64,000 nt of DNA, taken from the NCBI RefSeq assembly GCF_000025325.1, contig NC_013743.1, forward strand, positions 3,472,001 through 3,536,000, read 5' to 3'. Below the pieces are notes generated by a model. That model was not told the DNA's origin. It made no database searches and saw only the letters and a list, made by a program, of their open reading frames with translations. Below, in pieces: positions 1 to 64,000 of the stretch. The position numbers and the translations under genes were made by a program. The stretch's first letter is position 1; every line of letters begins with the position of its first letter. This DNA is from Haloterrigena turkmenica DSM 5511 (GTDB lineage: Archaea > Halobacteriota > Halobacteria > Halobacteriales > Natrialbaceae).

Positions 1-1584
1 GGCGGTCGCGGCCGCGAGCAGTTCCGACAGGACCGCCGGAAGGACGCCGAAGAGGCCGGCCAGCGCTCCGCGCGTCAGTTCCGGGGCGAGGACGAGTCCC
101 GCGAGAACGGTTCCGGGAACGACCGTCAGTCCTGCGTGGAGGGCCACGGCGGTCATCCGCGGCGGGATCACGTCGCAGCTCCGCCCGACCGAGATAGCGC
201 TGAACCGCGGGAACACCATCCCGATCGCCGGTGCGATCGCGACCGCGACGCAGGTCACGAAGCCGCTCAGAGTGATCAGGCCGACGCGCTCGAGGAGCGT
301 GTACGGCGAGACGAGCGTCGCGAGCCCGGTCACGAGGGGGACGAGCGGGAGGCCGATCAGCAGGCCCGGCACCAGGAGGCCGCGGACGTACTGGCGGCCC
401 GGGACGGCCGTCAGCGTTACCGGGAGCACCGCACCCTCGTCGCCGAAGGGGTTCATCGCGAACAGGGAGCCGACGACCCACGGGAGCGCGACGGCACACA
501 GCGGCGCGGCCACCGTCTCGATCGAACCGGACTGGATCGCCGTATTGACGACCGCGCTGCCGACGGCGAAGAGGGGAATCATGAGGAACATCAGCCGGTT
601 GGAGTCGCGTCGCGTTCGAAGGAGCGCCCACTCCGCGACGCGGCGCGTCGGCGTCGACAGCAGTCGGGGCACCGGCAGCGGCGCCGCGGCGGTCGTGAGC
701 GCGTCGCGACGGAGCGTGAGTTCGCCTGCACGTTCGCCGTCGCTCGAGCCGTCCGAATCGACGCTCACCGGCTCGATAAACCACAGCGTCGTCGTCAGCC
801 GGTCGACGAGGAACCCGCCGACGAGCAGAATCACCGCGCTGCTGAGACCGACGCCGAACCAGCGCAACGGCGTCGTCGTAAGCCCCGTTCCGGCCAGTGC
901 GAGGTCGGCGAACCACCCGACCGGGAGCACGGCGAGCGACGATTGATCGACGCCGCCGATCTGCGGATAGAAAAACAGCGCGTAGCCGCCGAACCCGAGC
1001 AGCGAGGCGGCCGTTCCGAGCACCGTCTTGTGGCGAGCGACGAACGGGGACGTCGCCACCAGCAGGGCCACCACGTAGCCGGCCGCCGACCCCGTGACGA
1101 CCGCGGTCGCCGCGAACAGCGCCGCCGTCGTCGGAACGACGAGCAGACTCGCGGGCGACCCCAGCAGGAGGACACAGACCGCAGTCGTCAGGAGTACCGG
1201 CGGCGCGAAATAGGCGAGGACGCGGAGCGTCTCCGCGACGACCAGTCCACCGGCGGTCGCTCGCGACGAGACGGTCGTCAACACGAAGGGTTCGGCTTCG
1301 ATCCGCGTGCGCACGGACACGACCCGTTGGCCGATCAGAAACACCGCGAACAGCCAGAAGAGCGCGACCATTCCGCGGACGGAGTCCAGTTCCGAGAGCG
1401 TCTCGAGGCCGCGGATCGCATCGGCGAAAACGAACACGACGAGGGCCCCGATTAGCGTCGGCACCGCCGCACCGAGCGCGATGAGGGCGAACCGGCCCTT
1501 GGAACGCCACAGCGCGCGGATCGACCGCCGGAACTCGAGGACGCCGATGTCGAGGCTCGCCTGAGCCCACCTCGAGTCAGTCAC
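1..1584 (-). CDS. ABC transporter permease (3' end beyond window)
   Basis: Membrane half of an ABC-type exporter; substrate unknown. The frame stays open for 528 codons from a GTG at 1584 to the left edge, so the C-terminus is missing. The protein has many hydrophobic segments, such as the stretch beginning FALIALGAAVPTLIGALVVF near residue 25, spread over two hydrophobic halves with a more polar region near residues 250-300. It resembles the large ABC-2-like permeases of haloarchaea. The GTG start lies inside the end of the ATPase gene (8-base overlap), which indicates translational coupling and a two-gene operon with the ATPase first. I infer export rather than uptake because no solute-binding protein is present. 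Confidence 0.8.
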   Translation of the reverse strand, partial: MTDSRWAQASLDIGVLEFRRSIRALWRSKGRFALIALGAAVPTLIGALVVFVFADAIRGLETLSELDSVRGMVALFWLFAVFLIGQRVVSVRTRIEAEPFVLTTVSSRATAGGLVVAETLRVLAYFAPPVLLTTAVCVLLLGSPASLLVVPTTAALFAATAVVTGSAAGYVVALLVATSPFVARHKTVLGTAASLLGFGGYALFFYPQIGGVDQSSLAVLPVGWFADLALAGTGLTTTPLRWFGVGLSSAVILLVGGFLVDRLTTTLWFIEPVSVDSDGSSDGERAGELTLRRDALTTAAAPLPVPRLLSTPTRRVAEWALLRTRRDSNRLMFLMIPLFAVGSAVVNTAIQSGSIETVAAPLCAVALPWVVGSLFAMNPFGDEGAVLPVTLTAVPGRQYVRGLLVPGLLIGLPLVPLVTGLATLVSPYTLLERVGLITLSGFVTCVAVAIAPAIGMVFPRFSAISVGRSCDVIPPRMTAVALHAGLTVVPGTVLAGLVLAPELTRGALAGLFGVLPAVLSELLAAATA

Positions 1585-2377
1585 GGGCCGCCTCCTCGGT
1601 CTCGATCACGGTCTCGCTGCCGGCCCCGTCGCGAGCGGAGTCGATAGGGTCAGCGTCGGTCAGTTCGAGGAAGACGTCCTCGAGCGTGCCGTCGTCGCCG
1701 GTTTCGGCCCGTCGGGCGAGCGCGTCGGGCGCGCCCTCGGCGACCAGTCGCCCGTCGGAGAGGATGCCGACCGTGTCGGCGACCGCTTCGACGACCGGGA
1801 GGATGTGCGTCGAAAGGAAGACGGTCGTCCCCCCGTCGGCGAGGCCGCGAATTCGCTCGCGGATCGTCTTGGCCGCTCGCGGGTCCAGCCCGGAGGTCGG
1901 TTCGTCGAGGAAGACGACGTCGGGGTCGTGGAGCACGGCCTGCACGAAGGCGACCTTCTGGCGCATCCCCGTCGAGTAGTCGTCGATAAGCGTCTCGGCG
2001 TCGGCCAGCAGGTCGAGGTCCGCGAGCAGCGAGTGGATCCGATCGCGCGCCGTCTCGAGGTGTAGATCGCGCAACCCGGCGACGTACTCGAGTTGCTCGA
2101 GCCCGGTCGCTCGCTCGTACAGCGGCGGCGTCTCCGGGAGGTAACCGACGCGCGGGCGGAGCCGCGCTCGGTCCGTGATCGAAACGCCGGCGACGGCGGC
2201 GCTCCCCTCGGTGGGCCGGGCGAGACTGGTCAGCAGCCGCATCGTCGTCGTCTTCCCCGCGCCGTTCGGGCCGAGAAAGCCGTAGACGGATCCCTCGGGA
2301 ATCGAGAGCTCGAGATCGTCGACAGCAACCGTCTGTCCGTACCGTTTCGTCAGTCCCGTCGTCTCGATCGCTGCCAT
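1577..2377 (-). CDS. ABC transporter ATP-binding protein
   Basis: 266-residue ATPase that would power the overlapping permease at the inner face of the membrane. Walker A GPNGAGKT is at residues 36-43, the signature YSTGM at 134-138 and Walker B VVFLDEP at 154-160. The order and spacing match the DrrA/CcmA-like family of ABC-2 exporters. The C-terminal 30 residues are acidic, as expected for a halophile. The ATG at 2377 gives a normal family N-terminus. A T/A-rich segment just upstream (2390-2410) could hold the promoter. Family members export drugs, polysaccharides or lipids; the sequence does not say which. Confidence 0.9.
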
Positions 2378-2481
2378 TCGTTACGTCGATATACCTATCA
2401 ATACAAGTAGTAGTTGCGGTTTGGTTTCAGCTTCTTCATGTCTGTCCGTATAATGATGGCACTTTCCGAGCTTCGCAACCC

Positions 2482-2800
2482 GTGACTGTTTCTGACGATG
2501 CACGGGCAACTCCACTGGCCTCAGAACAGGCCGTCATCAGACGTAGTCTGATGACCGCTCTGGATAGTGGTGCGAACAATCTCGTCGCCTGTACCACCAC
2601 GACCGGCGAGCGATATCTGTACGAAGGCCGCGAATTGTTCCAGCGGTTCCGCGAGACGACGCGAGAAATCGCCCGGTTGCAGTCGAAACTCGAAGATTGA
2701 AGAAGTCCCAAAGAACAGCGCACAGACCCGAGTACCGTCCACCGTGACGGGAATGTTGCCTCCGGCGAGTCGTAGACCGGCTGAGACTCCCACGGAGGAA
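2482..2800 (+). pseudogene. TnpB (IS1341/OrfB-type) fragment
   Basis: A 72-codon frame (GTG 2482 to stop 2700) contains a segment typical of haloarchaeal TnpB around the RuvC-I aspartate: [17 protein letters not shown], followed by [20 protein letters not shown]. Intact TnpB is about 400 residues, so most of the N-terminus, the rest of the RuvC core and the zinc ribbon are gone. About 60 bases downstream another frame reads SRRPAETPTEETPASS (about 2770-2817), which resembles the tail of the same family, so I infer an internal deletion and frame change. The first 25 codons do not look like TnpB. It lies upstream of a palindromic element end (2801-2877), as expected for a dead IS1341-type element. 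Confidence 0.7.
2533..2555. repeat. 10-bp perfect hairpin with 3-base loop
   Basis: GTCATCAGAC (2533-2542), loop GTA, GTCTGATGAC (2546-2555). It sits inside the TnpB remnant just before the recognisable TnpB segment, where ordinary TnpB coding sequence would not be palindromic. It may mark the deletion joint. Confidence 0.7.
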
Positions 2801-2877
2801 ACCCCGGCGTCGTCGGGCTATACCCGACTGCTTGAGGGAGCTTCGCTCCCTCTCTGTTTACGCCGGGGAGGATGTCA
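2801..2877 (+). mobile_element. Right end of decayed IS1341-type element, three-arm palindrome
   Basis: An outer stem of 9 perfect pairs (2802-2810 with 2860-2868, CCCCGGCGT/ACGCCGGGG) encloses two hairpins: GTCGGG/CCCGAC with loop CTATA (2812-2828) and GAGGGAGC/GCTCCCTC with loop TTC (2834-2852). The tail GGAGGATGTC is the kind of end seen after the terminal hairpin of haloarchaeal IS200/IS605-group elements. In TnpB systems this region gives the guide RNA scaffold. The last bases also supply the stop codon of the convergent pepF gene at 2875-2877. Confidence 0.6.
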
Positions 2878-4695
2878 TTCCATCAGCGCTTCCATCTCCT
2901 CGAGTCGCTGGCCGTACGTCTCCAGGGCTCGATCGATCGGATCAGACGTACTCATGTCGACGCCGGCGATCCGCAGGAGTTCGAGCGGGTACTCGCGGGA
3001 GCCCCGCCGGAGGAACTCGAGGTAGTCCTCGGCGGCGTCGGCGTTCCGGTCGCCGCCAGCGCCGTTCGGCAGCACGTTGTCGACGATGGCCAGCGCCGCG
3101 GAGATGCCGGTCGCGTACTGATAGACGTAGAACGCTCGGTAGAAGTGGGGGATGCGCATCCACTCGCGGGCGATGCGGTCGTCGACGACCGCGGGCTCGT
3201 AGTAGTCTTCTTTCAGCCCGCGGTAGAGTTCGTCCAGTCGGTCGGCCGTCAGCGGCTCGCCCTCCTCCTCGAGACGGTGGGTCTCGTGTTCGAACTCCGC
3301 GAACAGCGTCTGACGGTAGAGTGTCGACCGCACGCGCTCGAGGAATTCGTTGAGCACGTGTTTCTTGAACTCAGGGTCGTCGACGGTCTCGAGGAGGTGG
3401 CTGGTCAGCAGCGCCTCGTTGACCGTGCTGGCGACCTCCGCCACGAAGATCTCGTAGCTCGAGTAGACGAACGGCTGTTCCTCCTTGGTGAGCTCGGAGT
3501 GCATCGAGTGGCCGAGTTCGTGGGCCAGCGTGTACATCGAGGAGATGTCGTCCTGATAGTTCATCAGGATGAACGGCTGGGTGTCGTAGGTGCCCCCCGA
3601 GTAGGCCCCCGCCTGTTTCCCCTCGTTCTCGTAGACGTCGACCCAGCGGGACTCGAGTCCCTCTGCGACCCGCGACTGGTAGTCGTCGCCCAGCGGCGCC
3701 AGCGACTCGACGATGTACTCGGTGGCCCGGTCGTACTCGACGTCGGGCCCCTCGTCGCCGGTCAGGGGCATGTAGACGTCCCACATCTGCAGGTCGTCGA
3801 CGCCAAGCGCTCGCTCCTTCAGTTCGGCGTGGCGGTGGAGTTTGTCGATGTTGTCGTGGACCGTCTCGACGAGGGTGTCGTAGACGTCGACGGGCACGTT
3901 GGGACCGTCGAGGGCGGCCTCGCGGGCGGTGTCGTAGTTGCGTGCTCGAGCGGTCTTGACGTCGGCCTTGACGCTGTTCTTGTAGGCCGAAGCGACGGTG
4001 TTTCGCATGGCCGACCACTCGTCGTAGTACTCCTCGTGGACCGTCTGACGGAACTCGCGGTCGGGCCGTTTCAGCAGGTTGACGAAGTTGCTCTGGGTGA
4101 TCTCGATCGCGTCCTCGTCGTCGCCCTCGGGGGCCTCCACGGTGGGAAACTCCATGTCCGCGTTCGCGAGCATGTTGTAGACCTCGCCCGTCGCGCCCGT
4201 CACCTCGCTCAGGTCGGCGAGCAGCTCCTCGACCTCCGCCGAGCGGGTGTGGGGCTTCATCCGGAGGACGTCGTCGACGTAGTGGTCGTAGGTCTCGAGG
4301 GCGGGTTCGGTCTCGACCATCGCGTCGAACTCCTCGCGGGTCAGCTCCTGCAGTTCGGGGTCGATGAATGACGCTGCAGACTGAGCGTCGGCCCCCAGCG
4401 ACTGCGCTCGGGCCGTCAGCGCCTGGTACTGCTGATTCGTCGTGTCCTCGTCGCGGCGCATGCGGGCGTAGGCGGCGACGGTCGACACCTCGCGCATGAT
4501 CTCGTCGCGCAGTTGGAGAACGTCGCGGAGCGTCTCGGCGTCGTCGGTGACCTGCCCCTCGTAGGCGGCGAGTTCGTCGACGCGCTCGGCGACCGCCTCG
4601 TAGGCGGCCTCCCAGTCGTCGTCGGTCGCGTAGATGCTCTTGAGGTCCCAGGTATAGTCCTCGTCGACCTCGGAGCGTTCGGGAACGGAACTCAT
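2875..4695 (-). CDS. pepF: Oligoendopeptidase F
   Basis: 606-residue cytoplasmic zinc metallopeptidase (M3 family) that degrades short peptides. The zinc-binding HELGH motif is at residues 392-396 in the context LAHELGHSMHS, with the family's further glutamate in the following YEIFVAEVAST helix. Length and domain layout (helical N-terminal half, catalytic C-terminal half) match bacterial and archaeal PepF. The ATG at 4695 is 27 bases from a TATA-like box. No signal peptide. The gene is convergent with the IS remnant, whose last bases supply its TGA stop. Confidence 0.95.
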   Translation of the reverse strand: MSSVPERSEVDEDYTWDLKSIYATDDDWEAAYEAVAERVDELAAYEGQVTDDAETLRDVLQLRDEIMREVSTVAAYARMRRDEDTTNQQYQALTARAQSLGADAQSAASFIDPELQELTREEFDAMVETEPALETYDHYVDDVLRMKPHTRSAEVEELLADLSEVTGATGEVYNMLANADMEFPTVEAPEGDDEDAIEITQSNFVNLLKRPDREFRQTVHEEYYDEWSAMRNTVASAYKNSVKADVKTARARNYDTAREAALDGPNVPVDVYDTLVETVHDNIDKLHRHAELKERALGVDDLQMWDVYMPLTGDEGPDVEYDRATEYIVESLAPLGDDYQSRVAEGLESRWVDVYENEGKQAGAYSGGTYDTQPFILMNYQDDISSMYTLAHELGHSMHSELTKEEQPFVYSSYEIFVAEVASTVNEALLTSHLLETVDDPEFKKHVLNEFLERVRSTLYRQTLFAEFEHETHRLEEEGEPLTADRLDELYRGLKEDYYEPAVVDDRIAREWMRIPHFYRAFYVYQYATGISAALAIVDNVLPNGAGGDRNADAAEDYLEFLRRGSREYPLELLRIAGVDMSTSDPIDRALETYGQRLEEMEALME

Positions 4696-4718
4696 ACGAC
4701 GCGTTTCGGAACGTAGGT

Positions 4719-4726
4719 GGTAAAGC
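4719..4726 (-). promoter_or_regulatory. TATA-like box of pepF
   Basis: GCTTTACC on the minus strand, centred about 27 bases before the pepF ATG, fits a leaderless haloarchaeal promoter. Confidence 0.45.
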
Positions 4727-4825
4727 GTATCGGAGAGGAAACCGACCGCGGCGGCGCCGGTGCGACACTGTCGGTTCGTATCGGTTCGCGATCGCTATTT
4801 CGCGGCCGATACACGACGGCCCGCC

Positions 4826-4834
4826 ACTTTTACG
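4826..4834 (+). promoter_or_regulatory. TATA-like box of the flavin oxidoreductase gene
   Basis: ACTTTTACG centred 27 bases before the ATG at 4857. The spacing suggests a leaderless transcript. Confidence 0.45.
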
Positions 4835-4856
4835 CGGTGGCAGTCAACCGTCCCCG

Positions 4857-5966
4857 ATGAGCACTTCCGACGACGTCCTGTTCGATTCCGTCGACCTCGG
4901 CGACGAAACGCTGTCGAACCGGGTCGGCCTCGCACCGATGACGCGAACCAGCGCGACGGGAGACGGCCGCGCGACGGCCGAGATGGCGCGCTACTACGCG
5001 AAGTTCGCCCGCGGCGGGTTCTCCTTCCTCGTTACCGAGGGGATCTATCCCGACGAAGCGTATAGCCAGGGCTACGACGATCAGCCGGGTATCGCGAACG
5101 ACGAGCACGTCGAGGCGTGGCGGCGAGTCACCGACGCCGTTCACGACGAGGACGCGCCGATCTTCGCCCAGTTGATGCACGCCGGCGCGCTCTCCCAGGG
5201 GAACCGCTACACCGACGAGCGGCTCGCGCCGTCGGCGATCCGACCGACGGGCGAGCAACTCGAGATGTACGGTGGGAGCGGCGAGTTCCCGGAGCCCCGC
5301 GCCGCGACGACAGACGATATCGAGGACGTGATCGAGAACTTCGCTACTGCGGCGGAGCGCGCGGTCGACGCGAACTTCGACGGCGTCGAAGTCCACGGCG
5401 CGAACGGCTACCTGCTCGACCAGTTCCTCACGACGTACACCAACGAGCGCGACGACGAGTACGGGGGCAACGTCGAGAATCGGATCCGCCTGACTGCGGA
5501 GGTCCTCGAGGCGGTGCAGGCCGCGACCCCGGACGAGTTCGTCGTCGGTGTACGGATCTCCCAGAGCAAGGTCAACGATCCCGATTACCGCTGGCCCGGC
5601 GGTGAGGACGATGCAGAAGTCATCTTCGAGAGACTCACCGACGCCGGCGCCGACTACCTCCACGTCACCGAAGAGGACGTGACGACGCCCGCCTTCGAGA
5701 GCGGCCCGACGCTCACGGAACTCGCCGACCGGTACGGCGACGTCCCGGTGATCGCCAACGGCGCGCTCGAGGACCCCGACGCGGCGCGGGCGACCGTCGA
5801 GGAGGGCGCCGACCTGATCACCCTCGCGAAGGGCGCGCTCGCCAACCCCGACTGGCCCCGCCGGGTCGCCGAAGGCCGGCCGCTCGAGAAGTTCGATTTC
5901 CAACGCATCCTCCAACCCGACGCCGGCATCGACGAGTCCGAAGTCCCCGAACCGGCGGACAGCTAG
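4857..5966 (+). CDS. NADH:flavin oxidoreductase (old yellow enzyme family)
   Basis: 369-residue FMN-dependent TIM-barrel reductase that would reduce activated double bonds such as enones. Family features: the N-terminal NRVGLAPMTR strand, QLMHAGALSQ for flavin contact, the VHGANGYLLDQFL segment with the catalytic-site histidine/asparagine pair, and a C-terminal GALANPDWPRRV phosphate-binding loop. No iron-sulfur or FAD/NAD C-terminal domain is present, so it is a single-domain type rather than a 2,4-dienoyl-CoA reductase. It stands alone between pepF (divergent) and a peptidase gene. The substrate cannot be read from sequence. Confidence 0.9.
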   Translation: MSTSDDVLFDSVDLGDETLSNRVGLAPMTRTSATGDGRATAEMARYYAKFARGGFSFLVTEGIYPDEAYSQGYDDQPGIANDEHVEAWRRVTDAVHDEDAPIFAQLMHAGALSQGNRYTDERLAPSAIRPTGEQLEMYGGSGEFPEPRAATTDDIEDVIENFATAAERAVDANFDGVEVHGANGYLLDQFLTTYTNERDDEYGGNVENRIRLTAEVLEAVQAATPDEFVVGVRISQSKVNDPDYRWPGGEDDAEVIFERLTDAGADYLHVTEEDVTTPAFESGPTLTELADRYGDVPVIANGALEDPDAARATVEEGADLITLAKGALANPDWPRRVAEGRPLEKFDFQRILQPDAGIDESEVPEPADS

Positions 5967-6032
5967 GGCGGGACGATCGATCGCTGACGCGGTAGGCCCC
6001 GCGCTTTTTTCGCTCACCGACGAAGGAGGGCT

Positions 6033-7412
6033 ATGAGCGAGAGCGACCCGACGCTCGAACGGGCCCTCGGTCGCGCCTGGACCGACGACCGGTGCTGGGA
6101 GCTGTTGACGCGATTGACCGAACTCCCCCACCGCATGGGTGGCTCGCCCGCCGAGCGCCGCGCAGCCGAGATCGTCCGCGAGACGTTTTCGAACGCCGGG
6201 CTCGAAGACGTGCAATTGCAGGAGTTCCCGATGCAGTACTGGGAGCGGGGAACGACCGAGTTCGCGGTGCTATCGGAAGCAAGCGAAGCGGACGACGGAC
6301 CTGACTCTCGAGCGATCCCCGATCGGTCCTTCGAGGCGATCGCGCTCCCGTACTCGCCGGCCGGCGACGTCGAAGGACCGCTGGTCGACGTCGGCTACGG
6401 GACGCCTACGGAACTCGAGGCGGTCGACCTGCAGGGCGCCATCGCCGTCGCCAGCACCACGACGCCGCGGGACCAGCGGTTCGTCCACCGGATGGAGAAG
6501 TTCGGCCACGCCGTCGCCGCGGGCGCGGAGGCCTTCGTCTTCGCCAACCACGTGCCCGGACAACTGCCCCCGACGGGAGCGCTGCAGTTCGACGCCGAGG
6601 CCGCCGTCCCCGGCGTCGGCGTCAGCGCCGAGACCCACGACTGGCTGATCGACTACGCCGAGCGGGGGGCTCGAGCCAGGATCCGCGTCGACGCGTCGAC
6701 CGAGGACGGCTCGAGTCGGAACGTCCACGGCGTTTTCGGGCCGGAAACAGACGAGGAGGTGCTCGTCGTCGCCCACTACGACGCCCACGACATCACCGAG
6801 GGCGCGCTCGACAACGGCTGCGGGATCGCGACCGTCGCCGGCGCGACGGCGATCCTCTCGGCCCTCGAGGCCGATCTCGACTGTCGGGTCCGGATCGCCG
6901 GCGTCGGCTGCGAGGAGATCGGCCTGCTGGGCGCCGAGGCGATGGCCGACGAGTTGGACCTCGAGTCGGTTCGTGCGGTGGTCAACGTCGACGGAGCGGG
7001 CCGGTTTCGCAACCTGCGGGCGCTCTCCCACGGCTCCAAGACGCTCGAGGAACTGGCCGAAGACGTGACGACGGCGGCGGGCCAGCCGATCGTCCACGAG
7101 CCGGACCCCCACCCGTTCAGCGACCACTGGCCGTTCCTGCGGGCGGGCGTGCCGGCGCTGCAGCTCCACAGCGAACCCCCCGAGGGCGGCGAGCGCGGCC
7201 GCGGCTGGACGCACACGACGGCCGATACGCGCGACAAAGTGGACCGCCGGAACCTGCGCGAACACGCCATGTTGACGGCGCTGCTGGTCCGGGAACTCAC
7301 GCGTACCGAGGTACCCCGAGTCGACACCGCGGATCTGCAAGGGCGACTGCGAGAACAGGAGTACGAACCGGGGATGCGCGCCGCCGAAATCTGGCCCGAT
7401 GCGTGGGACTAA
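6033..7412 (+). CDS. M28-family zinc aminopeptidase
   Basis: 459-residue co-catalytic zinc peptidase. Metal ligands are visible in HYDAHD (His248), the Asp in GALDNGCG (Asp260), the EEIG pair near residue 294 and the His in HPFSDHWPF near 365. A 100-residue insertion before the catalytic core (about 100-205, VDVGYGTPTELEA to VPGVGVSAE) looks like a PA domain, common in this family. No signal peptide or lipobox is seen, so it is probably cytoplasmic. A GGAGGG ribosome binding site and a T-rich box near 6005 precede the ATG. Substrate peptides unknown. Confidence 0.9.
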   Translation: MSESDPTLERALGRAWTDDRCWELLTRLTELPHRMGGSPAERRAAEIVRETFSNAGLEDVQLQEFPMQYWERGTTEFAVLSEASEADDGPDSRAIPDRSFEAIALPYSPAGDVEGPLVDVGYGTPTELEAVDLQGAIAVASTTTPRDQRFVHRMEKFGHAVAAGAEAFVFANHVPGQLPPTGALQFDAEAAVPGVGVSAETHDWLIDYAERGARARIRVDASTEDGSSRNVHGVFGPETDEEVLVVAHYDAHDITEGALDNGCGIATVAGATAILSALEADLDCRVRIAGVGCEEIGLLGAEAMADELDLESVRAVVNVDGAGRFRNLRALSHGSKTLEELAEDVTTAAGQPIVHEPDPHPFSDHWPFLRAGVPALQLHSEPPEGGERGRGWTHTTADTRDKVDRRNLREHAMLTALLVRELTRTEVPRVDTADLQGRLREQEYEPGMRAAEIWPDAWD

Positions 7413-7445
7413 CCGAGGCGAGGCTTCGAGAGAGAATTGCGAGGA

Positions 7446-7760
7446 TCAGAACGGGACGTCGTCCGAGATATCCCGCGAGGTCCCCTCCGTGAGTCCGTCG
7501 AAGCCGGTCGTCACCGAGACGTAATCGATTTCGTCGATCTCGCCGGGGAGGCGACGCTGGATCGCCTGGGTCGTCATCGGACTGACGCCGCAGCCGCTAC
7601 AGGCGCCGGTCAGGTTGATCTCGACGGACCCCTCCTCGAGGTCGACGGCGGTGATCGACGAGTCGCCACCGTGGGCCTGAATCTGGGGGAAGTTGCGCTG
7701 GAGGAACAGCGAGACGGCTTCGCGGACCTCGTCTTCGGGGGACTGGGCGGACTCGCTCAT
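7446..7760 (-). CDS. NifU C-terminal-domain iron-sulfur scaffold protein
   Basis: 104 residues. The motif TGACSGCGVSP with Cys54 and Cys57 is the CxxC of the NifU C-terminal domain, which holds a transient [4Fe-4S] cluster for transfer to target proteins. I start at the ATG at 7760 (MSESAQS) rather than 21 codons upstream because the family begins there and a TATA-like box lies 22-30 bases before it. Single gene, convergent with the M28 peptidase. It probably serves Fe-S assembly together with the SUF system encoded elsewhere. Confidence 0.9.
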   Translation of the reverse strand: MSESAQSPEDEVREAVSLFLQRNFPQIQAHGGDSSITAVDLEEGSVEINLTGACSGCGVSPMTTQAIQRRLPGEIDEIDYVSVTTGFDGLTEGTSRDISDDVPF

Positions 7761-7781
7761 ACCGTGGCAGAGGATCCGGAC

Positions 7782-7790
7782 GGATTTATC
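7782..7790 (-). promoter_or_regulatory. TATA-like box of the NifU-like gene
   Basis: GATAAATCC on the minus strand, about 26 bases before the ATG at 7760. Confidence 0.45.
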
Positions 7791-7845
7791 TCTGTTCACC
7801 GATCGGTTCGGGCGCGAGGGCAACGGGAATCAGTCGATCCAACCG

Positions 7846-8088
7846 TCACCCGCGCATCTCTGCGTCGACGGCGGTCCGGACGACGCGGGCGACGCCGAGC
7901 ATCGCGACGAACGAGCCCGCGAGGATCAGCGCGGCCAGCAGGAAGACCGCGAGCCCGATCGCGCCGGCAGTCGGCCCCGACAGCAACGGCGAGACGAGTT
8001 GCATGCCGAAGACGACGATACAGACGCCCGCCGCGACGCGGATCGAGCCCCGCCAGTAGGCGCCGTACTCCTCGGGCGACAGTTCCAT
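7846..8088 (-). CDS. Small two-helix membrane protein
   Basis: 80 residues with two hydrophobic segments, about 18-38 (VAAGVCIVVFGMQLVSPLLS) and 43-68 (AIGLAVFLLAALILAGSFVA), and short charged ends. No motif assigns a function. A box GCTTTTAACG sits 27 bases before the ATG, which supports a real transcript. It is flanked by the NifU-like gene downstream and truA upstream, all on the minus strand. Conserved haloarchaeal unknown. Confidence 0.7.
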   Translation of the reverse strand: MELSPEEYGAYWRGSIRVAAGVCIVVFGMQLVSPLLSGPTAGAIGLAVFLLAALILAGSFVAMLGVARVVRTAVDAEMRG

Positions 8089-8110
8089 ACGACTGACTGT
8101 CGGCCCCGAC

Positions 8111-8120
8111 CGTTAAAAGC
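8111..8120 (-). promoter_or_regulatory. TATA-like box of the small membrane protein gene
   Basis: GCTTTTAACG on the minus strand, centred 27 bases before the ATG at 8088. Confidence 0.45.
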
Positions 8121-8142
8121 GTCCGTCCGCCGGCCAGTCCGC

Positions 8143-9030
8143 TTACCGGACGCCGTCCGCGATCTGGCTCGCGACTCGAGCCCCCGTCCGGCGCTCGATC
8201 CGCCGTTCGCGAAAGATCTCGCGGGCGCTCGCGGCCGCCGCCGAGTCGATCTCGAAGGCGAGGTCGGGATAGTCGACGGCAGTCAGCACCAGCGGCTCCG
8301 GCGGCGCCGGCGCGACTCCCTCGTGGCCGGGCAGGGGTTCGGGGTCGAACGCGCGGTCGATTTTCTCGAGTGGCGCGTCGCCGGTTCCGACCGCGCGGGC
8401 GAGCGAGACCAGCCGGCGGACGAGTTCGCGGACGAAGCCGCCGGCGGTGACGGTCACGACGAGGAAGTCGCCGTCGCGAATCGCCTCGAGGGTCGGCGAG
8501 CGCTCGGTGTTGCGGTCGTCCGGCGTGAGGTTGTGGAAGTCGTGGCTGCCGGAGAGAGCCTCGCAGGCGGCCCGAAAGCGGTCGTCGTCGACGGCGCGTT
8601 GTCCGGGGGAGCCTCGAGTGCCGGCGCGATCGCTCACCGGCGCGGCTCGGTCGCGTCGACGCGAGTCCGCCGGCGGCGCGTACAGGTGATACGCGTACTC
8701 GCGGCGCTCGGCGTGGTGGGTCGCGTGGAATTCCGGGGGCGCGTCGGCGGCGGCCCACGCGCGGATGTCGGCGGGGAGTTCCCCGTTCAGGGCTCGCGGC
8801 GTCAGCCAGTCGGGCGCCTCGAGGGCGACCGTCTGGGCGAGCGCGGAGACACCGGCGTCGGTCCGCCCCGCGGCGGCGTAGCCGTCGGGCCTGTCGGCGT
8901 CCGCAGCGAGCACCTCGAGATCGCGCAGGGCGTCGAAGATCGCGTCCTCGACGGTGGGGACGTCGGGCTGGCGCTGGAAGCCGTGGTAGCCGGTGCCGTC
9001 GTAGGCGATCCGGAACGCGCGGGTCGGCAT
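8143..9030 (-). CDS. truA: tRNA pseudouridine(38-40) synthase
   Basis: 295-residue enzyme that isomerises uridines 38-40 in the tRNA anticodon arm. The catalytic aspartate is Asp58 in AAGRTDAGVSALAQ, preceded by the N-terminal IAYDGTGYHGFQRQP typical of TruA. The C-terminal half keeps the SHDFHNLT and GFVRELVRRLV segments. I start at the ATG at 9030 (MPTRAFRIAYDG); a longer frame upstream has no family similarity. A halophile-specific acidic and arginine-rich insert lies around residues 130-160. Single gene on the minus strand. Confidence 0.95.
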   Translation of the reverse strand: MPTRAFRIAYDGTGYHGFQRQPDVPTVEDAIFDALRDLEVLAADADRPDGYAAAGRTDAGVSALAQTVALEAPDWLTPRALNGELPADIRAWAAADAPPEFHATHHAERREYAYHLYAPPADSRRRDRAAPVSDRAGTRGSPGQRAVDDDRFRAACEALSGSHDFHNLTPDDRNTERSPTLEAIRDGDFLVVTVTAGGFVRELVRRLVSLARAVGTGDAPLEKIDRAFDPEPLPGHEGVAPAPPEPLVLTAVDYPDLAFEIDSAAAASAREIFRERRIERRTGARVASQIADGVR

Positions 9031-9154
9031 CGACTCGAGGGAGGGCGGCCAGCGTGTTAGGGCCGTCGACCCGCGCCGAATCGCGGGACGCAGAGTCCTC
9101 CCGATAATTGACACGGTCGTGACGTTCATAGTCGCCTTCTCCGCTATTGCAGGT

Positions 9155-9910
9155 ATGTCCTCCGACGAGGGCGGGGCGCTGTCGAAGCGGCCGCTGTTGC
9201 GACGAGCGCTGTTGCCGATGATCGTGTTCTGTGTGGTGGTCGCGGTGACGATCGGAGGGTTCGTCGCGCTCGCCGACATCGATCTCGTCGAAGCGGCCTA
9301 CTGGCTGATCACGCCGGAGAACATCGGCATCCACTTCCGGGACCACTCGGGGCCCGAGACCGTGACCAAGGGGTTCGCGGTGGTCTCCCGACTGGCGCAG
9401 ATCGTCACCGGGCTGTGGATCGGCCAGACCGTCGCGTCGGCCCTGTTCGGGGGACAGCTCACGGAGGAACTCAAACGCGTGACCCAAGAGAAGAAGATAG
9501 CGACGTTCTCCGACCACGTAGTGATCTGTGGCTACGGCATGTTCGGAGAGACCATCGCATACCAGTTGAACGGAGCGGGGAAGGACGTCGTCGTCATCGA
9601 GAGCGACGACGACAAAGCGAGTCAGGTCGAACGCGACGGCCACCTCGTCATCGACGGCGACGCGCGCCAGGAGCCGACCCTCGAGCGCGCCGGGATCGAG
9701 GACGCGGCGACCGTCGTCGCGGCGATCGACGATTCGAACGTCAACCTCCAGATCAGCGTCCTCGCGAGCCAGCTCGCGCCCGAGGCGACGCTCATCGTCC
9801 GCGTCGGCGAGCAGACGTACGCGTCGACGGCCCGCCGCGCGGGCGCCGACACCGTGGTCATCCCGGAGATCATGAGCGGGAGCGACATCGCCGGCGAGCT
9901 GACGGACTGA
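9155..9910 (+). CDS. TrkA-N (RCK-like) NAD-binding membrane protein
   Basis: 251 residues. A first membrane helix (about 18-40), a putative pore-helix region (43-75), a second helix (about 75-98), then a Rossmann domain starting VVICGYGMFGETIAYQL (glycine motif at 126-131) with an acidic nucleotide-binding end VVVIESDDD. The layout equals two-helix potassium channels with an RCK domain, but the loop between helices reads WLITPENIGIHF instead of a TVGYG selectivity filter. It could be a diverged channel or a redox/NAD-sensing membrane regulator. I prefer the ATG at 9155 over a GTG 12 codons earlier. No Trk partner lies nearby. Confidence 0.75.
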   Translation: MSSDEGGALSKRPLLRRALLPMIVFCVVVAVTIGGFVALADIDLVEAAYWLITPENIGIHFRDHSGPETVTKGFAVVSRLAQIVTGLWIGQTVASALFGGQLTEELKRVTQEKKIATFSDHVVICGYGMFGETIAYQLNGAGKDVVVIESDDDKASQVERDGHLVIDGDARQEPTLERAGIEDAATVVAAIDDSNVNLQISVLASQLAPEATLIVRVGEQTYASTARRAGADTVVIPEIMSGSDIAGELTD

Positions 9911-9994
9911 GCGACGAGGCGCTCTCGCGGCGGCGGGACCGTCCGGCGACCGCGATCCGGCCGCTTATCCGCCGGAAGCCCCGAGACATCCCGC

Positions 9995-10948
9995 ATGAGC
10001 CGTCCCGTGCTGATCGATACGGATCCGGGTTGCGACGACGCCGTGGCGCTCCTGGCCGCCCTCGAGCACGCGTCCCTCGAGGTCGTCGGGCTGACGACCG
10101 TCCACGGGAACGCGCCGGTCGAGGACACGACGCGAAACGCCCGCGCGATCCTCGAGGCGGTCGACCGGACGGACGTCCCCGTCGCGAGGGGCGCCGACCG
10201 GCCGCTGCTGGTCGACCTCGAGACGTCCGAATACGTCCACGGTGGGGGCGGGCTCCGCGGTGACCTTCCGGATCCGGGGCCGGCGACCGAGCCGGGCGAC
10301 GTCCACGCCGCACGGCGCATCGTCGAGCAGGCCCGCGCCCACGACGGCGACCTCGCGCTCGCAACGATCGGCCCGCTGACGAACGTCGCGCTCGCCCACG
10401 CGATGGAACCCGCCTTGCCCGAGTTACTCGACGAACTGATCGTCATGGGCGGCGCGGCCTTCGCGTCGGGGAACGTCACGCCGCTGGCGGAGGCGAACTT
10501 CCACTCCGATCCCCACGCCGCCCGCCGGGTCGTCCGGGACTGCGAGCCGACGATAGTCGGGCTTGACGTGACGGCGCGGGCCGCGGTCCCGCCCGAGCGG
10601 GTCGACGGGCTCGAGCGGGACGGGCCGCTGGGACGGTCGCTTTACGAGTGGCTCACCTACTACGACGCCGACCGCCTCGAGCGCTACGGCATCGAATCGG
10701 CCGCGATCCACGACGCGCTCGTGATCGCAGAACTGATCGACGACGGCGTGCTCGAAACCCGATCGTATCCGATGGAGGTCGCTGCCGACGGCGACCTCGC
10801 GCGGGGCGCGCTGGTCGTCGACGAGAACGGCGTGACCGGGGCGGCGGAAAACGGCGAGGTAGCGATCGAGGCCGACTACGAGCGGTACCGGGAACTGATG
10901 AGCGCGTCGCTCGAGCGCGTTCTCGAGCGGATCGAAGCGGAACCGTGA
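9995..10948 (+). CDS. Inosine/uridine-preferring nucleoside hydrolase
   Basis: 317-residue hydrolase that splits the N-glycosidic bond of ribonucleosides for purine/pyrimidine salvage. The calcium-binding signature IDTDPGCDDAVAL gives Asp8, Asp10, Asp14 and Asp15 at the N-terminus. Further family features are TTVHGN (about 44-49), the GPLTNVALA segment and NFHSDPHAA, followed by an ESAAIHDAL segment with the late metal-site aspartate. Full family length. The start 20 bases after a short leader is the only reasonable one. Downstream is a repeat region, so it is probably monocistronic. Confidence 0.92.
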   Translation: MSRPVLIDTDPGCDDAVALLAALEHASLEVVGLTTVHGNAPVEDTTRNARAILEAVDRTDVPVARGADRPLLVDLETSEYVHGGGGLRGDLPDPGPATEPGDVHAARRIVEQARAHDGDLALATIGPLTNVALAHAMEPALPELLDELIVMGGAAFASGNVTPLAEANFHSDPHAARRVVRDCEPTIVGLDVTARAAVPPERVDGLERDGPLGRSLYEWLTYYDADRLERYGIESAAIHDALVIAELIDDGVLETRSYPMEVAADGDLARGALVVDENGVTGAAENGEVAIEADYERYRELMSASLERVLERIEAEP

Positions 10949-11084
10949 GTAGATATCGACTAGAGAGGGAGTGGCAATTCCAGCCACCAGCAGGGACGGG
11001 ACACTCGTTTTCGTCCCGCCCCGTTCGAGTTAGCCCGTGAAAAACCTCTCAGAGGCCTGAATTCGGGTCGGTCGTTCTCTTGTT

Positions 11085-11275
11085 GTGGCAACGAGGAATC
11101 GCCTCGCCCTCCCCAGCCGGTTCACTCACTGCGTCTGCTCACGGCGCAAAGCGCCGTTCGCATGGTATGCGGGACCTTCGGTCCCGCACTATTCGTTCAC
11201 CCCTCGCACGGTTTCGGACCGCGGCTCGCTGCCGCTCACCCCGGTCCAGCGCACGCCATCACACGTCGATTCCGG
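11085..11275 (+). repeat. Multi-hairpin repeat, copy R1 (two array palindromes)
   Basis: Begins GTGGCAACGAGGAAT and CCCTCCCCAGCCG, as in the copies at 15.0 and 62.7 kb. Then come two perfect hairpins: ACGGCGC/GCGCCGT, loop AAA (11141-11157), and TGCGGGACC/GGTCCCGCA, loop TTC (11168-11188), with spacer TCGCATGGTA between them. A terminal stem GGACCG/CGGTCC (11216-11221 with 11242-11247) contains the small hairpin GCGGC/GCCGC. The 3' end CAGCGCACGCCAT matches the family. There is no open gene in 10949-11303; upstream of the copy lie only short inverted repeats. Confidence 0.8.
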
Positions 11276-11303
11276 ACGGGGCGGGAGAGCGCCACGAGGG
11301 TAC

Positions 11304-11561
11304 TCACCGGTCGTCGCCGACGGCCCCGAACGCATCTTCGAGCGCTCGTTCGACCGTTCCGCGTTCGGGTATCGCGTTCTGGACGCCCGCAGTCTCGGTC
11401 GCGACCTCGAGGTCCGAGAGGTCGCGACTCGCCTCGACGCGGACGGTCTCGCCCGCGGCCGGAACCTAGTCGTACCGGGCCTCGAGGTCGCGGACCCGTT
11501 CGGCCGGCAGGTACCACGTTCGGTCGACGTTGACGCTGCCGAGAGTCACGACATCGGGCAT
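11304..11561 (-). pseudogene. PfkB/ribokinase-family sugar kinase, internally deleted
   Basis: Reads in one frame of 86 codons. Residues 1-43 are a PfkB N-terminus (MPDVVTLGSVNVDRTWYLP, then VPAAGETVRVE). Codon 32 is TAG where the family usually has a residue before VPAAGET. From about residue 61 the frame reads TAGVQNAIPERGTVERALE, which is a PfkB C-terminus. About 200-250 residues between (substrate lid, GAGD motif) are missing, so it is a nonsense-mutated, internally deleted relic. It lies 42 bases downstream of a sulfatase on the same strand, consistent with a former sugar-use operon, and abuts repeat copy R1. Confidence 0.75.
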
Positions 11562-11603
11562 TCGGTGCCGGATGCGTCCGCGAGGGAAAAATATCGGTCG
11601 GGA

Positions 11604-13028
11604 TTACCGCCGGATGTCGTCGCGGTCGTCCTCCAGCCGGGGGTGGACCGTCTCCCAGTTGTTCGGCAGCACGGGGCCCTCAAGCAGCGGATCACCGGTC
11701 GCGTCCATCCACTCGAGCAGGTCCGTTCGAAGCTCGTCGCGAACGGTCTCGGTAGCCGGATCGTCCGGGTCGTCCCCCGCCGCGAGGTTCTCCCGCTCGA
11801 GCGGGTCGGCCTCGAGGTCGTATAGTTCCTCGTAGGGTCGCTGCACGCCGTAGTAGTCCTCGTGGACCTCCCGACCCGCCGCGCTGCAGAAGACGTCCGT
11901 CGTCATGTAGACTGCGGGTAGGTGCCAGAAATTACGGATATACTTCCAGCGGTCGGTTCGGATGGCCCGGATCGGGTTGTATCGATCGTGCCAGGTCATC
12001 CCCGAGAAGACCCGGTCGCGGGGCTTGTAGGCGTCCTTGCCAGCGGCTCCGTTCGTGCCGCCGCCGTTCCCGCCGTCGAACAACTGCGGCGCGAAACTCT
12101 GCCCCGCGATGTCGTCCCCATCGGTGTCGACGCCGGGGACCGGCGCGTCCCCGATATCGAGCAGCGTCGCGAAGACGTCGACGTTGCTCACGAGGTCGTC
12201 GACGACCCGGCCCGACGCGAGGGTTCCCGGTTGGGCCATCAGCAGAGCCGCCTCGATGCCGGCGTCGAAACAGGTGCCCTTCGCGCGCGGCATCGCCAGC
12301 CCGTGTTCGGTCGTGAAGAGCAGGAGGGTGTCTTCGGCCAGTCCCTCGTTCTCGAGGGCGTCGACGATCGTTCCGACGCCGTCGTCGATCGCGCGGACCA
12401 TCCCGTTCATTCCGGCGATGTCCGACCGGATACCGGGCCGATCGGGGAGGAACTCGAGGGGCTCGACCGCGTTGGGATCGGGGGCGTCGTACCGCTCGCC
12501 GTCGAAGCTGAACCCGCCGTCCACCGCGATGCGGTGGAGTTCGAAGAAGCCGACCGAGGCGAAGAACGGATCGTCGCGGTCGCCCGCCTCGAGCCACCCC
12601 GCGACGTCGGCGGCGACGGTGCGTGCGCGGGCGCCCTCGTGGACCGACGTCGGGGTTTCGCTCGTCAGGGACTCCTCGTTGTGCGTCAGATCGTAGCCGA
12701 GTCGTTCGGGGTACTCGGTGACGTGCTGGAGTCCGAAGCGGTGCGTCTCGTAGCCGGCCTCGCCGAGTAACTCCGGCAGGAATCGCTCGTGGGGGCCGAC
12801 CTCCCAGTTGCCGTGGGCGAGTCCGAGCATCCCGTTCTGGTGGGGGTGACGGCCGGTCATCAGACTCGAGCGACTCGGCGAACACTGCGGGGCCGTCACG
12901 AAGTGGCGATCGAACCGGACGCCCGCCGCGGCGAGGCCGTCGATCCGTGGCGTCTCGACGCCGGCGCCGCAACAGCCCACGTACTTCCCCAGATCGTGGC
13001 AGTGGATGAGAACGATGTGTGGCGGCAT
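11604..13028 (-). CDS. Sulfatase (arylsulfatase type, CSPSR)
   Basis: 474-residue alkaline-phosphatase-superfamily hydrolase acting on sulfate esters. The formylglycine site is CSPSR with Cys49, which needs oxidation by a maturase encoded elsewhere. N-terminal HCHDLG provides metal-binding residues, and FTTEHGLAMPRAKGT gives the later metal/active-site group. Length is normal. There is no signal peptide, so it is probably cytoplasmic. It is divergent from a second sulfatase with 165 bases between them and is followed by a dead sugar kinase, hinting at breakdown of sulfated sugars. It starts at the only ATG consistent with the family. Confidence 0.9.
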   Translation of the reverse strand: MPPHIVLIHCHDLGKYVGCCGAGVETPRIDGLAAAGVRFDRHFVTAPQCSPSRSSLMTGRHPHQNGMLGLAHGNWEVGPHERFLPELLGEAGYETHRFGLQHVTEYPERLGYDLTHNEESLTSETPTSVHEGARARTVAADVAGWLEAGDRDDPFFASVGFFELHRIAVDGGFSFDGERYDAPDPNAVEPLEFLPDRPGIRSDIAGMNGMVRAIDDGVGTIVDALENEGLAEDTLLLFTTEHGLAMPRAKGTCFDAGIEAALLMAQPGTLASGRVVDDLVSNVDVFATLLDIGDAPVPGVDTDGDDIAGQSFAPQLFDGGNGGGTNGAAGKDAYKPRDRVFSGMTWHDRYNPIRAIRTDRWKYIRNFWHLPAVYMTTDVFCSAAGREVHEDYYGVQRPYEELYDLEADPLERENLAAGDDPDDPATETVRDELRTDLLEWMDATGDPLLEGPVLPNNWETVHPRLEDDRDDIRR

Positions 13029-13193
13029 GAACGCCGTCTACGGCGACGAGGGGAGTAAGGATTCGGACCCGACCGTCCGAGAGAGGCTCTCTCGGCGCCG
13101 AATATCGGCGCTCCGAACACGTTCCGATATCGTGAATCACCTGCATACTCCGGGCGGGTGGCCTTCCCTCCGAGGGGCGGAGTAGGGGTAACC

Positions 13194-14723
13194 ATGGCCG
13201 AGTCAGTCGATTCACCCGATTCATCAGACGTCGACGCAGCGTCGGCTAACGGACGTGATCCGGAGTCACATTCCACTGTGCGGAACGTCGTGCTCGTCGT
13301 CCTCGATACCGCACGGGCGACGAGTACGGGGCCGAAGACGACGCCGAATCTGAACCGCCTCGCGGCCGACGGAACCCACTTCGACAACGCCTTCGCGACC
13401 GCACCCTGGACGCTCCCGTCTCACGCCTCGATGTTCACCGGGACCTATCCCTCCGAGCACGGCACCCACGGCGGACACACCTATCTCGACGACGAGTTGC
13501 GGACCCTCCCAGAGTCCTTCGCCGATTCCGGATACGAGACGATCGGCGTCTCGAACAACACCTGGATCACCGAGGAGTTCGGCTTCGACCGCGGCTTCGA
13601 CGACCTCCGGAAGGGCTGGCAGTACATCCAGTCCGACGCGGACATGGGCGCCGTCGTCCGCGGCGAGGACCTCCGGGAAAAGCTCCAGGCGACCCGGAAC
13701 CGGCTCTTCGACGGCAACCCGCTGGTCAACGCCGCGAACATCCTCTACAGCGAGGCCCTCCAGCCCGCGGGCGACGACGGCGCCGACCGATCGACGACCT
13801 GGATCACCAACTGGCTCGACGATCGCGACGACAGCCGTCCGTTCTTCCTGTTCTGTAACTTCATCGAACCCCACGTCGAGTACGATCCGCCCCGCGAGTA
13901 CGCCGAGCGGTTCCTCCCAGACGGCGCGAGCGTCGACGAGGCACTCGCCATCCGGCAGGACCCCCGCGCCTACGACTGCGAGGACTACGGCCTCTCCGAA
14001 CGGGACTTCGCCCTGCTCCGCGGGCTCTACCGGGCCGAACTCGCCTACGTCGACGAGCAGCTCGGACGGCTCCGGGCGGCCCTCGAGGACGCCGGCGAGT
14101 GGGAGGACACCCTCTTCGTCGTCTGCGGCGACCACGGCGAGCACATCGGCGACCACGGCTTCTTCGGCCACCAGTACAACCTCTACGACACCCTGATCAA
14201 CGTCCCGCTGGTCTGCCACGGCGGCCCCTTCACCGACGGCGGCCAGCGCGAGGACCTCGTCCAGTTGCTCGACCTCCCCGCCACGCTGCTCGAGACCGCG
14301 GGGATCGACGATCCCGAACTGCGCGCGCAGTGGTCCAGCCGCTCGTTCCACCCCGCGTCGGACGACGACCCCCGAGACGCCGTCTTCGCGGAGTACGTCG
14401 CCCCCCAGCCCTCGATCGACCGCCTCGAGGCCCGCTTCGACGAACTTCCCGACCGCGTCTACGAGTACGACCGTCGCCTCCGGGCCGTCCGGACGCGCGA
14501 GTACAAGTACGTCCGCGGCGACGACGGGTACGACCGGCTCCACGACGTCGAGACCGACCCGCTCGAGCGCGACGACATCGCCGCACGGGAGCCCGAGCAG
14601 GTGCGAGCGATGCAGCGGCGCCTCGAGGAGCGGTTCGACCCGCTCGCCGAGGCCGGCGAGAGCGGCGAGGTCGAGATGCGCGAGGGGACCAAGGAGCGAC
14701 TCGCGGATCTGGGGTATCTCTAA
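13194..14723 (+). CDS. Sulfatase-like hydrolase with threonine at the nucleophile site
   Basis: 509 residues of the alkaline phosphatase superfamily. The aligned nucleophile region reads APWTLPSHASMFTG, so the usual formylglycine cysteine/serine of C/S-x-P-x-R is Thr73 and the arginine is His77. Other family blocks are intact: VVLDTAR, CGDHGEHIGDHGFFGH and a C-terminal RAVRTREYKYVRGD. Such proteins are common in haloarchaea, often near surface-glycan genes, and may act on phosphate esters or diesters rather than sulfates. The ATG at 13194 is preferred over one 12 codons upstream. Divergent from the CSPSR sulfatase. Confidence 0.88.
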   Translation: MAESVDSPDSSDVDAASANGRDPESHSTVRNVVLVVLDTARATSTGPKTTPNLNRLAADGTHFDNAFATAPWTLPSHASMFTGTYPSEHGTHGGHTYLDDELRTLPESFADSGYETIGVSNNTWITEEFGFDRGFDDLRKGWQYIQSDADMGAVVRGEDLREKLQATRNRLFDGNPLVNAANILYSEALQPAGDDGADRSTTWITNWLDDRDDSRPFFLFCNFIEPHVEYDPPREYAERFLPDGASVDEALAIRQDPRAYDCEDYGLSERDFALLRGLYRAELAYVDEQLGRLRAALEDAGEWEDTLFVVCGDHGEHIGDHGFFGHQYNLYDTLINVPLVCHGGPFTDGGQREDLVQLLDLPATLLETAGIDDPELRAQWSSRSFHPASDDDPRDAVFAEYVAPQPSIDRLEARFDELPDRVYEYDRRLRAVRTREYKYVRGDDGYDRLHDVETDPLERDDIAAREPEQVRAMQRRLEERFDPLAEAGESGEVEMREGTKERLADLGYL

Positions 14724-14844
14724 GGCGGGACGATCGGGTTCGGACGCTTCTGTATCGGTCGTGTGGACTGTGCGCTCGAGACGCGACTCTCGAGGGAAAC
14801 CGGTCGCTGAGTATCGCCCCTCCACCTCGCTCCACTCTGGACGA

Positions 14845-14962
14845 AGCAACCGGCGTGCGGTGGCACGCGCTGGACCGCGGCGAACGGGCAGTGAGGCGCG
14901 GTCCGATGCCGTGCGAGGGATGAGTGAGCAGAGCGAGCGAATCGGCTGGGGAGGATGTGGCA
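14845..14962 (-). repeat. Multi-hairpin repeat, copy R2 (reverse orientation)
   Basis: Read on the minus strand: TGTGGCA near the outer end, CCTCCCCAGCCGATTCGCTC, CATCCCTCGCACGGCATC, a perfect terminal stem GGACCGCG/CGCGGTCC (14872-14879 with 14897-14904, loop 17), then CAGCGCGTGCCACCGCACGC. No array palindromes. It faces copy R3 head to head; about 45 bases separate their GTGGCA ends. Region 14724-15242 holds no gene. Confidence 0.8.
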
Positions 14963-15007
14963 ATCCCTAGCCGCCAGGATGAGCAGCACGCTATCTCTCG
15001 ACTACCG

Positions 15008-15215
15008 TGGCAACGAGGAGTGACCACTCCCTCCCCAGCCGATTCGCTCGCTCTTTCCAGTCGCTCGCTCATCCCTCGCGCACTATCGTCGACCGATCCT
15101 CGTTTTCGTTCACGGCTCACGCTGTTCGCCGTTCACTTTCGAGGTGCTCACTTCGTTCACACCTCGCTTTCCTCGGACACGGTCGACAGCGCGCGCCACC
15201 GCACGCCGGTTCAGT
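15008..15215 (+). repeat. Multi-hairpin repeat, copy R3
   Basis: Starts CGTGGCAACGAGGAG, then CCTCCCCAGCCGATTCGCTC and CATCCCTCGCGCAC. The terminal stem GTCGACCG/CGGTCGAC (15088-15095 with 15180-15187) is perfect and encloses 84 bases containing ACGGC/GCCGT (15112-15132) and CGAGGTG/CACCTCG (15140-15166). The end AGCGCGCGCCACCGCACGCC is shared with the other copies. Confidence 0.8.
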
Positions 15216-15242
15216 GGGCCGGAGCGACGCGATGAACGGATA

Positions 15243-15641
15243 ATGAGCAACAGTGACGGCCGATCCACCTCATCATCAAACGGCCAGTCGTACACGCGGA
15301 GACGTTTGGCGCTCGAGTCGAACCGTCGTCGCATGTCCGCGTTCGGCGCCGCCGAAACGACGCCCCTCCCGTTCCCCGTCCGGATCCTCCACGACCGCAC
15401 CGCCGACCGCCTCGAGATCGTCGCCGACGTCTCGCCGGCCGAAATTGATGACCTCACTGTCGAGGCGGGCGCGACTCGAGTCCAGATTGCGATCGACCGC
15501 GACGACGAGCGCTACGCCCGCGTCCTGTCGCCGCTGGCGTCGATCCCCCTGCGGCGGGCCTTCGGTGACGGTCGCAGCGCCGTCTACAACAACGGCGTGC
15601 TGACGATCTCGCTCGAGACGACGCGTCGTCGAACGCGATAA
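15243..15641 (+). CDS. Hsp20/alpha-crystallin-like small protein
   Basis: 132 residues. The N-terminal 30 residues are serine- and arginine-rich and look disordered. The rest reads as a beta-sandwich: LPFPVRILHDRTADRLEIVA, strands around RVQIAIDRDDERYARVL, and a closing YNNGVLTISLE that matches the end of an Hsp20 core (usually NGVLxIxxP). The C-terminal I-x-I tail is absent. The role may be chaperone-like or a CS-domain partner; sequence alone does not decide. I start at the ATG at 15243 because the longer frame upstream runs through repeat copy R3. Confidence 0.65.
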   Translation: MSNSDGRSTSSSNGQSYTRRRLALESNRRRMSAFGAAETTPLPFPVRILHDRTADRLEIVADVSPAEIDDLTVEAGATRVQIAIDRDDERYARVLSPLASIPLRRAFGDGRSAVYNNGVLTISLETTRRRTR

Positions 15642-15657
15642 TCGACTGTCGAGCCCC

Positions 15658-15945
15658 GAGACCGGTATTGCGAGGCCGACGTTCGATCGGGCTATCGACG
15701 ATGGACCCGATAGGAGACGCTACGCGAAGGACGATTTCGTCGATAGCGTCAACGCCATCGCCGAATCCGGCGAGCCGCTCGGCGCCAACGCCCACGGGCA
15801 GAGCAGCGTCGTCGGCAAACTCGTCGCAATGGAGTCCGAGCGAGTCGACGACCGGACGCAGCTCGTGTTGCTCGAGGGTGATCACGGCTTCCGACCGGAC
15901 GACTCGTCGACCGCGGAAGCCGTCGTGCGCGTGCCTGCAGCATCC
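15658..15945 (+). other. Gene-less stretch with a coding-like open frame
   Basis: In the 382 bases between the Hsp20-like gene and the next start, the plus frame in phase with the downstream gene is free of stops. It reads like coherent protein (for example AKDDFVDSVNAIAESGEP and RTQLVLLEGDHGFRPDD) but has no ATG or GTG until an internal one at 15829 and no family I recognise. It may be a gene relic or a chance open frame in GC-rich DNA. Confidence 0.3.
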
Positions 15946-16023
15946 TTTTGCTCGCGAGTCCGATACGATGGACTCGAGCCGACGGATCGACCGCCGATCG
16001 ACCGACCCGCGACCGAACACCCG

Positions 16024-17496
16024 ATGTCATCACAGAACGCTCGTCTCGAGACCGGCGGCTTCGTTCCCTTCTATCGGTCCTACACGAAGACGTGGATCCA
16101 CGCCGTCGCGACGGCCGGCCTGACCGCGTTCGGGACGCTGACGATCGTCCACCGCTGGTTCGCCGCGCTCGCGCTCGCGTCGTACGTCGTGCCGCCGATC
16201 GTGCTCTACCTGCGCCACGGTCGGGGCGACGACCGGGCGGACGCGGACCGCGACGCGTCGGCGCCCGAACGCGGCGACTCGCCAACGGCATCCGAACCGG
16301 AACCCGACACGCCGGAACCGAATCGCGAAATCGAATCGGACCGCACTGGGCCGGATCCCGACACGTCAGGACCGAGCCGCGCCGACCCGGACACGACGGC
16401 TGCAACGGATGCGACCGGCGCACTCGAGGAAGACGACTCAAGCGGTGAACGGGACGAGTCCACCGAGAGCGACGACAGTATCGAGCGCGACGAGACCACC
16501 GGGAGCAGCGACACCGCCGAATCGACCGCGGCCGATGAGACGCCAGGAGCCGTGACTCGAGACGCTCGAGCGGAACCAGCACCCGAATCCGAGCGGGGGT
16601 GGCACACCGTCGAGGCGCCCACGGACGCGACGCTGCGCGACGTCGCGGTCGCCGCAGCCGACGACACCGCGGACTCGAGCGCCGCCTACGCGGTCGGTGA
16701 CGGCGGGATCGTCCTCGCTAACGCGGGCGACGAGTGGACGTCCGTCCTCGAGGACGGCCCCGCCGCGGGGGGCCACGACCTCCGCGGAGTCGACGCGACG
16801 GCCGATGGCGAGGCGGCCTGGGTCGCGGGCGACAGCGGCGCGCTGGGGCGGATCGACGCCGAGACGGGCCGCCACACGGACTTCACGGCTCCCGAGGATA
16901 TCACCGACAACTGGCTGGGGGTCGCCGTCGGCGGCGCGAGCGGCGCGGAGACGGTCCTCCTGATCAACGGCTCCGGGGCAGTGCTCCGCGGGACGTACGA
17001 CGACGGTGACGGTCGCGCCCTCGAGTGGACCGGGCCCGAGAAACCCGGCAGCGGCTCGAGTCTCTCCGGCGTCGCGCTCGCCGACGACGTGATCGGCTAC
17101 TGCTGTGATACCAACGACGGCGTCTACGAGACGACCGACGGCGGCGAGTCGTTCGACCGCGTCGGACTCGAGGGCGCCGACGGGACGCTCACCGACGTCG
17201 CGACCGCGGGCCGGGACGACTGTCTGGTGAGCGCGGACGACGGCGTCGTCCACCGTTACGACGGACCGACCTGGACGCCCGAACGGGTCGCCGACGACGC
17301 GCTGACCGGTATCGCCCGCCGCGAGGAGCGGACGATGGCGTGTGCGGCCGACGGCGCGGTCCACGAGCGCGCCGGCGGAGCCGCCGGCTGGGAGCGCACC
17401 GATACCGACGCCGCCGGCGCGCTGCTGGCCGTCTCGATCGGCGCGGCGCGAGCGGTCGCCGTCGGCGAGGACGGGACGATCGTCGCTCGAGGATGA
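16024..17496 (+). CDS. Membrane-anchored beta-propeller (YCF48-like) protein
   Basis: 490 residues. Two hydrophobic helices at about 22-60 (WIHAVATAGLTAFGTLTIV and FAALALASYVVPPIVLYL), a highly acidic Ser/Thr/Asp/Glu linker (about 70-190), then five to six repeats of the type LRDVAVA...AYAVGDGGIVL, LRGVDATADGEAAWVAGDSG and LTDVATAGRDDCLVSADDG. These resemble the photosystem-assembly/YCF48-like blades that occur in haloarchaeal and bacterial surface or sensor proteins. It is probably anchored in the membrane with the propeller on one face. Ligand unknown. A longer frame upstream (ATG at 15829) has no family support. Confidence 0.75.
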   Translation: MSSQNARLETGGFVPFYRSYTKTWIHAVATAGLTAFGTLTIVHRWFAALALASYVVPPIVLYLRHGRGDDRADADRDASAPERGDSPTASEPEPDTPEPNREIESDRTGPDPDTSGPSRADPDTTAATDATGALEEDDSSGERDESTESDDSIERDETTGSSDTAESTAADETPGAVTRDARAEPAPESERGWHTVEAPTDATLRDVAVAAADDTADSSAAYAVGDGGIVLANAGDEWTSVLEDGPAAGGHDLRGVDATADGEAAWVAGDSGALGRIDAETGRHTDFTAPEDITDNWLGVAVGGASGAETVLLINGSGAVLRGTYDDGDGRALEWTGPEKPGSGSSLSGVALADDVIGYCCDTNDGVYETTDGGESFDRVGLEGADGTLTDVATAGRDDCLVSADDGVVHRYDGPTWTPERVADDALTGIARREERTMACAADGAVHERAGGAAGWERTDTDAAGALLAVSIGAARAVAVGEDGTIVARG

Positions 17497-17581
17497 GATC
17501 GAACGATCGCAGCCCGAAAGCGAAACCGATCCTCGACCGAGGTTGACAGCGTTATGTCCCTCGAGTCCGACTGTTCGGACA

Positions 17582-20143
17582 GTGAGCGAAACGCGAACGG
17601 ACCGGGATCGGTGTCGCCTCTGTGGAACCGCGCTCGAGGAGTCGCCCGGCGAGCCCGTCTCCGCGGGAGCCGACGGCCCGTTCTGCTCGACAGGGTGTCG
17701 GGATATCGCCGCGGAGCTCGGCGCCGGCGAGGGCGGTGCGGACGGCGATCCGGGATTCGCCGACGAGGAGCGAACGAACGCTGACGAGACACTCGAGGAC
17801 GATCGCTCCACGGATCTCGAGCGGTCGTTCTTCCGGATCGATGGGATGCACTCGGCGCAGTGCGAGGCGTACCTCGAGTCGGTCGCCGAGGGTCGCGACG
17901 GCGTCGCGGACGCGGCGGCCAGTTACGTCACGGAGACGGTCCGGGTCGATCACGATTCCGATCGGATCACGGCCGAGGCGCTCGAGGACGCGCTGAGCAC
18001 GACCGGCTACACGGCCTACCGCCGCGAGGAGGCCGCCGAGGACGACGACGCGGCGAGCGACGAGAGCACGACCCGCCGGTCTCGCGAGATGCAGGGGGTC
18101 CGGAAACGTCGCTCGGAGAACGTCCTCGAGGTCCGCTACATCGTCGGGATCGTCTTCGGCTCGTTTCTGCTGGTTCCGTACGTCACGACGTTCTACCCGA
18201 TGTATCTCGCCGCGTTCACCGACTACTGGCTGTTCGAACAGTTCGCACAGCAGTTCGACAGCGGCGAGGTCAGCCTCTACGCCCCGCTGTTCATGGGGAT
18301 GACCGGTGCCATTCTCTACCTGACCGGCCGGCCGCTCCTGCGGGGGGCGTACGTGAGCCTGAAGCTCCGCGAGCCGAGCACGCACCTGCTGGCGACGCTG
18401 ACCATCGTGGCCGCCTACGCCGCCGGAGGAATCGCCTTCGTCCGCGGCGGACCGGATCTCTACTTCGACCTTACGATCCTCGTCGCCGCGATCGTGATGG
18501 GCGCGATCTTCTACGAGGAGACGGTCAAACGCGACGCCCTGAACCGGCTGACCGACCTCACGATCTCGCAGGTCGGTACGGCCCGGGTCCTCGAGTCCGA
18601 CGGAGCGACGCGGGAGGTGCCGGTCGCGGACATCGCGGCCGACGACCGCCTGCTCGTTCGCGCGGGCGAGCGCATCCCGGTCGACGGCCGCCTCGCCGAG
18701 GGGCCGTGTACCGTCGACGAGGCGGTCGTCACCGGCGAGTCGCTGCCGGTCTCGAAGACCGACGGCGACCCGGTTATCGGCGGCTCGGTCGTCACCGATG
18801 GCGCCGCGGTCGTCGCCGTCGACGACGAGACGACGAGCAGCATCGACCGGCTGACGCGGACCGTCTGGAACCTCCAGAGCGCGGACCACGGCGTCCAGCG
18901 CCGGGCCGACGCGCTCGCCGGCACCGCGCTTCCGATCGTCGTCGCCGCGGCCGTCGTCGCGGGGCTGGCCGCCGTTGTCCTCGACGGAACCGTGTTCGGG
19001 GTCGCCGCGGCCGTCTGTCTGGCGCTCATCGCCGCGAGCCCGTGGGCGTTCGCGTTCGCGACGCCGATATCGATCGCCTCGAGCATCCGCGACGCCCTCG
19101 AGCGCGGGATCGTCGTCTTCGACGAGAGCGTCTTCGAACGCCTGCGCGAGATCGACGTCGTCGTCTTCGACAAGACGGGGACGCTGACGACCGGCGAGAT
19201 GACCGTCCTCGAGGCCGACGCGCCGGAGGATCTTCTTCGAGCGGCCGCCGCGGTCGAGCGCCGGGCCTCGCATCCGGCGGCCACGGCGATCGCGGACGCC
19301 TTCGGGGACTCGAATGACGCCGCACCGGACACTCGAGCCGATGGCGGCGTCGTCGACGACGCCACGGACAGCGAGGAGAGCGAGGACGGCGCCGAATCCA
19401 GAACAGTTCGAGAGTTCGAGCGCCACGCCACCGGCGTCGAGGGGATCGTCGACGGCCGGCGGGTCCTCGTCGGTCACCCCGACCTCTTCCGGGAGCGGGG
19501 ATGGGACCTCGGGGACGAACTCGCAGACCGCATCGCCGAGGCGCGGGCGGCCGGCCACTTGCCCGTCGTCGTCGGTCGGGAGGGTCGCGCGGAGGGGCTC
19601 ATCGTCGTCGGTGACGAGCCCCGACCAGAGTGGGCGGAGACGGTGACGGCGCTGGCCGACGAGGGCGTCGACGTCGTGGTCCTCACCGGTGACGACGGCT
19701 CGGCGGCGGCTAGCTTCCGGGAGCATTCGGGCGTCACGCGGGTCTTCGCGAACGTCCCGCCCGCGGGCAAGACCGCGGCGATCCGCCGGCTGCGCGCCGA
19801 AGGTCGCGTGGCGATGGTCGGCGACGGCACCAACGACGCGCCGGCGCTGGCGGCGGCGGATCTGGGACTCTCGCTGGGCGGCGGGACGGCGCTGGCCGCC
19901 GACGCGGCCGATCTCGCGATCGTCGAGGACGACCTCGCCGCGGTCGAGCGCGCGTTCGCCCTCGCGCGGGCCGCCCGCCGTCGAGTCGTTCGGAACCTCG
20001 GCCTGGCGCTGGGCTACAACGCGATCGTGATCCCCGTCGCGCTGGCGGGCCTGCTGAATCCGGTCGTCACGACCGGCGCGCTGACCGTCACCGGGCTGGC
20101 GATCGTCGGCAACTCCCTGCGCGAACTGGTCGGCGACGAGTGA
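17582..20143 (+). CDS. P-type ATPase of the heavy-metal group with SPW motif
   Basis: 853 residues. N-terminus: CRLC...FCSTGC (Cys11, 14, 35, 39), a zinc-binding TRASH-like unit; then an HMA-like domain with RIDGMHSAQC, which keeps only one cysteine of GMxCxxC. The transport core has about eight membrane helices, the phosphatase motif TGES, the phosphorylation site DKTGT with Asp530, SHPAA in the nucleotide domain and GDGTNDAPAL. The metal site in membrane helix 6 reads SPW (486-488) instead of CPC. Known variants are CPC, SPC and TPC, so the ion cannot be assigned. The GTG start at 17582 fits the zinc-finger N-terminus. Confidence 0.9.
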   Translation: MSETRTDRDRCRLCGTALEESPGEPVSAGADGPFCSTGCRDIAAELGAGEGGADGDPGFADEERTNADETLEDDRSTDLERSFFRIDGMHSAQCEAYLESVAEGRDGVADAAASYVTETVRVDHDSDRITAEALEDALSTTGYTAYRREEAAEDDDAASDESTTRRSREMQGVRKRRSENVLEVRYIVGIVFGSFLLVPYVTTFYPMYLAAFTDYWLFEQFAQQFDSGEVSLYAPLFMGMTGAILYLTGRPLLRGAYVSLKLREPSTHLLATLTIVAAYAAGGIAFVRGGPDLYFDLTILVAAIVMGAIFYEETVKRDALNRLTDLTISQVGTARVLESDGATREVPVADIAADDRLLVRAGERIPVDGRLAEGPCTVDEAVVTGESLPVSKTDGDPVIGGSVVTDGAAVVAVDDETTSSIDRLTRTVWNLQSADHGVQRRADALAGTALPIVVAAAVVAGLAAVVLDGTVFGVAAAVCLALIAASPWAFAFATPISIASSIRDALERGIVVFDESVFERLREIDVVVFDKTGTLTTGEMTVLEADAPEDLLRAAAAVERRASHPAATAIADAFGDSNDAAPDTRADGGVVDDATDSEESEDGAESRTVREFERHATGVEGIVDGRRVLVGHPDLFRERGWDLGDELADRIAEARAAGHLPVVVGREGRAEGLIVVGDEPRPEWAETVTALADEGVDVVVLTGDDGSAAASFREHSGVTRVFANVPPAGKTAAIRRLRAEGRVAMVGDGTNDAPALAAADLGLSLGGGTALAADAADLAIVEDDLAAVERAFALARAARRRVVRNLGLALGYNAIVIPVALAGLLNPVVTTGALTVTGLAIVGNSLRELVGDE

Positions 20144-20162
20144 GCCAGCCGACGGATCCGAG

Positions 20163-21524
20163 CTAGACGAGCCCGATCGAACTCGCGACGAAGAACGCCG
20201 CGAGCAGCGCACAGAGAACGCTTCCGACGGCCAGCGGGACGTTCTCCATGGCCTTCTCGTGGATCGGCATGGCCGCGTACTCCTCACGGAAGGCCTCGAG
20301 GTTCGCCTCGTCGTAGAAGTACTTCGTCTCGAGCGCGAACCGCTCGGTGACGGCACAGCCGGTACAGACGGAGTCGTCCTCGAGTCGCTCCGTTTTCGTG
20401 TGCTCCTCGCAGTTGACGCTCCCACAGTTGTCGCAGTAGGTGTAGGTCTCGCTCGCGCCCGCCGTCTCGCAGTGGACGCACTCTTGGAGGTCGTTTCGCG
20501 TGGTCGCCCGCGAGGGGCCGGCGGCGCGGTAGGCGTACCGATAATCGTACTCGCCCAGCGAGAGTCGAGACCGGACGTGCGGGACGTAGACGGGATCGAT
20601 CTCGCGGACCGAGATATCCGACCGCTTGGGCGTGCAGGTCTTCTCGTAGTCGACGTTGTTGTCGCCCGTGTAGTGGACCGTCGTCGTCTGTGCCTGCCGG
20701 AGGCGGTCGATCGTCCACTCCTTGTACTCGGTTTCAGTTTGCCCGAACCGGCGGCGTTCGACGCCGTCGAAGGTCGACTCGAGGTCGGCCGCCTCGAGAT
20801 CGATGCGGGACGCCGAGGAGTTCGCGACGAGATCGCGAACGTCGCCGGTCGCGACCTGCGGTTCGTCGCGGTCGGCGCGGATCGCGAGGGCGGTCGTCTC
20901 GTCGATCCGGTGGATGACGCCGACCGAGGTCTCGAAGGTCGCGTCGGTCGTCGCGCGGACGGTGACCATCGGCTCGAGGGCGACCGTCGTCTCGGGCGTC
21001 GGAATCGTCGCGGCCTCAAGGTTCTCGATCTCGCGAACGGCCTCGAAGACGGGCGCGTCCCGGCCGGCAGTGGGGTGGGTCGGCCGGAGCGCTTCCTCGC
21101 AGAGGATCTCGATCCGCCCGTTGTAGAGATCGAGGCCGATCTCCGCGCCGATCTCCCGGAGGTCCCGACCGTCGAGGAGTTCGACGCCGCCCTCCCGGTT
21201 CGACCCCAGGTTCGCGGCGTACTCGCGTGCGGGCTCGGTAAACCGGCCGGTCGTCACGACCATCCCGCGGACCGGCCCGTCGTAGTCGTAGGTCGCGACC
21301 GCCGAGTGGAGTTTCTGGATGACCGGCCGGCTGACGGTTCCCGTGTGTTTGCACTCGACGACGACCGCCCGGCGGCGGCCGTCGACGACTTCCTCCATCA
21401 GGATGTCTCGTCCCTCGTCGGCCGTCCGCCGCGACTGGCGGACGTTCTCGTAGCCGCAGTGTCGAAACACGTCCTCCATCAGATCCTCGAACTCGTAGCC
21501 CGAGAGGTCGTCGAGTATCGCCAT
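20163..21524 (-). CDS. Mrr-like restriction endonuclease with C-terminal zinc ribbon and membrane segment
   Basis: 453 residues. The N-terminal Mrr_cat domain reads GYEFEDLMEDVFRHCGY, then DEGRDIL (Asp40) and VVECKH (Glu57, Lys59), the PD-(D/E)XK active site, followed by VTTGRFTEPAREYA. The middle (about 160-330) is of unknown fold. A cysteine-rich segment (CVHCETAG, YCDNCGSVNCEEH, CTGC) forms a zinc ribbon, and the last 25 residues are hydrophobic (VPLAVGSVLCALLAAFFVA). Membrane-tethered Mrr-type proteins occur in archaea and may act in defence or DNA quality control. I chose the ATG at 21524. Convergent with the P-type ATPase gene. Confidence 0.8.
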   Translation of the reverse strand: MAILDDLSGYEFEDLMEDVFRHCGYENVRQSRRTADEGRDILMEEVVDGRRRAVVVECKHTGTVSRPVIQKLHSAVATYDYDGPVRGMVVTTGRFTEPAREYAANLGSNREGGVELLDGRDLREIGAEIGLDLYNGRIEILCEEALRPTHPTAGRDAPVFEAVREIENLEAATIPTPETTVALEPMVTVRATTDATFETSVGVIHRIDETTALAIRADRDEPQVATGDVRDLVANSSASRIDLEAADLESTFDGVERRRFGQTETEYKEWTIDRLRQAQTTTVHYTGDNNVDYEKTCTPKRSDISVREIDPVYVPHVRSRLSLGEYDYRYAYRAAGPSRATTRNDLQECVHCETAGASETYTYCDNCGSVNCEEHTKTERLEDDSVCTGCAVTERFALETKYFYDEANLEAFREEYAAMPIHEKAMENVPLAVGSVLCALLAAFFVASSIGLV

Positions 21525-21625
21525 CGCGTTCACGACTCGCTCTCGAGTCGACCGCCGAGAGTGTTGCGGCCCGAGTATCGCCCGTGAGAATCGGCAGCAG
21601 GCGCGGACACTGTTTGGCCCAAGCG

Positions 21626-21633
21626 CTTTTATC
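21626..21633 (+). promoter_or_regulatory. TATA-like box of the 21654 gene
   Basis: CTTTTATC centred about 25 bases before the ATG at 21654, fitting a leaderless start. Confidence 0.5.
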
Positions 21634-21653
21634 GCGTCCGTGGTCCGACCCCT

Positions 21654-22055
21654 ATGACGACTGACCCGGACGACCTCGAGTTGAGCGACGCCGAGGAGGA
21701 CGCGCTCCACGAACTCCAGCTCGGTATCAAGTACGTCCACCGGGCGTACGGCACCCTGCTCGAGTTCCACCACGAGCTGGGCCACGCGATGGACCGAATG
21801 AGCGACGCCGAGGACGCCCTCCGCGAGGCCGGCCACGAAGAGTGGGCCGACGCCCTCCGGGACGACCACCTCCCCGCCGGCGCGGTCAGCGACCAGTGGA
21901 CCTTCGAACTCGTCGAGGAGTTCTCCGCGGAGTTCCTCGAGGAGGTCGACGCCTTCGAGACCGAGGTCAGGGACGAGCTGGCCGCCGGGATCGATCACGT
22001 GACCGAACGCCGTCAGAAGCGACGGCTGCGCGATCGCGCGGACGGCGAGGACTGA
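21654..22055 (+). CDS. Conserved haloarchaeal all-helical protein
   Basis: 133 residues, very acidic, predicted as long amphipathic helices throughout (AEEDALHELQLGIKYVHRAY, LEEVDAFETEVRDELAAGID) ending in a basic patch QKRRLRDR. No catalytic motif or membrane segment. A clear TATA-like box supports expression. It sits between the divergent Mrr-like gene and a convergent oxidoreductase. Function unknown; the helical form could suit a small scaffold or dimer. Confidence 0.75.
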   Translation: MTTDPDDLELSDAEEDALHELQLGIKYVHRAYGTLLEFHHELGHAMDRMSDAEDALREAGHEEWADALRDDHLPAGAVSDQWTFELVEEFSAEFLEEVDAFETEVRDELAAGIDHVTERRQKRRLRDRADGED

Positions 22056-22077
22056 GCCGTCGTCCCGATCGAGACCG

Positions 22078-23001
22078 CTACAGTTCACCCATGATCTCGT
22101 CGGCGAACGTCGACAGCGCGGCCTCGCGGTCGTCGTTCTCGAGCCCGACGATGGCGTGATCGAGGCCGTACCCCTCGAGTCGCCGGAAGTAGTCCCGGAA
22201 CCACTCGACGCCGGCCCGAAAGCCCAGGTGTAGCGGTTCGGCGTCGGCCGTCGGGTCGTCGGCGAACTCGACGCGGACCGCGATGGCGAACGGTTTCTCG
22301 CCGGCCGACTCGCGCCACTCGACGAGGTAGTCCTCGAGCGTGCGTTCCGGGAGGTGATAGAAGAGCCAGCCGTCGCCGTGCTCGGCGATCCACTCGCGGG
22401 ACTGGCGGGCGTTCCCGGTCGGCAACAGGGGGATCGTCTCGCTCGTCGGGTCGGGGACGACCTCGAGGTCGCCCTCGAGCGAGCCCCACTCGCCCTCGAG
22501 CGTGGGAAAGTCCTCGCGCCAGAGCGTTCGGATTGCCTCGAACCGCTCGCGGAATGCGCGGCCTCGCTCCTCGCGGTCGACGCCGAAGGCGGGGTACTCG
22601 GGGTCGCGGTCGCCGGAGGCGACGCCGAGGACGAGCCGCCCGTCCGAGAGCCGGTCGACGGTCGCGGCGGACTTGGCGACGTGGATCGGATGCCGGAGCG
22701 TGAGGACGATACTCGAGGTGCCGAGCGCGACGTCGTCGGTGCGGGCCGCGACGTGGGAGAGCCACGGCCACGTGTCGAACGTCTGGCCCGCATCGCCGAA
22801 CTTCGGCCAGTAGGTCGGGACGTCCCGCGCCCAGAGGCCGTCGAAGCCGACCGCCTCGGCGCGTTCGGCGAGTCGCAGTTCGGCTTCGATGTCGGGCGTC
22901 GAGCGGTTCGCTCCCGTCAGCGGAAAGCCGGCGCCGAAGGTCAGGCCGTCGCGGTCGAACAAGCGTCGATAGCCGGCGTTTGCGTGTCCTGCCGGTGGCA
23001 T
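22078..23001 (-). CDS. LLM-class flavin-dependent oxidoreductase
   Basis: 307-residue luciferase-like TIM-barrel enzyme using FMN or coenzyme F420. Family blocks: AERAEAVGFDGLWARD near the N-terminus, VALGTSSIVLTLRHPIHVAKSAA as the central strand region, and LVLGVASGDRDPEYPAFG. Haloarchaea make F420, so an F420-dependent dehydrogenase is as likely as a monooxygenase. The neighbours give no pathway. The start at 23001 gives the usual N-terminal length. Confidence 0.85.
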   Translation of the reverse strand: MPPAGHANAGYRRLFDRDGLTFGAGFPLTGANRSTPDIEAELRLAERAEAVGFDGLWARDVPTYWPKFGDAGQTFDTWPWLSHVAARTDDVALGTSSIVLTLRHPIHVAKSAATVDRLSDGRLVLGVASGDRDPEYPAFGVDREERGRAFRERFEAIRTLWREDFPTLEGEWGSLEGDLEVVPDPTSETIPLLPTGNARQSREWIAEHGDGWLFYHLPERTLEDYLVEWRESAGEKPFAIAVRVEFADDPTADAEPLHLGFRAGVEWFRDYFRRLEGYGLDHAIVGLENDDREAALSTFADEIMGEL

Positions 23002-23159
23002 TCGCTCGTGCTATCGGCCGCTCGCTCAAGACGGTGACGCTGTCGGCCTGCGGGGTCGTTCGGCTCCGGTAGCACGGAGAGCGCTGTGGCTCGAGCGCGC
23101 ATCGAAAGAAAGAGAAAATCAATCGGTGGTGACGGTGGTGACAGCCGAGTCGTCGCCGA

Positions 23160-25133
23160 TCAGTCGTCGGCGGGCGCGGCGCCGCTGTCGCCCTGGGCCT
23201 GTTCTTTCGTCCAGGCGAGCTTGCCGCCGGCCGCGAGGATGTCGCGTTCGCGCTCGGAGGCGTCGAGGGTAGCGGTGTACTCCTCGTCGCCGTTGACGCG
23301 GACCGTGAACTCCTCCTGACCGGAGGTGACGGCGTCGTAGACGTCGTCGACGATCTCGATCTCGTCGCCCTGGTCGATGTCCTCGTAGGTGTCCTCGTCG
23401 ATCGTCAGCGGGACGATGCCGAAGTTGAAGAGGTTCGCGCGGTGGATGCGCGCGAAGCTCTGTGCGAGGACGGCCTCGATACCGAGGTACATCGGACACA
23501 TCGCGGCGTGCTCTCGCGAGGAGCCCTGTCCGTAGTTCTCGCCGGCGACGAGGACGCCGCCGTCGGCCTCTCGAGCGCGCTCGGCGAACGTGTCGTCGAC
23601 GCGGGAGAGGGTGAACTCGGAGAGCTTGTCGATGTTCGACCGGTACATCAGGATGTCCTGGGTCGCGGGGATGATGTGGTCGGTCGTGATGTTGTCCTCC
23701 ATCTTCAGGAGGGCCTCACCCGCGATGTCGGCGTCGAGCTGGTCCTTCAGCGGGACGTCGCCGATGTTCGGGCCCTTGATGAGTTCGTCGTCGACGGCCT
23801 CGTCGGGTGCGATGAGGTCCGTCTTGGAGCCGTCGTACTCGTCGGGGAGTTCGATGCCGGGGGCCTCGAGGTCGCCGAGTTCGTCGGCGAGGTTACGCGG
23901 GTCGACGATTTCGCCTTTGAGCGACGCAGCGGCGGCGACCTCTGGCGAGCAGAGGTAGACGTTGTCGTCTTCGATCCCGGAGCGACCCTCGAAGTTGCGG
24001 TTGAAGGTTCGCAGCGAAACGGAGTCCGAGGAGGGGACGTGACCGATGCCGATACAGGCACCACACGTCGCCTCGGAGAAGTTGACGCCGGCGGCCATCA
24101 TCTCCGCGACCCAGCCCTCGCGGGCGAGCATCTCGGAGGCCTGCTTGGAGCCGGGTGCGACGATCGTCTCGGTCTCCATCGAGGTCTCGCGACCCTCGAG
24201 CATCTTGGCGACGGGGAGGATGTCCTCGTAACCGCCGTTCGTACAGGAGCCGACGATGACCTGCTCGACGGACTCTCCTTCGACTTCGCTGACGGGAACG
24301 ACCTTGTCCGGCATCGAGGGCTGTGCGATCAGCGGCTCGAGGTCGGAGAGGTCGACGACGATCTCGTCGTCGTACTCGGCGTCGTCGTCGGGCTGGAGCT
24401 CGACGTACTCGTCGCCGCGGCCGACGCGTTCGAGGTAGTCCTCGGTCTGGTGGTCGGTCGGGAAGATCGACGTCGTCGCGCCGAGTTCCGTTCCCATGTT
24501 GGTGATGGTCATCCGCTCGGGTGCGGTCAGCGTCTCGACACCGGGTCCGGTGTATTCGAGGATCTTGCCGACGCCGCCCTTGACGCTCAGCCGGCGGAGC
24601 AGTTCCAAGATGACGTCCTTCGCGGTGGCCCACTCGGGGAGCTCGCCCTCGAGGCGGACGTTGACGACTTCGGGCATCTCGATGTAGTAGGGTGCGCCGC
24701 CCATAGCGACGGTGACGTCGATCCCGCCGGATCCGATAGCGAGTTCGCCGATTCCACCGGGCGTTGGGGTGTGGCTGTCGGAACCGAGCAGCGTCTTGCC
24801 GGGCGCTGCGAAGTTCTCGCGGTGAACGTTGTGGCAGATACCGTTACCGGGTCGGGAGAAGTGAGCGCCGTATGTACCGGCCGCAGAACGCAGGAAACGG
24901 TGGTCGTCGGTGTTCTTAAAGTCGAACTGGTAGGTCTGGTGGTCACAGTACTGGGCGGCGATCTCGGTCTGGACTTCGTCCAGTCCCATGGCTTCGAACT
25001 GGAGCCAGACCATCGTGCCGGTCGTGTCCTGTGTAAGCACCTGGTCGATCTCGATCCCGATCTCCTCGCCGGTCTCGAGTTCGCCCTCGACGAGGTGGTC
25101 GTCGAGAATCTTCTCGGTGAGAGTCTGTCCCAT
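23160..25133 (-). CDS. acnA: Aconitate hydratase
   Basis: 657-residue [4Fe-4S] enzyme of the TCA cycle converting citrate to isocitrate. Cluster cysteines lie in SCTNGGYED and ATCGACIGIGHVPS; catalytic blocks GSDSHTP and a late SREHAAMCP are present. The domain order (three N-terminal domains, linker, swivel domain 4) is that of the mitochondrial-like archaeal aconitases. I chose ATG 25133 (MGQTLTEKI). A box GGATTTATC lies about 30 bases upstream. Monocistronic by context. Confidence 0.93.
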   Translation of the reverse strand: MGQTLTEKILDDHLVEGELETGEEIGIEIDQVLTQDTTGTMVWLQFEAMGLDEVQTEIAAQYCDHQTYQFDFKNTDDHRFLRSAAGTYGAHFSRPGNGICHNVHRENFAAPGKTLLGSDSHTPTPGGIGELAIGSGGIDVTVAMGGAPYYIEMPEVVNVRLEGELPEWATAKDVILELLRRLSVKGGVGKILEYTGPGVETLTAPERMTITNMGTELGATTSIFPTDHQTEDYLERVGRGDEYVELQPDDDAEYDDEIVVDLSDLEPLIAQPSMPDKVVPVSEVEGESVEQVIVGSCTNGGYEDILPVAKMLEGRETSMETETIVAPGSKQASEMLAREGWVAEMMAAGVNFSEATCGACIGIGHVPSSDSVSLRTFNRNFEGRSGIEDDNVYLCSPEVAAAASLKGEIVDPRNLADELGDLEAPGIELPDEYDGSKTDLIAPDEAVDDELIKGPNIGDVPLKDQLDADIAGEALLKMEDNITTDHIIPATQDILMYRSNIDKLSEFTLSRVDDTFAERAREADGGVLVAGENYGQGSSREHAAMCPMYLGIEAVLAQSFARIHRANLFNFGIVPLTIDEDTYEDIDQGDEIEIVDDVYDAVTSGQEEFTVRVNGDEEYTATLDASERERDILAAGGKLAWTKEQAQGDSGAAPADD

Positions 25134-25445
25134 AGCATCCAAAACTCGGCTTTCCGTCGTGATAAATCCAGCGTGTTTCTATGAGGGGAAGCCGGTGCCA
25201 TGCGGTCGAATCCGGCCGAGCCTGGGTAAGTATTGCCTCCCAAATGGACAGTCGTGGAGCGGGGTATCGTCGACCGTCGTTCGCGGGTCGCGCCGACGGG
25301 CGCCTGCCGCGTCCGCCCCGCGTTCGGGGAGTGTTCGCGCGTCTACCACGCGTTCTCGTCACGTCCTCGACATCTGCCACGCGTTCCCCTCCCCAACGCC
25401 CCGCGAACGGACATCCTTTTCTCCGCCGCGCGGTCTTGTACGGAC
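25134..25445. other. Intergenic region between aconitase and dUTPase-family genes
   Basis: 312 bases. The left 40 bases hold the aconitase promoter, and an A/T-poor T-rich box ATCCTTTTC near 25409-25417 probably serves the rightward gene. Between them I see no gene, RNA or strong repeat. A GGTCGAATCCGG string at about 25204 resembles a tRNA T-arm but nothing else of a tRNA is present. Confidence 0.4.
25161..25169 (-). promoter_or_regulatory. TATA-like box of the aconitase gene
   Basis: GGATTTATC on the minus strand, about 30 bases before the ATG at 25133. Confidence 0.45.
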
Positions 25446-25928
25446 ATGTTTCGCTCCGGTACGTTCGTCGCCGAGCACGTCTCGCCGACGACCGCCGATC
25501 AGGTCCAGCCCAACGGCGTCGACCTCACGCTGGACGTCGTCTTCGAACAGCTCGAGCCGGGTCGTATCGGCCGGGACGGCAAGCAGGTCGGCGACCGCGT
25601 CGCCCGCCCGCTCGAGGAACTCGAGCAGAAGGATCCGGACACCTACTACCTGCCACAGGGCGCCTACGTCGCCCGCTACGGCGAACGGATCGAAATTCCG
25701 GAGGGGCACGTCGGCTTCGTCTATCCGCGCTCGTCGCTGATGCGCAACTCCTGTATGCTGAACACGGCCGTCTGGGACGCCGGCTACCAGGGACGCGGCG
25801 AGGGCCTGTTGCAGGTCCACCACGACATCGAGATCGAACGCGGCGCCCGGATCGCCCAGCTAGTTCTCGCGGAAGCCGGCCACGAGGACGTCTACGACGG
25901 GAGTTATCAGGGCGAAGGCCTCGAGTAA
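25446..25928 (+). CDS. dUTPase/dCTP deaminase-family protein
   Basis: 160-residue trimeric-type beta-barrel nucleotidase that keeps dUTP out of DNA or feeds dUMP synthesis. The family motifs are QPNGVDLTLDVVF (motif 1), VYPRSSLMRNSCMLNTAVWDAGYQGRGEG (motifs 2-3, shown by the PRSS and DAGY-G-GEG pieces) and RIAQLVLAEA. Length and the QPNGVDL start are closer to dCTP deaminase (Dcd) than to classic dUTPases. Whether it deaminates dCTP, hydrolyses dUTP or does both cannot be told. The ATG at 25446 follows a T-rich box by about 30 bases. Confidence 0.85.
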   Translation: MFRSGTFVAEHVSPTTADQVQPNGVDLTLDVVFEQLEPGRIGRDGKQVGDRVARPLEELEQKDPDTYYLPQGAYVARYGERIEIPEGHVGFVYPRSSLMRNSCMLNTAVWDAGYQGRGEGLLQVHHDIEIERGARIAQLVLAEAGHEDVYDGSYQGEGLE

Positions 25929-25996
25929 TCGATGGCGGCGGCGGAGCGCCAGTTCGCGTACCCTTTTGCCGATTCCCGTCGGAGGGAGCCGTACCG

Positions 25997-26551
25997 ATGA
26001 TGGCGACGACGCACGTGTTCGCGGGGCTCGCCGCCGTCGCCCCGGTCGCCTACCTGCTGCCGAAACTGTCGACTCCGCTGGCCGTCGGGGCGATACTGGG
26101 TGGTCTCGCGCCCGATTTCGACCTCGTCTTCGACCACCGGCGGACGTTTCACTTCCCGGTGGTGGGCGCCGCGATCGCCGCTCTCGCGGTCGCCGTCGCC
26201 GTCACCGTCCCTGGACCGCTCACGGCCGCGCTCGCGGCCCTCGCCGTCGCCGCGTGGCTCCACGCGGTCAGCGACGCCGCCGGTAGCGGCCCCGAGATGG
26301 ACCCGTGGAACCACCGACACGGACGGGCCGTCTACGATCACGTCCGCGGCCGGTGGCTCCGACCGCGGCGCTGGATCCGGTACGACGGATCCCCCGAAGA
26401 CGCCGCGCTCGCGACCGCCCTCGCGGTGCCCGCGCTGGTGGTCTTCGAGGGCCCGATCGACGTTCTCGTGCTCGTCGGCGTCGCCCTCTCGATCGCCTAC
26501 GCGCTCCTCCGGCGACGGCTGGTCGCGTGGCTCCCCGACTGGCTCGAGTGA
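25997..26551 (+). CDS. YdjM-like membrane-bound metal-dependent hydrolase family protein
   Basis: 184 residues with about four membrane helices. The N-terminal MMATTHVFAGLA and GLAPDFDLVFDHRRTFHFP carry the conserved histidine and aspartates of the DUF457/YdjM family, followed by LHAVSDAAG. The family is annotated as inner-membrane hydrolase but biochemical roles are poorly known. A GGAGGGAG ribosome binding site stands 8 bases before the ATG pair at 25997/26000. No operon partner is obvious. Confidence 0.8.
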   Translation: MMATTHVFAGLAAVAPVAYLLPKLSTPLAVGAILGGLAPDFDLVFDHRRTFHFPVVGAAIAALAVAVAVTVPGPLTAALAALAVAAWLHAVSDAAGSGPEMDPWNHRHGRAVYDHVRGRWLRPRRWIRYDGSPEDAALATALAVPALVVFEGPIDVLVLVGVALSIAYALLRRRLVAWLPDWLE

Positions 26552-26665
26552 GGCTTGGCCAGGAGCGACACTCGACCGACTCGAGCGAGCAGAGCGTCCA
26601 CGACCCGGCGTCGCGCTCGAGCGCGAGTCGGAACGCTGATACTCCAGCCCTTCGAGGCAGTCGGT

Positions 26666-27130
26666 ATGGTTGATGTGTTCCTCGCCCAGACGATTCACCT
26701 GATCTTCGCCGGGATCTGGGCCGGCAGCGTCTTCTACGTCGCGTTCGTCGTGTTGCCCCTCGCGCGGGACGGCGCGTTCAACACGACCAAGCCCCTCGAG
26801 GCGATCTCCGGGAAACTGACCACCATCTCGCGCGTGAGCGCCCTCGTCTTGCTGCTCTCCGGCGGCCACCTTGCCGGACACCGATACACGTCCGCGAGAC
26901 TCTTCGAGACGACCAACGGCCACCTGGTGCTCGGGATGGTCGTCCTCTGGGCGCTCTTGGCGGGTCTCGTCGAGGTCGGCGCGAAGCGACTCGAGACGGG
27001 GCTCAACGGGAAGAAACTCCGCGAGCCGGCGGCCAACGCGCTCCCCGTGTACCGGGCGGGGGCGGTCGTCGCCATCGGGTTGCTCGTCGTCGGCGGCGCG
27101 ATCACGTCCAACGCCGCGGCCCTTCTCTGA
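26666..27130 (+). CDS. CopD-like four-helix membrane protein
   Basis: 154 residues with four hydrophobic helices at about 5-28, 50-66, 84-104 and 128-150. The start VDVFLAQTIHLIFAGIWAGS with a conserved His and the HRYTSARL segment recall the CopD/DUF2269 group of copper or haem-linked membrane proteins. No cysteine motif confirms metal binding. I chose ATG 26666 because the frame upstream is not hydrophobic. Function uncertain. Confidence 0.75.
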   Translation: MVDVFLAQTIHLIFAGIWAGSVFYVAFVVLPLARDGAFNTTKPLEAISGKLTTISRVSALVLLLSGGHLAGHRYTSARLFETTNGHLVLGMVVLWALLAGLVEVGAKRLETGLNGKKLREPAANALPVYRAGAVVAIGLLVVGGAITSNAAALL

Positions 27131-27225
27131 GTCCCGTCGAAAGGCGACTGCCGACTGAACGAGACAGTTCACGCCGCAATCCTGTCGTCCGGACGCCAAC
27201 GAAATCCGGACATTCTTGCGAAAGA

Positions 27226-27233
27226 TACTTAAT
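27226..27233 (+). promoter_or_regulatory. TATA-like box of the 27255 gene
   Basis: TACTTAAT centred about 25 bases before the ATG at 27255, preceded by a GAAAG element that fits a BRE. Confidence 0.5.
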
Positions 27234-27254
27234 CAGTTGCTGTAAGGTACTCGC

Positions 27255-27692
27255 ATGATGATCAGGGGCAAAGAAATGGCGCTGTCGCTGCTGGCGGTCG
27301 GAACGGCCGCAGTCGCCGGATACGCACTTCGCTCGGGTCAGCGCACCGATTCGCCGTCGCGATCGAAAGCGAACCTCGGCGCACGAATCATCGGCCACGA
27401 GGACGTTCCCGACGGGGTGACCGTCGTCGATAGCACCTCCCAGCGACTGGGCGAAATTCCGGGCGCGCGACGCGCCATCGGCCGTGCGGTCCGCAACGAC
27501 GCGCGCGAGGAATGGGAACATGTCACTATCGACCGGGACGGCGCTTGGTCCGTCGTCGACACCGTCCGCGGTTCGCTGCCCTACTACAGCGGTTCCGGTG
27601 GAGAGTACAACGGCGTCTACGTCCGCCACAACGACCGCATCGTCGTCCTCGACGCGATCGGCTGGGCCCGACTCGAGGAGCCGCTGCACTGA
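27255..27692 (+). CDS. Conserved haloarchaeal protein with N-terminal membrane helix
   Basis: 145 residues. One hydrophobic segment at about 9-24 (LSLLAVGTAAVAGYAL) could be a membrane anchor or uncleaved signal. The remainder is a compact soluble domain with the segments VPDGVTVVDSTSQRLGEIP, IDRDGAWSVVDTVRGSLPYY and IVVLDAIGWARLEEP. No known motif. It has its own clear promoter. The region after it (27693-27950) holds only a T-rich stretch and no gene. Confidence 0.7.
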   Translation: MMIRGKEMALSLLAVGTAAVAGYALRSGQRTDSPSRSKANLGARIIGHEDVPDGVTVVDSTSQRLGEIPGARRAIGRAVRNDAREEWEHVTIDRDGAWSVVDTVRGSLPYYSGSGGEYNGVYVRHNDRIVVLDAIGWARLEEPLH

Positions 27693-27950
27693 TCGGCCGG
27701 CCGACTCGAGCCACTGTGTTGTTCGCGAGCGAGCGGGAATTCTAGCGGTGCTTCTCGGTTCGTTCTTCGTTCTTCGTTCGCCGATATCGCCCAGCGACCG
27801 TGCTATCGTTTCGCGCGAAGCTGTGAGTCCGGCGTATCAGCTCGTAGAGAGCGACGCGATGGCGCTCCGCGCGCTCGAGTCCGCGGGCCGGACGCGACCG
27901 GGGGCCGCGAAATCACAACCACTACCACCGAGCCCCGCCGAGTGGTCTCC

Positions 27951-28850
27951 ATGGAACTGGGCGTAATCGGACTCGGACGCATGGGACAGATCGTCGTCGA
28001 CCGCAGCCTCGAGGCCGGCCACGACGTCGTCGCCTTCGACCTCGACGCGGAAGCCGTCGCGACGGCCGCCGACGCCGGCGCCGAACCGGCCGACTCGATC
28101 GCCGACCTCACCGACCGACTCGGCGAGGAGAAGCGCATCTGGCTGATGGTACCCGCCGGCGAGGCCGTCGACGCGACCCTCGAGGAACTCGAGGCACACC
28201 TCGATTCGGACGACGTCGTCGTCGACGGCGGCAACTCCTACTTCGAGGACTCCGTGCGCCGTGCAGAGGCCTGTCCCGCGGCGTATCTGGACTGTGGCAC
28301 CTCCGGGGGGCCCGCGGGCGCGGAACTGGGCTTCTCGCTGATGATCGGCGGCCCCGAGTGGGCCTACGACGAACTGACGCCCGTCTTCGACGCGGTCGCG
28401 ACCGGCCCCGACGGCCACGAACGGATGGGGCCCGCCGGCTCGGGCCACTACGTGAAGATGATCCACAACGGCGTCGAGTACGCCCTGATGCAGACCTACG
28501 GCGAGGGCTTCGAGTTGCTCCACGAGGGCCGCTACGATCTGGACCTCGAATCGGTCGCCTCGGTCTGGAACAACGGCGCCGTCATCCGATCGTGGCTGCT
28601 CGAGCTCTGCGAGGAGTCGTTCCGCGAGGAGGGCAACGACCTCGGAACCGTCGCCGACCGCGTCGAGGGCGGCTCGACCGGCACCTGGACCGTCCAGGAA
28701 GCCTTAGAACAGGAGGTGCCGCTCCCCCTGATCTATACGGCGCTCGCCGAACGGTTCGGCTCGCGGGCCGACGACGGCCGCTTCTCGCGGCGCCTCGCGA
28801 ACCGGCTTCGGTACGGATTCGGCCGCCACGACGTCCCGCGACGCGATTGA
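27951..28850 (+). CDS. gnd: 6-phosphogluconate dehydrogenase (decarboxylating, NAD type)
   Basis: 299-residue enzyme of the oxidative pentose phosphate pathway forming ribulose 5-phosphate. The Rossmann motif GLGRMG is at residues 7-12 with FDLDAEAV after strand 2, where the acidic residue favours NAD over NADP. Substrate-binding blocks are GTSGGPAGAELG and GPAGSGHYVKMIHNGVEYALMQ with the catalytic lysine. It is the short (about 300-residue) form known from haloarchaea, where this pathway supplies pentoses. The start at 27951 begins directly with the first beta strand. Confidence 0.93.
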   Translation: MELGVIGLGRMGQIVVDRSLEAGHDVVAFDLDAEAVATAADAGAEPADSIADLTDRLGEEKRIWLMVPAGEAVDATLEELEAHLDSDDVVVDGGNSYFEDSVRRAEACPAAYLDCGTSGGPAGAELGFSLMIGGPEWAYDELTPVFDAVATGPDGHERMGPAGSGHYVKMIHNGVEYALMQTYGEGFELLHEGRYDLDLESVASVWNNGAVIRSWLLELCEESFREEGNDLGTVADRVEGGSTGTWTVQEALEQEVPLPLIYTALAERFGSRADDGRFSRRLANRLRYGFGRHDVPRRD

Positions 28851-29046
28851 CGGCCGCGAAACCCGTCGGAAACGGACGCGCAATTCCGAAGCACATATAC
28901 GACCGTTCGAAGTAGTTCGGCGCGAACGCGTTCGGGGGGTGGCGCTGGCCCCGACAGTTCGCCCGGACGGACTGTAATTTTGCCTGTCGGATTCGGTCCG
29001 AAAAATTGAGTCATTTTCTTTACTCCCGCTCCCAACAGCGTTAGTT

Positions 29047-29346
29047 ATGAACTCCGAGTATTCGACGACAGTGGCGGCCGGCGACGACGACCCGAGTATG
29101 GCCGTCATCGAACTCGTCGCCGACGCCTCCGGAATCGATCCCCTCGAACTCGACCCGCTCTACAACGTCATCGATCCCGAAGTCATCGACTCCCTCTCCT
29201 CGAGTACCGGCTTCTCGTCGCTCGAATTCGAGTACGCCGGCCACACCGTCGTCGTCGACGGAACTGGCAACGAGATCGAGATCTCGCTCGAGCCCGTCAC
29301 GATCGGCTCCGACCGATCCTCCGGCGTTTCCGGTCCCTCCCTGTAG
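29047..29346 (+). CDS. HalOD1 output-domain protein
   Basis: 99 residues made of a single haloarchaeal output domain: PSMAVIELVADASGIDPLELDPLYNVIDPEVID followed by a beta hairpin (FEYAGHTVVVDGTGNEIEISL). HalOD1 often ends response regulators and is thought to give a signalling output, but here it stands alone. T-rich sequence (TTTTCTTTAC near 29013) may be its TATA box. It lies before the nuclease cluster but is probably a separate transcript. Confidence 0.8.
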   Translation: MNSEYSTTVAAGDDDPSMAVIELVADASGIDPLELDPLYNVIDPEVIDSLSSSTGFSSLEFEYAGHTVVVDGTGNEIEISLEPVTIGSDRSSGVSGPSL

Positions 29347-29465
29347 GCTGTTTTCGCGGTCGTCCGTCAGCGCTCCATCGAACGCCCAGTCGTTGTTTTC
29401 GATCAGTCCGCGCTCGAGACAGTCCAGACCGTTTATCTCTCGCGAGCCTAACCGATAGCGAGTGA

Positions 29466-30956
29466 ATGGGTGAACGCAAACGGAACATCGCCGTCCGGTT
29501 CTTCGGCGGTGCGGGGAACTACACTGCCGTCCTCGAGGAATTCTGCCACTACGTCCTCACCGAGGACCCGGATCTGGAGGGGGCGCTCGAGTGGGTGAAA
29601 GCCAATACGCGGGCGACCAGCGATGCGGGAATCGCCGACCGACTGCGATTTCTCGAGTCGATCGGGCTGCTCGCGCTCGAGGAAGCGCAGGTCGAACTCA
29701 CCGATCGAGGGATTCGGTGGGTCGCGGAGTCGGACCCCGAGATCCTGTTCGATGCGCTCGTCGAGAACGTCCACGGGTTCGAGACGCTGCTCGAAGCGCT
29801 GCTCGAGGGACCACAGACGGACGCCGAACTGGGCGACGCGATCGCGGCCGACCACCCGGCGTTCGACTGGACTGACCCGTCCGGTCCCGCACAGCACCGC
29901 GGCTGGCTGCAGAGCCTCGGCTACGTCGAGCGGTCGGCCGGACTGAATTCGCTGACCGACAGCGGGGAGCGGCTGGCCCGGCGGATCGCGTCCCGGCTGC
30001 CGACCCTCGAGCCCGGGACCGACTACGCACAGTCGGAACTCGAGGCGGCGTTCGACACGGGTTTCGGCTCCTACATCAAGGGAATCAACCCGCGAACGGA
30101 CGACGACGGAGAACTGGCGTACATCATCCTGAAGGCTCGCGAGGACGGCCCGTACGGCGACGACCTCACGGGCGAGCGGTTTACCTACATCGGAGAAGGT
30201 GTCCCCTCGAAAGGTGACCAGCAGTTGACGCCCGCGAACGGGGCGCTGGTCAATCACGCCGAAGGGGCCGTCGTGCCGATCTACTTCTTCTACCAGCCGG
30301 CGGACGCGGATCGACTCCGGTACGAGGGACTGGTCGACATCGTCGACGCCGAGTACGTGGCCGATCCGGGCGGCGAGCGACTGGTGTATCGGTTCACGAT
30401 GGAACGACTCGAGATCGAAGACCCGACCGAGTTCGAGGCGCTCGCGGACTCGGTGGTCGACGGCGACACCGAAACCGGTAGCGCATCGGCCGAGAGCGAG
30501 ACGAGCGACGACTCCGACGGGAGCGAACCGCCCCTCACCGCAGACGAGGAGGAGTTCACCGCGACGCAGCGGCGGGTGCGCTCGAGCACCTTCGCGAAGC
30601 GGGTCAAAACCGCCTACGGCCGGCGCTGTGCGATCTGTGGCGCGTCCCGCGAGTCGCCCGCCGGAACCGTCGACATCGAAGCTGCCCACATCTACCCGAA
30701 GAAGGAGAACGGCCGCGATACTGTCCGCAACGGGCTCGCGCTCTGCCGACTCCACCACTGGGCGTTCGACGCCGGCTGGCTCGCGGTGACCGACGACTAC
30801 CGCGTGCTGGTCGCCGATCGCCCCGATCTCGAGGGATACGAGGAGTTCGCGCGACTCGAGGGCGAGGAACTAACGCTCCCCGCAGCGGAAGTGAAACGGC
30901 CGCACGCGACGTTCCTTGCCGCGCATCGAGAGCGACACGGGTTCGAATCGTCGTAG
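29466..30956 (+). CDS. Probable type IV restriction enzyme (ScoMcrA-like SRA plus HNH)
   Basis: 496 residues. Residues 1-185 hold two winged-helix-like parts (DAGIADRLRFLESIGLL, AQHRGWLQSLGYVERS). Residues about 195-315 match a ScoMcrA-type SRA domain: YIILKAREDGPYGDD, RFTYIGEGVPSKGDQQL and PIYFFYQP. After an acidic linker (320-365) comes an HNH nuclease: Cys388, Cys391, the AAHIYPK histidine 408 and NGLALCRLHHWAFD (Cys427, His430). This layout cleaves DNA carrying foreign base or backbone modification in known relatives. Whether the N-terminus senses phosphorothioate is not visible. Start at the ATG at 29466. Confidence 0.82.
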   Translation: MGERKRNIAVRFFGGAGNYTAVLEEFCHYVLTEDPDLEGALEWVKANTRATSDAGIADRLRFLESIGLLALEEAQVELTDRGIRWVAESDPEILFDALVENVHGFETLLEALLEGPQTDAELGDAIAADHPAFDWTDPSGPAQHRGWLQSLGYVERSAGLNSLTDSGERLARRIASRLPTLEPGTDYAQSELEAAFDTGFGSYIKGINPRTDDDGELAYIILKAREDGPYGDDLTGERFTYIGEGVPSKGDQQLTPANGALVNHAEGAVVPIYFFYQPADADRLRYEGLVDIVDAEYVADPGGERLVYRFTMERLEIEDPTEFEALADSVVDGDTETGSASAESETSDDSDGSEPPLTADEEEFTATQRRVRSSTFAKRVKTAYGRRCAICGASRESPAGTVDIEAAHIYPKKENGRDTVRNGLALCRLHHWAFDAGWLAVTDDYRVLVADRPDLEGYEEFARLEGEELTLPAAEVKRPHATFLAAHRERHGFESS

Positions 30957-30962
30957 ACGGTC

Positions 30963-31316
30963 TCAGTACTCGTCCCGCACGTTGTCGATCTGGCACTGCA
31001 CGCAGAGATCGTCGGCGAAACAGGAGACGCTGTCGTGGGGACAGTCGTGGTCTTCGACCTGCACCGACTGCCGGCGTTTCTCCCGTCGCCAGACGCGCTC
31101 CCAGTCGTCGATGTCCATGTCGGCGGAGGTGAACACGACGGAGCCGTCGCCGGCGACGATCTTCGCCGCCGTGACCGCGTGCTGGCATTCCTTGACGCGG
31201 TCGATCGCGTCCTCGTAGGACGAACAGCGGATCTCCTCGGTTCCCGACTCGTCGTCCAAGAGCCGCACCGTGATCGAGCCGTCGTACTCCTCCGTCGGCT
31301 CCAGCCCGTGGGTCAT
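30963..31316 (-). CDS. Conserved haloarchaeal protein with C-terminal zinc-knuckle-like cysteines
   Basis: 117 residues. N-terminal alpha/beta part (DGSITVRLLDDESGTEEIRC, AITAAKIVAG-like VTAAKIVAGDGSVVF) and a C-terminal CPHDSVSCFADDLCVQCQ cluster with four cysteines and one histidine that could bind zinc. No enzyme motif. It lies 6 bases from the end of the SRA-HNH gene (convergent) and 52 bases from the nuclease gene that follows on its own strand. Function unknown. Confidence 0.7.
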   Translation of the reverse strand: MTHGLEPTEEYDGSITVRLLDDESGTEEIRCSSYEDAIDRVKECQHAVTAAKIVAGDGSVVFTSADMDIDDWERVWRREKRRQSVQVEDHDCPHDSVSCFADDLCVQCQIDNVRDEY

Positions 31317-31368
31317 AGTTGATACTATCCGAACGAGGTGAAAAATGGCGGGGAAGGACCCCTCGCGT

Positions 31369-32616
31369 TCAGACCGGCTCGCGAAGCGCCCAGACGTCGT
31401 CGCGGGGCTCGAGGCGGTGCGGCTCCGCGCCGCGCTCGGTCACGATTCCGGTGTGGTACAGCATCGCTTTCAGCTGGAAGACGGTCGGTGCGTGGTAGAC
31501 GGTGCCGTCCGCGAGCGCCTCGCGTCGCAACTCGCCGTCCTCGGTCAACGCACGCCGGCGAACGTCGTCGTCCCCGCGGAGGAACAGCTCCACGGTGAAG
31601 GTCGGGTGAGTCTCGTGGAGGTGTACCACGAGATCCACGAGCGACGGCTCGGGTTGCCAGTCGTCGTGCATCGCCTGCAGTTCGGCGACGAGCAGCTCCG
31701 TCGCCGGATACTCGAAGACGACGCGGCGAGCGAGTTGCCCCCAGCCGGGCGCGAGGTCGACGAACCGTTTCCGCGATCGGTACCAGTCCTCGAACTCTGC
31801 GAGAGCCGCCTCGACGCTGCCGCACCGTCTCGTCGCGAATCGCAGCACCTCCTGGCCGAGCGAGGTGAGTTCGACGCCGCGCGGTCCGTCCTCGATTAGT
31901 CCCAGAAACGCGGCCCCCTGTCTGGCGCTGTCGACGGCGCCGACGACCTTGTACTCCGACAGCAGGGCCGCAGTCTCACCGTCGGCGTAGTGGGCCAGCG
32001 GGTAGCCGAGGTAGTTCTTCGGATGGTTCAGCCCGAACGACTTGTTCGCCACGCCCTGCGCACCGGCCTGGAACCGCAGCGCCGTCGCCTCGCTCGAGGT
32101 CCGATTACCGACGATCCGGGGCACCTCGAGCGCCTCGACGTCGCCGGCGGCGTCGACGCCCAGCACGCCGACGTTCAACTCTCGTGCCAGCGTCCGATCG
32201 GTCTCGGAAATCGCCGCCGTCGGCGCCGCGAGGTACGCCGCGTTGGCCTCGTGGAGTCGGTCGTAGGCCTGGACGATCCCGCGTTGCGTGTCCACGCCGC
32301 CGCTGGCGTACCCCTTCGCCTCGATGGCGATCAGCGGCGGTTCGTCGCCCAGTCGTTCGACCGCAAGCAGGTCCGACTCGAGGTCGCGAACGCCCACGAG
32401 ATCCGGATAACCGCCGCCGATCTGCACGTGGTTGAACGGCGCCAGCCGGTCCCGGATCGCCGGCTCGATGGGGCGTCCGGGCAGCCACTCGTCCTGTGAG
32501 AACTGCGTGTCGGCCACGACGTACGATCGTTCCTCGCCCCCCTCGGTCGGAAAGAGCCGCCGCTTGGTGTGGGCCAGCACCTGCGGTTCGGAGAGGGATC
32601 CGGCCGCGCTACTCAT
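31369..32616 (-). CDS. PD-(D/E)XK nuclease-like protein
   Basis: 415 residues. The N-terminal third contains GGGYPDLVGVRD (Asp72) followed about 27 residues later by LIAIEAKGYASGG (Glu99, Lys101), the spacing of a PD-(D/E)XK active site, then a QRGIVQAYDR helix. The rest is helical with winged-helix-like parts (LTSLGQEVLRFATRRCG, AMLYHTGIVT) as in other haloarchaeal restriction-like proteins. I start at 32616 (MSSAAGS). It follows an SRA-HNH enzyme on the other strand, so a defence role is plausible but unproven. Confidence 0.7.
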   Translation of the reverse strand: MSSAAGSLSEPQVLAHTKRRLFPTEGGEERSYVVADTQFSQDEWLPGRPIEPAIRDRLAPFNHVQIGGGYPDLVGVRDLESDLLAVERLGDEPPLIAIEAKGYASGGVDTQRGIVQAYDRLHEANAAYLAAPTAAISETDRTLARELNVGVLGVDAAGDVEALEVPRIVGNRTSSEATALRFQAGAQGVANKSFGLNHPKNYLGYPLAHYADGETAALLSEYKVVGAVDSARQGAAFLGLIEDGPRGVELTSLGQEVLRFATRRCGSVEAALAEFEDWYRSRKRFVDLAPGWGQLARRVVFEYPATELLVAELQAMHDDWQPEPSLVDLVVHLHETHPTFTVELFLRGDDDVRRRALTEDGELRREALADGTVYHAPTVFQLKAMLYHTGIVTERGAEPHRLEPRDDVWALREPV

Positions 32617-32717
32617 GGGCCACGATTCGTCACGGCCGTCAATAATGTTCCGGCAGACCGACGGGTCGACAGCCGCTGTACGACTGCCGGCTCGGCGATC
32701 CACCGCTGGGTGGGACT

Positions 32718-32820
32718 GAAAGGGGCGAGGACTCTCGGGGAAGGCGGGCGACGCAAGGACCGCAGGACGGAGTCCGAGGACCGCAGCGAGCCCTCCGACT
32801 CGAGAGTCCTCGGGGCTTTC
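32718..32820. repeat. Long stem-loop element (possible RNA or repeat)
   Basis: GAAAG (32718-32722) plus CGAGGACTCTCG (32726-32737) pairs with CGAGAGTCCTCG (32801-32812) plus CTTTC (32816-32820). The 63-base loop contains GGACCGCAG twice. It starts right after GTGGGACT and sits in the gap between two minus-strand genes. The GACTGAAAGGGGC...GGGGCTTTC frame looks like a dispersed haloarchaeal element. It could be a terminator for the upstream small gene, a small RNA or a non-autonomous element. Confidence 0.55.
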
Positions 32821-32851
32821 GAGGTAGCGTCGTCGACGACCGCTCGAACGC

Positions 32852-33040
32852 TTACTCCACGCCGAATGCCCCGGACTCGAGTTCGCTGACGATCCCGACC
32901 ATCACGCCAACGAGGCCCAGAATCACGAGCGCGACGCCGACGGTCCACTGCGGCGAGCCCCGCACGAACAGGTCGACGAGCCAGAGCGCGCCGACGAGGA
33001 CGAGGCCGCCGGCGACGATCAGGCGGACGAACCGCTCCAT
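32852..33040 (-). CDS. Small two-helix membrane protein
   Basis: 62 residues with two hydrophobic helices at about 5-25 and 33-55 (TVGVALVILGLVGVMVGIVS), ending acidic. It is too short for family assignment. It has its own ATG at 33040 and the coding bias of its neighbours. It lies between the DUF393 gene (divergent) and the stem-loop element downstream. Function unknown. Confidence 0.55.
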   Translation of the reverse strand: MERFVRLIVAGGLVLVGALWLVDLFVRGSPQWTVGVALVILGLVGVMVGIVSELESGAFGVE

Positions 33041-33172
33041 ACGCCCGGTTTCACCGCCCGAGCCCAAATATTCGGTCGTTCGACGGCCCGCCTCGAGTTC
33101 GATGGCCCGCCTCGAGCGCCTCACCTGCGAATCCGAGACAGCGGTTTGTGTCTCGAGCCCGTACCACGATCC

Positions 33173-33568
33173 ATGCTCGAGCCGACCCTCGTCTACGACG
33201 ACGACTGCGGCTTCTGTACGTGGTGGGCCGACTACTTCGACGAGCGGACGGACCTCCACATCGTGGGCTTCAGCGACCTGCCGGACCACCCCGACATCCG
33301 CGAGCGGCTGCCCGAGTACTACGAGGAGTGCTCCCATCTCGTGACCGAGAGGCGCGTCTACTCCTGTGGCGCCTCGATCGAGGAGGCGCTGCGCCGGTAC
33401 GACAGCGGCGGCCCCGTCGCCGAAACGCTCGGCTTCCTGCGGAACTTCGAGGACTACGCGCGGATCCGCGAGTGGGGGTACCGACAGGTGGCGGACAACC
33501 GCGACACGTGGGGAAAACTCATGTCCAAGACGCCACCGGCACGCCAGCAGTCGGACGACGAGCGGTGA
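33173..33568 (+). CDS. DUF393 thiol-disulfide-oxidoreductase-like protein
   Basis: 131 residues. The N-terminal LVYDDDCGFCTWWADYF carries the DxxCxxC motif of the DCC/DUF393 family, likened to thiol oxidoreductases. A second block YSCGASIEEALRRY and FLRNFEDYARIREWGYRQVA follow as in family members. Start at ATG 33173; the reading frame upstream has no similarity. The adjacent gene (convergent) encodes a lipase-maturation-factor-like protein; DUF393 and LMF1 neighbours or fusions are known in other genomes, which suggests a linked role in disulfide or membrane protein handling. Confidence 0.8.
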   Translation: MLEPTLVYDDDCGFCTWWADYFDERTDLHIVGFSDLPDHPDIRERLPEYYEECSHLVTERRVYSCGASIEEALRRYDSGGPVAETLGFLRNFEDYARIREWGYRQVADNRDTWGKLMSKTPPARQQSDDER

Positions 33569-33626
33569 GACGACCGGCGGGCGCTCGAACAGATTCGGTT
33601 CGAGTCTCGATCCCCGGACCACCCGC

Positions 33627-35090
33627 TCACAGCCCCGGCCCGCGAAGCCGCAGTTCCTCGAGCGACGCGGGCGCGACGTAGGTGCCGACGCGCTCGCGGT
33701 CCCACCACCGGCCGGTCTCGGCGCGTTCCTCGGGCGTCGTGAACCGATACCGGTACCGGACCGCGCGAATATGCGTCGGCGACTCCTCGCACCCGGCGAA
33801 GGGGTCTTCTTCCAGCAGCGACCGCGTTTCCTCGTCCTCCTCGAGCAGCTTCGCCAGCAAGCGGTGGAACCACGGGCTGCGACGCGGCGAGGGCGCCATG
33901 GCGGCGAACCAGAGCTGCCAGTCCAGCCGGAGGTGGTAGGGCGCGATCTGGGGCGGCCGGCGCTCGGGGTCGGTCGGCTTCCCCTTGAACTGGTAGGTCT
34001 CCCACTCGGTCTCCTCCGTGATCTCCGTGTCCGCGGTGCCCTCGATCACGATCTCGTAGCGATCTCGCGTGATCGAGCCGAACGCGCCGTAGGTGTTGAC
34101 GAGGTGCAGCGGATCGTAGGCCGTGTTCATCGTCTGGCTCTCCGAGAGCATGTTCTCGATCGGCCGGATGCTCATCGCGACCACGACGACCGCGACCAGG
34201 ATCGCCGCGCCCTCGAGGTAGAGCGGCGTCGCTACCGTCTCGGGCGCCGTCACGGGCAGCGCCCACTCGAGGGCGCCGTCGCTGAACGTCGCGATCGCTA
34301 GCACGATCGTCAGCGCGTTCAGCCACGCGAAGTTGCCGGTGAGCATGAGCCAGCCCATGAAGCCGATCGTCGCCGCCCCCGCCAGCGACGAGGCCGGCTG
34401 TGGCGCGAAGTAGAGGAACGGAATCAATAGTTCGACGACGTGGTTGCCGAACGTCTCGACCCGATGGAACCGCTTCGGGAGGTGGTGGGCGAACCAGCTC
34501 AGCGGGTTCGGAATCGGCTGGGTCTCGTAGTGGTAGTCCATACACGAGAGGTCGCGCCAGCAGTCGTCTCCGCGGAGTTTGATCAGCCCCGCGCCGAACA
34601 TATTGCGAAAGAGCACCCACTGCAGGAGCACCAGAATGATGACCGGCGGCGCGACCGCGCCCGCGCCGAGAAAGATCGCGAGAAAGCCCGTCTCGAGCAG
34701 CATCGACTCCCAGCCGTAGCCGTAGAAGGTCTGCCCGGCGTTGACGAACGACTGGTAGAGCGCCCACATCGCGGCCCAGAGCACTATCGAGGCGGGGGTC
34801 GGGTACGGTTCGGGGAGCCAGTACGGAACCGCCAGCAGCGCCAGCGCCGAGAGGACGACGCCGGCCCACGCCGTGATCCCGATGACGCGGTCGCTCGGAT
34901 AACAGTAGAAGAGACTCGGCCGCTCGCGAAAGTCGGCGCCCTCGGCGTACCACTCGAGGGGTAGCAGACCGTCCTCGCCGGCCAGCGGCCGGAACTGGAA
35001 TGCGGCGACGAGAAACGCCAGTAGATACAGCAACGCGAGTCCCCGCTGGAAGAGGAAGCGAACGAACCAGAACTCCTCGCCGTGGAACAT
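33627..35090 (-). CDS. Lipase maturation factor (LMF1) family membrane protein
   Basis: 487 residues with about eight to ten membrane helices. Diagnostic family blocks are NAGQTFYGYGWESMLLETGFL, RNMFGAGLIKLRGDDCWRD and CMDYHYETQPIPNP, then HHLPKRFHR. The soluble C-terminal part (about 320-487) contains the WETYQFKGKP domain found in all members. In animals LMF1 aids folding of secreted lipases; the archaeal role is unknown. It lies 80 bases downstream of the Zn-dehydrogenase gene and is not clearly in that operon. Confidence 0.88.
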   Translation of the reverse strand: MFHGEEFWFVRFLFQRGLALLYLLAFLVAAFQFRPLAGEDGLLPLEWYAEGADFRERPSLFYCYPSDRVIGITAWAGVVLSALALLAVPYWLPEPYPTPASIVLWAAMWALYQSFVNAGQTFYGYGWESMLLETGFLAIFLGAGAVAPPVIILVLLQWVLFRNMFGAGLIKLRGDDCWRDLSCMDYHYETQPIPNPLSWFAHHLPKRFHRVETFGNHVVELLIPFLYFAPQPASSLAGAATIGFMGWLMLTGNFAWLNALTIVLAIATFSDGALEWALPVTAPETVATPLYLEGAAILVAVVVVAMSIRPIENMLSESQTMNTAYDPLHLVNTYGAFGSITRDRYEIVIEGTADTEITEETEWETYQFKGKPTDPERRPPQIAPYHLRLDWQLWFAAMAPSPRRSPWFHRLLAKLLEEDEETRSLLEEDPFAGCEESPTHIRAVRYRYRFTTPEERAETGRWWDRERVGTYVAPASLEELRLRGPGL

Positions 35091-35170
35091 AGTCGGGCGT
35101 CAGTCCACGAAGCGCCAAAGACCTGACGCGTTCTCTGGCGGACGACTCGATTCCCAACACTACCGCACGG

Positions 35171-36352
35171 TCAGGGCGTCATGACGACCTTGATACAGTC
35201 GTCCTCCTTGTCGTTGAACGTCTGGTACATCTCCGGCCCGTCCTCGAGACCGACCTGATGGGAGATGATGAAGGAGGGATCGATCTCGCCCTCCTCGATT
35301 TTCCCCAGCAGCGGATCGAGATAGCGCTGCATGTGCGTCTGTCCCGTCTTGACCGTGATCGCCTTGTTCATCAGCGACCCGAACGGGATGTTCGCGCGCC
35401 CGAGGTAGACGCCGGGCACCGAGAGCGTGCCGCCCTTCCGGCAGCACTTGATCGCCTCGCGGAGCACGTACGGCCGGTCGTCCTGCAGCTTCGCGCCCTC
35501 CTTGACGCGGTCGGAGACGCCGTCGAGGCCCGTCCCGTGGGCCTCCGTCCCGACCGCGTCGATACACCGGTCCGGGCCGCGACCGCCGGTCATCGACATC
35601 AGGCGGTCGTAGACGTCCGCGTGCTCGTAATTGATCGTCTCCGCGTCGCCGTGTTCGCCCGCCATCTCGAGGCGTTCGGGCACGCGGTCGATGGCGATCA
35701 CCTGGTTCGCGCCCATCATCTGTGCGCTCTGGATGGCGAACTGGCCGACCGGGCCACAGCCCCAGACAGCGACGGTGTCCTCGGGTTCGATGTCGGCGTT
35801 CTCGGCGGCCATGTAGCCCGTCGGGAAGACGTCGGAGAGGAACAGCACCTCCTCGTCGGAGACGTCCGACTCGATCGTGATCGGGCCGACGTCGGCGTAG
35901 GGCACTCGCAGGTACTCCGCCTGGCCGCCGGCGTAGCCGCCCAGCAGGTGGGAGTAGCCGAACAGCCCCGCGGGCGACTGCCCCATCATCTTGCGGGCCA
36001 TCTCCGCGTTGGGATTCGAGTTGTCACACAGCGAGTAGAGGTCCTCCTCGCAGAACCAACAGGAGCCACAGCTGATCGTGAAGGGGACAACAACCCGGTC
36101 GCCCGGCTCGAGGCTCTCGACTTCGTCGCCGACCTCGATCACTTCGCCCATCGGCTCGTGGCCGAGCACGTCGCCCTCGCGCATTCCCGGCATCCGGTCG
36201 TTGTAGAGGTGGAGGTCGGAGCCGCAGATCGCGGTCGCCGTGATCTCGACGATCGCGTCGGTCGGCTCCACGATCTCGGGCCGGGGAACCTCGCTGACTC
36301 GAATGTCCTTTTCGCCGTGCCACGTGAGCGCTCGCATCGTTTCCTCGGTCAT
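35171..36352 (-). CDS. Zinc-dependent alcohol/formaldehyde dehydrogenase-like protein
   Basis: 393-residue medium-chain dehydrogenase. Catalytic zinc ligands are Cys43 and His65-Glu66 ([15 protein letters not shown]). Structural zinc cysteines lie in [15 protein letters not shown]. The NAD motif GCGPVG is near residue 199. The long middle segment [12 protein letters not shown] and the C-terminal [12 protein letters not shown] match the glutathione-independent formaldehyde dehydrogenase-like group. It overlaps the SRPBCC gene by 4 bases (ATGA), so they are cotranscribed. Substrate may be an aldehyde made by the aldolase of the same operon, which is an inference. Confidence 0.88.
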
Positions 36353-37086
36353 AGCAGATCACCCCGTCCGCGGGCGGACGGTCTGTGTTCGGTCGTCGGC
36401 ACCGTGCCCGTCTCCGCGAGACTCTTGAAGCGATCCAGCGCCGTGCCGATGAGCGACTCGGGGACGACGTCGAGTCGCTCCACGGCCGCGCTACCGGCCG
36501 TTCCGCCCGGCGGATCGAAGCGGACCTCGAGGGTCACCTCCGTCCCGCGGTCGCCCGGCGCCGAGTCGAACGAGAGCGACCAGGCGTCGAACAGCGCGCC
36601 CATCGAGTCGTCGTCGATCGTCTCCCAGCGGAGCCGCTCGCCGGATTCGTCGGCCGCGATCTCCATCTCCCACGACAGCTCTCGGGCGAGCGGACCGCCC
36701 GCGCTCCACCGATAGCGGTCGTCACCGACCGCGGAGACGTCGGCGAAGTGGCCGACGATGCGCTCTAAGTTCTCGGGGTCGCGAGCGAGGTCGGACAGTT
36801 CGTCCGCCGGTTTGTCGATCGTGACCGACCGTTCGACCGGCTCCGTCCCGCCGGCGTCGGCCAGATAGTCGCTGAGCGTTCGGTAGGAGAGTGCGCCGCC
36901 GACGAGCGCGAGTACCGTCCCGCCCAGCGAGCGGCGCCGGAGCCCGAACGCGACGAGGGCACCGCCGAGGGCGACGGTGCCCACTCGTTTCCACCGGGAT
37001 CGGTTCGGTTCCGCTCCCGCGGACGCTCCCGGGTGCATCGAGTTCGATACGTCCTCGGCCGCCGAATCGAACGAGTGTTCGGACAT
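36349..37086 (-). CDS. SRPBCC (START-like) protein with membrane anchor
   Basis: 245 residues. Two short hydrophobic segments at about 35-70 ([23 protein letters not shown]) precede a SRPBCC ligand-binding fold with the typical start [26 protein letters not shown], mid part [19 protein letters not shown] and final helix of about 35 residues. Such proteins bind hydrophobic ligands or act as coenzyme-Q-binding-like or cyclase-like proteins. It is the middle gene of the aldolase-SRPBCC-dehydrogenase operon, 2 bases from the upstream stop. Ligand unknown. Confidence 0.8.
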
Positions 37087-37088
37087 GA

Positions 37089-37877
37089 TCAGGTACCTCC
37101 GTATTCGTTCAGCCACGAGCGCACGGCGCCGCCCAGCGCTCCGGTCGTACTCCCCAGGTTGAGGATCTGGTAGCCCGACTCGGCCTTCTCGTTGACGTCG
37201 TCCATCCCGAACCCGAGCCCGCCCAGCGGGACCTCGGCCTCGAGGGCCGCCTCTCGAATCTCCTCGATTCGCTCTTCGACCTCGTCGTGGGTGGGCTCGC
37301 CGGGGTGGCCCAGCGAGACGGCCAGATCGAGCGGGCCGGCGAAGACGAACCCCAACCCTGGCACCTCGAGGATCTCCTCGATGTTGTCGACCGCGGTCGG
37401 GTTCTCGATCGTCACGCCGACGATAATCTCGTCGTCCTCGGTACCGGCGTAGTCGTCGGTCGTCCCCCACCGACTCGCGCGGGGGCTGGCGAAGCCGCGT
37501 TTGCCCGGCTCGCCGTCGTACTCGAACCGCGAGGCCTCGATCGCCCGCCGCACCTCGTCGGCGGACTCGATCCGGGAGACGAACAGCGACCGGACGCCGG
37601 CGTCGAGCGTCTTCCGGACCATCCCGGGGTCGGGCTCGGGCAAGCGAACGAGCAGTTCCGTTCCCGTCACGTTCGCGGCCCGGGCCAGGTCCTCGAGTCG
37701 GTCGCCGTCGAACGGGCTCGGTCCGGCGTGTTCGAGGTCGATCCAGACGAAATCGAGGCCAAGTTCGCCGTAGAACTCGACCAGCGTCGGATCGTACGCG
37801 TTCTCGAGGACACCGAGCGCGACGTCGCCGTCTGCGAGCGTCTGCTGTAAGAGGTTCGTTCGTGGCGAGGTCGCCAT
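37089..37877 (-). CDS. HpcH/HpaI-family aldolase
   Basis: 262-residue class II TIM-barrel aldolase cleaving or forming 2-keto-3-deoxy acids or related products. The metal-site glutamate and family blocks appear in FVWIDLEHAGP (N-terminal), GVRSLFVSRIESADEVRRAI and GVTIENPTAVDNIEEIL with the second metal ligand. First gene of a three-gene minus-strand operon. T/A-rich sequence near 37915 gives a plausible promoter. The substrate could be a sugar-acid or aromatic breakdown intermediate; no partner enzyme in the window decides. Confidence 0.88.
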   Translation of the reverse strand: MATSPRTNLLQQTLADGDVALGVLENAYDPTLVEFYGELGLDFVWIDLEHAGPSPFDGDRLEDLARAANVTGTELLVRLPEPDPGMVRKTLDAGVRSLFVSRIESADEVRRAIEASRFEYDGEPGKRGFASPRASRWGTTDDYAGTEDDEIIVGVTIENPTAVDNIEEILEVPGLGFVFAGPLDLAVSLGHPGEPTHDEVEERIEEIREAALEAEVPLGGLGFGMDDVNEKAESGYQILNLGSTTGALGGAVRSWLNEYGGT

Positions 37878-37975
37878 AGGCCTCCGACACGAACCGAATG
37901 GATAAAGCTTCGCGCTGAATTAGAAGTCCGCTCCGTTCTCGAAGGGTTTTGTTCCGACGCGTTGAATGGCGATCC

Positions 37976-38497
37976 ATGCGACGCATCGCGATCGACGACG
38001 TCGACTCCGATCCGGACGACGAGGCCCTCCACGCCGATCGCCGCGCCCTCGCTGACCCCCTCGGGACGGACCACCTCGCGATCACGCGCTACGTCCTCGA
38101 GCCCGGCGAGCGGTTCAGCGGCTCCGTCCACGCCCACACGGATCAGGAGGAGGTGTTCGTCGTCCTCGAGGGAGAAGCGACGTTCGAGCTGGGAGCAGCC
38201 GTCGGAGACGAAGCGACCGAGCGCGTCGACGAGGTGACGGTCGCCGAGGGCGAGGTCGTCCGGTTCGCTCCTGGGGAGTTCCAGTCGGGACGCAACGCCG
38301 GCGACGACCGGGTCGTCGCGCTGGCGCTGGGCGCGCCGCGGGACAGCAAGGACGTTCGTATCGCTCGGATTCCGGGGCTCGACGACGGGAATATCGCGTG
38401 TCCCGACTGCGACTGCGATCACATGCGACTCTCGAGGACCGACGAGACAGACTTCGAGTGCCCCGACTGCGAGGCGACGCTGGTGCTCGAGGAGTGA
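37976..38497 (+). CDS. Cupin-domain protein with C-terminal zinc ribbon
   Basis: 173 residues. Cupin motif 1 is GERFSGSVHAHTDQEEVFVVLEG seen in pieces (HAHTDQEE with metal histidines) and motif 2 is around PGEFQSGRNAGDD. The C-terminal 45 residues hold CPDCDCDHM and ECPDCEATL, a zinc ribbon not usual in single cupins. It could be a regulator or a small sugar/acid isomerase-like protein. Start at ATG 37976; a frame 9 codons earlier overlaps the aldolase promoter. Confidence 0.82.
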   Translation: MRRIAIDDVDSDPDDEALHADRRALADPLGTDHLAITRYVLEPGERFSGSVHAHTDQEEVFVVLEGEATFELGAAVGDEATERVDEVTVAEGEVVRFAPGEFQSGRNAGDDRVVALALGAPRDSKDVRIARIPGLDDGNIACPDCDCDHMRLSRTDETDFECPDCEATLVLEE

Positions 38498-38507
38498 GGA
38501 CCCGGAC

Positions 38508-39722
38508 TCAGTGAGCGAGGCGTTGCAGGGTGGCGCCCGCGACGACCACGACGAGCGCGCCGCCCGCGAGAATAGCCAGTCCGGGGGCGAACGAGCCGGT
38601 GGCGTCGCGCAGCGCCCCGATGAGCACCGGGCCGAAGAAGCCGCCGATCTCCCCGACGGCGAAGATGAAGCCGACCGCGGTGCCGGTCAGGCGGGCGCCG
38701 ATCCCCTCGAGGTCCGGCGGGATCGCCCGAACGAGCGGCGAGATCCCGCCGACGCCGATGCCGGTGACGACGATACCGGTGAGGACCAGCGGACCGGTAC
38801 CGCCGGCGATCACGCCGGCGACGCCGCAGAACGCGACGGCGCCGCAGGCCATCAGCGCGGGCCGTCGCAGTCCGTACCGATCGGCCAGTTCCGGGACGGC
38901 GAGCACGCCCACGACGTAGGACGCCACCAGCAGGCTCGTGGTCTGGCCGGCCGGGCCGGCCGCGAGCCCCCGGGACTCGAGCAGCGTCGGGAGCCATCCC
39001 TGCAGGCCGTGATTCAAGAGCAGGTACATCGTTCCGATGACGACGACCAGCTGCAGTTCGCGGTGGGAGAGCACCAGCCGAAGATCGGCGACGACCGACT
39101 CGAGCGAGAAGGAGTCGTCGACGGCCATCCGGCCGTCGATCCCCGCTCGGTGAGTGACGAGCGTCCAGACGAGCCCGTAGGCGACGGCGACGACGCCGCT
39201 CCAGAAGAACAGCGGCCGCCAGCCGCCGAGCCACGGCCCCAGGATTGGCCGTCCGACGGCGAAGACGAGCGCCGAGCCCGTCGACGCGCCTACGAGGTAG
39301 ATCGCCGACGGGCGGCCGGTCTTCTCGGGCGGGAACAATACACCGACCAGTTTCGGGAGGCCGAAGGTGATGGCGGTCGCGCCGACGCCGAGCAGTAGCG
39401 TCACGGCGAACAGCGACGGAAAGCCGGGCGCGAAACTTCGGGCGATCTGTGCGATCCCGTAGATCAGCACGCCCGCTGCGAGGCTCCGGCCGGGCCCGAT
39501 CCGGTCGACGGCGATACCGGAGAACAGCGCCAGCGGGATGTAGGTCAGCGGCACCGCGCCCGTGAGAATTCCCGCCTGCGTGCTCGAGAGCCCCACGTCG
39601 TCGATGATGACCGACAGGTACGCCGGCAGCGAGAACCAGACGAACATCAGACAGGTGTAGCTCAGCGCTCCGAACGCGACGAGTCCGTACTCCCGGCGAT
39701 AGCCAGCGCTCGAGCGACCCAT
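38508..39722 (-). CDS. MFS transporter
   Basis: 404 residues with 12 hydrophobic helices and the MFS loop 2-3 signature in the form FSGIAVDRIGPGRSL (G-x-x-x-D-R-x-G). Between the halves lies an acidic loop with DGRMAVDDSFSLESV. The second signature DRYGLRRPAL is visible in the C-terminal half. It belongs to the proton-linked sugar/organic-acid or CynX/nitrate-type groups; the substrate is not readable. The gene is convergent with the cupin gene, leaving 10 bases between. Confidence 0.88.
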   Translation of the reverse strand: MGRSSAGYRREYGLVAFGALSYTCLMFVWFSLPAYLSVIIDDVGLSSTQAGILTGAVPLTYIPLALFSGIAVDRIGPGRSLAAGVLIYGIAQIARSFAPGFPSLFAVTLLLGVGATAITFGLPKLVGVLFPPEKTGRPSAIYLVGASTGSALVFAVGRPILGPWLGGWRPLFFWSGVVAVAYGLVWTLVTHRAGIDGRMAVDDSFSLESVVADLRLVLSHRELQLVVVIGTMYLLLNHGLQGWLPTLLESRGLAAGPAGQTTSLLVASYVVGVLAVPELADRYGLRRPALMACGAVAFCGVAGVIAGGTGPLVLTGIVVTGIGVGGISPLVRAIPPDLEGIGARLTGTAVGFIFAVGEIGGFFGPVLIGALRDATGSFAPGLAILAGGALVVVVAGATLQRLAH

Positions 39723-39835
39723 TCGGACGGAGTGAGTGTCGGGCCACTCGAGTAGTTTGCTCTTCCGGTGGATAGCCCCGGGTTCGGTCGACGGTGAGCA
39801 CCGACCGTTTTCCCCGTCGGCGTCGTTCGTTCGAT

Positions 39836-40342
39836 ATGACGCCCGAAGAGCGAGCCGTCCTCGAGCGCGCCCGCGTCGCGACGCTGGCGACGGCCGACGG
39901 TGACGGTCGTCCCCACGCGGTACCGATCTGCTACGCGGTGCTCGAGGACGCCGGCGGCGACTCGGCGTCCGACTCCGATCGCGACCTCCGAGTCGTCTCG
40001 GCAATCGACGAGAAACCGAAGTCAACCCGCGACCTCCGGCGCGTCCGCGACGTACGGACGAACCCGCACGCGACCGTGCTCGCCGACTACTACAGCGAGG
40101 ATTGGTCGCAGCTCGCGTGGGTGCAGGTCCGGGGCCGCGCTCGCGTCGTTCCGCCCGACGAGGACGCCGAAACGAGCGACGCCGAACGACGGACAGGCGC
40201 GAGCAGCCACGCCGCCGCCGTCGCCGCCCTCGAGTCGAAGTACGCTCAATATGCCGACCACGACCTGTCAGAGCGTACGGTCCTCGAGATCCGCGTCGAG
40301 CGGACGCTCTCGTGGGGTGCGCTCGAGGAGTACGCGGAGTGA
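39836..40342 (+). CDS. Pyridoxamine-phosphate-oxidase-fold F420/FMN-binding protein
   Basis: 168 residues with a split-barrel fold: ERARVATLATADGDGRPHAVPICYAV, SAIDEKPKSTRDLRRVRDVRTNPHATVLADYY and WVQVRGRARVV. The arrangement matches the PPOX-class F420-dependent Rv0121-type enzymes. Haloarchaea make F420, so this cofactor is likely. A GTG 14 codons earlier is possible; I prefer the ATG. The substrate is unknown. Confidence 0.85.
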   Translation: MTPEERAVLERARVATLATADGDGRPHAVPICYAVLEDAGGDSASDSDRDLRVVSAIDEKPKSTRDLRRVRDVRTNPHATVLADYYSEDWSQLAWVQVRGRARVVPPDEDAETSDAERRTGASSHAAAVAALESKYAQYADHDLSERTVLEIRVERTLSWGALEEYAE

Positions 40343-40380
40343 GGCGAAAACGCAGCGGACGGCCATAGCGTGGCGGAATC

Positions 40381-41670
40381 CTACAGTGCGGAGCGAGGCG
40401 ACACCGAGACGGTATCGCCGCGCTCGGGCGCCGTCGCGTCGAATCCGTCCGCCCGCAGTTCCTCGGCGAACGCTTCGCAGCGGTCGCCGTGGTTGATCAG
40501 CACTTCACCGTCCCGGTAGGACTCGAGGAACTCGAGGATCCCGTCCCGGTCCGCGTGCGCGGAGAAGTCGTACTGTTCGACCTGGGCGCTGATCGGCATC
40601 CGGCGGCCGTCGATCTCGGCGCTCCCGGTCTCGAGGAGGTCGCGGCCGGGGGTGCCCTCGACCTGGTAGCCGGTCATCGCGATCTTGTTCGTCGGATTCG
40701 CGCGGATCTCGGGAATGTAGGTCATAGCGGGTCCGCCTGAGAGCATCCCGCTGGTGGTGATGATCGCGGCCTTCTGGTCGGTGATGCGTTTCCGCTGGCC
40801 GTTTCGGCCAGTGACGAACCGCGCGTGGGAGATCGCCCCCCGGAACGCGTCGGCGTCGCGGACGAAGTCGGGGTACTGGCGCAGCATCTCGGTCACTCGC
40901 TTGCCCATTCCGTCCACGTAGCAGGGGATGTCGTGTGCGTCGCAGACCAGCATCATCTCCTGAGTACGGCCGATCGCGAACGCGGGGACGATGACCGTGC
41001 CGCCCTCCCAGAGCGTCGTCTGGACGCTCTCGGCGAACCGCTCCTCGACGACGGCCCGGTCGTCGTGTTCGACGTCGGAGTAGGTGCTCTCACAGCAGAC
41101 GACGTCGGCGTCGGGTCGCGCGGTCGTTCCCGAGACGAGTCGCTGGCCGCTCGGGGATGTCGTATCTGCCGCGTCGCCCCGCTGATCGTCGACGTGGAAA
41201 TCACCCGTGTAGAGCAGCCGCGTCTCGCCGTCGTCGACGAGGACGTGCGCGCTGCCCGGGATGTGGCCCGCGTTGTAGAACGTCACCTCGTGGCCGGCCG
41301 CCTCGAACGTCTCGCGGTAGCCGTGGGTCTGCGAGACCTGCGTGACGCGCTGGACGTCCGTCTCGGTGAACGGACACTGCATCGTCCCGCCGTGGAGGTT
41401 CAGCGTGTCTCGAGCGAGCGTCAGCGTCAGTTCGTACGTCGGCGGCGTCCAGTGGATCGGCGGCCGGGCATCGCCCGAGAGCAGCGACGGGACGGCGCCG
41501 ACGTGGTCGAGGTGGCCGTGGGAGACGACGACCGCCTCGGGCGTCGGCGTCTCGACGGGAAACTGCGGCGGGTTCGCCGTCAGCATCCCGAAATCGAGCA
41601 GCAGGGCGTCGTTCACGAGGATCGCGCTGCGACCCACCTCGCGAGCGCCGCCGAGAAATCGAAGCTCCAT
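40381..41670 (-). CDS. Beta-CASP metallo-beta-lactamase RNase
   Basis: 429 residues. Zinc motif SHGHLDHVGA (His51, His53, Asp55, His56) and YTGDFH for the later ligands; beta-CASP motifs STYSD, VIVPAFAIGRTQEMML and TTSGMLSGGPAMTYIP, ending with FSAHADRDGILEFL. The enzyme class includes archaeal RNase J/CPSF-like exo- and endonucleases for RNA maturation. It has no N-terminal KH domain, so it is the short form. I start at ATG 41670 (MELRFLGGAREVG). Single gene. Confidence 0.92.
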   Translation of the reverse strand: MELRFLGGAREVGRSAILVNDALLLDFGMLTANPPQFPVETPTPEAVVVSHGHLDHVGAVPSLLSGDARPPIHWTPPTYELTLTLARDTLNLHGGTMQCPFTETDVQRVTQVSQTHGYRETFEAAGHEVTFYNAGHIPGSAHVLVDDGETRLLYTGDFHVDDQRGDAADTTSPSGQRLVSGTTARPDADVVCCESTYSDVEHDDRAVVEERFAESVQTTLWEGGTVIVPAFAIGRTQEMMLVCDAHDIPCYVDGMGKRVTEMLRQYPDFVRDADAFRGAISHARFVTGRNGQRKRITDQKAAIITTSGMLSGGPAMTYIPEIRANPTNKIAMTGYQVEGTPGRDLLETGSAEIDGRRMPISAQVEQYDFSAHADRDGILEFLESYRDGEVLINHGDRCEAFAEELRADGFDATAPERGDTVSVSPRSAL

Positions 41671-41801
41671 CGTTCGCACTGCGTCCTCGAGTCGAATAAG
41701 GGGTTTCAAAATCGACGCGGCGGCAGGGCAGCGGACCAACGACGGCAGGGTGGAGCAGCCCGGCGAGGACTGGGCGGTGACGGGGCGGCGCGGAACCGCG
41801 A

Positions 41802-42233
41802 CTACCGATCCCAGAGCCGCGACCGATCAGTCGTGGTCGTCGAATCACGCAATCGTCGACTCTCGAGCCCGTCCGTGCGGCCGCGTCCGTCCTCGAGGAC
41901 GCGATCGAGTTCCCGTTCGAACTCGGCATCGCTGAGTTCGCCGTCGACGTACTGCGAGCGAAGTCGCTCCTCGGGATCGTCGGTCGACCGGGCGCCGTCG
42001 CTTCCGTACGCGGCCTCGAGGTCGTCCCCTCCTCCGCCGTCTCGGAGCAGGGAGACGAGTCCGACGACGGCGAGGACGACGACGGCGAGCATCGCGAGCG
42101 TCACGACGGCCGTAACGACGGTCGCGACGAGCGAGAGGACGATGCCGACGACCGTCGCGATGACGCCGAGGACGACGAACGCGAGCAGGAGGGCTCCGGC
42201 GCCCTTGAGCAGGAGTGATCCGAGTCGAGCCAT
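41802..42233 (-). CDS. Membrane protein with SHOCT-like C-terminal motif
   Basis: 142 residues. Two adjoining hydrophobic helices fill about residues 10-60. After a GGGGDD linker comes DPEERLRSQYVDGELSDAEFERELDRVLE, a SHOCT domain (short helical oligomer-forming element). The tail is charged. SHOCT proteins mediate oligomerisation at the membrane. An upstream in-frame start 8 codons earlier is possible. It is separated by 39 bases from the next membrane-protein gene on the same strand. Confidence 0.78.
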   Translation of the reverse strand: MARLGSLLLKGAGALLLAFVVLGVIATVVGIVLSLVATVVTAVVTLAMLAVVVLAVVGLVSLLRDGGGGDDLEAAYGSDGARSTDDPEERLRSQYVDGELSDAEFERELDRVLEDGRGRTDGLESRRLRDSTTTTDRSRLWDR

Positions 42234-42272
42234 ACCTGTAATTCGGTTCACACGCACAAAAACCTACAGACG

Positions 42273-42623
42273 TCAGGAGCCATTGGAGCGAGGCTCGCCG
42301 GAGACCGCCACGAGCGGGGCTGCTCGCTTGGTGAGCCCGATGAGATAGACGTCGAGCAGGCAGACGATCAGAACGGCGAGCGGGACGGCGACGTCCAGGT
42401 AGCTGACCGAGTCGAACTGCAACGCCGTGACGACGAACGGCTCGCTCACGGCGAACGCGCCGGACAGCGTCCGGGCGGAGAGGAAGGCGAGCGCGAGGGC
42501 GTACAGCACGAACCAGCTCGCCCCGCGTTTCCACTCGCCCAGATAGCAGTGGCCGAGCCCGGCGACGAACGCCGAGAGCGGGTACGCGGGCCAGATCGGA
42601 CGCGAGAACTCGCCGTCGCTCAT
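42273..42623 (-). CDS. Multi-helix membrane protein of unknown function
   Basis: 116 residues with about three to four hydrophobic helices, including PLSAFVAGLGHCYLGEWKRGA at the N-terminus, which recalls the small TM2-like or DUF5683-like proteins with a GLGHxYLG motif. The C-terminus faces the cytoplasm (TKRAAP). 10 bases separate it from the upstream gene stop, suggesting one operon with the two proteins before it. Function unknown. Confidence 0.72.
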   Translation of the reverse strand: MSDGEFSRPIWPAYPLSAFVAGLGHCYLGEWKRGASWFVLYALALAFLSARTLSGAFAVSEPFVVTALQFDSVSYLDVAVPLAVLIVCLLDVYLIGLTKRAAPLVAVSGEPRSNGS

Positions 42624-42633
42624 CGGTCGTGAC

Positions 42634-43632
42634 TCACCCGGAAAACGGCAACCGCGTCGCGCGCTCGAGTCGGTCCAGCGGTGTCGAATCGGAGCCGGTC
42701 GTCTCGACGGCCGCGGCCAGCGACTCGAGGGCCTCGCGGGCTCGCTCGAGGTGGGACTCGACGGTCGGACTGCCCGACTTGGCCCCGTCGCGCGGCGCCG
42801 CTCGCGCGGGCGTCTCGACCTCTCCGGCGAGGATGCGAGCGGCGCGCGACCGGAGATCGACAGCGGACGCGACCGGGGTTCGGGACGTGAGTGCGGTCAT
42901 CACCGCGTGGCTATAGGTCCGCAGCGCCGTCCGTGTTTCGGTCGGCGCGCCGACGACGGCCGCGCCCAGCGCACCGGCGGTCTCGGCGAGCGTCGCCTCG
43001 ACGTCCGCATAATCGATGGCACCGCGTCGCTCGTCGACCGGCGCAGCGTCGGTCAGGAGCAGGAAGCGGCGCGCGAGCGCCGACGACCCCTCGGTCAGCA
43101 GGCGGTACAGCTCGAGTTGGCGTTCCGCCGGAAGCGGCGCGTCGGCGATCGTCGCGTACGCCCCGGCGTGGAGGTGATCGCTCGCCAGGAGAACGGCGTC
43201 CCGGTCCGCCGGTAACTGAACGGTCTCGAGCAGGGCGGACAGCCACTCCGGTGTCGCGTCGGCCGTTCGGATCCGGGCGTCGTGATCGGCGCCGTCGGCG
43301 CCCGCTACCAGCGCGAGCCGGAGCCGAACATACCCCTCGAGGAGGACGACAGACGTGGCGGCGGGCTCGAGGAGGCGGCCCAGCCGGTCCGAATCGGGCC
43401 GCGTGTGGGGATCCGCGGTCTCGAGTCCGACCTCGCCGGCGGTCGTACACAGCGTCGCGGGCAGCGATCGGTCACGTGGCGGCAGTGATGCGGTGGCCAG
43501 CGCTCGGATCGGCGCTGCGAGGCCGTCGGTAGTCTCGGCGGGACGCTGACGCCGGGCGTTCCGAGCCGTGGTATCGTCGTCTCGTCGCAGCGCGGACCCG
43601 TCGGCGATGGCGGGGTCGCTGGGGTCGCTCAT
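42634..43632 (-). CDS. Haloarchaeal all-helical protein, isoprenyl-synthase-like fold possible
   Basis: 332 residues, mostly alpha-helical. Segments such as VVLLEGYVRLRLALVAG, DAVLLASDHLHAGAYATIAD and AERQLELYRLLTEGSSALARRFLL resemble the fold of polyprenyl diphosphate synthases (the second reads like a degenerate first aspartate region), but no DDxxD pair is present. It could be a non-catalytic paralogue. Its ATG overlaps the stop of the preceding small gene by ATGA. Conserved in haloarchaea; function unknown. Confidence 0.65.
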   Translation of the reverse strand: MSDPSDPAIADGSALRRDDDTTARNARRQRPAETTDGLAAPIRALATASLPPRDRSLPATLCTTAGEVGLETADPHTRPDSDRLGRLLEPAATSVVLLEGYVRLRLALVAGADGADHDARIRTADATPEWLSALLETVQLPADRDAVLLASDHLHAGAYATIADAPLPAERQLELYRLLTEGSSALARRFLLLTDAAPVDERRGAIDYADVEATLAETAGALGAAVVGAPTETRTALRTYSHAVMTALTSRTPVASAVDLRSRAARILAGEVETPARAAPRDGAKSGSPTVESHLERAREALESLAAAVETTGSDSTPLDRLERATRLPFSG

Positions 43633-43895
43633 TCGGGCGACCCACCGTCCTGTTCCGAGCGCGGTTCGCCGCCGATCGGCGAGTCGTCGGCACGGTCCGC
43701 GAGTCGCTCGGCGTCCGCTCTCGAGCGGACCCAGTCGACGACGACCGTAAGCGGACCGGAGCGGGCGAACGACGGGGGCGTGCTGCGATCGGTTCGATCG
43801 GCGGCGAGCGGGCCGGTGAGGTCAGCGCCGCCGACCTCACAGCGGGCCTGAGACGTCGCACCCACGATCGCATCACGAGCGTCTGTGCTGGTCAC
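43629..43895 (-). CDS. Small conserved haloarchaeal protein
   Basis: 88 residues, beginning STDARDAIVGATSQARCEVGG with a polar middle and an acidic tail. No motif. It overlaps the next gene by 4 bases (ATGA), which argues that it is a translated gene coupled to the isoprenyl-synthase-like protein. Function unknown. Confidence 0.6.
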   Translation of the reverse strand: MTSTDARDAIVGATSQARCEVGGADLTGPLAADRTDRSTPPSFARSGPLTVVVDWVRSRADAERLADRADDSPIGGEPRSEQDGGSPE

Positions 43896-43980
43896 TGACC
43901 GAATAGTCAGTCAGGGTCGAAAAAGTCGTTTCGGTTTACACGAATACCGATGGCTCGAGGGGCAACTCCGGCCCTGGCCG

Positions 43981-44265
43981 CTACTCCTCGTTTCGATACC
44001 GTCGGATCCCGAACTGACCGTAGCCGCCGTAGGCGATCTCGAGCGACCCGATCCACCAGTTCCACCGGTCGGTCGGCGGCCCGTCAGGCGCGTCCGCGAG
44101 TTCGTCGAGGACCACCTCGTTCGTCAGCGGCACCCCGACGTCGTCCTCGTACTGGCCGGCGTCGGCGAGGTCGACGGCCTGTCGAACGACCACGCGGGAC
44201 TGGCCCATCGTACCACCGAACTCGTCGCGCAGGCGGACCTCGAGTTTCCCGGGATCGATGAACAC
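43981..44265 (-). CDS. Small conserved haloarchaeal protein
   Basis: 94 residues, soluble, with LEVRLRDEFGGTMGQSRVVVRQAVDLADAG, then WNWWIGSLEIAYGGYGQFGI and a charged C-terminus. No known motif. The ATG at 44265 is preferred over a longer frame upstream, which runs into repeats. Its promoter lies in the 44266-44662 intergenic region shared with the S6e operon. Function unknown. Confidence 0.68.
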   Translation of the reverse strand: MFIDPGKLEVRLRDEFGGTMGQSRVVVRQAVDLADAGQYEDDVGVPLTNEVVLDELADAPDGPPTDRWNWWIGSLEIAYGGYGQFGIRRYRNEE

Positions 44266-44517
44266 GGGTTTCCGTAAGCGTTGCAGGTACTTGACTGTTC
44301 GAGCGGCGGCGACCGAGACGCTCGGCCCGAACCGTTCGATAGCGGAGCCACACCGACCCTGATGGCCGGGAGGACGGCTCGAGCATCGCTCGAGCCGTCC
44401 GATCCGGGGAAGGGCAGGCGTTCACCAGTAATAACCGCGAGCGAACGAAGTGAGCGAGCGGGCCGACGACTGATGTGGAGTGAACAAAGTGAACGTCGGG
44501 GAAGGAGGGGCGCTTTT

Positions 44518-44625
44518 CATCGAAGCTAAGCGGGAGCTTCGCTCCCGCGAGGTCCGAGAGAGCTTTGCTCTCTCGAGATTTTGCCGAGGGCACGGCGTAG
44601 CCGCGCCCGCAGAGCAAACTTCGAT
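44518..44625. repeat. Closed multi-arm palindromic element before the S6e gene
   Basis: Outer stem ATCGAAG (44519-44525) with CTTCGAT (44619-44625). Inside are three hairpins with 3-base loops: GCGGGAGC/GCTCCCGC loop TTC (44530-44548), CGAGAGAGC/GCTCTCTCG loop TTT (44555-44575) and GGGCACGGC/GCCGCGCCC loop GTA with one mismatch (44588-44608). No gene lies in 44266-44662. The left part also holds CTTCGTTCGCTCGC-type inverted direct motifs. It has the architecture of the other multi-hairpin sites but little shared sequence. Confidence 0.75.
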
Positions 44626-44630
44626 CGATG

Positions 44631-44639
44631 TTCTTTTGA
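44631..44639 (+). promoter_or_regulatory. TATA-like box of the S6e operon
   Basis: TTCTTTTGA centred 28 bases before the S6e ATG, directly after the multi-arm palindrome. Leaderless start likely. Confidence 0.5.
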
Positions 44640-44662
44640 CCGACGGTCCTCTTCCGTCGGGT

Positions 44663-45067
44663 ATGGCAAGTTTCACTGTCGTCGTCGGCGACCCCGATTC
44701 CGGGTCGTCCCATCAGCTCGAGGCGGAGGAACAGGACGCAAACCGGTTTATCGGCAAGTCGATCGGCGAGGAAGTCGACGGCGGCGCGGTCGGTCTCGAC
44801 GGCTACACGCTCGAGATCACCGGCGGCTCCGACGACGCCGGCCGACCGCTGAACCCCGAGGTCGCGGGCTCGAACCTCAAGGAAGTCCTGATGAAGGAGC
44901 GCCAGACGGGCTACAAGCCGTCCCGTGACGGCGAACGCCGCCGAATCACGGTTCGTGGCCGCGAGGTCTCCGACGCCGTCGCACAGATCAACGCCTCGAT
45001 CGTCGACCGCGGCAGCACCGACGTCGACGAACTGCTCGGCGAAGGCGACGCCGAGGACGGCGAGTAA
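44663..45067 (+). CDS. rps6e: 30S ribosomal protein S6e
   Basis: 134-residue small-subunit ribosomal protein. Family features: start [43 protein letters not shown] and the conserved C-terminal [22 protein letters not shown]. The length is that of the archaeal short form, without the eukaryotic phosphorylated tail. Followed after 19 bases by another gene on the same strand, so probably cotranscribed. The ATG is preceded by a clear TATA-like box. Confidence 0.96.
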
Positions 45068-45086
45068 CGACGAGTTTTTTCGGCTT

Positions 45087-45524
45087 ATGGCAGATCGAAT
45101 TGCGAGCGACCATCCGTCAGTGCAGACGGTTCGGTCGACCTGTGTGGAGACGACGACCGGCGTGCGCCTCGAGATCCCGGCCGACGACCGGGAGGCGTTT
45201 CCGACCGACGACGTCGTCCGGATCGTCATCGAGGGCGAGGAGCTGTTCGGTCGCGTCGAGCGGGCGTTGACCGGCGACGACCTGTCGATTCCGGGCGTCT
45301 ACGAGACGCCGGACGCGGCGCGCGATCCGAGCGGAGCGACGGATCGACTTACCGAGTGGGTCGACGAGGGAAGCGTCTCGACGGGCGGCTCGGTGTTAAT
45401 CGACGTCGTCGAACCCGATTTCCTCTACGGACTGCGGGCCCCCGGCGAGACGACCTACTACGACGCGTACGAACCGCCGAACAGTAGCTTGAGCGATATT
45501 GCGAAGGATATAGAGGAGCAGTAA
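45087..45524 (+). CDS. Conserved haloarchaeal protein downstream of S6e
   Basis: 145 residues, beta-rich and acidic: TTGVRLEIPADDREAFPTDDVVRI, LFGRVERALTGDDLSIPGVYETP, ending in EPDFLYGLRAPGETTYYDAYEPP. No enzyme motif. It lies 19 bases after S6e in the same direction, a position conserved in haloarchaea as far as I recall; the role may be in translation or RNA binding, but nothing shows it. A T-run just upstream (45074-45080) may terminate or promote. Confidence 0.75.
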   Translation: MADRIASDHPSVQTVRSTCVETTTGVRLEIPADDREAFPTDDVVRIVIEGEELFGRVERALTGDDLSIPGVYETPDAARDPSGATDRLTEWVDEGSVSTGGSVLIDVVEPDFLYGLRAPGETTYYDAYEPPNSSLSDIAKDIEEQ

Positions 45525-45651
45525 CGACCCAAGGCCGGCGTCGACAGGCGGATATCCGAGGGAGATCCACCGATCGGCAATGGCGTCGCTACTGCATTCT
45601 GTTCTCGGCGTGATCGGTAAAACTACGATCGCACGGTGCGGTCGCCGCCGC

Positions 45652-46152
45652 TCAGAGTCGCGGCAGGAACGCGTACAACAGCAGTCCGAAGGCTAGATGC
45701 TGGACCATCGTTCGCTCGACGGTCGCCCTGACGAACTCCTCGTCGGCGATGGAGTACTCCTTGGTTCGAACCTTCGCGTGCATCGACAGCACGTCCTCGT
45801 CTTCTAAGTTGTGGAGACTCGGATAGACGGTGCCCGGACTGAGTTGGGCACCAAAGAGGTGAGTTAGATCCGAGAGCAGTTCCTTGCCGTGGGTCTCCTC
45901 GTGTAAGGCGATCAACATCAGGAGAATCTCGTCGAGGTTCTCCTTGATCAGCGCCTCGTCGAACGTGACGTCGTCGGTCGGCAACGCCGCGTTAACCTGA
46001 TCCATTAGCTCGTCGAGCTCGCGCTCGACGTCCTTGGTCGACTCCGCCGTCGTTCCAAGAGAGATATCGTACGATTCCGACTGTGAATCCGCAGTCGCCG
46101 CCCTCGACAGTTCGTCGAAGACGGACTCGGTATTGGGGGTTTCCTCACGCAT
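45652..46152 (-). CDS. PadR-like winged-helix regulator next to archaellum genes
   Basis: 166 residues. The C-terminal half is a PadR winged helix: ILLMLIALHEETHGKELLSDLTHLFGAQLSPGTVYPSLHNLEDEDVL, followed by a wing with KEYSIADEE and a final hydrophobic helix (MVQHLAFGLLLYAFLP). The N-terminal 60 residues are polar and perhaps disordered. Location at the end of the archaellum locus suggests control of motility genes, comparable to EarA-like regulators of euryarchaea, by inference from context. It is preceded by an AT-rich leader of about 330 bases. Confidence 0.8.
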   Translation of the reverse strand: MREETPNTESVFDELSRAATADSQSESYDISLGTTAESTKDVERELDELMDQVNAALPTDDVTFDEALIKENLDEILLMLIALHEETHGKELLSDLTHLFGAQLSPGTVYPSLHNLEDEDVLSMHAKVRTKEYSIADEEFVRATVERTMVQHLAFGLLLYAFLPRL

Positions 46153-46488
46153 TGACGATCACCAGTGGGGGGGTACGTGAATGGACCCGTCGGCGCCACG
46201 CGTCGGCCACGCACTGCCTCCGGTGACAGCGGACCCAGTCACGACTACTGTGACCCTGACACTGAGAGATATTAAACGACAGGGAACGGAACAGACACTA
46301 TTTGAGTAATTAGAATCTATCGTGACTTATAAAATAACTGTTCTTATATATTATCAGGTATTAGTGTCGATTGAAGAGACTCAATAGCAACGAAATCAAC
46401 AGAATAACCTCACAATATGTTATAATATCCTAATTTCATCTCGAAGTAACTATCTCTTTGAGTTATTGTCAAAAATAACTGTGGTATG
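46153..46488. other. AT-rich intergenic region
   Basis: 336 bases between the PadR-like gene and the ArlD/E gene, far richer in A and T than anything else in the window (for example the ATATATTATC stretch near 46348 and ATAATATCC near 46423). No gene or hairpin array is visible. It must hold the promoter of the PadR-like gene and the 3' end of the archaellum transcript; several T-runs on the minus strand could be terminators. Confidence 0.6.
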
Positions 46489-46947
46489 TCAGTACGTCGA
46501 CGGTCCGTCCCGGATGATGCTCACCATCTCGTCGGGATTCCCGTCCTCGTCGTCCTCGTCGATCTGACGTTCGACGCGTCGTTCGGCCATCCGAGCGATC
46601 ATGACGTGTTCCTCGAGGTCGTCGCCGCGAATCGTCGCAATGTACTCGAGACTCTTGGCGTGGCTGCTAAACAGCGTTCCGCTGAGCGACTCGAGGGGGT
46701 ACTCGAGGGTCGTCGGTTCGTCGTACCGCTTGTTGTGGATTTCGCCCAAGGAGAGTCCCCGCAGATAGGAGACCATCTGTTCGCGCACGAGCGGACTGAT
46801 CCAGCCGAGAGTCTCGTAGTAGCGCAGGCAGTTGAGCGCCCCCGTCGTCCCGAAGGTTTCGCCGAGAAAGCGGGCCCACTGGATGGTCGCGTCGGTCCGC
46901 CCGGCCGATTGTTCGAGCGTCTCGAGGTACGGTTTTGATCCGATCAT
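46489..46947 (-). CDS. arlD: ArlD/E-type archaellum accessory protein
   Basis: 152 residues. It matches the short FlaD/E (ArlD/E) domain: TDATIQWARFLGETFGTTGALNCLRYYETLGWISPLVREQMVSYLRG shown by the ALNCLRYYETLGWIS piece, the same domain found at the C-terminus of the ArlCE protein at 52204 (ATLRAISYYAEIGWIG). In haloarchaea ArlCDE couple the motor to chemotaxis through CheF. It lies 160 bases downstream of arlJ on the same strand. Start ATG 46947. Confidence 0.85.
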   Translation of the reverse strand: MIGSKPYLETLEQSAGRTDATIQWARFLGETFGTTGALNCLRYYETLGWISPLVREQMVSYLRGLSLGEIHNKRYDEPTTLEYPLESLSGTLFSSHAKSLEYIATIRGDDLEEHVMIARMAERRVERQIDEDDEDGNPDEMVSIIRDGPSTY

Positions 46948-47106
46948 GATGAGTGACCGGTGTCTCCGGTCTATACGGTCAGCAGTCGCGGTAGTATCAA
47001 GAAGGTTCGTCCGATTACGAGCGATGAGTCGTCCCCTCCAGTCGTTCGGATCGGCGTCGCCGCGAGATCACTACGGAGTCCGACACAGCGACGCACTCCC
47101 GCGACC

Positions 47107-48840
47107 CTACATCACGAAGTTGACAATGTACTGCGTGCTGACGGCGACGAGGGCGCCGAGCCAGGTCATGAAGACGAAGTGAACGAGGCTGCTGATCATG
47201 TGACCGCGGTCGGTGATCCGAATCATGATCGACGAGAGCATCGCGTTGATGAGGATCGTGAGGATCAGCAAGTACTCGATCGCCACGAGGTTGTACTGTT
47301 CGGTGTGCATGAACGATCCCGCGGCGGAATTCATCTCGTCCATGTTCATCTCGGCGGTGATGTCCATCATGATCTCGACGATCTCGAGGCCGATGAAGAA
47401 GGCGAAGACGCTCGAGGCCGTGATCCCGTAGAGGACGCCGATAAGCGTCGTCGTCGCCTGCTGGCGCTTTTCGCGGACCTTGAGCACTTCGTTCTGGTTC
47501 TTGCTGATCACGTTCCCGAGTACCTTCGGGTCGCCGCCCATCTGTCGGCCGACGACGTACATGTCGCCGAACTTCTGGATGAGGTACGAGCCGGTTTCGG
47601 CGGCGAACAGTCGCCACGAGCGGACGTTGTCGATCCGCATGTTGAGCCGTTTGTAGAGGGCGTCGACGTTCGCGGTCAGCGCCCCGAAGTCCTTGCGGCG
47701 CAGGCTCTCTAGGACGTTCCCGGTCGAGGTCTGTTTGACGCCCTCGACGGTCCCGAGCGCGCGAATAAAGCTGGGGAACTCGGCGTCGCGGTCCTTGACT
47801 CGCTCTTCCTCCTGGCGCATTCGCCAGCCGGGCAGCAGTAGCGGGGTCACCGGGATCGCCGCCAGAATCGGCAGCGGGATCCGATCGGCGGCGATCGGCA
47901 GGATCCCCAGTAAGACGAGCAAGACGAGGACCGCGAGGACGAGACTGGTCCCGATCCCGATCGCCAGCGCCCGCGGGATCCGCGAGAGGGGGCCGACACC
48001 GGCCGTCTCCTCGATGTACCAGATCGGATCGTACGGCGAGACGACGTGGATCGCGTAGACGAACCCCGCCTGCACGATCGCGAACATGGCGATCGTCCCG
48101 CCGATGAGTAGCGTCGGACTGGTCCCGATCAGAATCGGCAGGACGATGGCGAACACGAGGATAAACGCGACCGACAGCATCATCGACATGTACAGCTCCT
48201 TCATCACGTCGAGTTTCGCCAGATCCGACTCGTAGCGAGTGACGAACTGCTGGATGATCGTGTCCTGTTCGTCCATCAGGAACTCGCTGATCTGCTGGCC
48301 GCCGCCGACGGTGTAGGCGAGTCGCTCGAGGAAGTCCGTCAAGAGGGGACTCGTCGTCTGTTTGGCCCGCAGGCGACAGGCGTCGTCCAGACTCTGGTTC
48401 CAGGTGTCGACCAGCGCGACGAGATATCCCATCTCCTCGGCGAGCGCGTCGTACTCGTCTTCCTCGGCTAAGGTCCGAAAGATCTCGACGTGGTTGATGT
48501 TCGTCATCGAGAGGATGGTGATGTGAGTCAAGAAGAGGTGAAAGCGCTGGCGGACCTGCTTTCGCTTGCGGTCCTGGGCGAGTTTCGGGTAGATAACGGC
48601 GACGACCATCGCCAACAGTCCGAGGAGGACGACCGGAAGCGCGAGCAACAGGGACAGATTCAACACGACTACCAGCACTACCGCGGCGATGAACAGTCCG
48701 AATCCGGGCGTGATCGCGAGCAGGAGGTATCGCCCGGTGGACATCCCCATGTTCGCGTACGCAGTGGTGAGCGACTCGAGGAGGGAGCGAGCGCTCATGT
48801 CCGGCGTCGGCTGGGGTTTTGATTCGGATTCTGTCGCCAT
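47107..48840 (-). CDS. arlJ: Archaellum membrane platform protein ArlJ (FlaJ)
   Basis: 577 residues of the type II secretion GspF-like superfamily with about nine membrane helices in two groups (about 45-85, 230-300 and 340-400 and the last 130 residues) and soluble GspF-type domains between them (LAQDRKRKQVRQRFHLFLTHI; RDAEFPSFIRALGTVEG). It forms the membrane base on which ArlI assembles the filament. The start ATG 48840 is chosen over a longer frame. It lies 31 bases downstream of arlI in the operon. Confidence 0.93.
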   Translation of the reverse strand: MATESESKPQPTPDMSARSLLESLTTAYANMGMSTGRYLLLAITPGFGLFIAAVVLVVVLNLSLLLALPVVLLGLLAMVVAVIYPKLAQDRKRKQVRQRFHLFLTHITILSMTNINHVEIFRTLAEEDEYDALAEEMGYLVALVDTWNQSLDDACRLRAKQTTSPLLTDFLERLAYTVGGGQQISEFLMDEQDTIIQQFVTRYESDLAKLDVMKELYMSMMLSVAFILVFAIVLPILIGTSPTLLIGGTIAMFAIVQAGFVYAIHVVSPYDPIWYIEETAGVGPLSRIPRALAIGIGTSLVLAVLVLLVLLGILPIAADRIPLPILAAIPVTPLLLPGWRMRQEEERVKDRDAEFPSFIRALGTVEGVKQTSTGNVLESLRRKDFGALTANVDALYKRLNMRIDNVRSWRLFAAETGSYLIQKFGDMYVVGRQMGGDPKVLGNVISKNQNEVLKVREKRQQATTTLIGVLYGITASSVFAFFIGLEIVEIMMDITAEMNMDEMNSAAGSFMHTEQYNLVAIEYLLILTILINAMLSSIMIRITDRGHMISSLVHFVFMTWLGALVAVSTQYIVNFVM

Positions 48841-48871
48841 AGGTGGTGGGAAGTCAGATGGGGTGAACGCG

Positions 48872-50551
48872 TCAGGCGAACTGGTTGAGGCCGCGGATCT
48901 GGATCGGCAGCCCCTCGATACCGTCGCGCTGGAAGTCGGCGATGGCGTCGTTGACCTCGTGGTAGCCGAGCACGTCGGCGTCAATGAGCTGGCGGATGAT
49001 TTCCGCGCGTCGATCGAGTTCGTCGTAGATCTCGCGGGTGTCCTGATAGCCCAGCAGGGTCGCGATCTGTTCCTCTAAGACGTAGGAGTTGTTTCGACCC
49101 GTGAATGCGACCTCGTCGTCGCGGGGATCCCACTTGAACGCCTGCCGGGTGACGACGCCGCCCTCGTAGTCGGAGTAGCCCTCGATCTCCTGGACCGACG
49201 TGACCCGGCGGAGGACGTCGTCGCCCTGCTTGACCCGGTTCTGGAACAGCGCGACGTCACAGTTGTCCATGAACGTCTCGGGGACGTTGATCGGGGCGCC
49301 GGTAAACCGCTGGATCATCGAGACGATGTCGCTGGCGTGGAAGGTCAGCATGACCGGGTGGCCGGTCTGGGCCGCCTGGAAGGCCATCTGCCCCTCCGCC
49401 CCGCGGACCTCGCCCACGATGATGTAGTCGGGACGCGAACGCAGCGCGGCCGCGACTAGGTCGAACATGTCGACGTCGGCCGACTCGTCGCCCGACCCCT
49501 CCCGGGTGAGGAGTTGCTGCCAGGTATCGTGGGGCGGCAACACCTCGGCCGTGTCCTCCGCGGTGTAGATCTTCGAGTCCTGGGGAATGAACGAGAGGAT
49601 CGCGTTCAGCGTCGTCGTCTTTCCCGAGGCCGTCTCGCCGACGACGAACACCGTCTGTTCGTTCTCGAGACAGAGCCAGAGGTAGGCCGCCAGCTCCGGG
49701 CTGAGCGTCCCCCACTTCGTGATCTGGAAGATCGACAGCGGGATCTCCTCGCCCTGTCGAATCGTCATCGAGGGGCCCTGTACGGAGACATCGTCGGAGT
49801 AGATGATGTTGATACGCGAGCCGTTGGGCAGCGTCGCGTCGATCACCGGGTCGGAGTCGCTGACCGGGTGGTTCATCCGCTCGCCCATGTTCCGCAGCCA
49901 CTGCTCGAACTCCGCGGGGGTGCCGAAGTCGACCGTCGCCTCGATCATCCCGTACGTGCCGTGATCGAGGTAACACTGGCTCGGGCCGATCACGTGGATG
50001 TCCTCGTTGGCCGTGTCGACCATCACCGGTTCCAGCGGTCCGAGTCCGACGATATCCCGCTGAAGCTGGTAGCGCAGTCGGTCGAACTGGTCCCGCGAGA
50101 GGGAGATCTTGCTGGTGCCGAGGGACTTGAGCCGACCGATCGACTGGCCGGTGATTCCCGAGGTCACCTCGACGACGGCGTCGAGGAGTTCGTCCAGGTG
50201 CTCCTCGAACTCCTCGTTGTCGCCGGGCGCCGGTCGCGTGACGCTCTTATCGAGGATCCGTCGACGGATGCGGTCGTACAGTTCCTGATCCTCGCCTTCG
50301 AGGGTCGGCTCGACGCAGTAGTAGGTGGTACTGATCCCGAGGTCGCCGTGGACGTGACAGAAGATCGGCGCCTCGGCCTCGTAGATCACGTTCGGCCGGT
50401 CGGACTCCCACTCGCCCGACGGCTCGTCGATCAGCTTCGGATACTCGTTGTACTCCTCGTAGAACCAGTCGAGGTGTTCCCGCAGGTGCGGGTACTCGTC
50501 GGCCAGTGCGTCCAGTTCGTTCTCGAGTCGGTTGGTCCCGAAATCGGACAT
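48872..50551 (-). CDS. arlI: Archaellum assembly ATPase ArlI (FlaI)
   Basis: 559-residue hexameric secretion ATPase driving filament assembly and rotation. Walker A VVGETASGKTTTLNAIL, the Asp box TAEDTAEV, Walker B with YIIVGEVRGAEG and the His box LTFHASDIVSMIQRFTG are all present, in a type II/IV secretion ATPase layout with an N-terminal domain of about 180 residues. Stop codon and arlH stop... the next gene upstream (arlH) ends one base before its ATG, so they are tightly coupled. Full length. Confidence 0.95.
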   Translation of the reverse strand: MSDFGTNRLENELDALADEYPHLREHLDWFYEEYNEYPKLIDEPSGEWESDRPNVIYEAEAPIFCHVHGDLGISTTYYCVEPTLEGEDQELYDRIRRRILDKSVTRPAPGDNEEFEEHLDELLDAVVEVTSGITGQSIGRLKSLGTSKISLSRDQFDRLRYQLQRDIVGLGPLEPVMVDTANEDIHVIGPSQCYLDHGTYGMIEATVDFGTPAEFEQWLRNMGERMNHPVSDSDPVIDATLPNGSRINIIYSDDVSVQGPSMTIRQGEEIPLSIFQITKWGTLSPELAAYLWLCLENEQTVFVVGETASGKTTTLNAILSFIPQDSKIYTAEDTAEVLPPHDTWQQLLTREGSGDESADVDMFDLVAAALRSRPDYIIVGEVRGAEGQMAFQAAQTGHPVMLTFHASDIVSMIQRFTGAPINVPETFMDNCDVALFQNRVKQGDDVLRRVTSVQEIEGYSDYEGGVVTRQAFKWDPRDDEVAFTGRNNSYVLEEQIATLLGYQDTREIYDELDRRAEIIRQLIDADVLGYHEVNDAIADFQRDGIEGLPIQIRGLNQFA

Positions 50552-50552
50552 G

Positions 50553-51281
50553 TTATGCCACCGTCCTACTGACGATCGAGATTCCGCGGCCCTGCTGGAC
50601 GTTGAAGCCGATCGAATCGTCGACGGGGTTTCGCATGTTCTGGAACCGACGAACGAGAATCTTCCGGCGGATCTCCTGCCCGACCGTGTTCGTCTCGATC
50701 TGGAAGTAGACGTCGGCCACGTTCCGCAGCGGCCGCAGCGCGTCGTCGCGAACGCTCGTCGGATCGATCGTCAACACGACCGTCTTGTCCTGCATGGTCA
50801 CGTGCCGGAGAAACGAGACGAGCCGCTGGATGACGTGATCCTCGTCGCCCTCGTCGACGACTGCCTCGTAGTTGGGATCGTTTCGCAACAGCGCCGAGAG
50901 CGTGTCGACGTAGACCACGTCGGCCTTCCAGAGCGTCTCCGCGCTCGCGAACCGGGCGAGCAACTGGCGCTTTGTTCCCTCGTCGTGCGTGTCGACGTTC
51001 GCGTGTAAGAACAGCAACTGCTCGTTCAACAGGAGGTCGACGACGTCATAGGACAGCGAGTTCATCTGCTGGACGAACTCCCAGCACTCGAGTTCCGTCG
51101 AAATATAGGTGACGTAGGCGTCCTCGGTGGCCATCCCGTAGGAGAACCGCTGGGAGAGCGCGCTCTTGCCCGCGCCGTCCTCCCCTTCGACGAGGACGAC
51201 GCTGCCCTCGGGAATGCCGCCGCCGATGGCGTTGTTCACGCGATCTCGTCCCGTCAGTCCGATGGAGTGGTACTCAGTCAT
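50553..51281 (-). CDS. arlH: Archaellum motor regulator ArlH (FlaH)
   Basis: 242-residue RecA/KaiC-like ATP-binding protein that regulates ArlI and forms a ring in the motor. Walker A is GEDGAGKS at residues 33-40. Walker B is in ADVVYVDTLSALL. KaiC-like context YVTYISTELECWEFVQQ follows. It ends one base before the arlI ATG and overlaps the upstream arlG stop by 4 bases. Confidence 0.94.
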   Translation of the reverse strand: MTEYHSIGLTGRDRVNNAIGGGIPEGSVVLVEGEDGAGKSALSQRFSYGMATEDAYVTYISTELECWEFVQQMNSLSYDVVDLLLNEQLLFLHANVDTHDEGTKRQLLARFASAETLWKADVVYVDTLSALLRNDPNYEAVVDEGDEDHVIQRLVSFLRHVTMQDKTVVLTIDPTSVRDDALRPLRNVADVYFQIETNTVGQEIRRKILVRRFQNMRNPVDDSIGFNVQQGRGISIVSRTVA

Positions 51282-51739
51282 GGTACGTAGAATTCGAGCG
51301 TTTCCTCGTCACCGTGGACGCTGACGATGATCCGGTGCTCGGCGTCCGACTCGAGAGACGCGTCGAACCGCAGTTCGGCGACGTCGCCGCGCCGCCAGCT
51401 GCTGGTATTACCCTGCAGTTCTACCGTTATCGCGTCCCGCTGGACGTACTCTCCGTTTATCAGCACGTCGAGGTCGGTCCCGTCGGTCTCGAGCGTCCGA
51501 TCGCCGGTGTTCTTGACGAGGATCGTGACGTTCTCCTCGGTCCCGTTGTACACCGCGTCGCTGCCCGGATCGCTGATGATCTCGATATCGGTATCGATCT
51601 GGTCTCTGACGTCGCCGCTGTAGGTGTCGATCGAGTTGCTGATCCCGTTGACGTTGGTCACGAGCGTCCCGGCGACGCCGGCCGCGACGAGCATCGCGGC
51701 GATAAACAGGATCAGCGTCGAGACCGAATCACCGGACAT
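51278..51739 (-). CDS. arlG: Archaellum stator protein ArlG (FlaG)
   Basis: 153 residues. N-terminal membrane/pilin-like helix (STLILFIAAMLVAAGVAGTLV) and a periplasm-facing immunoglobulin-like beta domain with YNGTEENVTILVKNTG. With ArlF it anchors the motor to the S-layer. Sequon NVT is consistent with glycosylation. It overlaps arlH and is 3 bases from arlF. Confidence 0.9.
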   Translation of the reverse strand: MSGDSVSTLILFIAAMLVAAGVAGTLVTNVNGISNSIDTYSGDVRDQIDTDIEIISDPGSDAVYNGTEENVTILVKNTGDRTLETDGTDLDVLINGEYVQRDAITVELQGNTSSWRRGDVAELRFDASLESDAEHRIIVSVHGDEETLEFYVP

Positions 51740-51742
51740 CGA

Positions 51743-52180
51743 TCAGCTCACCTCCGTCGTCGTCTCGGCGATTCCGTACTCGGTCACGAGCTTCAGCCTG
51801 TCCGGCCGATCGTCCGTAGTGACCGTGATCGAGAGCGTCTCGCCGGGCTGCCACAGTTCTCGGCCGGTCGTCCCGTTGACCACGGTCCCGGTCCACTCGC
51901 CGTCGGCCACGAACGCGCCGTCGACGAGCAGATCCGTCGCGGGAACCGTCAGCGTCGACGAACCGGTGTTGGTCGCGTTCACGGTGAGTTCGCTCCCGTC
52001 GTAGCTCGCCGTCTCGAGGTCGATCGCCGTGTTGCGCATCTCGAGCGCTCGATCGTCGCGGTCGTCCATGGCTCTCGTGCGCTCCTCGTGGGCCGTCTGG
52101 ACGACCGGGTAGGCGATCCCGACGGCCACGAGCACGCCGACGAAGAGGATCGCCGTCGCGCCACTAGTACTGAATCCCAC
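51743..52180 (-). CDS. arlF: Archaellum stator protein ArlF (FlaF)
   Basis: 145 residues with a single N-terminal helix (ATAILFVGVLVAVGIAYPVV) followed by a beta-sandwich domain with ELTVNATNTGSSTLTVPATDLLVDG. ArlF binds the S-layer and pairs with ArlG as stator. Sequons NAT and NGT are present. Located between arlCE and arlG in one operon. Confidence 0.9.
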   Translation of the reverse strand: MGFSTSGATAILFVGVLVAVGIAYPVVQTAHEERTRAMDDRDDRALEMRNTAIDLETASYDGSELTVNATNTGSSTLTVPATDLLVDGAFVADGEWTGTVVNGTTGRELWQPGETLSITVTTDDRPDRLKLVTEYGIAETTTEVS

Positions 52181-52203
52181 GGTCGGTCACCTCGATCGGG
52201 GAG

Positions 52204-53379
52204 TCACGTCCCCAGCTCCGATTCGGGCGCGCGGTCGTGTTCCGGTTCGACCTCCGCTTTCGTTTCGTGGATCTCCTGCAGCTTCATGATGTACGTGTAG
52301 CTGTCGGCGTGATCCTCGGCGGTCAGTTCCTCCGGCGTCGAGCCCGGATCGACGTGCATGTCCAGATCCGGACCGCTGAGGACGTCCTCGAGATGCGTCT
52401 TGACGTCCTCGCCGATCCAACCGATCTCGGCGTAGTAGGAGATCGCTCGCAGCGTCGCGGCCGAGCCGCCGGTCCGAACCAGCCGGGTGAGCCACTCGAA
52501 GACGATGATGTCCGTCGCGTACGTGTCCGCGAGCGTCGACAGAGTCGCGTCGTCCGGATCGTCCTCGGAGTCGTCAGCGTCGCTCGAGTCAGTTCCGACG
52601 CCCGCATCGGTTCCGGCGGCGTCGCTCGTCGTCTCGGGCTCGTCGACGCTTTCGGTCGCCTGCACTTCGACGCGCGTATCGTTCTCGTCGACGTCGTCCT
52701 CGTCGAACGCGATCCGCTCGCCGCCCGAGGACTGCGTCGCCGCGGCGTCCTCGATCACGCCCTTGAGGTCGTCGAACGAGACCGTCTCGTCGCTCGCCGT
52801 CGAATCGGCGGCGAGTCGGCTCTCGATTCCCGGCGCGCTCGAGGACCCGTCGCGGCGCTTCTCGTCCTCGCCGAAGACGCCGAAGCCGTTCTGGGCCTCG
52901 CCCTCGCCGGTAAACGGGTTCACGTCGTCGGTCACCTGATCGTAGACGCCCAGCAGGCGCTGGACGCGGTCGTTCATCTCCTCGACCTGCTCGGCGACGT
53001 GTTGCTGTGAGTCCTGAACCGATCCCAGCTCGGTTTCCTTGTCCTGGAGTTCCTCCTCGAGCTCTTCGATCCGGTAGAAGAGGTCGTCGATGTCGTCCTC
53101 GTCGTCGCTCGAACCGCGGCCGAAGAAGCCGCCGCCACTGCGGCTGCCACCGTCACCGCTGTCGCTCTCGGTCGACTCCGGCTCAGACTCTGACGTGCCG
53201 TCGTGCGATCCCGACTCGGTCTCTCGAGACTGCCCGTCGGTCGCGGACTCGGCCTCGGGCTCGCCGCCGAACTCGTCGCTCTCCTCCCGTCGCTGCTCGC
53301 GCTGGCGGCCCCGGCGACCGCCGCTGTTCGTGAGGAAGTCTTCGATGAGTTCGCGGAGGGATGCGAGTCCGAAATTCAT
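52204..53379 (-). CDS. arlCE: ArlCE fusion protein (archaellum cytosolic ring)
   Basis: 391 residues. An N-terminal helix (FGLASLRELIEDFL) is followed by a long charged, disordered acidic segment (about 20-85), a coiled coil (IDDLFYRIEELEEELQDKETELGSVQDSQQHV seen in the RIEELEEELQDKETELG piece), and a C-terminal FlaD/E domain (about 285-370, FEWLTRLVRTGGSAATLRAISYYAEIGW). This is the haloarchaeal fused form of ArlC and ArlE that forms a ring around the motor and links it to chemotaxis. First large gene of the arl operon. ATG 53379; a GTG six bases before is also possible. Confidence 0.88.
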   Translation of the reverse strand: MNFGLASLRELIEDFLTNSGGRRGRQREQRREESDEFGGEPEAESATDGQSRETESGSHDGTSESEPESTESDSGDGGSRSGGGFFGRGSSDDEDDIDDLFYRIEELEEELQDKETELGSVQDSQQHVAEQVEEMNDRVQRLLGVYDQVTDDVNPFTGEGEAQNGFGVFGEDEKRRDGSSSAPGIESRLAADSTASDETVSFDDLKGVIEDAAATQSSGGERIAFDEDDVDENDTRVEVQATESVDEPETTSDAAGTDAGVGTDSSDADDSEDDPDDATLSTLADTYATDIIVFEWLTRLVRTGGSAATLRAISYYAEIGWIGEDVKTHLEDVLSGPDLDMHVDPGSTPEELTAEDHADSYTYIMKLQEIHETKAEVEPEHDRAPESELGT

Positions 53380-53385
53380 TGTCAC

Positions 53386-53499
53386 CTACACGCGGTCGTA
53401 ACTCGAGGGGACGCTCGTCGCGGTCGACTCGAGGGCGGGAACCGACTCGAGGACGCCGACAACGGGCGGCGTGTCCCCAGTTACACGTTGCAGACTCAT
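53386..53499 (-). CDS. Candidate 37-residue protein upstream of arlCE
   Basis: A 37-codon frame on the minus strand: starts SLQRVTGDTPPVVGVLESVP and ends SSYDRV, stop TAG at 53386-53388. A strong ribosome binding site (GAGGAG) stands 5-6 bases before its ATG at 53499, and its stop is only 6 bases from the arlCE ATG. So it may be translated and coupled to arlCE. No similarity is recognised. It could also be a chance frame in a leader. Confidence 0.4.
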   Translation of the reverse strand: MSLQRVTGDTPPVVGVLESVPALESTATSVPSSYDRV

Positions 53500-53858
53500 A
53501 CTACTCCTCAGTAGCGGGTAGGGTCCTAAAGGTGTACGCTCGAGTTCGCGCCGCGTTTCGAGTCGTGAGTCGAGTCTCGATACGCCGCCCGAAATGGTAC
53601 AGAGCTTGATAGTCCGACTATTCGTTGTCCCGACCGGGGTGCATCCCCAGATACTGTGATGCCAACGTACTCGCCACGCGCCGACCCTCGACGGGACACG
53701 ACCGACGTCCCGTCGCCACGCCCGCGGAGGGAGCGACGGGCTCGGCCCGTCAGGTCGGCGAGGAGTGTTCGCGTGGACGGTGTCCACGGGGGCGCTCGAG
53801 CGTGTCGCGCGCAGTGTGACACGTGGTGGACGAGTCCGGCATACAGGGTGTACGCATT
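53500..53858. other. Divergent regulatory region between arl operon and archaellins
   Basis: 359 bases without a gene. It must hold the promoters for the leftward arl operon and the rightward archaellin operon. The inverted repeats CGTGGAC/GTCCACG with loop GGT (53772-53788) and a GTGTC...GACAC pair (about 53800-53822) are visible. I see no clear TATA box at normal spacing before the archaellin ATG at 53859, so its leader may be long. Confidence 0.45.
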
Positions 53859-54464
53859 ATGTTCGAAGCAATAACAGACAACGAAGAACGTGGCCAGGTG
53901 GGTATCGGTACCCTCATCGTGTTCATCGCGATGGTGCTGGTTGCGGCGATTGCGGCAGGAGTATTGATTAATACGGCTGGGGTCTTGCAGAGCCAGGCAT
54001 CGAATACCGGCTCCGAAACGCAGGAAGAAGTCGCAAACCAGATCGACGTCGTCCACGCGGTCGGTAACGTTTCCGCGAACGATGCAGTCGACCAGATCAA
54101 CCTGACGATCAAGAAGTCGGCCGGATCGAACGCGATCGATCTCACCTCGACGACTATTCAGTATACGAGTGATGATAAAGCGGTAACGCTGACTCACGGC
54201 GGGAACAACGTGAGTAACGCCAGCGATACTGACTTCATCACGAACGGAGTGAACGGCTATAACGACGATTCACTTACTGACACTGAACAACGAGTCATAA
54301 TTACGATCAATGCCGACGCGATCGAAGGCACCGGTAATGGTGATAGCGGGCTTCAAGGTGGCGACGACGCAACTGTCAAACTGATCGACCAGTCCGGTGC
54401 ACAGTACACCTACGGTGTGAGCGTGCCGAGTACCTTCGGCGATAAGACCATCGTGGAGGTCTGA
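53859..54464 (+). CDS. arlA1: Archaellin 1
   Basis: 201-residue filament subunit. The prepilin-like leader ends in NEERG, with cleavage expected before [10 protein letters not shown], then the hydrophobic filament core helix ([16 protein letters not shown]). The surface part is a beta domain with several N-glycosylation sequons (NVS, NLT, NVS, NAS). The last 25 residues ([19 protein letters not shown]) are nearly shared with archaellin 2. The start ATG 53859 gives a 12-residue leader; an earlier one is not needed. Cotranscribed with archaellin 2, three bases apart. Confidence 0.93.
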
Positions 54465-54467
54465 AGT

Positions 54468-55085
54468 ATGTTCGAGAATCTAACGGACGATGACGCCCGC
54501 GGTCAAGTTGGTATCGGTACTCTCATCGTGTTCATCGCGATGGTACTCGTCGCAGCGATCGCAGCAGGTGTCCTCATCAACACGGCTGGTGTCCTACAGA
54601 GTCAGGCATCCAATACCGGCTCCGAGACCCAAGAAGAAGTCGCGAATCAGATCGATGTCGTCCATGCGGTCGGCATGACCGACGGTGCCGACAACGTCAC
54701 GTCGCTCAATCTGACTATTAAGAAATCTGCCGGGTCGAACGCCATCGATATGACGTCAGCGACCGTCCAATACACCAGTAATAACGAGGACATTGCACTC
54801 ACGTTCAACGAGAGCGCAAATGCCTCGGTAGATGGTGGGTTAACTGACGCGAACGAAACGAAATTCGGAACGAAAAGCCTTACCAGTAATAACGACGGTG
54901 AATCGCTCATCGAGACGAGTGAACGAATGGAGATCCATATCGATACTAAAGCAATCGAATCTGGTAATGGGTTACCCTCTGGTTCGGAAGCCACTATCAA
55001 AATCATCGACCAGTCCGGTGCACAGTACACCTACGGTGTGAGTGTTCCGTCGACGTTCGGTGACAAGAGCGTCGTCGAGGTCTAA
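54468..55085 (+). CDS. arlA2: Archaellin 2
   Basis: 205-residue filament subunit starting 3 bases after archaellin 1. The first mature 58 residues (from [10 protein letters not shown] to VVHAVG) are identical in protein to archaellin 1, while the central surface domain differs. Sequons NVT, NLT, NES, NAS and NET are present. C-terminal [20 protein letters not shown] is again shared. Either a second major subunit or a hook/terminal component, as in other haloarchaea with paired archaellins. Confidence 0.93.
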
Positions 55086-55110
55086 CCACCTCACCCACGA
55101 CTGACAACCA

Positions 55111-55548
55111 ATGACCCCCGATTCACTCGAGCACGACGACGGCGTCCTCGCCCCCGACGAGCTGCAGTTGGAAGACGATCACGTCGACGCGTTGGGCGAG
55201 AACCGTTATCTGGTTCGATCGGGATCCGATTCGAAGCGCACGGAAATGTCTGCGGCCCTTGAGGCCGCAGACGTACCGCCAGCGGACGACGCGTCCGCCG
55301 AGGGTGCAGACGGCGAGACTGACGATCACGTACGCACGGATCACGCACTCGCCGACGCACCCGAACCGCACGGGGTCGATATCACGTTGAAAACCGACGG
55401 GGAGATCGCACACCACCGCGCGACGTCGAACGACGTCCGCGAGGTGTTCGTAGACCTCCTGACCTGGTACGCGAGCCAGCTCGACGACGACATGACGCCC
55501 GGCGAAGCGCTGCAGGTCATGCTGGCCGCGTCCGATCTCGAGGTCTGA
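55111..55548 (+). CDS. Archaellum-locus protein of unknown function
   Basis: 145 residues, very acidic. The N-terminal half looks disordered (DGVLAPDELQLEDDHVDALGE); the C-terminal half (about 80-145) is a compact domain with VDITLKTDGEIAHHRATSNDVREVFVDLLTWYASQL. No known motif. It lies 25 bases after archaellin 2 in the same direction, so it is likely cotranscribed and a motility-linked protein by context only. Confidence 0.72.
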   Translation: MTPDSLEHDDGVLAPDELQLEDDHVDALGENRYLVRSGSDSKRTEMSAALEAADVPPADDASAEGADGETDDHVRTDHALADAPEPHGVDITLKTDGEIAHHRATSNDVREVFVDLLTWYASQLDDDMTPGEALQVMLAASDLEV

Positions 55549-55835
55549 TCGCCGTCGGCGCCACACACAAACAGGGAATACAGGAATACGGCGTGTCTCG
55601 TTTCGATGGAGTGTGGATTTTCCGTTCCACTCGCGGATTGCGATCAGACGGGTGACGAACGTTCTGTTGTTACAGTCCATTCATCGGACCGCTACTGGCT
55701 AGTTGGCGCTGAAGGTCCGTCTCACGAACTCTCCGACAGCGCGTCGCTCGAGTCGACTCGCGACGCGAGTCAGTCCACGACTCAGCGCTCGATATCGTCC
55801 GGGTCTTTTTGCGGGTTCCGGCGAGACCGACTCGT

Positions 55836-56564
55836 ATGCCAACCGACCCCTCCAGCGACCCGTCACGACGGCAGTTCCTCGGTGCGGCCGCCGGAACCGC
55901 CGCGACGGTCGCGACCGCCGGCTGCCTCGGCGCCCTCGCCGGCGACTCATCGGGAATGACGCGAATCGAATCCGAAGACCCCTCCGACCCCCGCGAGGGA
56001 TCGCCCGGCGAGTTCTACTACTTCCTCGAGGAGAACGACATCGAGGTCGACGAACTGCTGCGCGACGGCGACGAACTCTATCTGACCTATCGCACCGGGG
56101 CCGAGACAGTCGAGGAGTCGGACGAGGAAATCACGATCGTCTACGAGGTCTACAAGCGAGCGCTGATCCAGCGCGGGTCGTCGGTCGAGTTTCTCTACGC
56201 CGAGATTTCGAACCCGTTCGACGGACAGGCGCTGGGCTGGGGAATCAACACCGAGTGGGTCCACAAGTACGATGATCCCAACGGGGACGACTCGAGCGGT
56301 GAGTCGTCGATCGCCGACGACGTCGATTCCGAACCCGGTAACGACTCGAGCGAAGCCGTCGGGAACGAAACGGACAGCGGCGGTATCGATATGGCCCAGG
56401 TCACGCTCTGGAACAACATCATGAACTCGAAAGTCTACGACTCCGATTTCGAGGACAACGGGTCCGAATCCGGGGACGGTGAGCTCGAATCCGAAAACGG
56501 CGCCTCGGAATCCGATCTCGACAACGATACCGAGTCCGAAGCGAACGACTCCGACGGAAGCTAA
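55836..56564 (+). CDS. Tat-exported lipoprotein of unknown function
   Basis: 242 residues. The N-terminus SRRQFLGAAAGTAATVATAGCLG combines a twin-arginine motif with a lipobox (TAGC), the usual haloarchaeal export route with lipid anchoring outside the cell. The mature part begins acidic and contains a folded domain (GEFYYFLEENDIEVDELL, ITIVYEVYKRALIQRGS, LGWGINTEWV). The last 60 residues are a Ser/Glu/Asp-rich tail. Ligand or role unknown. The ATG is placed to give a normal signal; a T-rich box (TCTTTTTGC) lies at about 55803-55811. Confidence 0.8.
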   Translation: MPTDPSSDPSRRQFLGAAAGTAATVATAGCLGALAGDSSGMTRIESEDPSDPREGSPGEFYYFLEENDIEVDELLRDGDELYLTYRTGAETVEESDEEITIVYEVYKRALIQRGSSVEFLYAEISNPFDGQALGWGINTEWVHKYDDPNGDDSSGESSIADDVDSEPGNDSSEAVGNETDSGGIDMAQVTLWNNIMNSKVYDSDFEDNGSESGDGELESENGASESDLDNDTESEANDSDGS

Positions 56565-56756
56565 CCGAGACGGCAGTCGAGGCCGAACTATGGGTCGGCT
56601 CGGACTCGAAAACACACGTCCTCTCGAGTAACAGCTTCGACCGAGAGCGGTTTCGACCGCATCGATCCGCGATCCGCTTGGGCAGCGGCTTCGAACTTCG
56701 AATCGCGCTCGCTCTGGATGAGGTCCTTTTTCCACCTCGAGTGCCGACTGCAAGGC

Positions 56757-57191
56757 ATGACCGACGCACGCGAGGAATTTCTGGCTGGCGAGCGGCCCGA
56801 TGACGTGGCACTGTTTCTGGCCGACTCGTACGTCTCCGACGACCGCTTGGCGGAGTTCGGCGAGCGCGTCGAGGACGGCGTTCTGATCGTCGTCGACGGC
56901 GAGAGCGGCCGCAACGCCTTCGAGGCGGCGACCGGCACGCAGGCGATGCAGTTCGCAAAGTCCGCGATGGAACTCGAGGGGATCATCGACGACGACCTCA
57001 CCGGCGGCCAGTGTCCGGAGGCGCCGGCCGACGAGGACCACGCGGTCCAGTTCGTCTTCGCCTTCGCCGAGGAACAGAACGAGGACGTCGGCGGCATCTA
57101 CGCCGAGGGCGACGTCGTGCACGCGTACGCGCGGTGTACGTGCGGGACGGCGTACTCGGACAAGTGGAACGTTCCCACCGCCGCCGACTGA
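56757..57191 (+). CDS. DUF5807-type conserved haloarchaeal protein
   Basis: 144 residues. Blocks DVALFLADSYVSDDRLAEFG, RVEDGVLIVVDGESGRNAFE and C-terminal YARCTCGTAYSDKWNV with a CxC pair are those of the haloarchaeal family annotated DUF5807. No catalytic residues are evident; the cysteine pair could bind a metal. Start at ATG 56757 rather than 13 codons upstream because the family begins with TDAREEFLAG. Single gene. Confidence 0.8.
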   Translation: MTDAREEFLAGERPDDVALFLADSYVSDDRLAEFGERVEDGVLIVVDGESGRNAFEAATGTQAMQFAKSAMELEGIIDDDLTGGQCPEAPADEDHAVQFVFAFAEEQNEDVGGIYAEGDVVHAYARCTCGTAYSDKWNVPTAAD

Positions 57192-57267
57192 CTCCGCGGG
57201 GCGGCCCACACGCGGGTTTCAGCGGTAGGGCGCAGGCTTTTGCGGCCCGCACGGCTAGAGTCGGAGT

Positions 57268-57963
57268 ATGAGCTCGTTCGAAACGCCACACGAGACCGGT
57301 CGGGGATTCGGCCTCTCGAGTCGAGAGGTGCGGGTGATCGGCGGCGCGAGCATCCTGATGGCGATCAACGTCGCAGTGATGTACGCCATCGCGACGACGC
57401 CGCTGGCACAGGTCAACGAGTACCTGTTCGCGGCCCCGATCATCGGCGCGGTCGTCTACGGCGCGGCGATCATGGCCGGCCAGTACGTCGCCCAGCGAGG
57501 GGTCGAGGGCGGGGATATGGGAATCGCCTTCGTCGGAATGGTACTCTTACAACTCGCGTTCGGGATCTTCGGGGCGGGCGTGCTCCGTTTTGCCCCGCGG
57601 GAGAGTCAGCTGACGATCCTCGGGATAACGGCGGTCGTCGTCGCCCTCATGACCGCCGGGATCTCCGGCTACGTCTACGCGCGCTCGAAGACGTTCGAGA
57701 GCTGGGGGACGTACGCGGGCTACGCGTTCATCGGCGGGCTCGGCGCGATCCTGATCGGCACGTTCGTCCAGCCCGTCCTGCTGGCCGGCTTCGCGCTGAT
57801 CTTCCTCGGCTTCCTGCTCCGGCTGGGGTACGAAATCTGGCAGGTGCGGGACCACCGCAACGCCTCGGTCGCGCTCCAGACGATCGGCGTCTACGTCGCC
57901 GTCGCTGGCGTCTTCGTCCACGTGCTACAGCTCGTGATGCGGTACGCGGGATCGCGGAGCTGA
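57268..57963 (+). CDS. Seven-helix membrane protein
   Basis: 231 residues with about seven hydrophobic helices (starting VIGGASILMAINVAVMYAIA, then APIIGAVVYGAAIMAG). The even spacing and the Gly-rich helices recall Bax-inhibitor-1/YccA-like proteins, which modulate proteases or leak ions, but no diagnostic motif confirms this. It has a short polar N-terminus and a C-terminal LQLVMRYAG helix. Stand-alone gene convergent with the histidine kinase. Confidence 0.65.
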   Translation: MSSFETPHETGRGFGLSSREVRVIGGASILMAINVAVMYAIATTPLAQVNEYLFAAPIIGAVVYGAAIMAGQYVAQRGVEGGDMGIAFVGMVLLQLAFGIFGAGVLRFAPRESQLTILGITAVVVALMTAGISGYVYARSKTFESWGTYAGYAFIGGLGAILIGTFVQPVLLAGFALIFLGFLLRLGYEIWQVRDHRNASVALQTIGVYVAVAGVFVHVLQLVMRYAGSRS

Positions 57964-57978
57964 GACGCCGATTGAACG

Positions 57979-59331
57979 TTAGTCGCGGCTCCGCGAGTCG
58001 GATTTCGCCGGTGACGCGGCGTGGTCGGACGCGTCTGCGTCCGCCGACGCGTCGGCGGACGGCAGCGTGAGCGAAAACGTCGAGCCCTCGCCGGGCTCGG
58101 AGTCGACCCAGATCTCGCCGCCGACAGACTCGCTTCGCTCGTCCGTCGAGCCCGGCCTCTCGCTGTCCGGCCGGACGCCGTGGCGCTCGACGATCCGCTG
58201 GCAGAGTGCCAGTCCGATTCCCGACCCGCTCTGTTCCTCGCTCGAGTGGAGCCGCTGGAAGATTTCGAAGATTCGGTCCTGATCGTCGGTCGGGATCCCC
58301 GGCCCCTCGTCGCTGACCGAGATCCGCCACGCCGACGCCGCGTCCGTGTCCGTGTCTATGTCCGACGTTTCGGGCGTTGCCGCGATATGGATGCGTGGGG
58401 GCTCGCCACCCGAATACTCGATCGCGTTCGCCAGCAGGTTCTGGAACACCTGCCGGAGCTGGCTCTCGTCGCCGGCGACGGCGGGCAACGGCTCCCGCGT
58501 GAGGTCGGCGTCTTCCTCCTCGAGTTTGAACTGGAGGTCCGCGAGCACGTCGTCGAGGATGGCCTCGAGGTCGACAGTATCGAACGCGCCGCCCTGCGTT
58601 TCGACCCGCGAGTACTCCAGCAGCGCGTCGATCGTCGTGTCCATCCGATCGGCGCCGTCGCGGGCGAACGCGAGGAACTCCTCGCCGTCGTCGTCGAACT
58701 CGTCGGCGTACCGATCCTCGAGGAGGTCGAGGTAGCTCGTCACCATCCGGAGCGGTTCCTGCAGGTCGTGGGAGGCGGCGTAGGCGAACTGTTCGAGCTG
58801 TTCGTTCGACGCCTCGAGTTCTTCGACCGTCTCCTCGAGGCGCTGCTCGGTCCGCTTCAGCGCCTCGTTTTGCTCCTCGAGCGCGGCGGCCTGGATGAGC
58901 GCCTGTGCCTCGTGGACGCCGATCGCCAGTCCCGCGACGGAGCCGATCGCTAAGAAGACGGCCTGGGTCCCGAACGTGAACTGGACCTCGACGCCGGGAT
59001 GGAGGACGCGAAGGCCGAGGGCGATTCCCATGACGGTGACGCCGACGACGACCCACAGCAAGATCCGCGGATAGTACGCGGCGTCGATAGACGTCTTCGG
59101 CAACCAGAGCCCGATATACAGCAGCACGATTCCGAAGGAACCGACCAGCAGCAGATCGAGGATCGCTTCCAGCAGGATCCCGTTCCCGGCCATCGTGACG
59201 ATCGAGTTACCGACTGCGACGAGCACCAGGAGCGCGCCCAGCGCGGAGAGCCCTCGGAGCCAGTTGCGCGTATCTCCCAGCGACGACTCGAGAATCGCGT
59301 CGGACCCGGATTCGATGGACTCCCCAACCAT
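57979..59331 (-). CDS. Membrane histidine kinase
   Basis: 450 residues. Four to five membrane helices (about 25-140) form the sensor part, followed by a coiled coil (EEQNEALKRTEQRLEETVEEL). Phosphoacceptor motif ASHDLQEPLRMV with the histidine, then the N box NLLANAIEYS, G1 SDEGPGIP and F/G2 box FQRLH...GSGIGLALC. Such kinases often lack a linked response regulator, as here. The upstream gene encodes a Bat-type regulator on the same strand, so cotranscription is possible. An acidic tail follows. Confidence 0.88.
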   Translation of the reverse strand: MVGESIESGSDAILESSLGDTRNWLRGLSALGALLVLVAVGNSIVTMAGNGILLEAILDLLLVGSFGIVLLYIGLWLPKTSIDAAYYPRILLWVVVGVTVMGIALGLRVLHPGVEVQFTFGTQAVFLAIGSVAGLAIGVHEAQALIQAAALEEQNEALKRTEQRLEETVEELEASNEQLEQFAYAASHDLQEPLRMVTSYLDLLEDRYADEFDDDGEEFLAFARDGADRMDTTIDALLEYSRVETQGGAFDTVDLEAILDDVLADLQFKLEEEDADLTREPLPAVAGDESQLRQVFQNLLANAIEYSGGEPPRIHIAATPETSDIDTDTDAASAWRISVSDEGPGIPTDDQDRIFEIFQRLHSSEEQSGSGIGLALCQRIVERHGVRPDSERPGSTDERSESVGGEIWVDSEPGEGSTFSLTLPSADASADADASDHAASPAKSDSRSRD

Positions 59332-59396
59332 TACAGTTCACATAGAAGCCTGCAATGTTCAGGGGTACTTTTGGGTATACAACCCACTTAAGTACG

Positions 59397-60056
59397 CTAC
59401 TGAGAGCGAGTCGATATCTCGGCGAGTGTGCTCCCGACGAGCCGGTCGATACCGCGCCGAAGGCGAGAGGCGACGGCCTGTTGGGTGATCCCGAGTTCGT
59501 CGCCCAGTTCCGCCATGGTCACGTCCCGCGGTGAGTTGAAGTAGCCGCGTTCGTAGGCGAGGAGCACGGCCTCCTGCTGTGGCTCGGTCAACGCGGCCTC
59601 GGCCTCGGTTTCGATCGGCGTGAGCGCGTGCAGTTTCGTCAGCGTGATCGGGATGTCGAGTTCGCGACAGCGCTGCTGAAAGTCGGCGATGTCGGCCCGA
59701 TCGTCGCCGCGTACGTCAAACGTCCACTCTCGGTTCGTCCCGATCGCTTTCACGAGTGGAAGCTTCGTTTCCGTCAGCGTACTCAACACGCCGGCGTACT
59801 CGAGCGACCACTCGACGCGCAACAGGTACTCGTCCGCGACGGAATCGATCAATTCGATCTCGACGACGCCGGGATGGTCGTCGAAGGCGTCCTCGATGTC
59901 GTCGACGGGCGTTCCTCGCACCCAGAAGTAGGGAACAACCACGTCCCGCGCCGGGATCATGCGCTCCAGTTCGATCGTCACGTCCGGCAGCCGTTCGAAT
60001 ACGCTCCCCAGCGGGAACTGATCGGACGGCACCGTAAACGTCGCTTCGGTTGCCAT
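59397..60056 (-). CDS. Bat-type HTH-10 transcriptional regulator
   Basis: 219 residues. The C-terminal 60 residues form the HTH_10 domain: ALTEPQQEAVLLAYERGYFNSPRDVTMAELGDELGITQQAVASRLRRG, seen in the ERGYFNSPRDV piece. The N-terminal 150 residues are the ligand-binding-like domain of the Bat family (VDDIEDAFDDHPGV, SVADEYLLRVEW). Members regulate bacteriorhodopsin, metal and stress genes in haloarchaea. It lies 65 bases upstream of the histidine kinase on the same strand. A GTG two codons earlier is possible. Confidence 0.87.
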   Translation of the reverse strand: MATEATFTVPSDQFPLGSVFERLPDVTIELERMIPARDVVVPYFWVRGTPVDDIEDAFDDHPGVVEIELIDSVADEYLLRVEWSLEYAGVLSTLTETKLPLVKAIGTNREWTFDVRGDDRADIADFQQRCRELDIPITLTKLHALTPIETEAEAALTEPQQEAVLLAYERGYFNSPRDVTMAELGDELGITQQAVASRLRRGIDRLVGSTLAEISTRSQ

Positions 60057-60146
60057 ACTCACTGGAAAGAATCCGACTATGGATAACGCTGGTCGTCTGC
60101 CCGGACAGGCTCGAGCGAACGGCCGATGCCGTTACTCGCCGTCGAC

Positions 60147-61412
60147 TCAGTCGTCGCCGTCCTCGCGCTCGTCCGCGACGACCTCGCGGAACGCGTCGAG
60201 GATGACCTGCTTCGTCACGGCGCCGCGAGAGGTCCAGTGGGTCGCGTAGTCGAGCATGTCGTCGTAGATGTCGGGTTTGCAGCCGGCGGCCTTGGGGTGG
60301 CCGCCGCCGTTGACCTTCCCCGCGACCTCGTGGCAGCGGTCGAATTCGTCCGTTCCGCGGATCGAGGCCGAGCCGGCGGGTTTGACGACGACCGAGGCGT
60401 CGGCGCCCTGCTCTCGCATCCCCTCGGCGACCTCGTTTTGCGAACAGCGGCCGTAGGTGACCCCGACCGTGTAGCCGCCGATCTCGCGGAACTCCGCGCG
60501 GCCCAGCGCTCGATCGATCAGAGCCTCTTTCTCCTCGCGGCGCTCGGCGAGGTAGGTCTGTACCCACTCGGGGAGGTCGACGCCGTACTCGCGGACGACC
60601 TCGACGTACTCCGCCGGATCGGTCCAGTAGGCGTAATCGGCCAGATCGTCGCTGCGCGGATCCTCGCGCAGCCAGAGGTCGTGGTCCCGTGTCACGGCGG
60701 CCAGTTCCTCGTACATCGGCGAGAACTCGTACTCGAGCGACCGGTAGACGACATCGGCCGAACACTCCTCGTCGGAGTCGCCGACGACGAGGTCGACGCC
60801 GGCGTCGCGGACCGCCTGCGCCACGTCGTCGTTCCACTGGTGGTGGTCGTACCACGAGACGCGGTCGGCGGTCTCGAGGGCCGCATCGAGTTCTTCCTCG
60901 ACGTACTCGTATCTGTCCGGCGCGAGGTCACAGACGAAGAGGTCGATCCCCTCCTCGCCGAACTCGGCGACGCGAGCCAGCGCGTCCTCGACGTCGTGGG
61001 GGCTAGCGGGAAGCAGGGCCACTTCGTGGGGCGTGGGCTCGGGCTCCTCAAGCGGATCGACGGCGTCGCCGGCGAGGCCCGCCGCCGCTTCGTCGGCGTC
61101 GTCGACGGCATCGGCCGCGTCCGTTGCGTCGGTCGGCACGTCGGCGTCAGTAGATTCGTCAGCGTCGTCCTTGTCGTCGGGTTCCGGCACGTTCCGTACG
61201 TCGTCGTAGGCCTCGCGAAGCAGGGCGACGCAGGCCAGCCCGTCCGCGTCGGGGTCGGCGATGACGGCGACCTCGGCGCCCTCGAGGGCGGCCGCGGCCT
61301 GCTCGTCCTCGACGTCCTCCTCGAGCGTATCGGGTAGGAAGAAACCGGTTCCCGGGAGCACGGACTTGCGGGCGAGCGGGAGATCGCCGCTGTCGATGAG
61401 ATCTTCGTCCAT
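60147..61412 (-). CDS. DHH-family phosphoesterase
   Basis: 421 residues. The DHH motifs are IADPDADGLACVALL (Asp53, 55, 57) and WYDHHQW (189-191) with VCDLAPDRY between. The C-terminal DHHA1-like part ends in NGGGHPKAAGC. Members include RecJ-like nucleases and nanoRNA/cyclic dinucleotide phosphodiesterases. An acidic insert with a TDATDAADAVDDADEAA run (about 75-130) is a halophile-type loop. Stand-alone gene. Which substrate is used cannot be told. Confidence 0.85.
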   Translation of the reverse strand: MDEDLIDSGDLPLARKSVLPGTGFFLPDTLEEDVEDEQAAAALEGAEVAVIADPDADGLACVALLREAYDDVRNVPEPDDKDDADESTDADVPTDATDAADAVDDADEAAAGLAGDAVDPLEEPEPTPHEVALLPASPHDVEDALARVAEFGEEGIDLFVCDLAPDRYEYVEEELDAALETADRVSWYDHHQWNDDVAQAVRDAGVDLVVGDSDEECSADVVYRSLEYEFSPMYEELAAVTRDHDLWLREDPRSDDLADYAYWTDPAEYVEVVREYGVDLPEWVQTYLAERREEKEALIDRALGRAEFREIGGYTVGVTYGRCSQNEVAEGMREQGADASVVVKPAGSASIRGTDEFDRCHEVAGKVNGGGHPKAAGCKPDIYDDMLDYATHWTSRGAVTKQVILDAFREVVADEREDGDD

Positions 61413-61532
61413 GGCAACGACTGCGTGACGGGTCCGGAAGTAATCGCCGGTCTCGGCCGTCGAGGCGCGACGACGTCGGTCATCGAGGCGCGACGGCGTC
61501 GGTATCTCTCGTCAGCCGATCGCCAGTGCGGC

Positions 61533-62003
61533 TCAGGCGGCGCCGACCGCCTCGTCGTCGGTACCCTCGCCGGCGGGCTCAAGTTGTCGAACCGTCAGCA
61601 CGGGCACCGGTGAAGTGCGGACGACCCGCTCGGCGACGCTGCCCAGCAGCAGGCGGTTCTCGCCGTGACGACCACGGGTCCCAGTCGCGACCAGGTCGGC
61701 GTCGACCTCGCGGGCGTACTCGCAGATCTGGGCGGCCGGCCGGCCCTCGCGGACGGCGGTGTCGATCTCGAGATCCGCGTCGGATCGCTCCTCGACCGTC
61801 GCGAGCGCGGCGTCGGCGGTCGTCTCGAGGGCGGTCCGCAGTTCCTCCCGGAGCTGTTGGGGCGAGGCGTCGACCTCGCTGGCGTCGACGACCGAGAGCG
61901 CGTGGACCTCGGCGTCGAAGCGATCGGCGAGATCGAGCGCGACGTCGACGGCCCGCTTGACGCTCTCGGAACCGTCGGTAGCGACCACGACCGTATCGAA
62001 CAT
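61533..62003 (-). CDS. Universal stress protein (UspA family)
   Basis: 156 residues with a Rossmann-like UspA fold: VVVATDGSESVKRAVDVAL at the start, DAEVHALSVVDASEV, and the ATP-binding signature GTRGRHGENRLLLGSVAERVVR (as G-x-x-G then G-x-S). The sequence matches ATP-binding USP proteins. A TATA-like box lies 28 bases before the ATG. Divergent from a second USP gene. Confidence 0.9.
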   Translation of the reverse strand: MFDTVVVATDGSESVKRAVDVALDLADRFDAEVHALSVVDASEVDASPQQLREELRTALETTADAALATVEERSDADLEIDTAVREGRPAAQICEYAREVDADLVATGTRGRHGENRLLLGSVAERVVRTSPVPVLTVRQLEPAGEGTDDEAVGAA

Positions 62004-62025
62004 GCACGGGAGTTACAGCCGAAAT

Positions 62026-62036
62026 GGCTTAAACAC
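62026..62036 (-). promoter_or_regulatory. TATA-like box of the 62003 USP gene
   Basis: GTGTTTAAGCC on the minus strand, centred 28 bases before the ATG. Confidence 0.45.
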
Positions 62037-62070
62037 CGGCGGCTCCGCCCCGCGAGCGGGCGTCGTGGGG

Positions 62071-62081
62071 GTGGCTTTTTT
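62071..62081 (+). promoter_or_regulatory. TATA-like box of the 62106 USP gene
   Basis: GTGGCTTTTTT centred about 28-30 bases before the ATG at 62106. Confidence 0.45.
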
Positions 62082-62105
62082 GTGACGGGGGACACACCAC
62101 CGCGT

Positions 62106-62567
62106 ATGGTCGCCAGCCAGCCGGTCACCGTCGACACCGTCCTCGCGCCGGTCGACGGGAGCGAGGAGTCCGCCACCGCCGTCGAGTACGCCGTCGCCGT
62201 CGCCGACCGCTACGACGCCGAAGTCCACGCCCTGTACGTGCTCGGACGGGGCGTCATCCAGGGAATGAACGCCGGCACGCTCGAGGAGGACGCCGTCGCG
62301 GAGGACACGCAGGGCTTCTTCGCGGATATCAGCGTCATCGCGGAGGAAGCGGACGTCCCGCTCGGGACGTCGGTCGACGACGGCTTCTCGCAGACGCGCA
62401 AGACGCGCCACCCCGGCAGCGTCGTCCTCGACACCGCCGACGCGATCGACGCCGACTTCATCGTCCTCCCCAGGGAACCGGTCACCGAAACCGCGTCGGC
62501 CGAAGTCCTCGAGCGGGCCGCCGAGTACGTGCTCTCCTACGCGAGCCAGCCCGTCCTGTCGGTTTGA
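62106..62567 (+). CDS. Universal stress protein-like, reduced ATP motif
   Basis: 153 residues of the UspA fold: VLAPVDGSEESATAVEYAVAVAD and DAEVHALYVLG at the start, and a final ERAAEYVLSYASQPVLSV. The loop that normally carries G-x-x-G-x(9)-G-S/T is changed here (VLPREPVTETASAEVLERA), so ATP binding may be lost. Divergent from the intact USP at 62003. Downstream lies repeat copy R5. Confidence 0.85.
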   Translation: MVASQPVTVDTVLAPVDGSEESATAVEYAVAVADRYDAEVHALYVLGRGVIQGMNAGTLEEDAVAEDTQGFFADISVIAEEADVPLGTSVDDGFSQTRKTRHPGSVVLDTADAIDADFIVLPREPVTETASAEVLERAAEYVLSYASQPVLSV

Positions 62568-62689
62568 TCTAGTGAGAATAGTGTCGCCCTCAACGGCCGT
62601 CGTACAATTGAACGGATAGTCTGGGTTCCTTCCAACTGCCTCTGTGCCTGCACACGGCTCAGTGAGACTCGAGGAACGTGGGGTTGAAA

Positions 62690-63040
62690 GGAAGGCCGTA
62701 TTCTGCTACCGTGGCAACGAGGAATTGCCACACCCTCCTCAACCGATTTCCGCTCGCGGGCCAACGGCCCGTCTGCTCACGGCGGCAAAGCCGCCGTCTG
62801 TTCACGGGCGCGAAGCGCCCGTTCACATGGTCGGCGAGACCGGAGGTCTCGCCCTATTCGCACGGTCTGCGAGACCGAAGGCCTCGCACTACTCGCATGG
62901 TTCGCGGAACCGTCGGTTCCGCGCTAACGCTCATTCGCTTCGCTCACTCGCTCATCCATCGCACGGTTTCAGACTACGGTTCGTCACTGGCTCACCGTAG
63001 TCCAGCGCGCGCCACTGCACACCGAATAGCCGGGTAGAGA
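62690..63040 (+). repeat. Multi-hairpin repeat, copy R5 (six array palindromes)
   Basis: Starts with the hairpin GTGGCAA/TTGCCAC (62711-62731) and CACCCTCCTCAACCGATT. Six hairpins with 3-base loops follow, centred at 62764, 62788, 62813, 62843, 62878 and 62913 with 6-9 pair stems (five perfect, one with a single mismatch). Spacers recur (TCACATGGT, TCGCATGGT, CTATTCGCACGGT). Then comes TCATCCATCGCACGGTTTC, a terminal stem GACTACGGT/ACCGTAGTC (62972-62980 with 62994-63002), and CAGCGCGCGCCACTGCAC. No protein gene is credible in 62568-63069. Confidence 0.85.
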
Positions 63041-63069
63041 TACCAGTACCCCGGAAAAACGAGCGCTCG

Positions 63070-63630
63070 CTACAGCCGGATCGCCATCTCCTGTTCGAAG
63101 CTCTCCGTGCCGGTCGCCTCGAAGCCGACCCGTTCGTAGAGCGCGATGGCGGGGTTGTTCCAGCGCTCGACGGTCAACCAGACCTGTTCGATCCCGATAT
63201 CGGCGGCGTGACCGAGCAGGTGCTCGAGCAGCTTCGTCCCGATTCCGGCCCGCTGGTACGCCTGGAGGACGAAGATGGCGAGCTCCCACTCGACGTCGCT
63301 GCGGTCCTCGACCGCCGATGGATCGTCGGTGTCGGGGACCAGCATCGCGTGAGCGACGACGTCCTCACCGTGGTAGGCGACGACGTTGACGCTCTCGTCG
63401 GCGATCGCCTCGAGCCAGTTGCGGATGCGCGACTCGCCGGTCGGGGGAATCCCCTGGGCCCGGTCGGTGGGGTCGAACGCGACGTACATCTCGACGACGT
63501 CCTCGAGGGTCTCCTCGAAGTCGTTCGTGGCCCGGATCTCGATCGATCGACCCTCGCGATCCTCGGCCGTCGTCGGCGGCGAGGGGAACGGTCCGGCCGG
63601 CTCGTCCGGATACGGTCTCGTTCCGGCCAT
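63070..63630 (-). CDS. GNAT-family N-acetyltransferase
   Basis: 186 residues. The acetyl-CoA loop is in VLQAYQRAGIGTKLLEHLLGHA (Q/R-x-x-G-x-G/A motif A), with IFVLQAY before and a C-terminal YERVGFEATGTESFEQEM typical of GNAT proteins. The N-terminal 30 residues are extra and polar. Substrate unknown. It starts 2 bases after the stop of the upstream USP gene on the same strand, so they are likely cotranscribed. Confidence 0.87.
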   Translation of the reverse strand: MAGTRPYPDEPAGPFPSPPTTAEDREGRSIEIRATNDFEETLEDVVEMYVAFDPTDRAQGIPPTGESRIRNWLEAIADESVNVVAYHGEDVVAHAMLVPDTDDPSAVEDRSDVEWELAIFVLQAYQRAGIGTKLLEHLLGHAADIGIEQVWLTVERWNNPAIALYERVGFEATGTESFEQEMAIRL

Positions 63631-63632
63631 CG

Positions 63633-64000
63633 TTATCGCACCAGTTTGACGGTCGTCGGGGCGTTCAGCAGGACGAACTCGGTGATCGGGCCGAGCTGAA
63701 TCTTGCCCATCGGGCTCAGGGTGCCGCCGCCGATCACGAGCTGGTCGAACTCGCCCTGTTCTGCGTGGTCGACCAGCGCGCTGCCGGGATCGCCCTCGAG
63801 GGTGACGATTTCGGCGTCGATACCGGTCTCGGCCAGCAACTCCTCGGTCCGCTCGACCATCTCCGCCTGCGAGCGTTTCGACTCGGGCTTTTCGACGACG
63901 GCGACGGTGAGGTCGTCTCCGACCTCCCGCGTGCGCTCGATCGTCTGCCGGAGGGTTTTGAGGGATTCGTCGCTCCCGACGAGACCCACTAAGACGTTCA
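63633..64000 (-). CDS. Universal stress protein (5' end beyond window)
   Basis: At least 122 residues of UspA fold; the frame begins NVLVGLVGSDESLK at the right edge, so only the first codon or two are missing. The ATP-site equivalent reads VIGGGTLSPMGKIQLGPITEFVLLNAPTTVKLVR (G-G-T...G-P-I-T), giving the G-S/T-type motif in a variant form. Cotranscribed with the GNAT gene, 2 bases downstream. Third USP-type gene in this region. Confidence 0.85.
   Translation of the reverse strand, partial: NVLVGLVGSDESLKTLRQTIERTREVGDDLTVAVVEKPESKRSQAEMVERTEELLAETGIDAEIVTLEGDPGSALVDHAEQGEFDQLVIGGGTLSPMGKIQLGPITEFVLLNAPTTVKLVR

Follow-up and report, generated by a model that had tools for sequence, protein, structure and literature searches.

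A mobile two-hairpin unit of 58-60 bp that probably nests by insertion within its own copies in haloarchaea

The window, which is the whole stretch of 64,000 nucleotides analysed here from the 5.44 Mb chromosome of Haloterrigena turkmenica DSM 5511 (genome G000), contains two palindrome-bearing loci, R1 and R5, both of which are situated between convergent genes. Their features are as follows.

11074..11262, + strand: host repeat R1, a hairpin-rich intergenic element, GTGGCAACGAGG...AGCGCACGCCA, boundaries approximate (49 partial genomic copies, with conserved ends and a terminal hairpin)
11134..11191, + strand: mobile unit U in R1, TCTGCTCAC-hairpin A-TTCGCATGGT-hairpin B-CTA, 58 bp (block absent at the G002 ortholog; boundaries recur in other contexts, see below)
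11141..11157, + strand: hairpin A of R1, ACGGCGC AAA GCGCCGT (string check, covariation, folding)
11168..11188, + strand: hairpin B of R1, TGCGGGACC TTC GGTCCCGCA (string check, covariation, folding)
11215..11246, + strand: terminal hairpin region of R1, GGACCG...CGGTCC (stem copy-specific in the host-repeat family)
62749..62926, + strand: R5 array AAABBB, three nested units (array parse)
62749..62771, + strand: outermost unit of R5, left half, hairpin A (array parse)
62772..62796, + strand: second unit of R5, left half, hairpin A (array parse)
62797..62856, + strand: innermost (third) unit of R5, 60 bp, TCTGTTCAC...CTA (array parse, unit boundaries)
62857..62891, + strand: second unit of R5, right half, hairpin B (array parse)
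62892..62926, + strand: outermost unit of R5, right half, hairpin B of the GGAACC type (array parse)

A preliminary description had presented R1 as two palindromes that share their spacers with R5 and carry different stems. Every string it named was located in R1 (CTGCTC, ACGGCGC-AAA-GCGCCGT, TCGCATGGT, TGCGGGACC-TTC-GGTCCCGCA, and CTATTCG), and the R5 spacers follow the same order with small differences only, TCTGTTCA replacing TCTGCTCA and TTCACATGGT replacing TTCGCATGGT. The stems are indeed unlike those of R5, where the A stems are CGGGCC, CGGCGGC, and CGGGCGC and the B stems are GGCGAGACC, TGCGAGACC, and CGCGGAACC. The boundary at 11134-11191 is tighter than the one previously drawn, and the two-palindrome unit lies within a separate hairpin-rich repeat (about 11074-11262). 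The unit is 58-60 bp long with subterminal hairpins separated by a 10-nt spacer, its termini carry no inverted repeats, and 74 distinct contexts share its ends, TCTGCTCA... and ...CTA. Hairpins A and B belong to different stem classes and are not inverted copies of each other. As single-stranded DNA, the palindrome stretch of R1 folds at -21.8 kcal/mol in comparison to -8.8 kcal/mol in dinucleotide shuffles (z -6.7), and its folding was far above that of shuffles on either strand, as DNA or as RNA.

Comparison with orthologous loci showed that G002, with flanks about 95% identical, reads CACTTCG^TTTGTTCACC at the R1 locus and lacks unit U, exactly 58 bp, whereas G000 reads CACTGCG(TCTGCTCACGGCGC...GTCCCGCACTA)TTCGTTCACC, the unit being given in parentheses. 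Because exactly these 58 bp are absent, with both hairpins missing together, palindromes A and B of R1 are one mobile unit and not two separate modules. At the orthologous locus L118/L140, a unit lies inside an older unit in G001 and is absent in G000, a one-step difference with 1 nt lost. The third pair is the tail of an IS605-type tnpB gene, GAAGCCCTA^CCCTCAAGGAG (GAAGCCCTACCCTCAAGGAG), which has no insert in L264 and L270, whereas L332 carries a 60-bp unit there, in frame and adding 20 residues; CTA microhomology leaves a 3-bp ambiguity in the position, and tnpA adjoins tnpB in L332. No target duplication was seen at any of these three empty/filled pairs. The direction of change is polarised as insertion at tnpB only, since it is the empty tail that encodes the canonical protein, while R1 and L118/L140 can be read as either insertion or clean loss. 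G001 was uninformative as an empty site for R1, which is covered there by a larger deletion that has removed R1 itself. In addition, about 750 bp of G002 adjoining R1 is missing from G000 (window 11280-11560), with remnants of the downstream gene left.

The unit was also observed in frame near the TnpB C-terminus (EAGSP^TLKE) in L332 (1297-2598), L320, L327, L328, and NZ_CP007059.1 (L456), inside the IS605 element close to its terminus, and the lengthened protein of the last of these, a Halostagnicola plasmid, is annotated as TnpB. Unit U in other genera sits in different backbones, including beside other hairpins. In L316-L319, L324, and L325 (G024, G072), it occupies the middle of a distinct MITE-like element, whose terminal inverted repeats are CTATAGTA. 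The MAG QS_8_65_32 has many copies (L336, L347, L348, L351, L352, L359, L361, L366, L369, L371, L381), most in one context, CCCCCGACACGCTCGGCT^TCTGCTCACGG, which suggests that a composite element spread with the unit inside.

The hairpin order of R5 is A1 A2 A3 B3 B2 B1, with a CTA end after every B. When all loci were parsed in this way, 80 read AB, 9 AABB, 1 AAABBB, and 7 were incomplete, mostly arrays whose absent hairpin is degenerate by eye; a wider parse gave 134 AB, 10 AABB, and 1 AAABBB. No directly abutting ABAB was found in the parsed arrays, nor any B hairpin end joined directly to a next unit, and the three words of BAB type in G000 each consist of two units at different host sites, 12 bp of host repeat lying between them. 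Tandem duplication was rejected as the source of the arrays by the hairpin order. Nested arrays were found too in Natrinema zhouii, Natronococcus jeotgali, and Natrarchaeobius. The copies with 0, 2, and 6 palindromes reported earlier were all observed, and they therefore correspond to n = 0 (empty), 1 (R1), and 3 (R5) nested units. The number of palindromes does vary as had been proposed, but what is gained or lost is the A+B pair, as a 58-60 bp unit rather than single modules, usually nested within an older unit. The interior of unit U, CCG^TTCGCAYGGT, resembles its outer target, and because of this resemblance at CCG^TTCGC new copies would land within old ones; we thus infer that the nested copies arose by insertion.

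The stems vary less freely than had been supposed, since the A stems and the B stems have each retained a core of their own class, mostly GGGCGC, GGGTGC, GGCGGC, and GGCGC for A and TGCGAGACC, TGCGGGACC, and CGCGGAACC for B. In an alignment of 13 sequences, 98.6% of cells pair and two-sided change was found in 6 pairs in comparison to 1.7 in shuffles, counts that are inflated by kinship, so that orthologs were used next. Aligned orthologous loci from six species were examined, and element hairpins were compared with control hairpins elsewhere in those loci; the split is zone-based and leaves one element hairpin (L151/L180) among the controls. The comparisons are between species, not strains, and rest on small counts: two-arm compensated pairs numbered 5 in 20 element hairpins in comparison to 3 in 189 control hairpins, while one-arm changes were seen at 1 of 159 pairs in comparison to 172 of 1295 pairs, and the contrast of compensated and one-arm changes between element and control gave p = 2e-7 at the pair level and p = 3e-4 at the hairpin level. 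Exact inversion of the 3-nt loop was found at 4 of 20 element hairpins and 2 of 189 controls (p = 8e-4), a contrast that is conservative because one control inversion belongs to the missed element hairpin L151/L180 and the other to a poorly aligned pair. The cleanest flip is L150 vs L173/L209, with loop GAA vs TTC and with stems and nearby flanks unchanged, while L112/L169 and L113/L166, and likewise L151/L180 outside the element zone, combine loop inversion with compensated pairs. In the loop pool of all copies, the reverse complement is present for 90-95% of loops, the reverse for 0-1%, and the complement for 7-8%. At L117/L165 the whole A hairpin differs within conserved flanks.

These compensated two-arm changes and exact loop inversions at orthologs bear out the earlier view that stems are rewritten while staying palindromic, and random non-compensatory differences between arms were not seen among the orthologs of these species-level genomes. 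Of the two causes put forward at that time, template-driven repair fits the stems, because the combination of loop inversion and matched arms has been published as the mark of short-range template switching, and a dedicated enzyme is not needed for them. Template switching in inverted repeats is known to cause arm homogenisation and spacer inversion (PMC8604942), and it creates or maintains hairpins (PMC8794818). The unit's hairpins show the same arm homogenisation and loop inversion between close relatives, the difference being its repeated action on a single dispersed archaeal family, whose loop pool is nearly closed under reverse complement. Arm matching and loop flips probably come from a polymerase switching template between the arms of a hairpin.

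Compensatory changes without template switching could come from selection for the hairpin or from gene conversion between copies. Selection on a structural RNA, a terminator, or a protein-binding DNA hairpin would remove one-arm mutants until they are compensated, and the scarcity of one-arm changes in element hairpins relative to control pairs, the strong covariation, the high fold stability, and the position of R1 and R5 between convergent genes are all consistent with it. That selection alone keeps the palindromes is nevertheless rather doubtful, as selection on pairing does not predict the exact loop reversal that is found at ortholog hairpins and throughout the loop pool; two of the four reversals carry two-arm changes in the same hairpin, as from one event, and so does L151/L180. 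About equally tentative is gene conversion or recombination between dispersed copies, in which whole hairpins are swapped with the conserved spacers acting as homology arms. Replacement hairpins at orthologs (e.g., GGGCGC-TTC-GCGCCC) are common elsewhere in the genomes, and conversion may account for whole-hairpin replacements such as that at L117/L165, but the loop-only flip of L150 vs L173/L209 would need a tract ending inside the hairpin, and the reverse-complement loop pairs in the pool are left unexplained.

We consider it probable that the R1 pair is a mobile 58-60 bp unit which nests by insertion and whose hairpins evolve mainly by template switching. A non-autonomous unit would duplicate no target site on insertion and would often enter immediately 3' of a hairpin, ahead of NTCRC-like DNA; CCG^TTCGCAYGGT within the unit would itself be such a site, so that a second and a third copy could enter the first and give A^nB^n. 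Insertion at this interior site would split the old unit, with its A half and B half flanking the new copy. Between insertions, a polymerase copying one arm from the other by short-range template switching would make the arms match and may reverse the 3-nt loop. Read on the opposite strand, the flanking site is GYGAN^TAG and the far end is GTGAGCAGA; the two resemble each other in a way that may recall IS200/IS605 targeting, and hairpin-recognising, IS200/IS605-like single-strand transposition in trans is the likeliest guess for the movement, though unproven. A less likely possibility is that the element is recognised by hairpin shape, possibly by a non-Y1 enzyme, and targets hairpins including its own, so that template switching could rewrite the stems without loss of mobility; if true, shape recognition would let an element that targets hairpins build bracket-like nested arrays. 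It is most improbable that the arrays came, without mobile insertion, from short spacer repeats through slippage in replication or unequal crossing-over. In favour of such an origin, the hairpins are flanked by short YTCAC repeats, palindromes are known to favour the loss of DNA lying between short direct repeats, and L112/L169 is a large irregular loss. Slippage predicts ABAB tandems, however, of which none abut in the parsed arrays, and the unit has the same ends in tnpB, in the TIR-bearing MITE, and in other contexts.

The unit model matched 59 of 80 haloarchaeal genomes (relatives within the order), with 17-44 copies per genome in the window's genus, or 20-49 with a more sensitive search. 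A scan of 84,980 prokaryote species gave at least 120 matches, and among the matches listed all titles were haloarchaeal except that of one MAG, which names it only as Euryarchaeota; the unit was found on twelve haloarchaeal plasmids. A phage or viral origin was set aside, as phage records had no unit match and a search of viral contigs with one exact pattern found nothing. A resident enzyme of the RAYT/Y1-driven REP kind was rejected as well: copy number did not correlate with Y1 transposases (Spearman 0.14, p 0.21), and PF01797 (Y1) had no match in G001, G002, G004, G027, and G041, though each carries 17-25 unit copies. No match placed the unit at the ends of resident TnpB/Y1 transposons, the unit model reaching a best E of 0.27 near Y1/TnpB genes at 44 loci (1.5 kb flanks; the ends would be gene-separated), although in some tnpB genes the unit is present as an insertion. 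No known RNA gene or tRNA was found, and an Rfam search of the 64-kb window reached no family's gathering score.

In comparison with the open-access literature, we call the unit one of the REPIN/PATE kind which differs from both. REPINs, which RAYT moves, are REP sequences that occur in pairs in Pseudomonas, and REPINs have been seen to insert within or beside other REPINs (PMC3116915). The unit is likewise a short, non-autonomous, intergenic two-hairpin unit moving as a pair, but REP hairpins are inverted copies while hairpins A and B are of unrelated sequence, REPINs in ordered clusters stand mostly in tandem while the unit's arrays are nested, and the unit has no RAYT/Y1 partner in several copy-rich genomes and stems that vary within one genome. 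PATEs of Haloquadratum walsbyi are palindrome-associated and IS605-derived, with terminal-only forms of 52 bp (PMC3119063). They share with the unit a haloarchaeal host, short length, near-terminal palindromes, and the lack of terminal inverted repeats and target duplication, whereas the unit has two distinct hairpins, nests within itself, which is not described for PATEs (PMC3119063), and gave no match that ties it to IS605 ends within the 1.5 kb flanks covered. SMR-A of Haloquadratum is transposase-free, makes no target duplication, and inserts into IS605-type transposons and PATEs (PMC3119063); the unit is alike in the first two respects and in being found in IS605-type transposons, but SMR-A is about 110 bp long with inverted terminal repeats and the unit is 58-60 bp without them.

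The unit is a natural record of nested self-insertion by a tiny element, legible as balanced A^nB^n words, and its dispersed copies record template switching as loop flips and two-arm changes; both processes are otherwise difficult to observe. It makes palindrome perfection, beyond selection alone, testable in culturable archaea, as well as the question of what moves transposase-free haloarchaeal elements, among which SMRs have been called enigmatic (PMC3119063).

Some further hairpins were observed around the unit. In L127 vs L156, L172 vs L181, and L176, other hairpins lie within the loop of hairpin A and form branched structures (GGGACGG...CCGTCCC plus GCGGCGC...GCGCCGC). The host repeat occurs twice more at window 14848-15214, in opposite orientation and lacking the A/B unit. 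At the host repeat end (window 11215-11262, 62960-63010, and many loci), a 9-11 bp stem is nearly unique to each copy, while the loop and the flank AGCGCGCGCCACCGCA are conserved, and turnover of the stem seems more pronounced still in this terminal hairpin than in the A/B unit.
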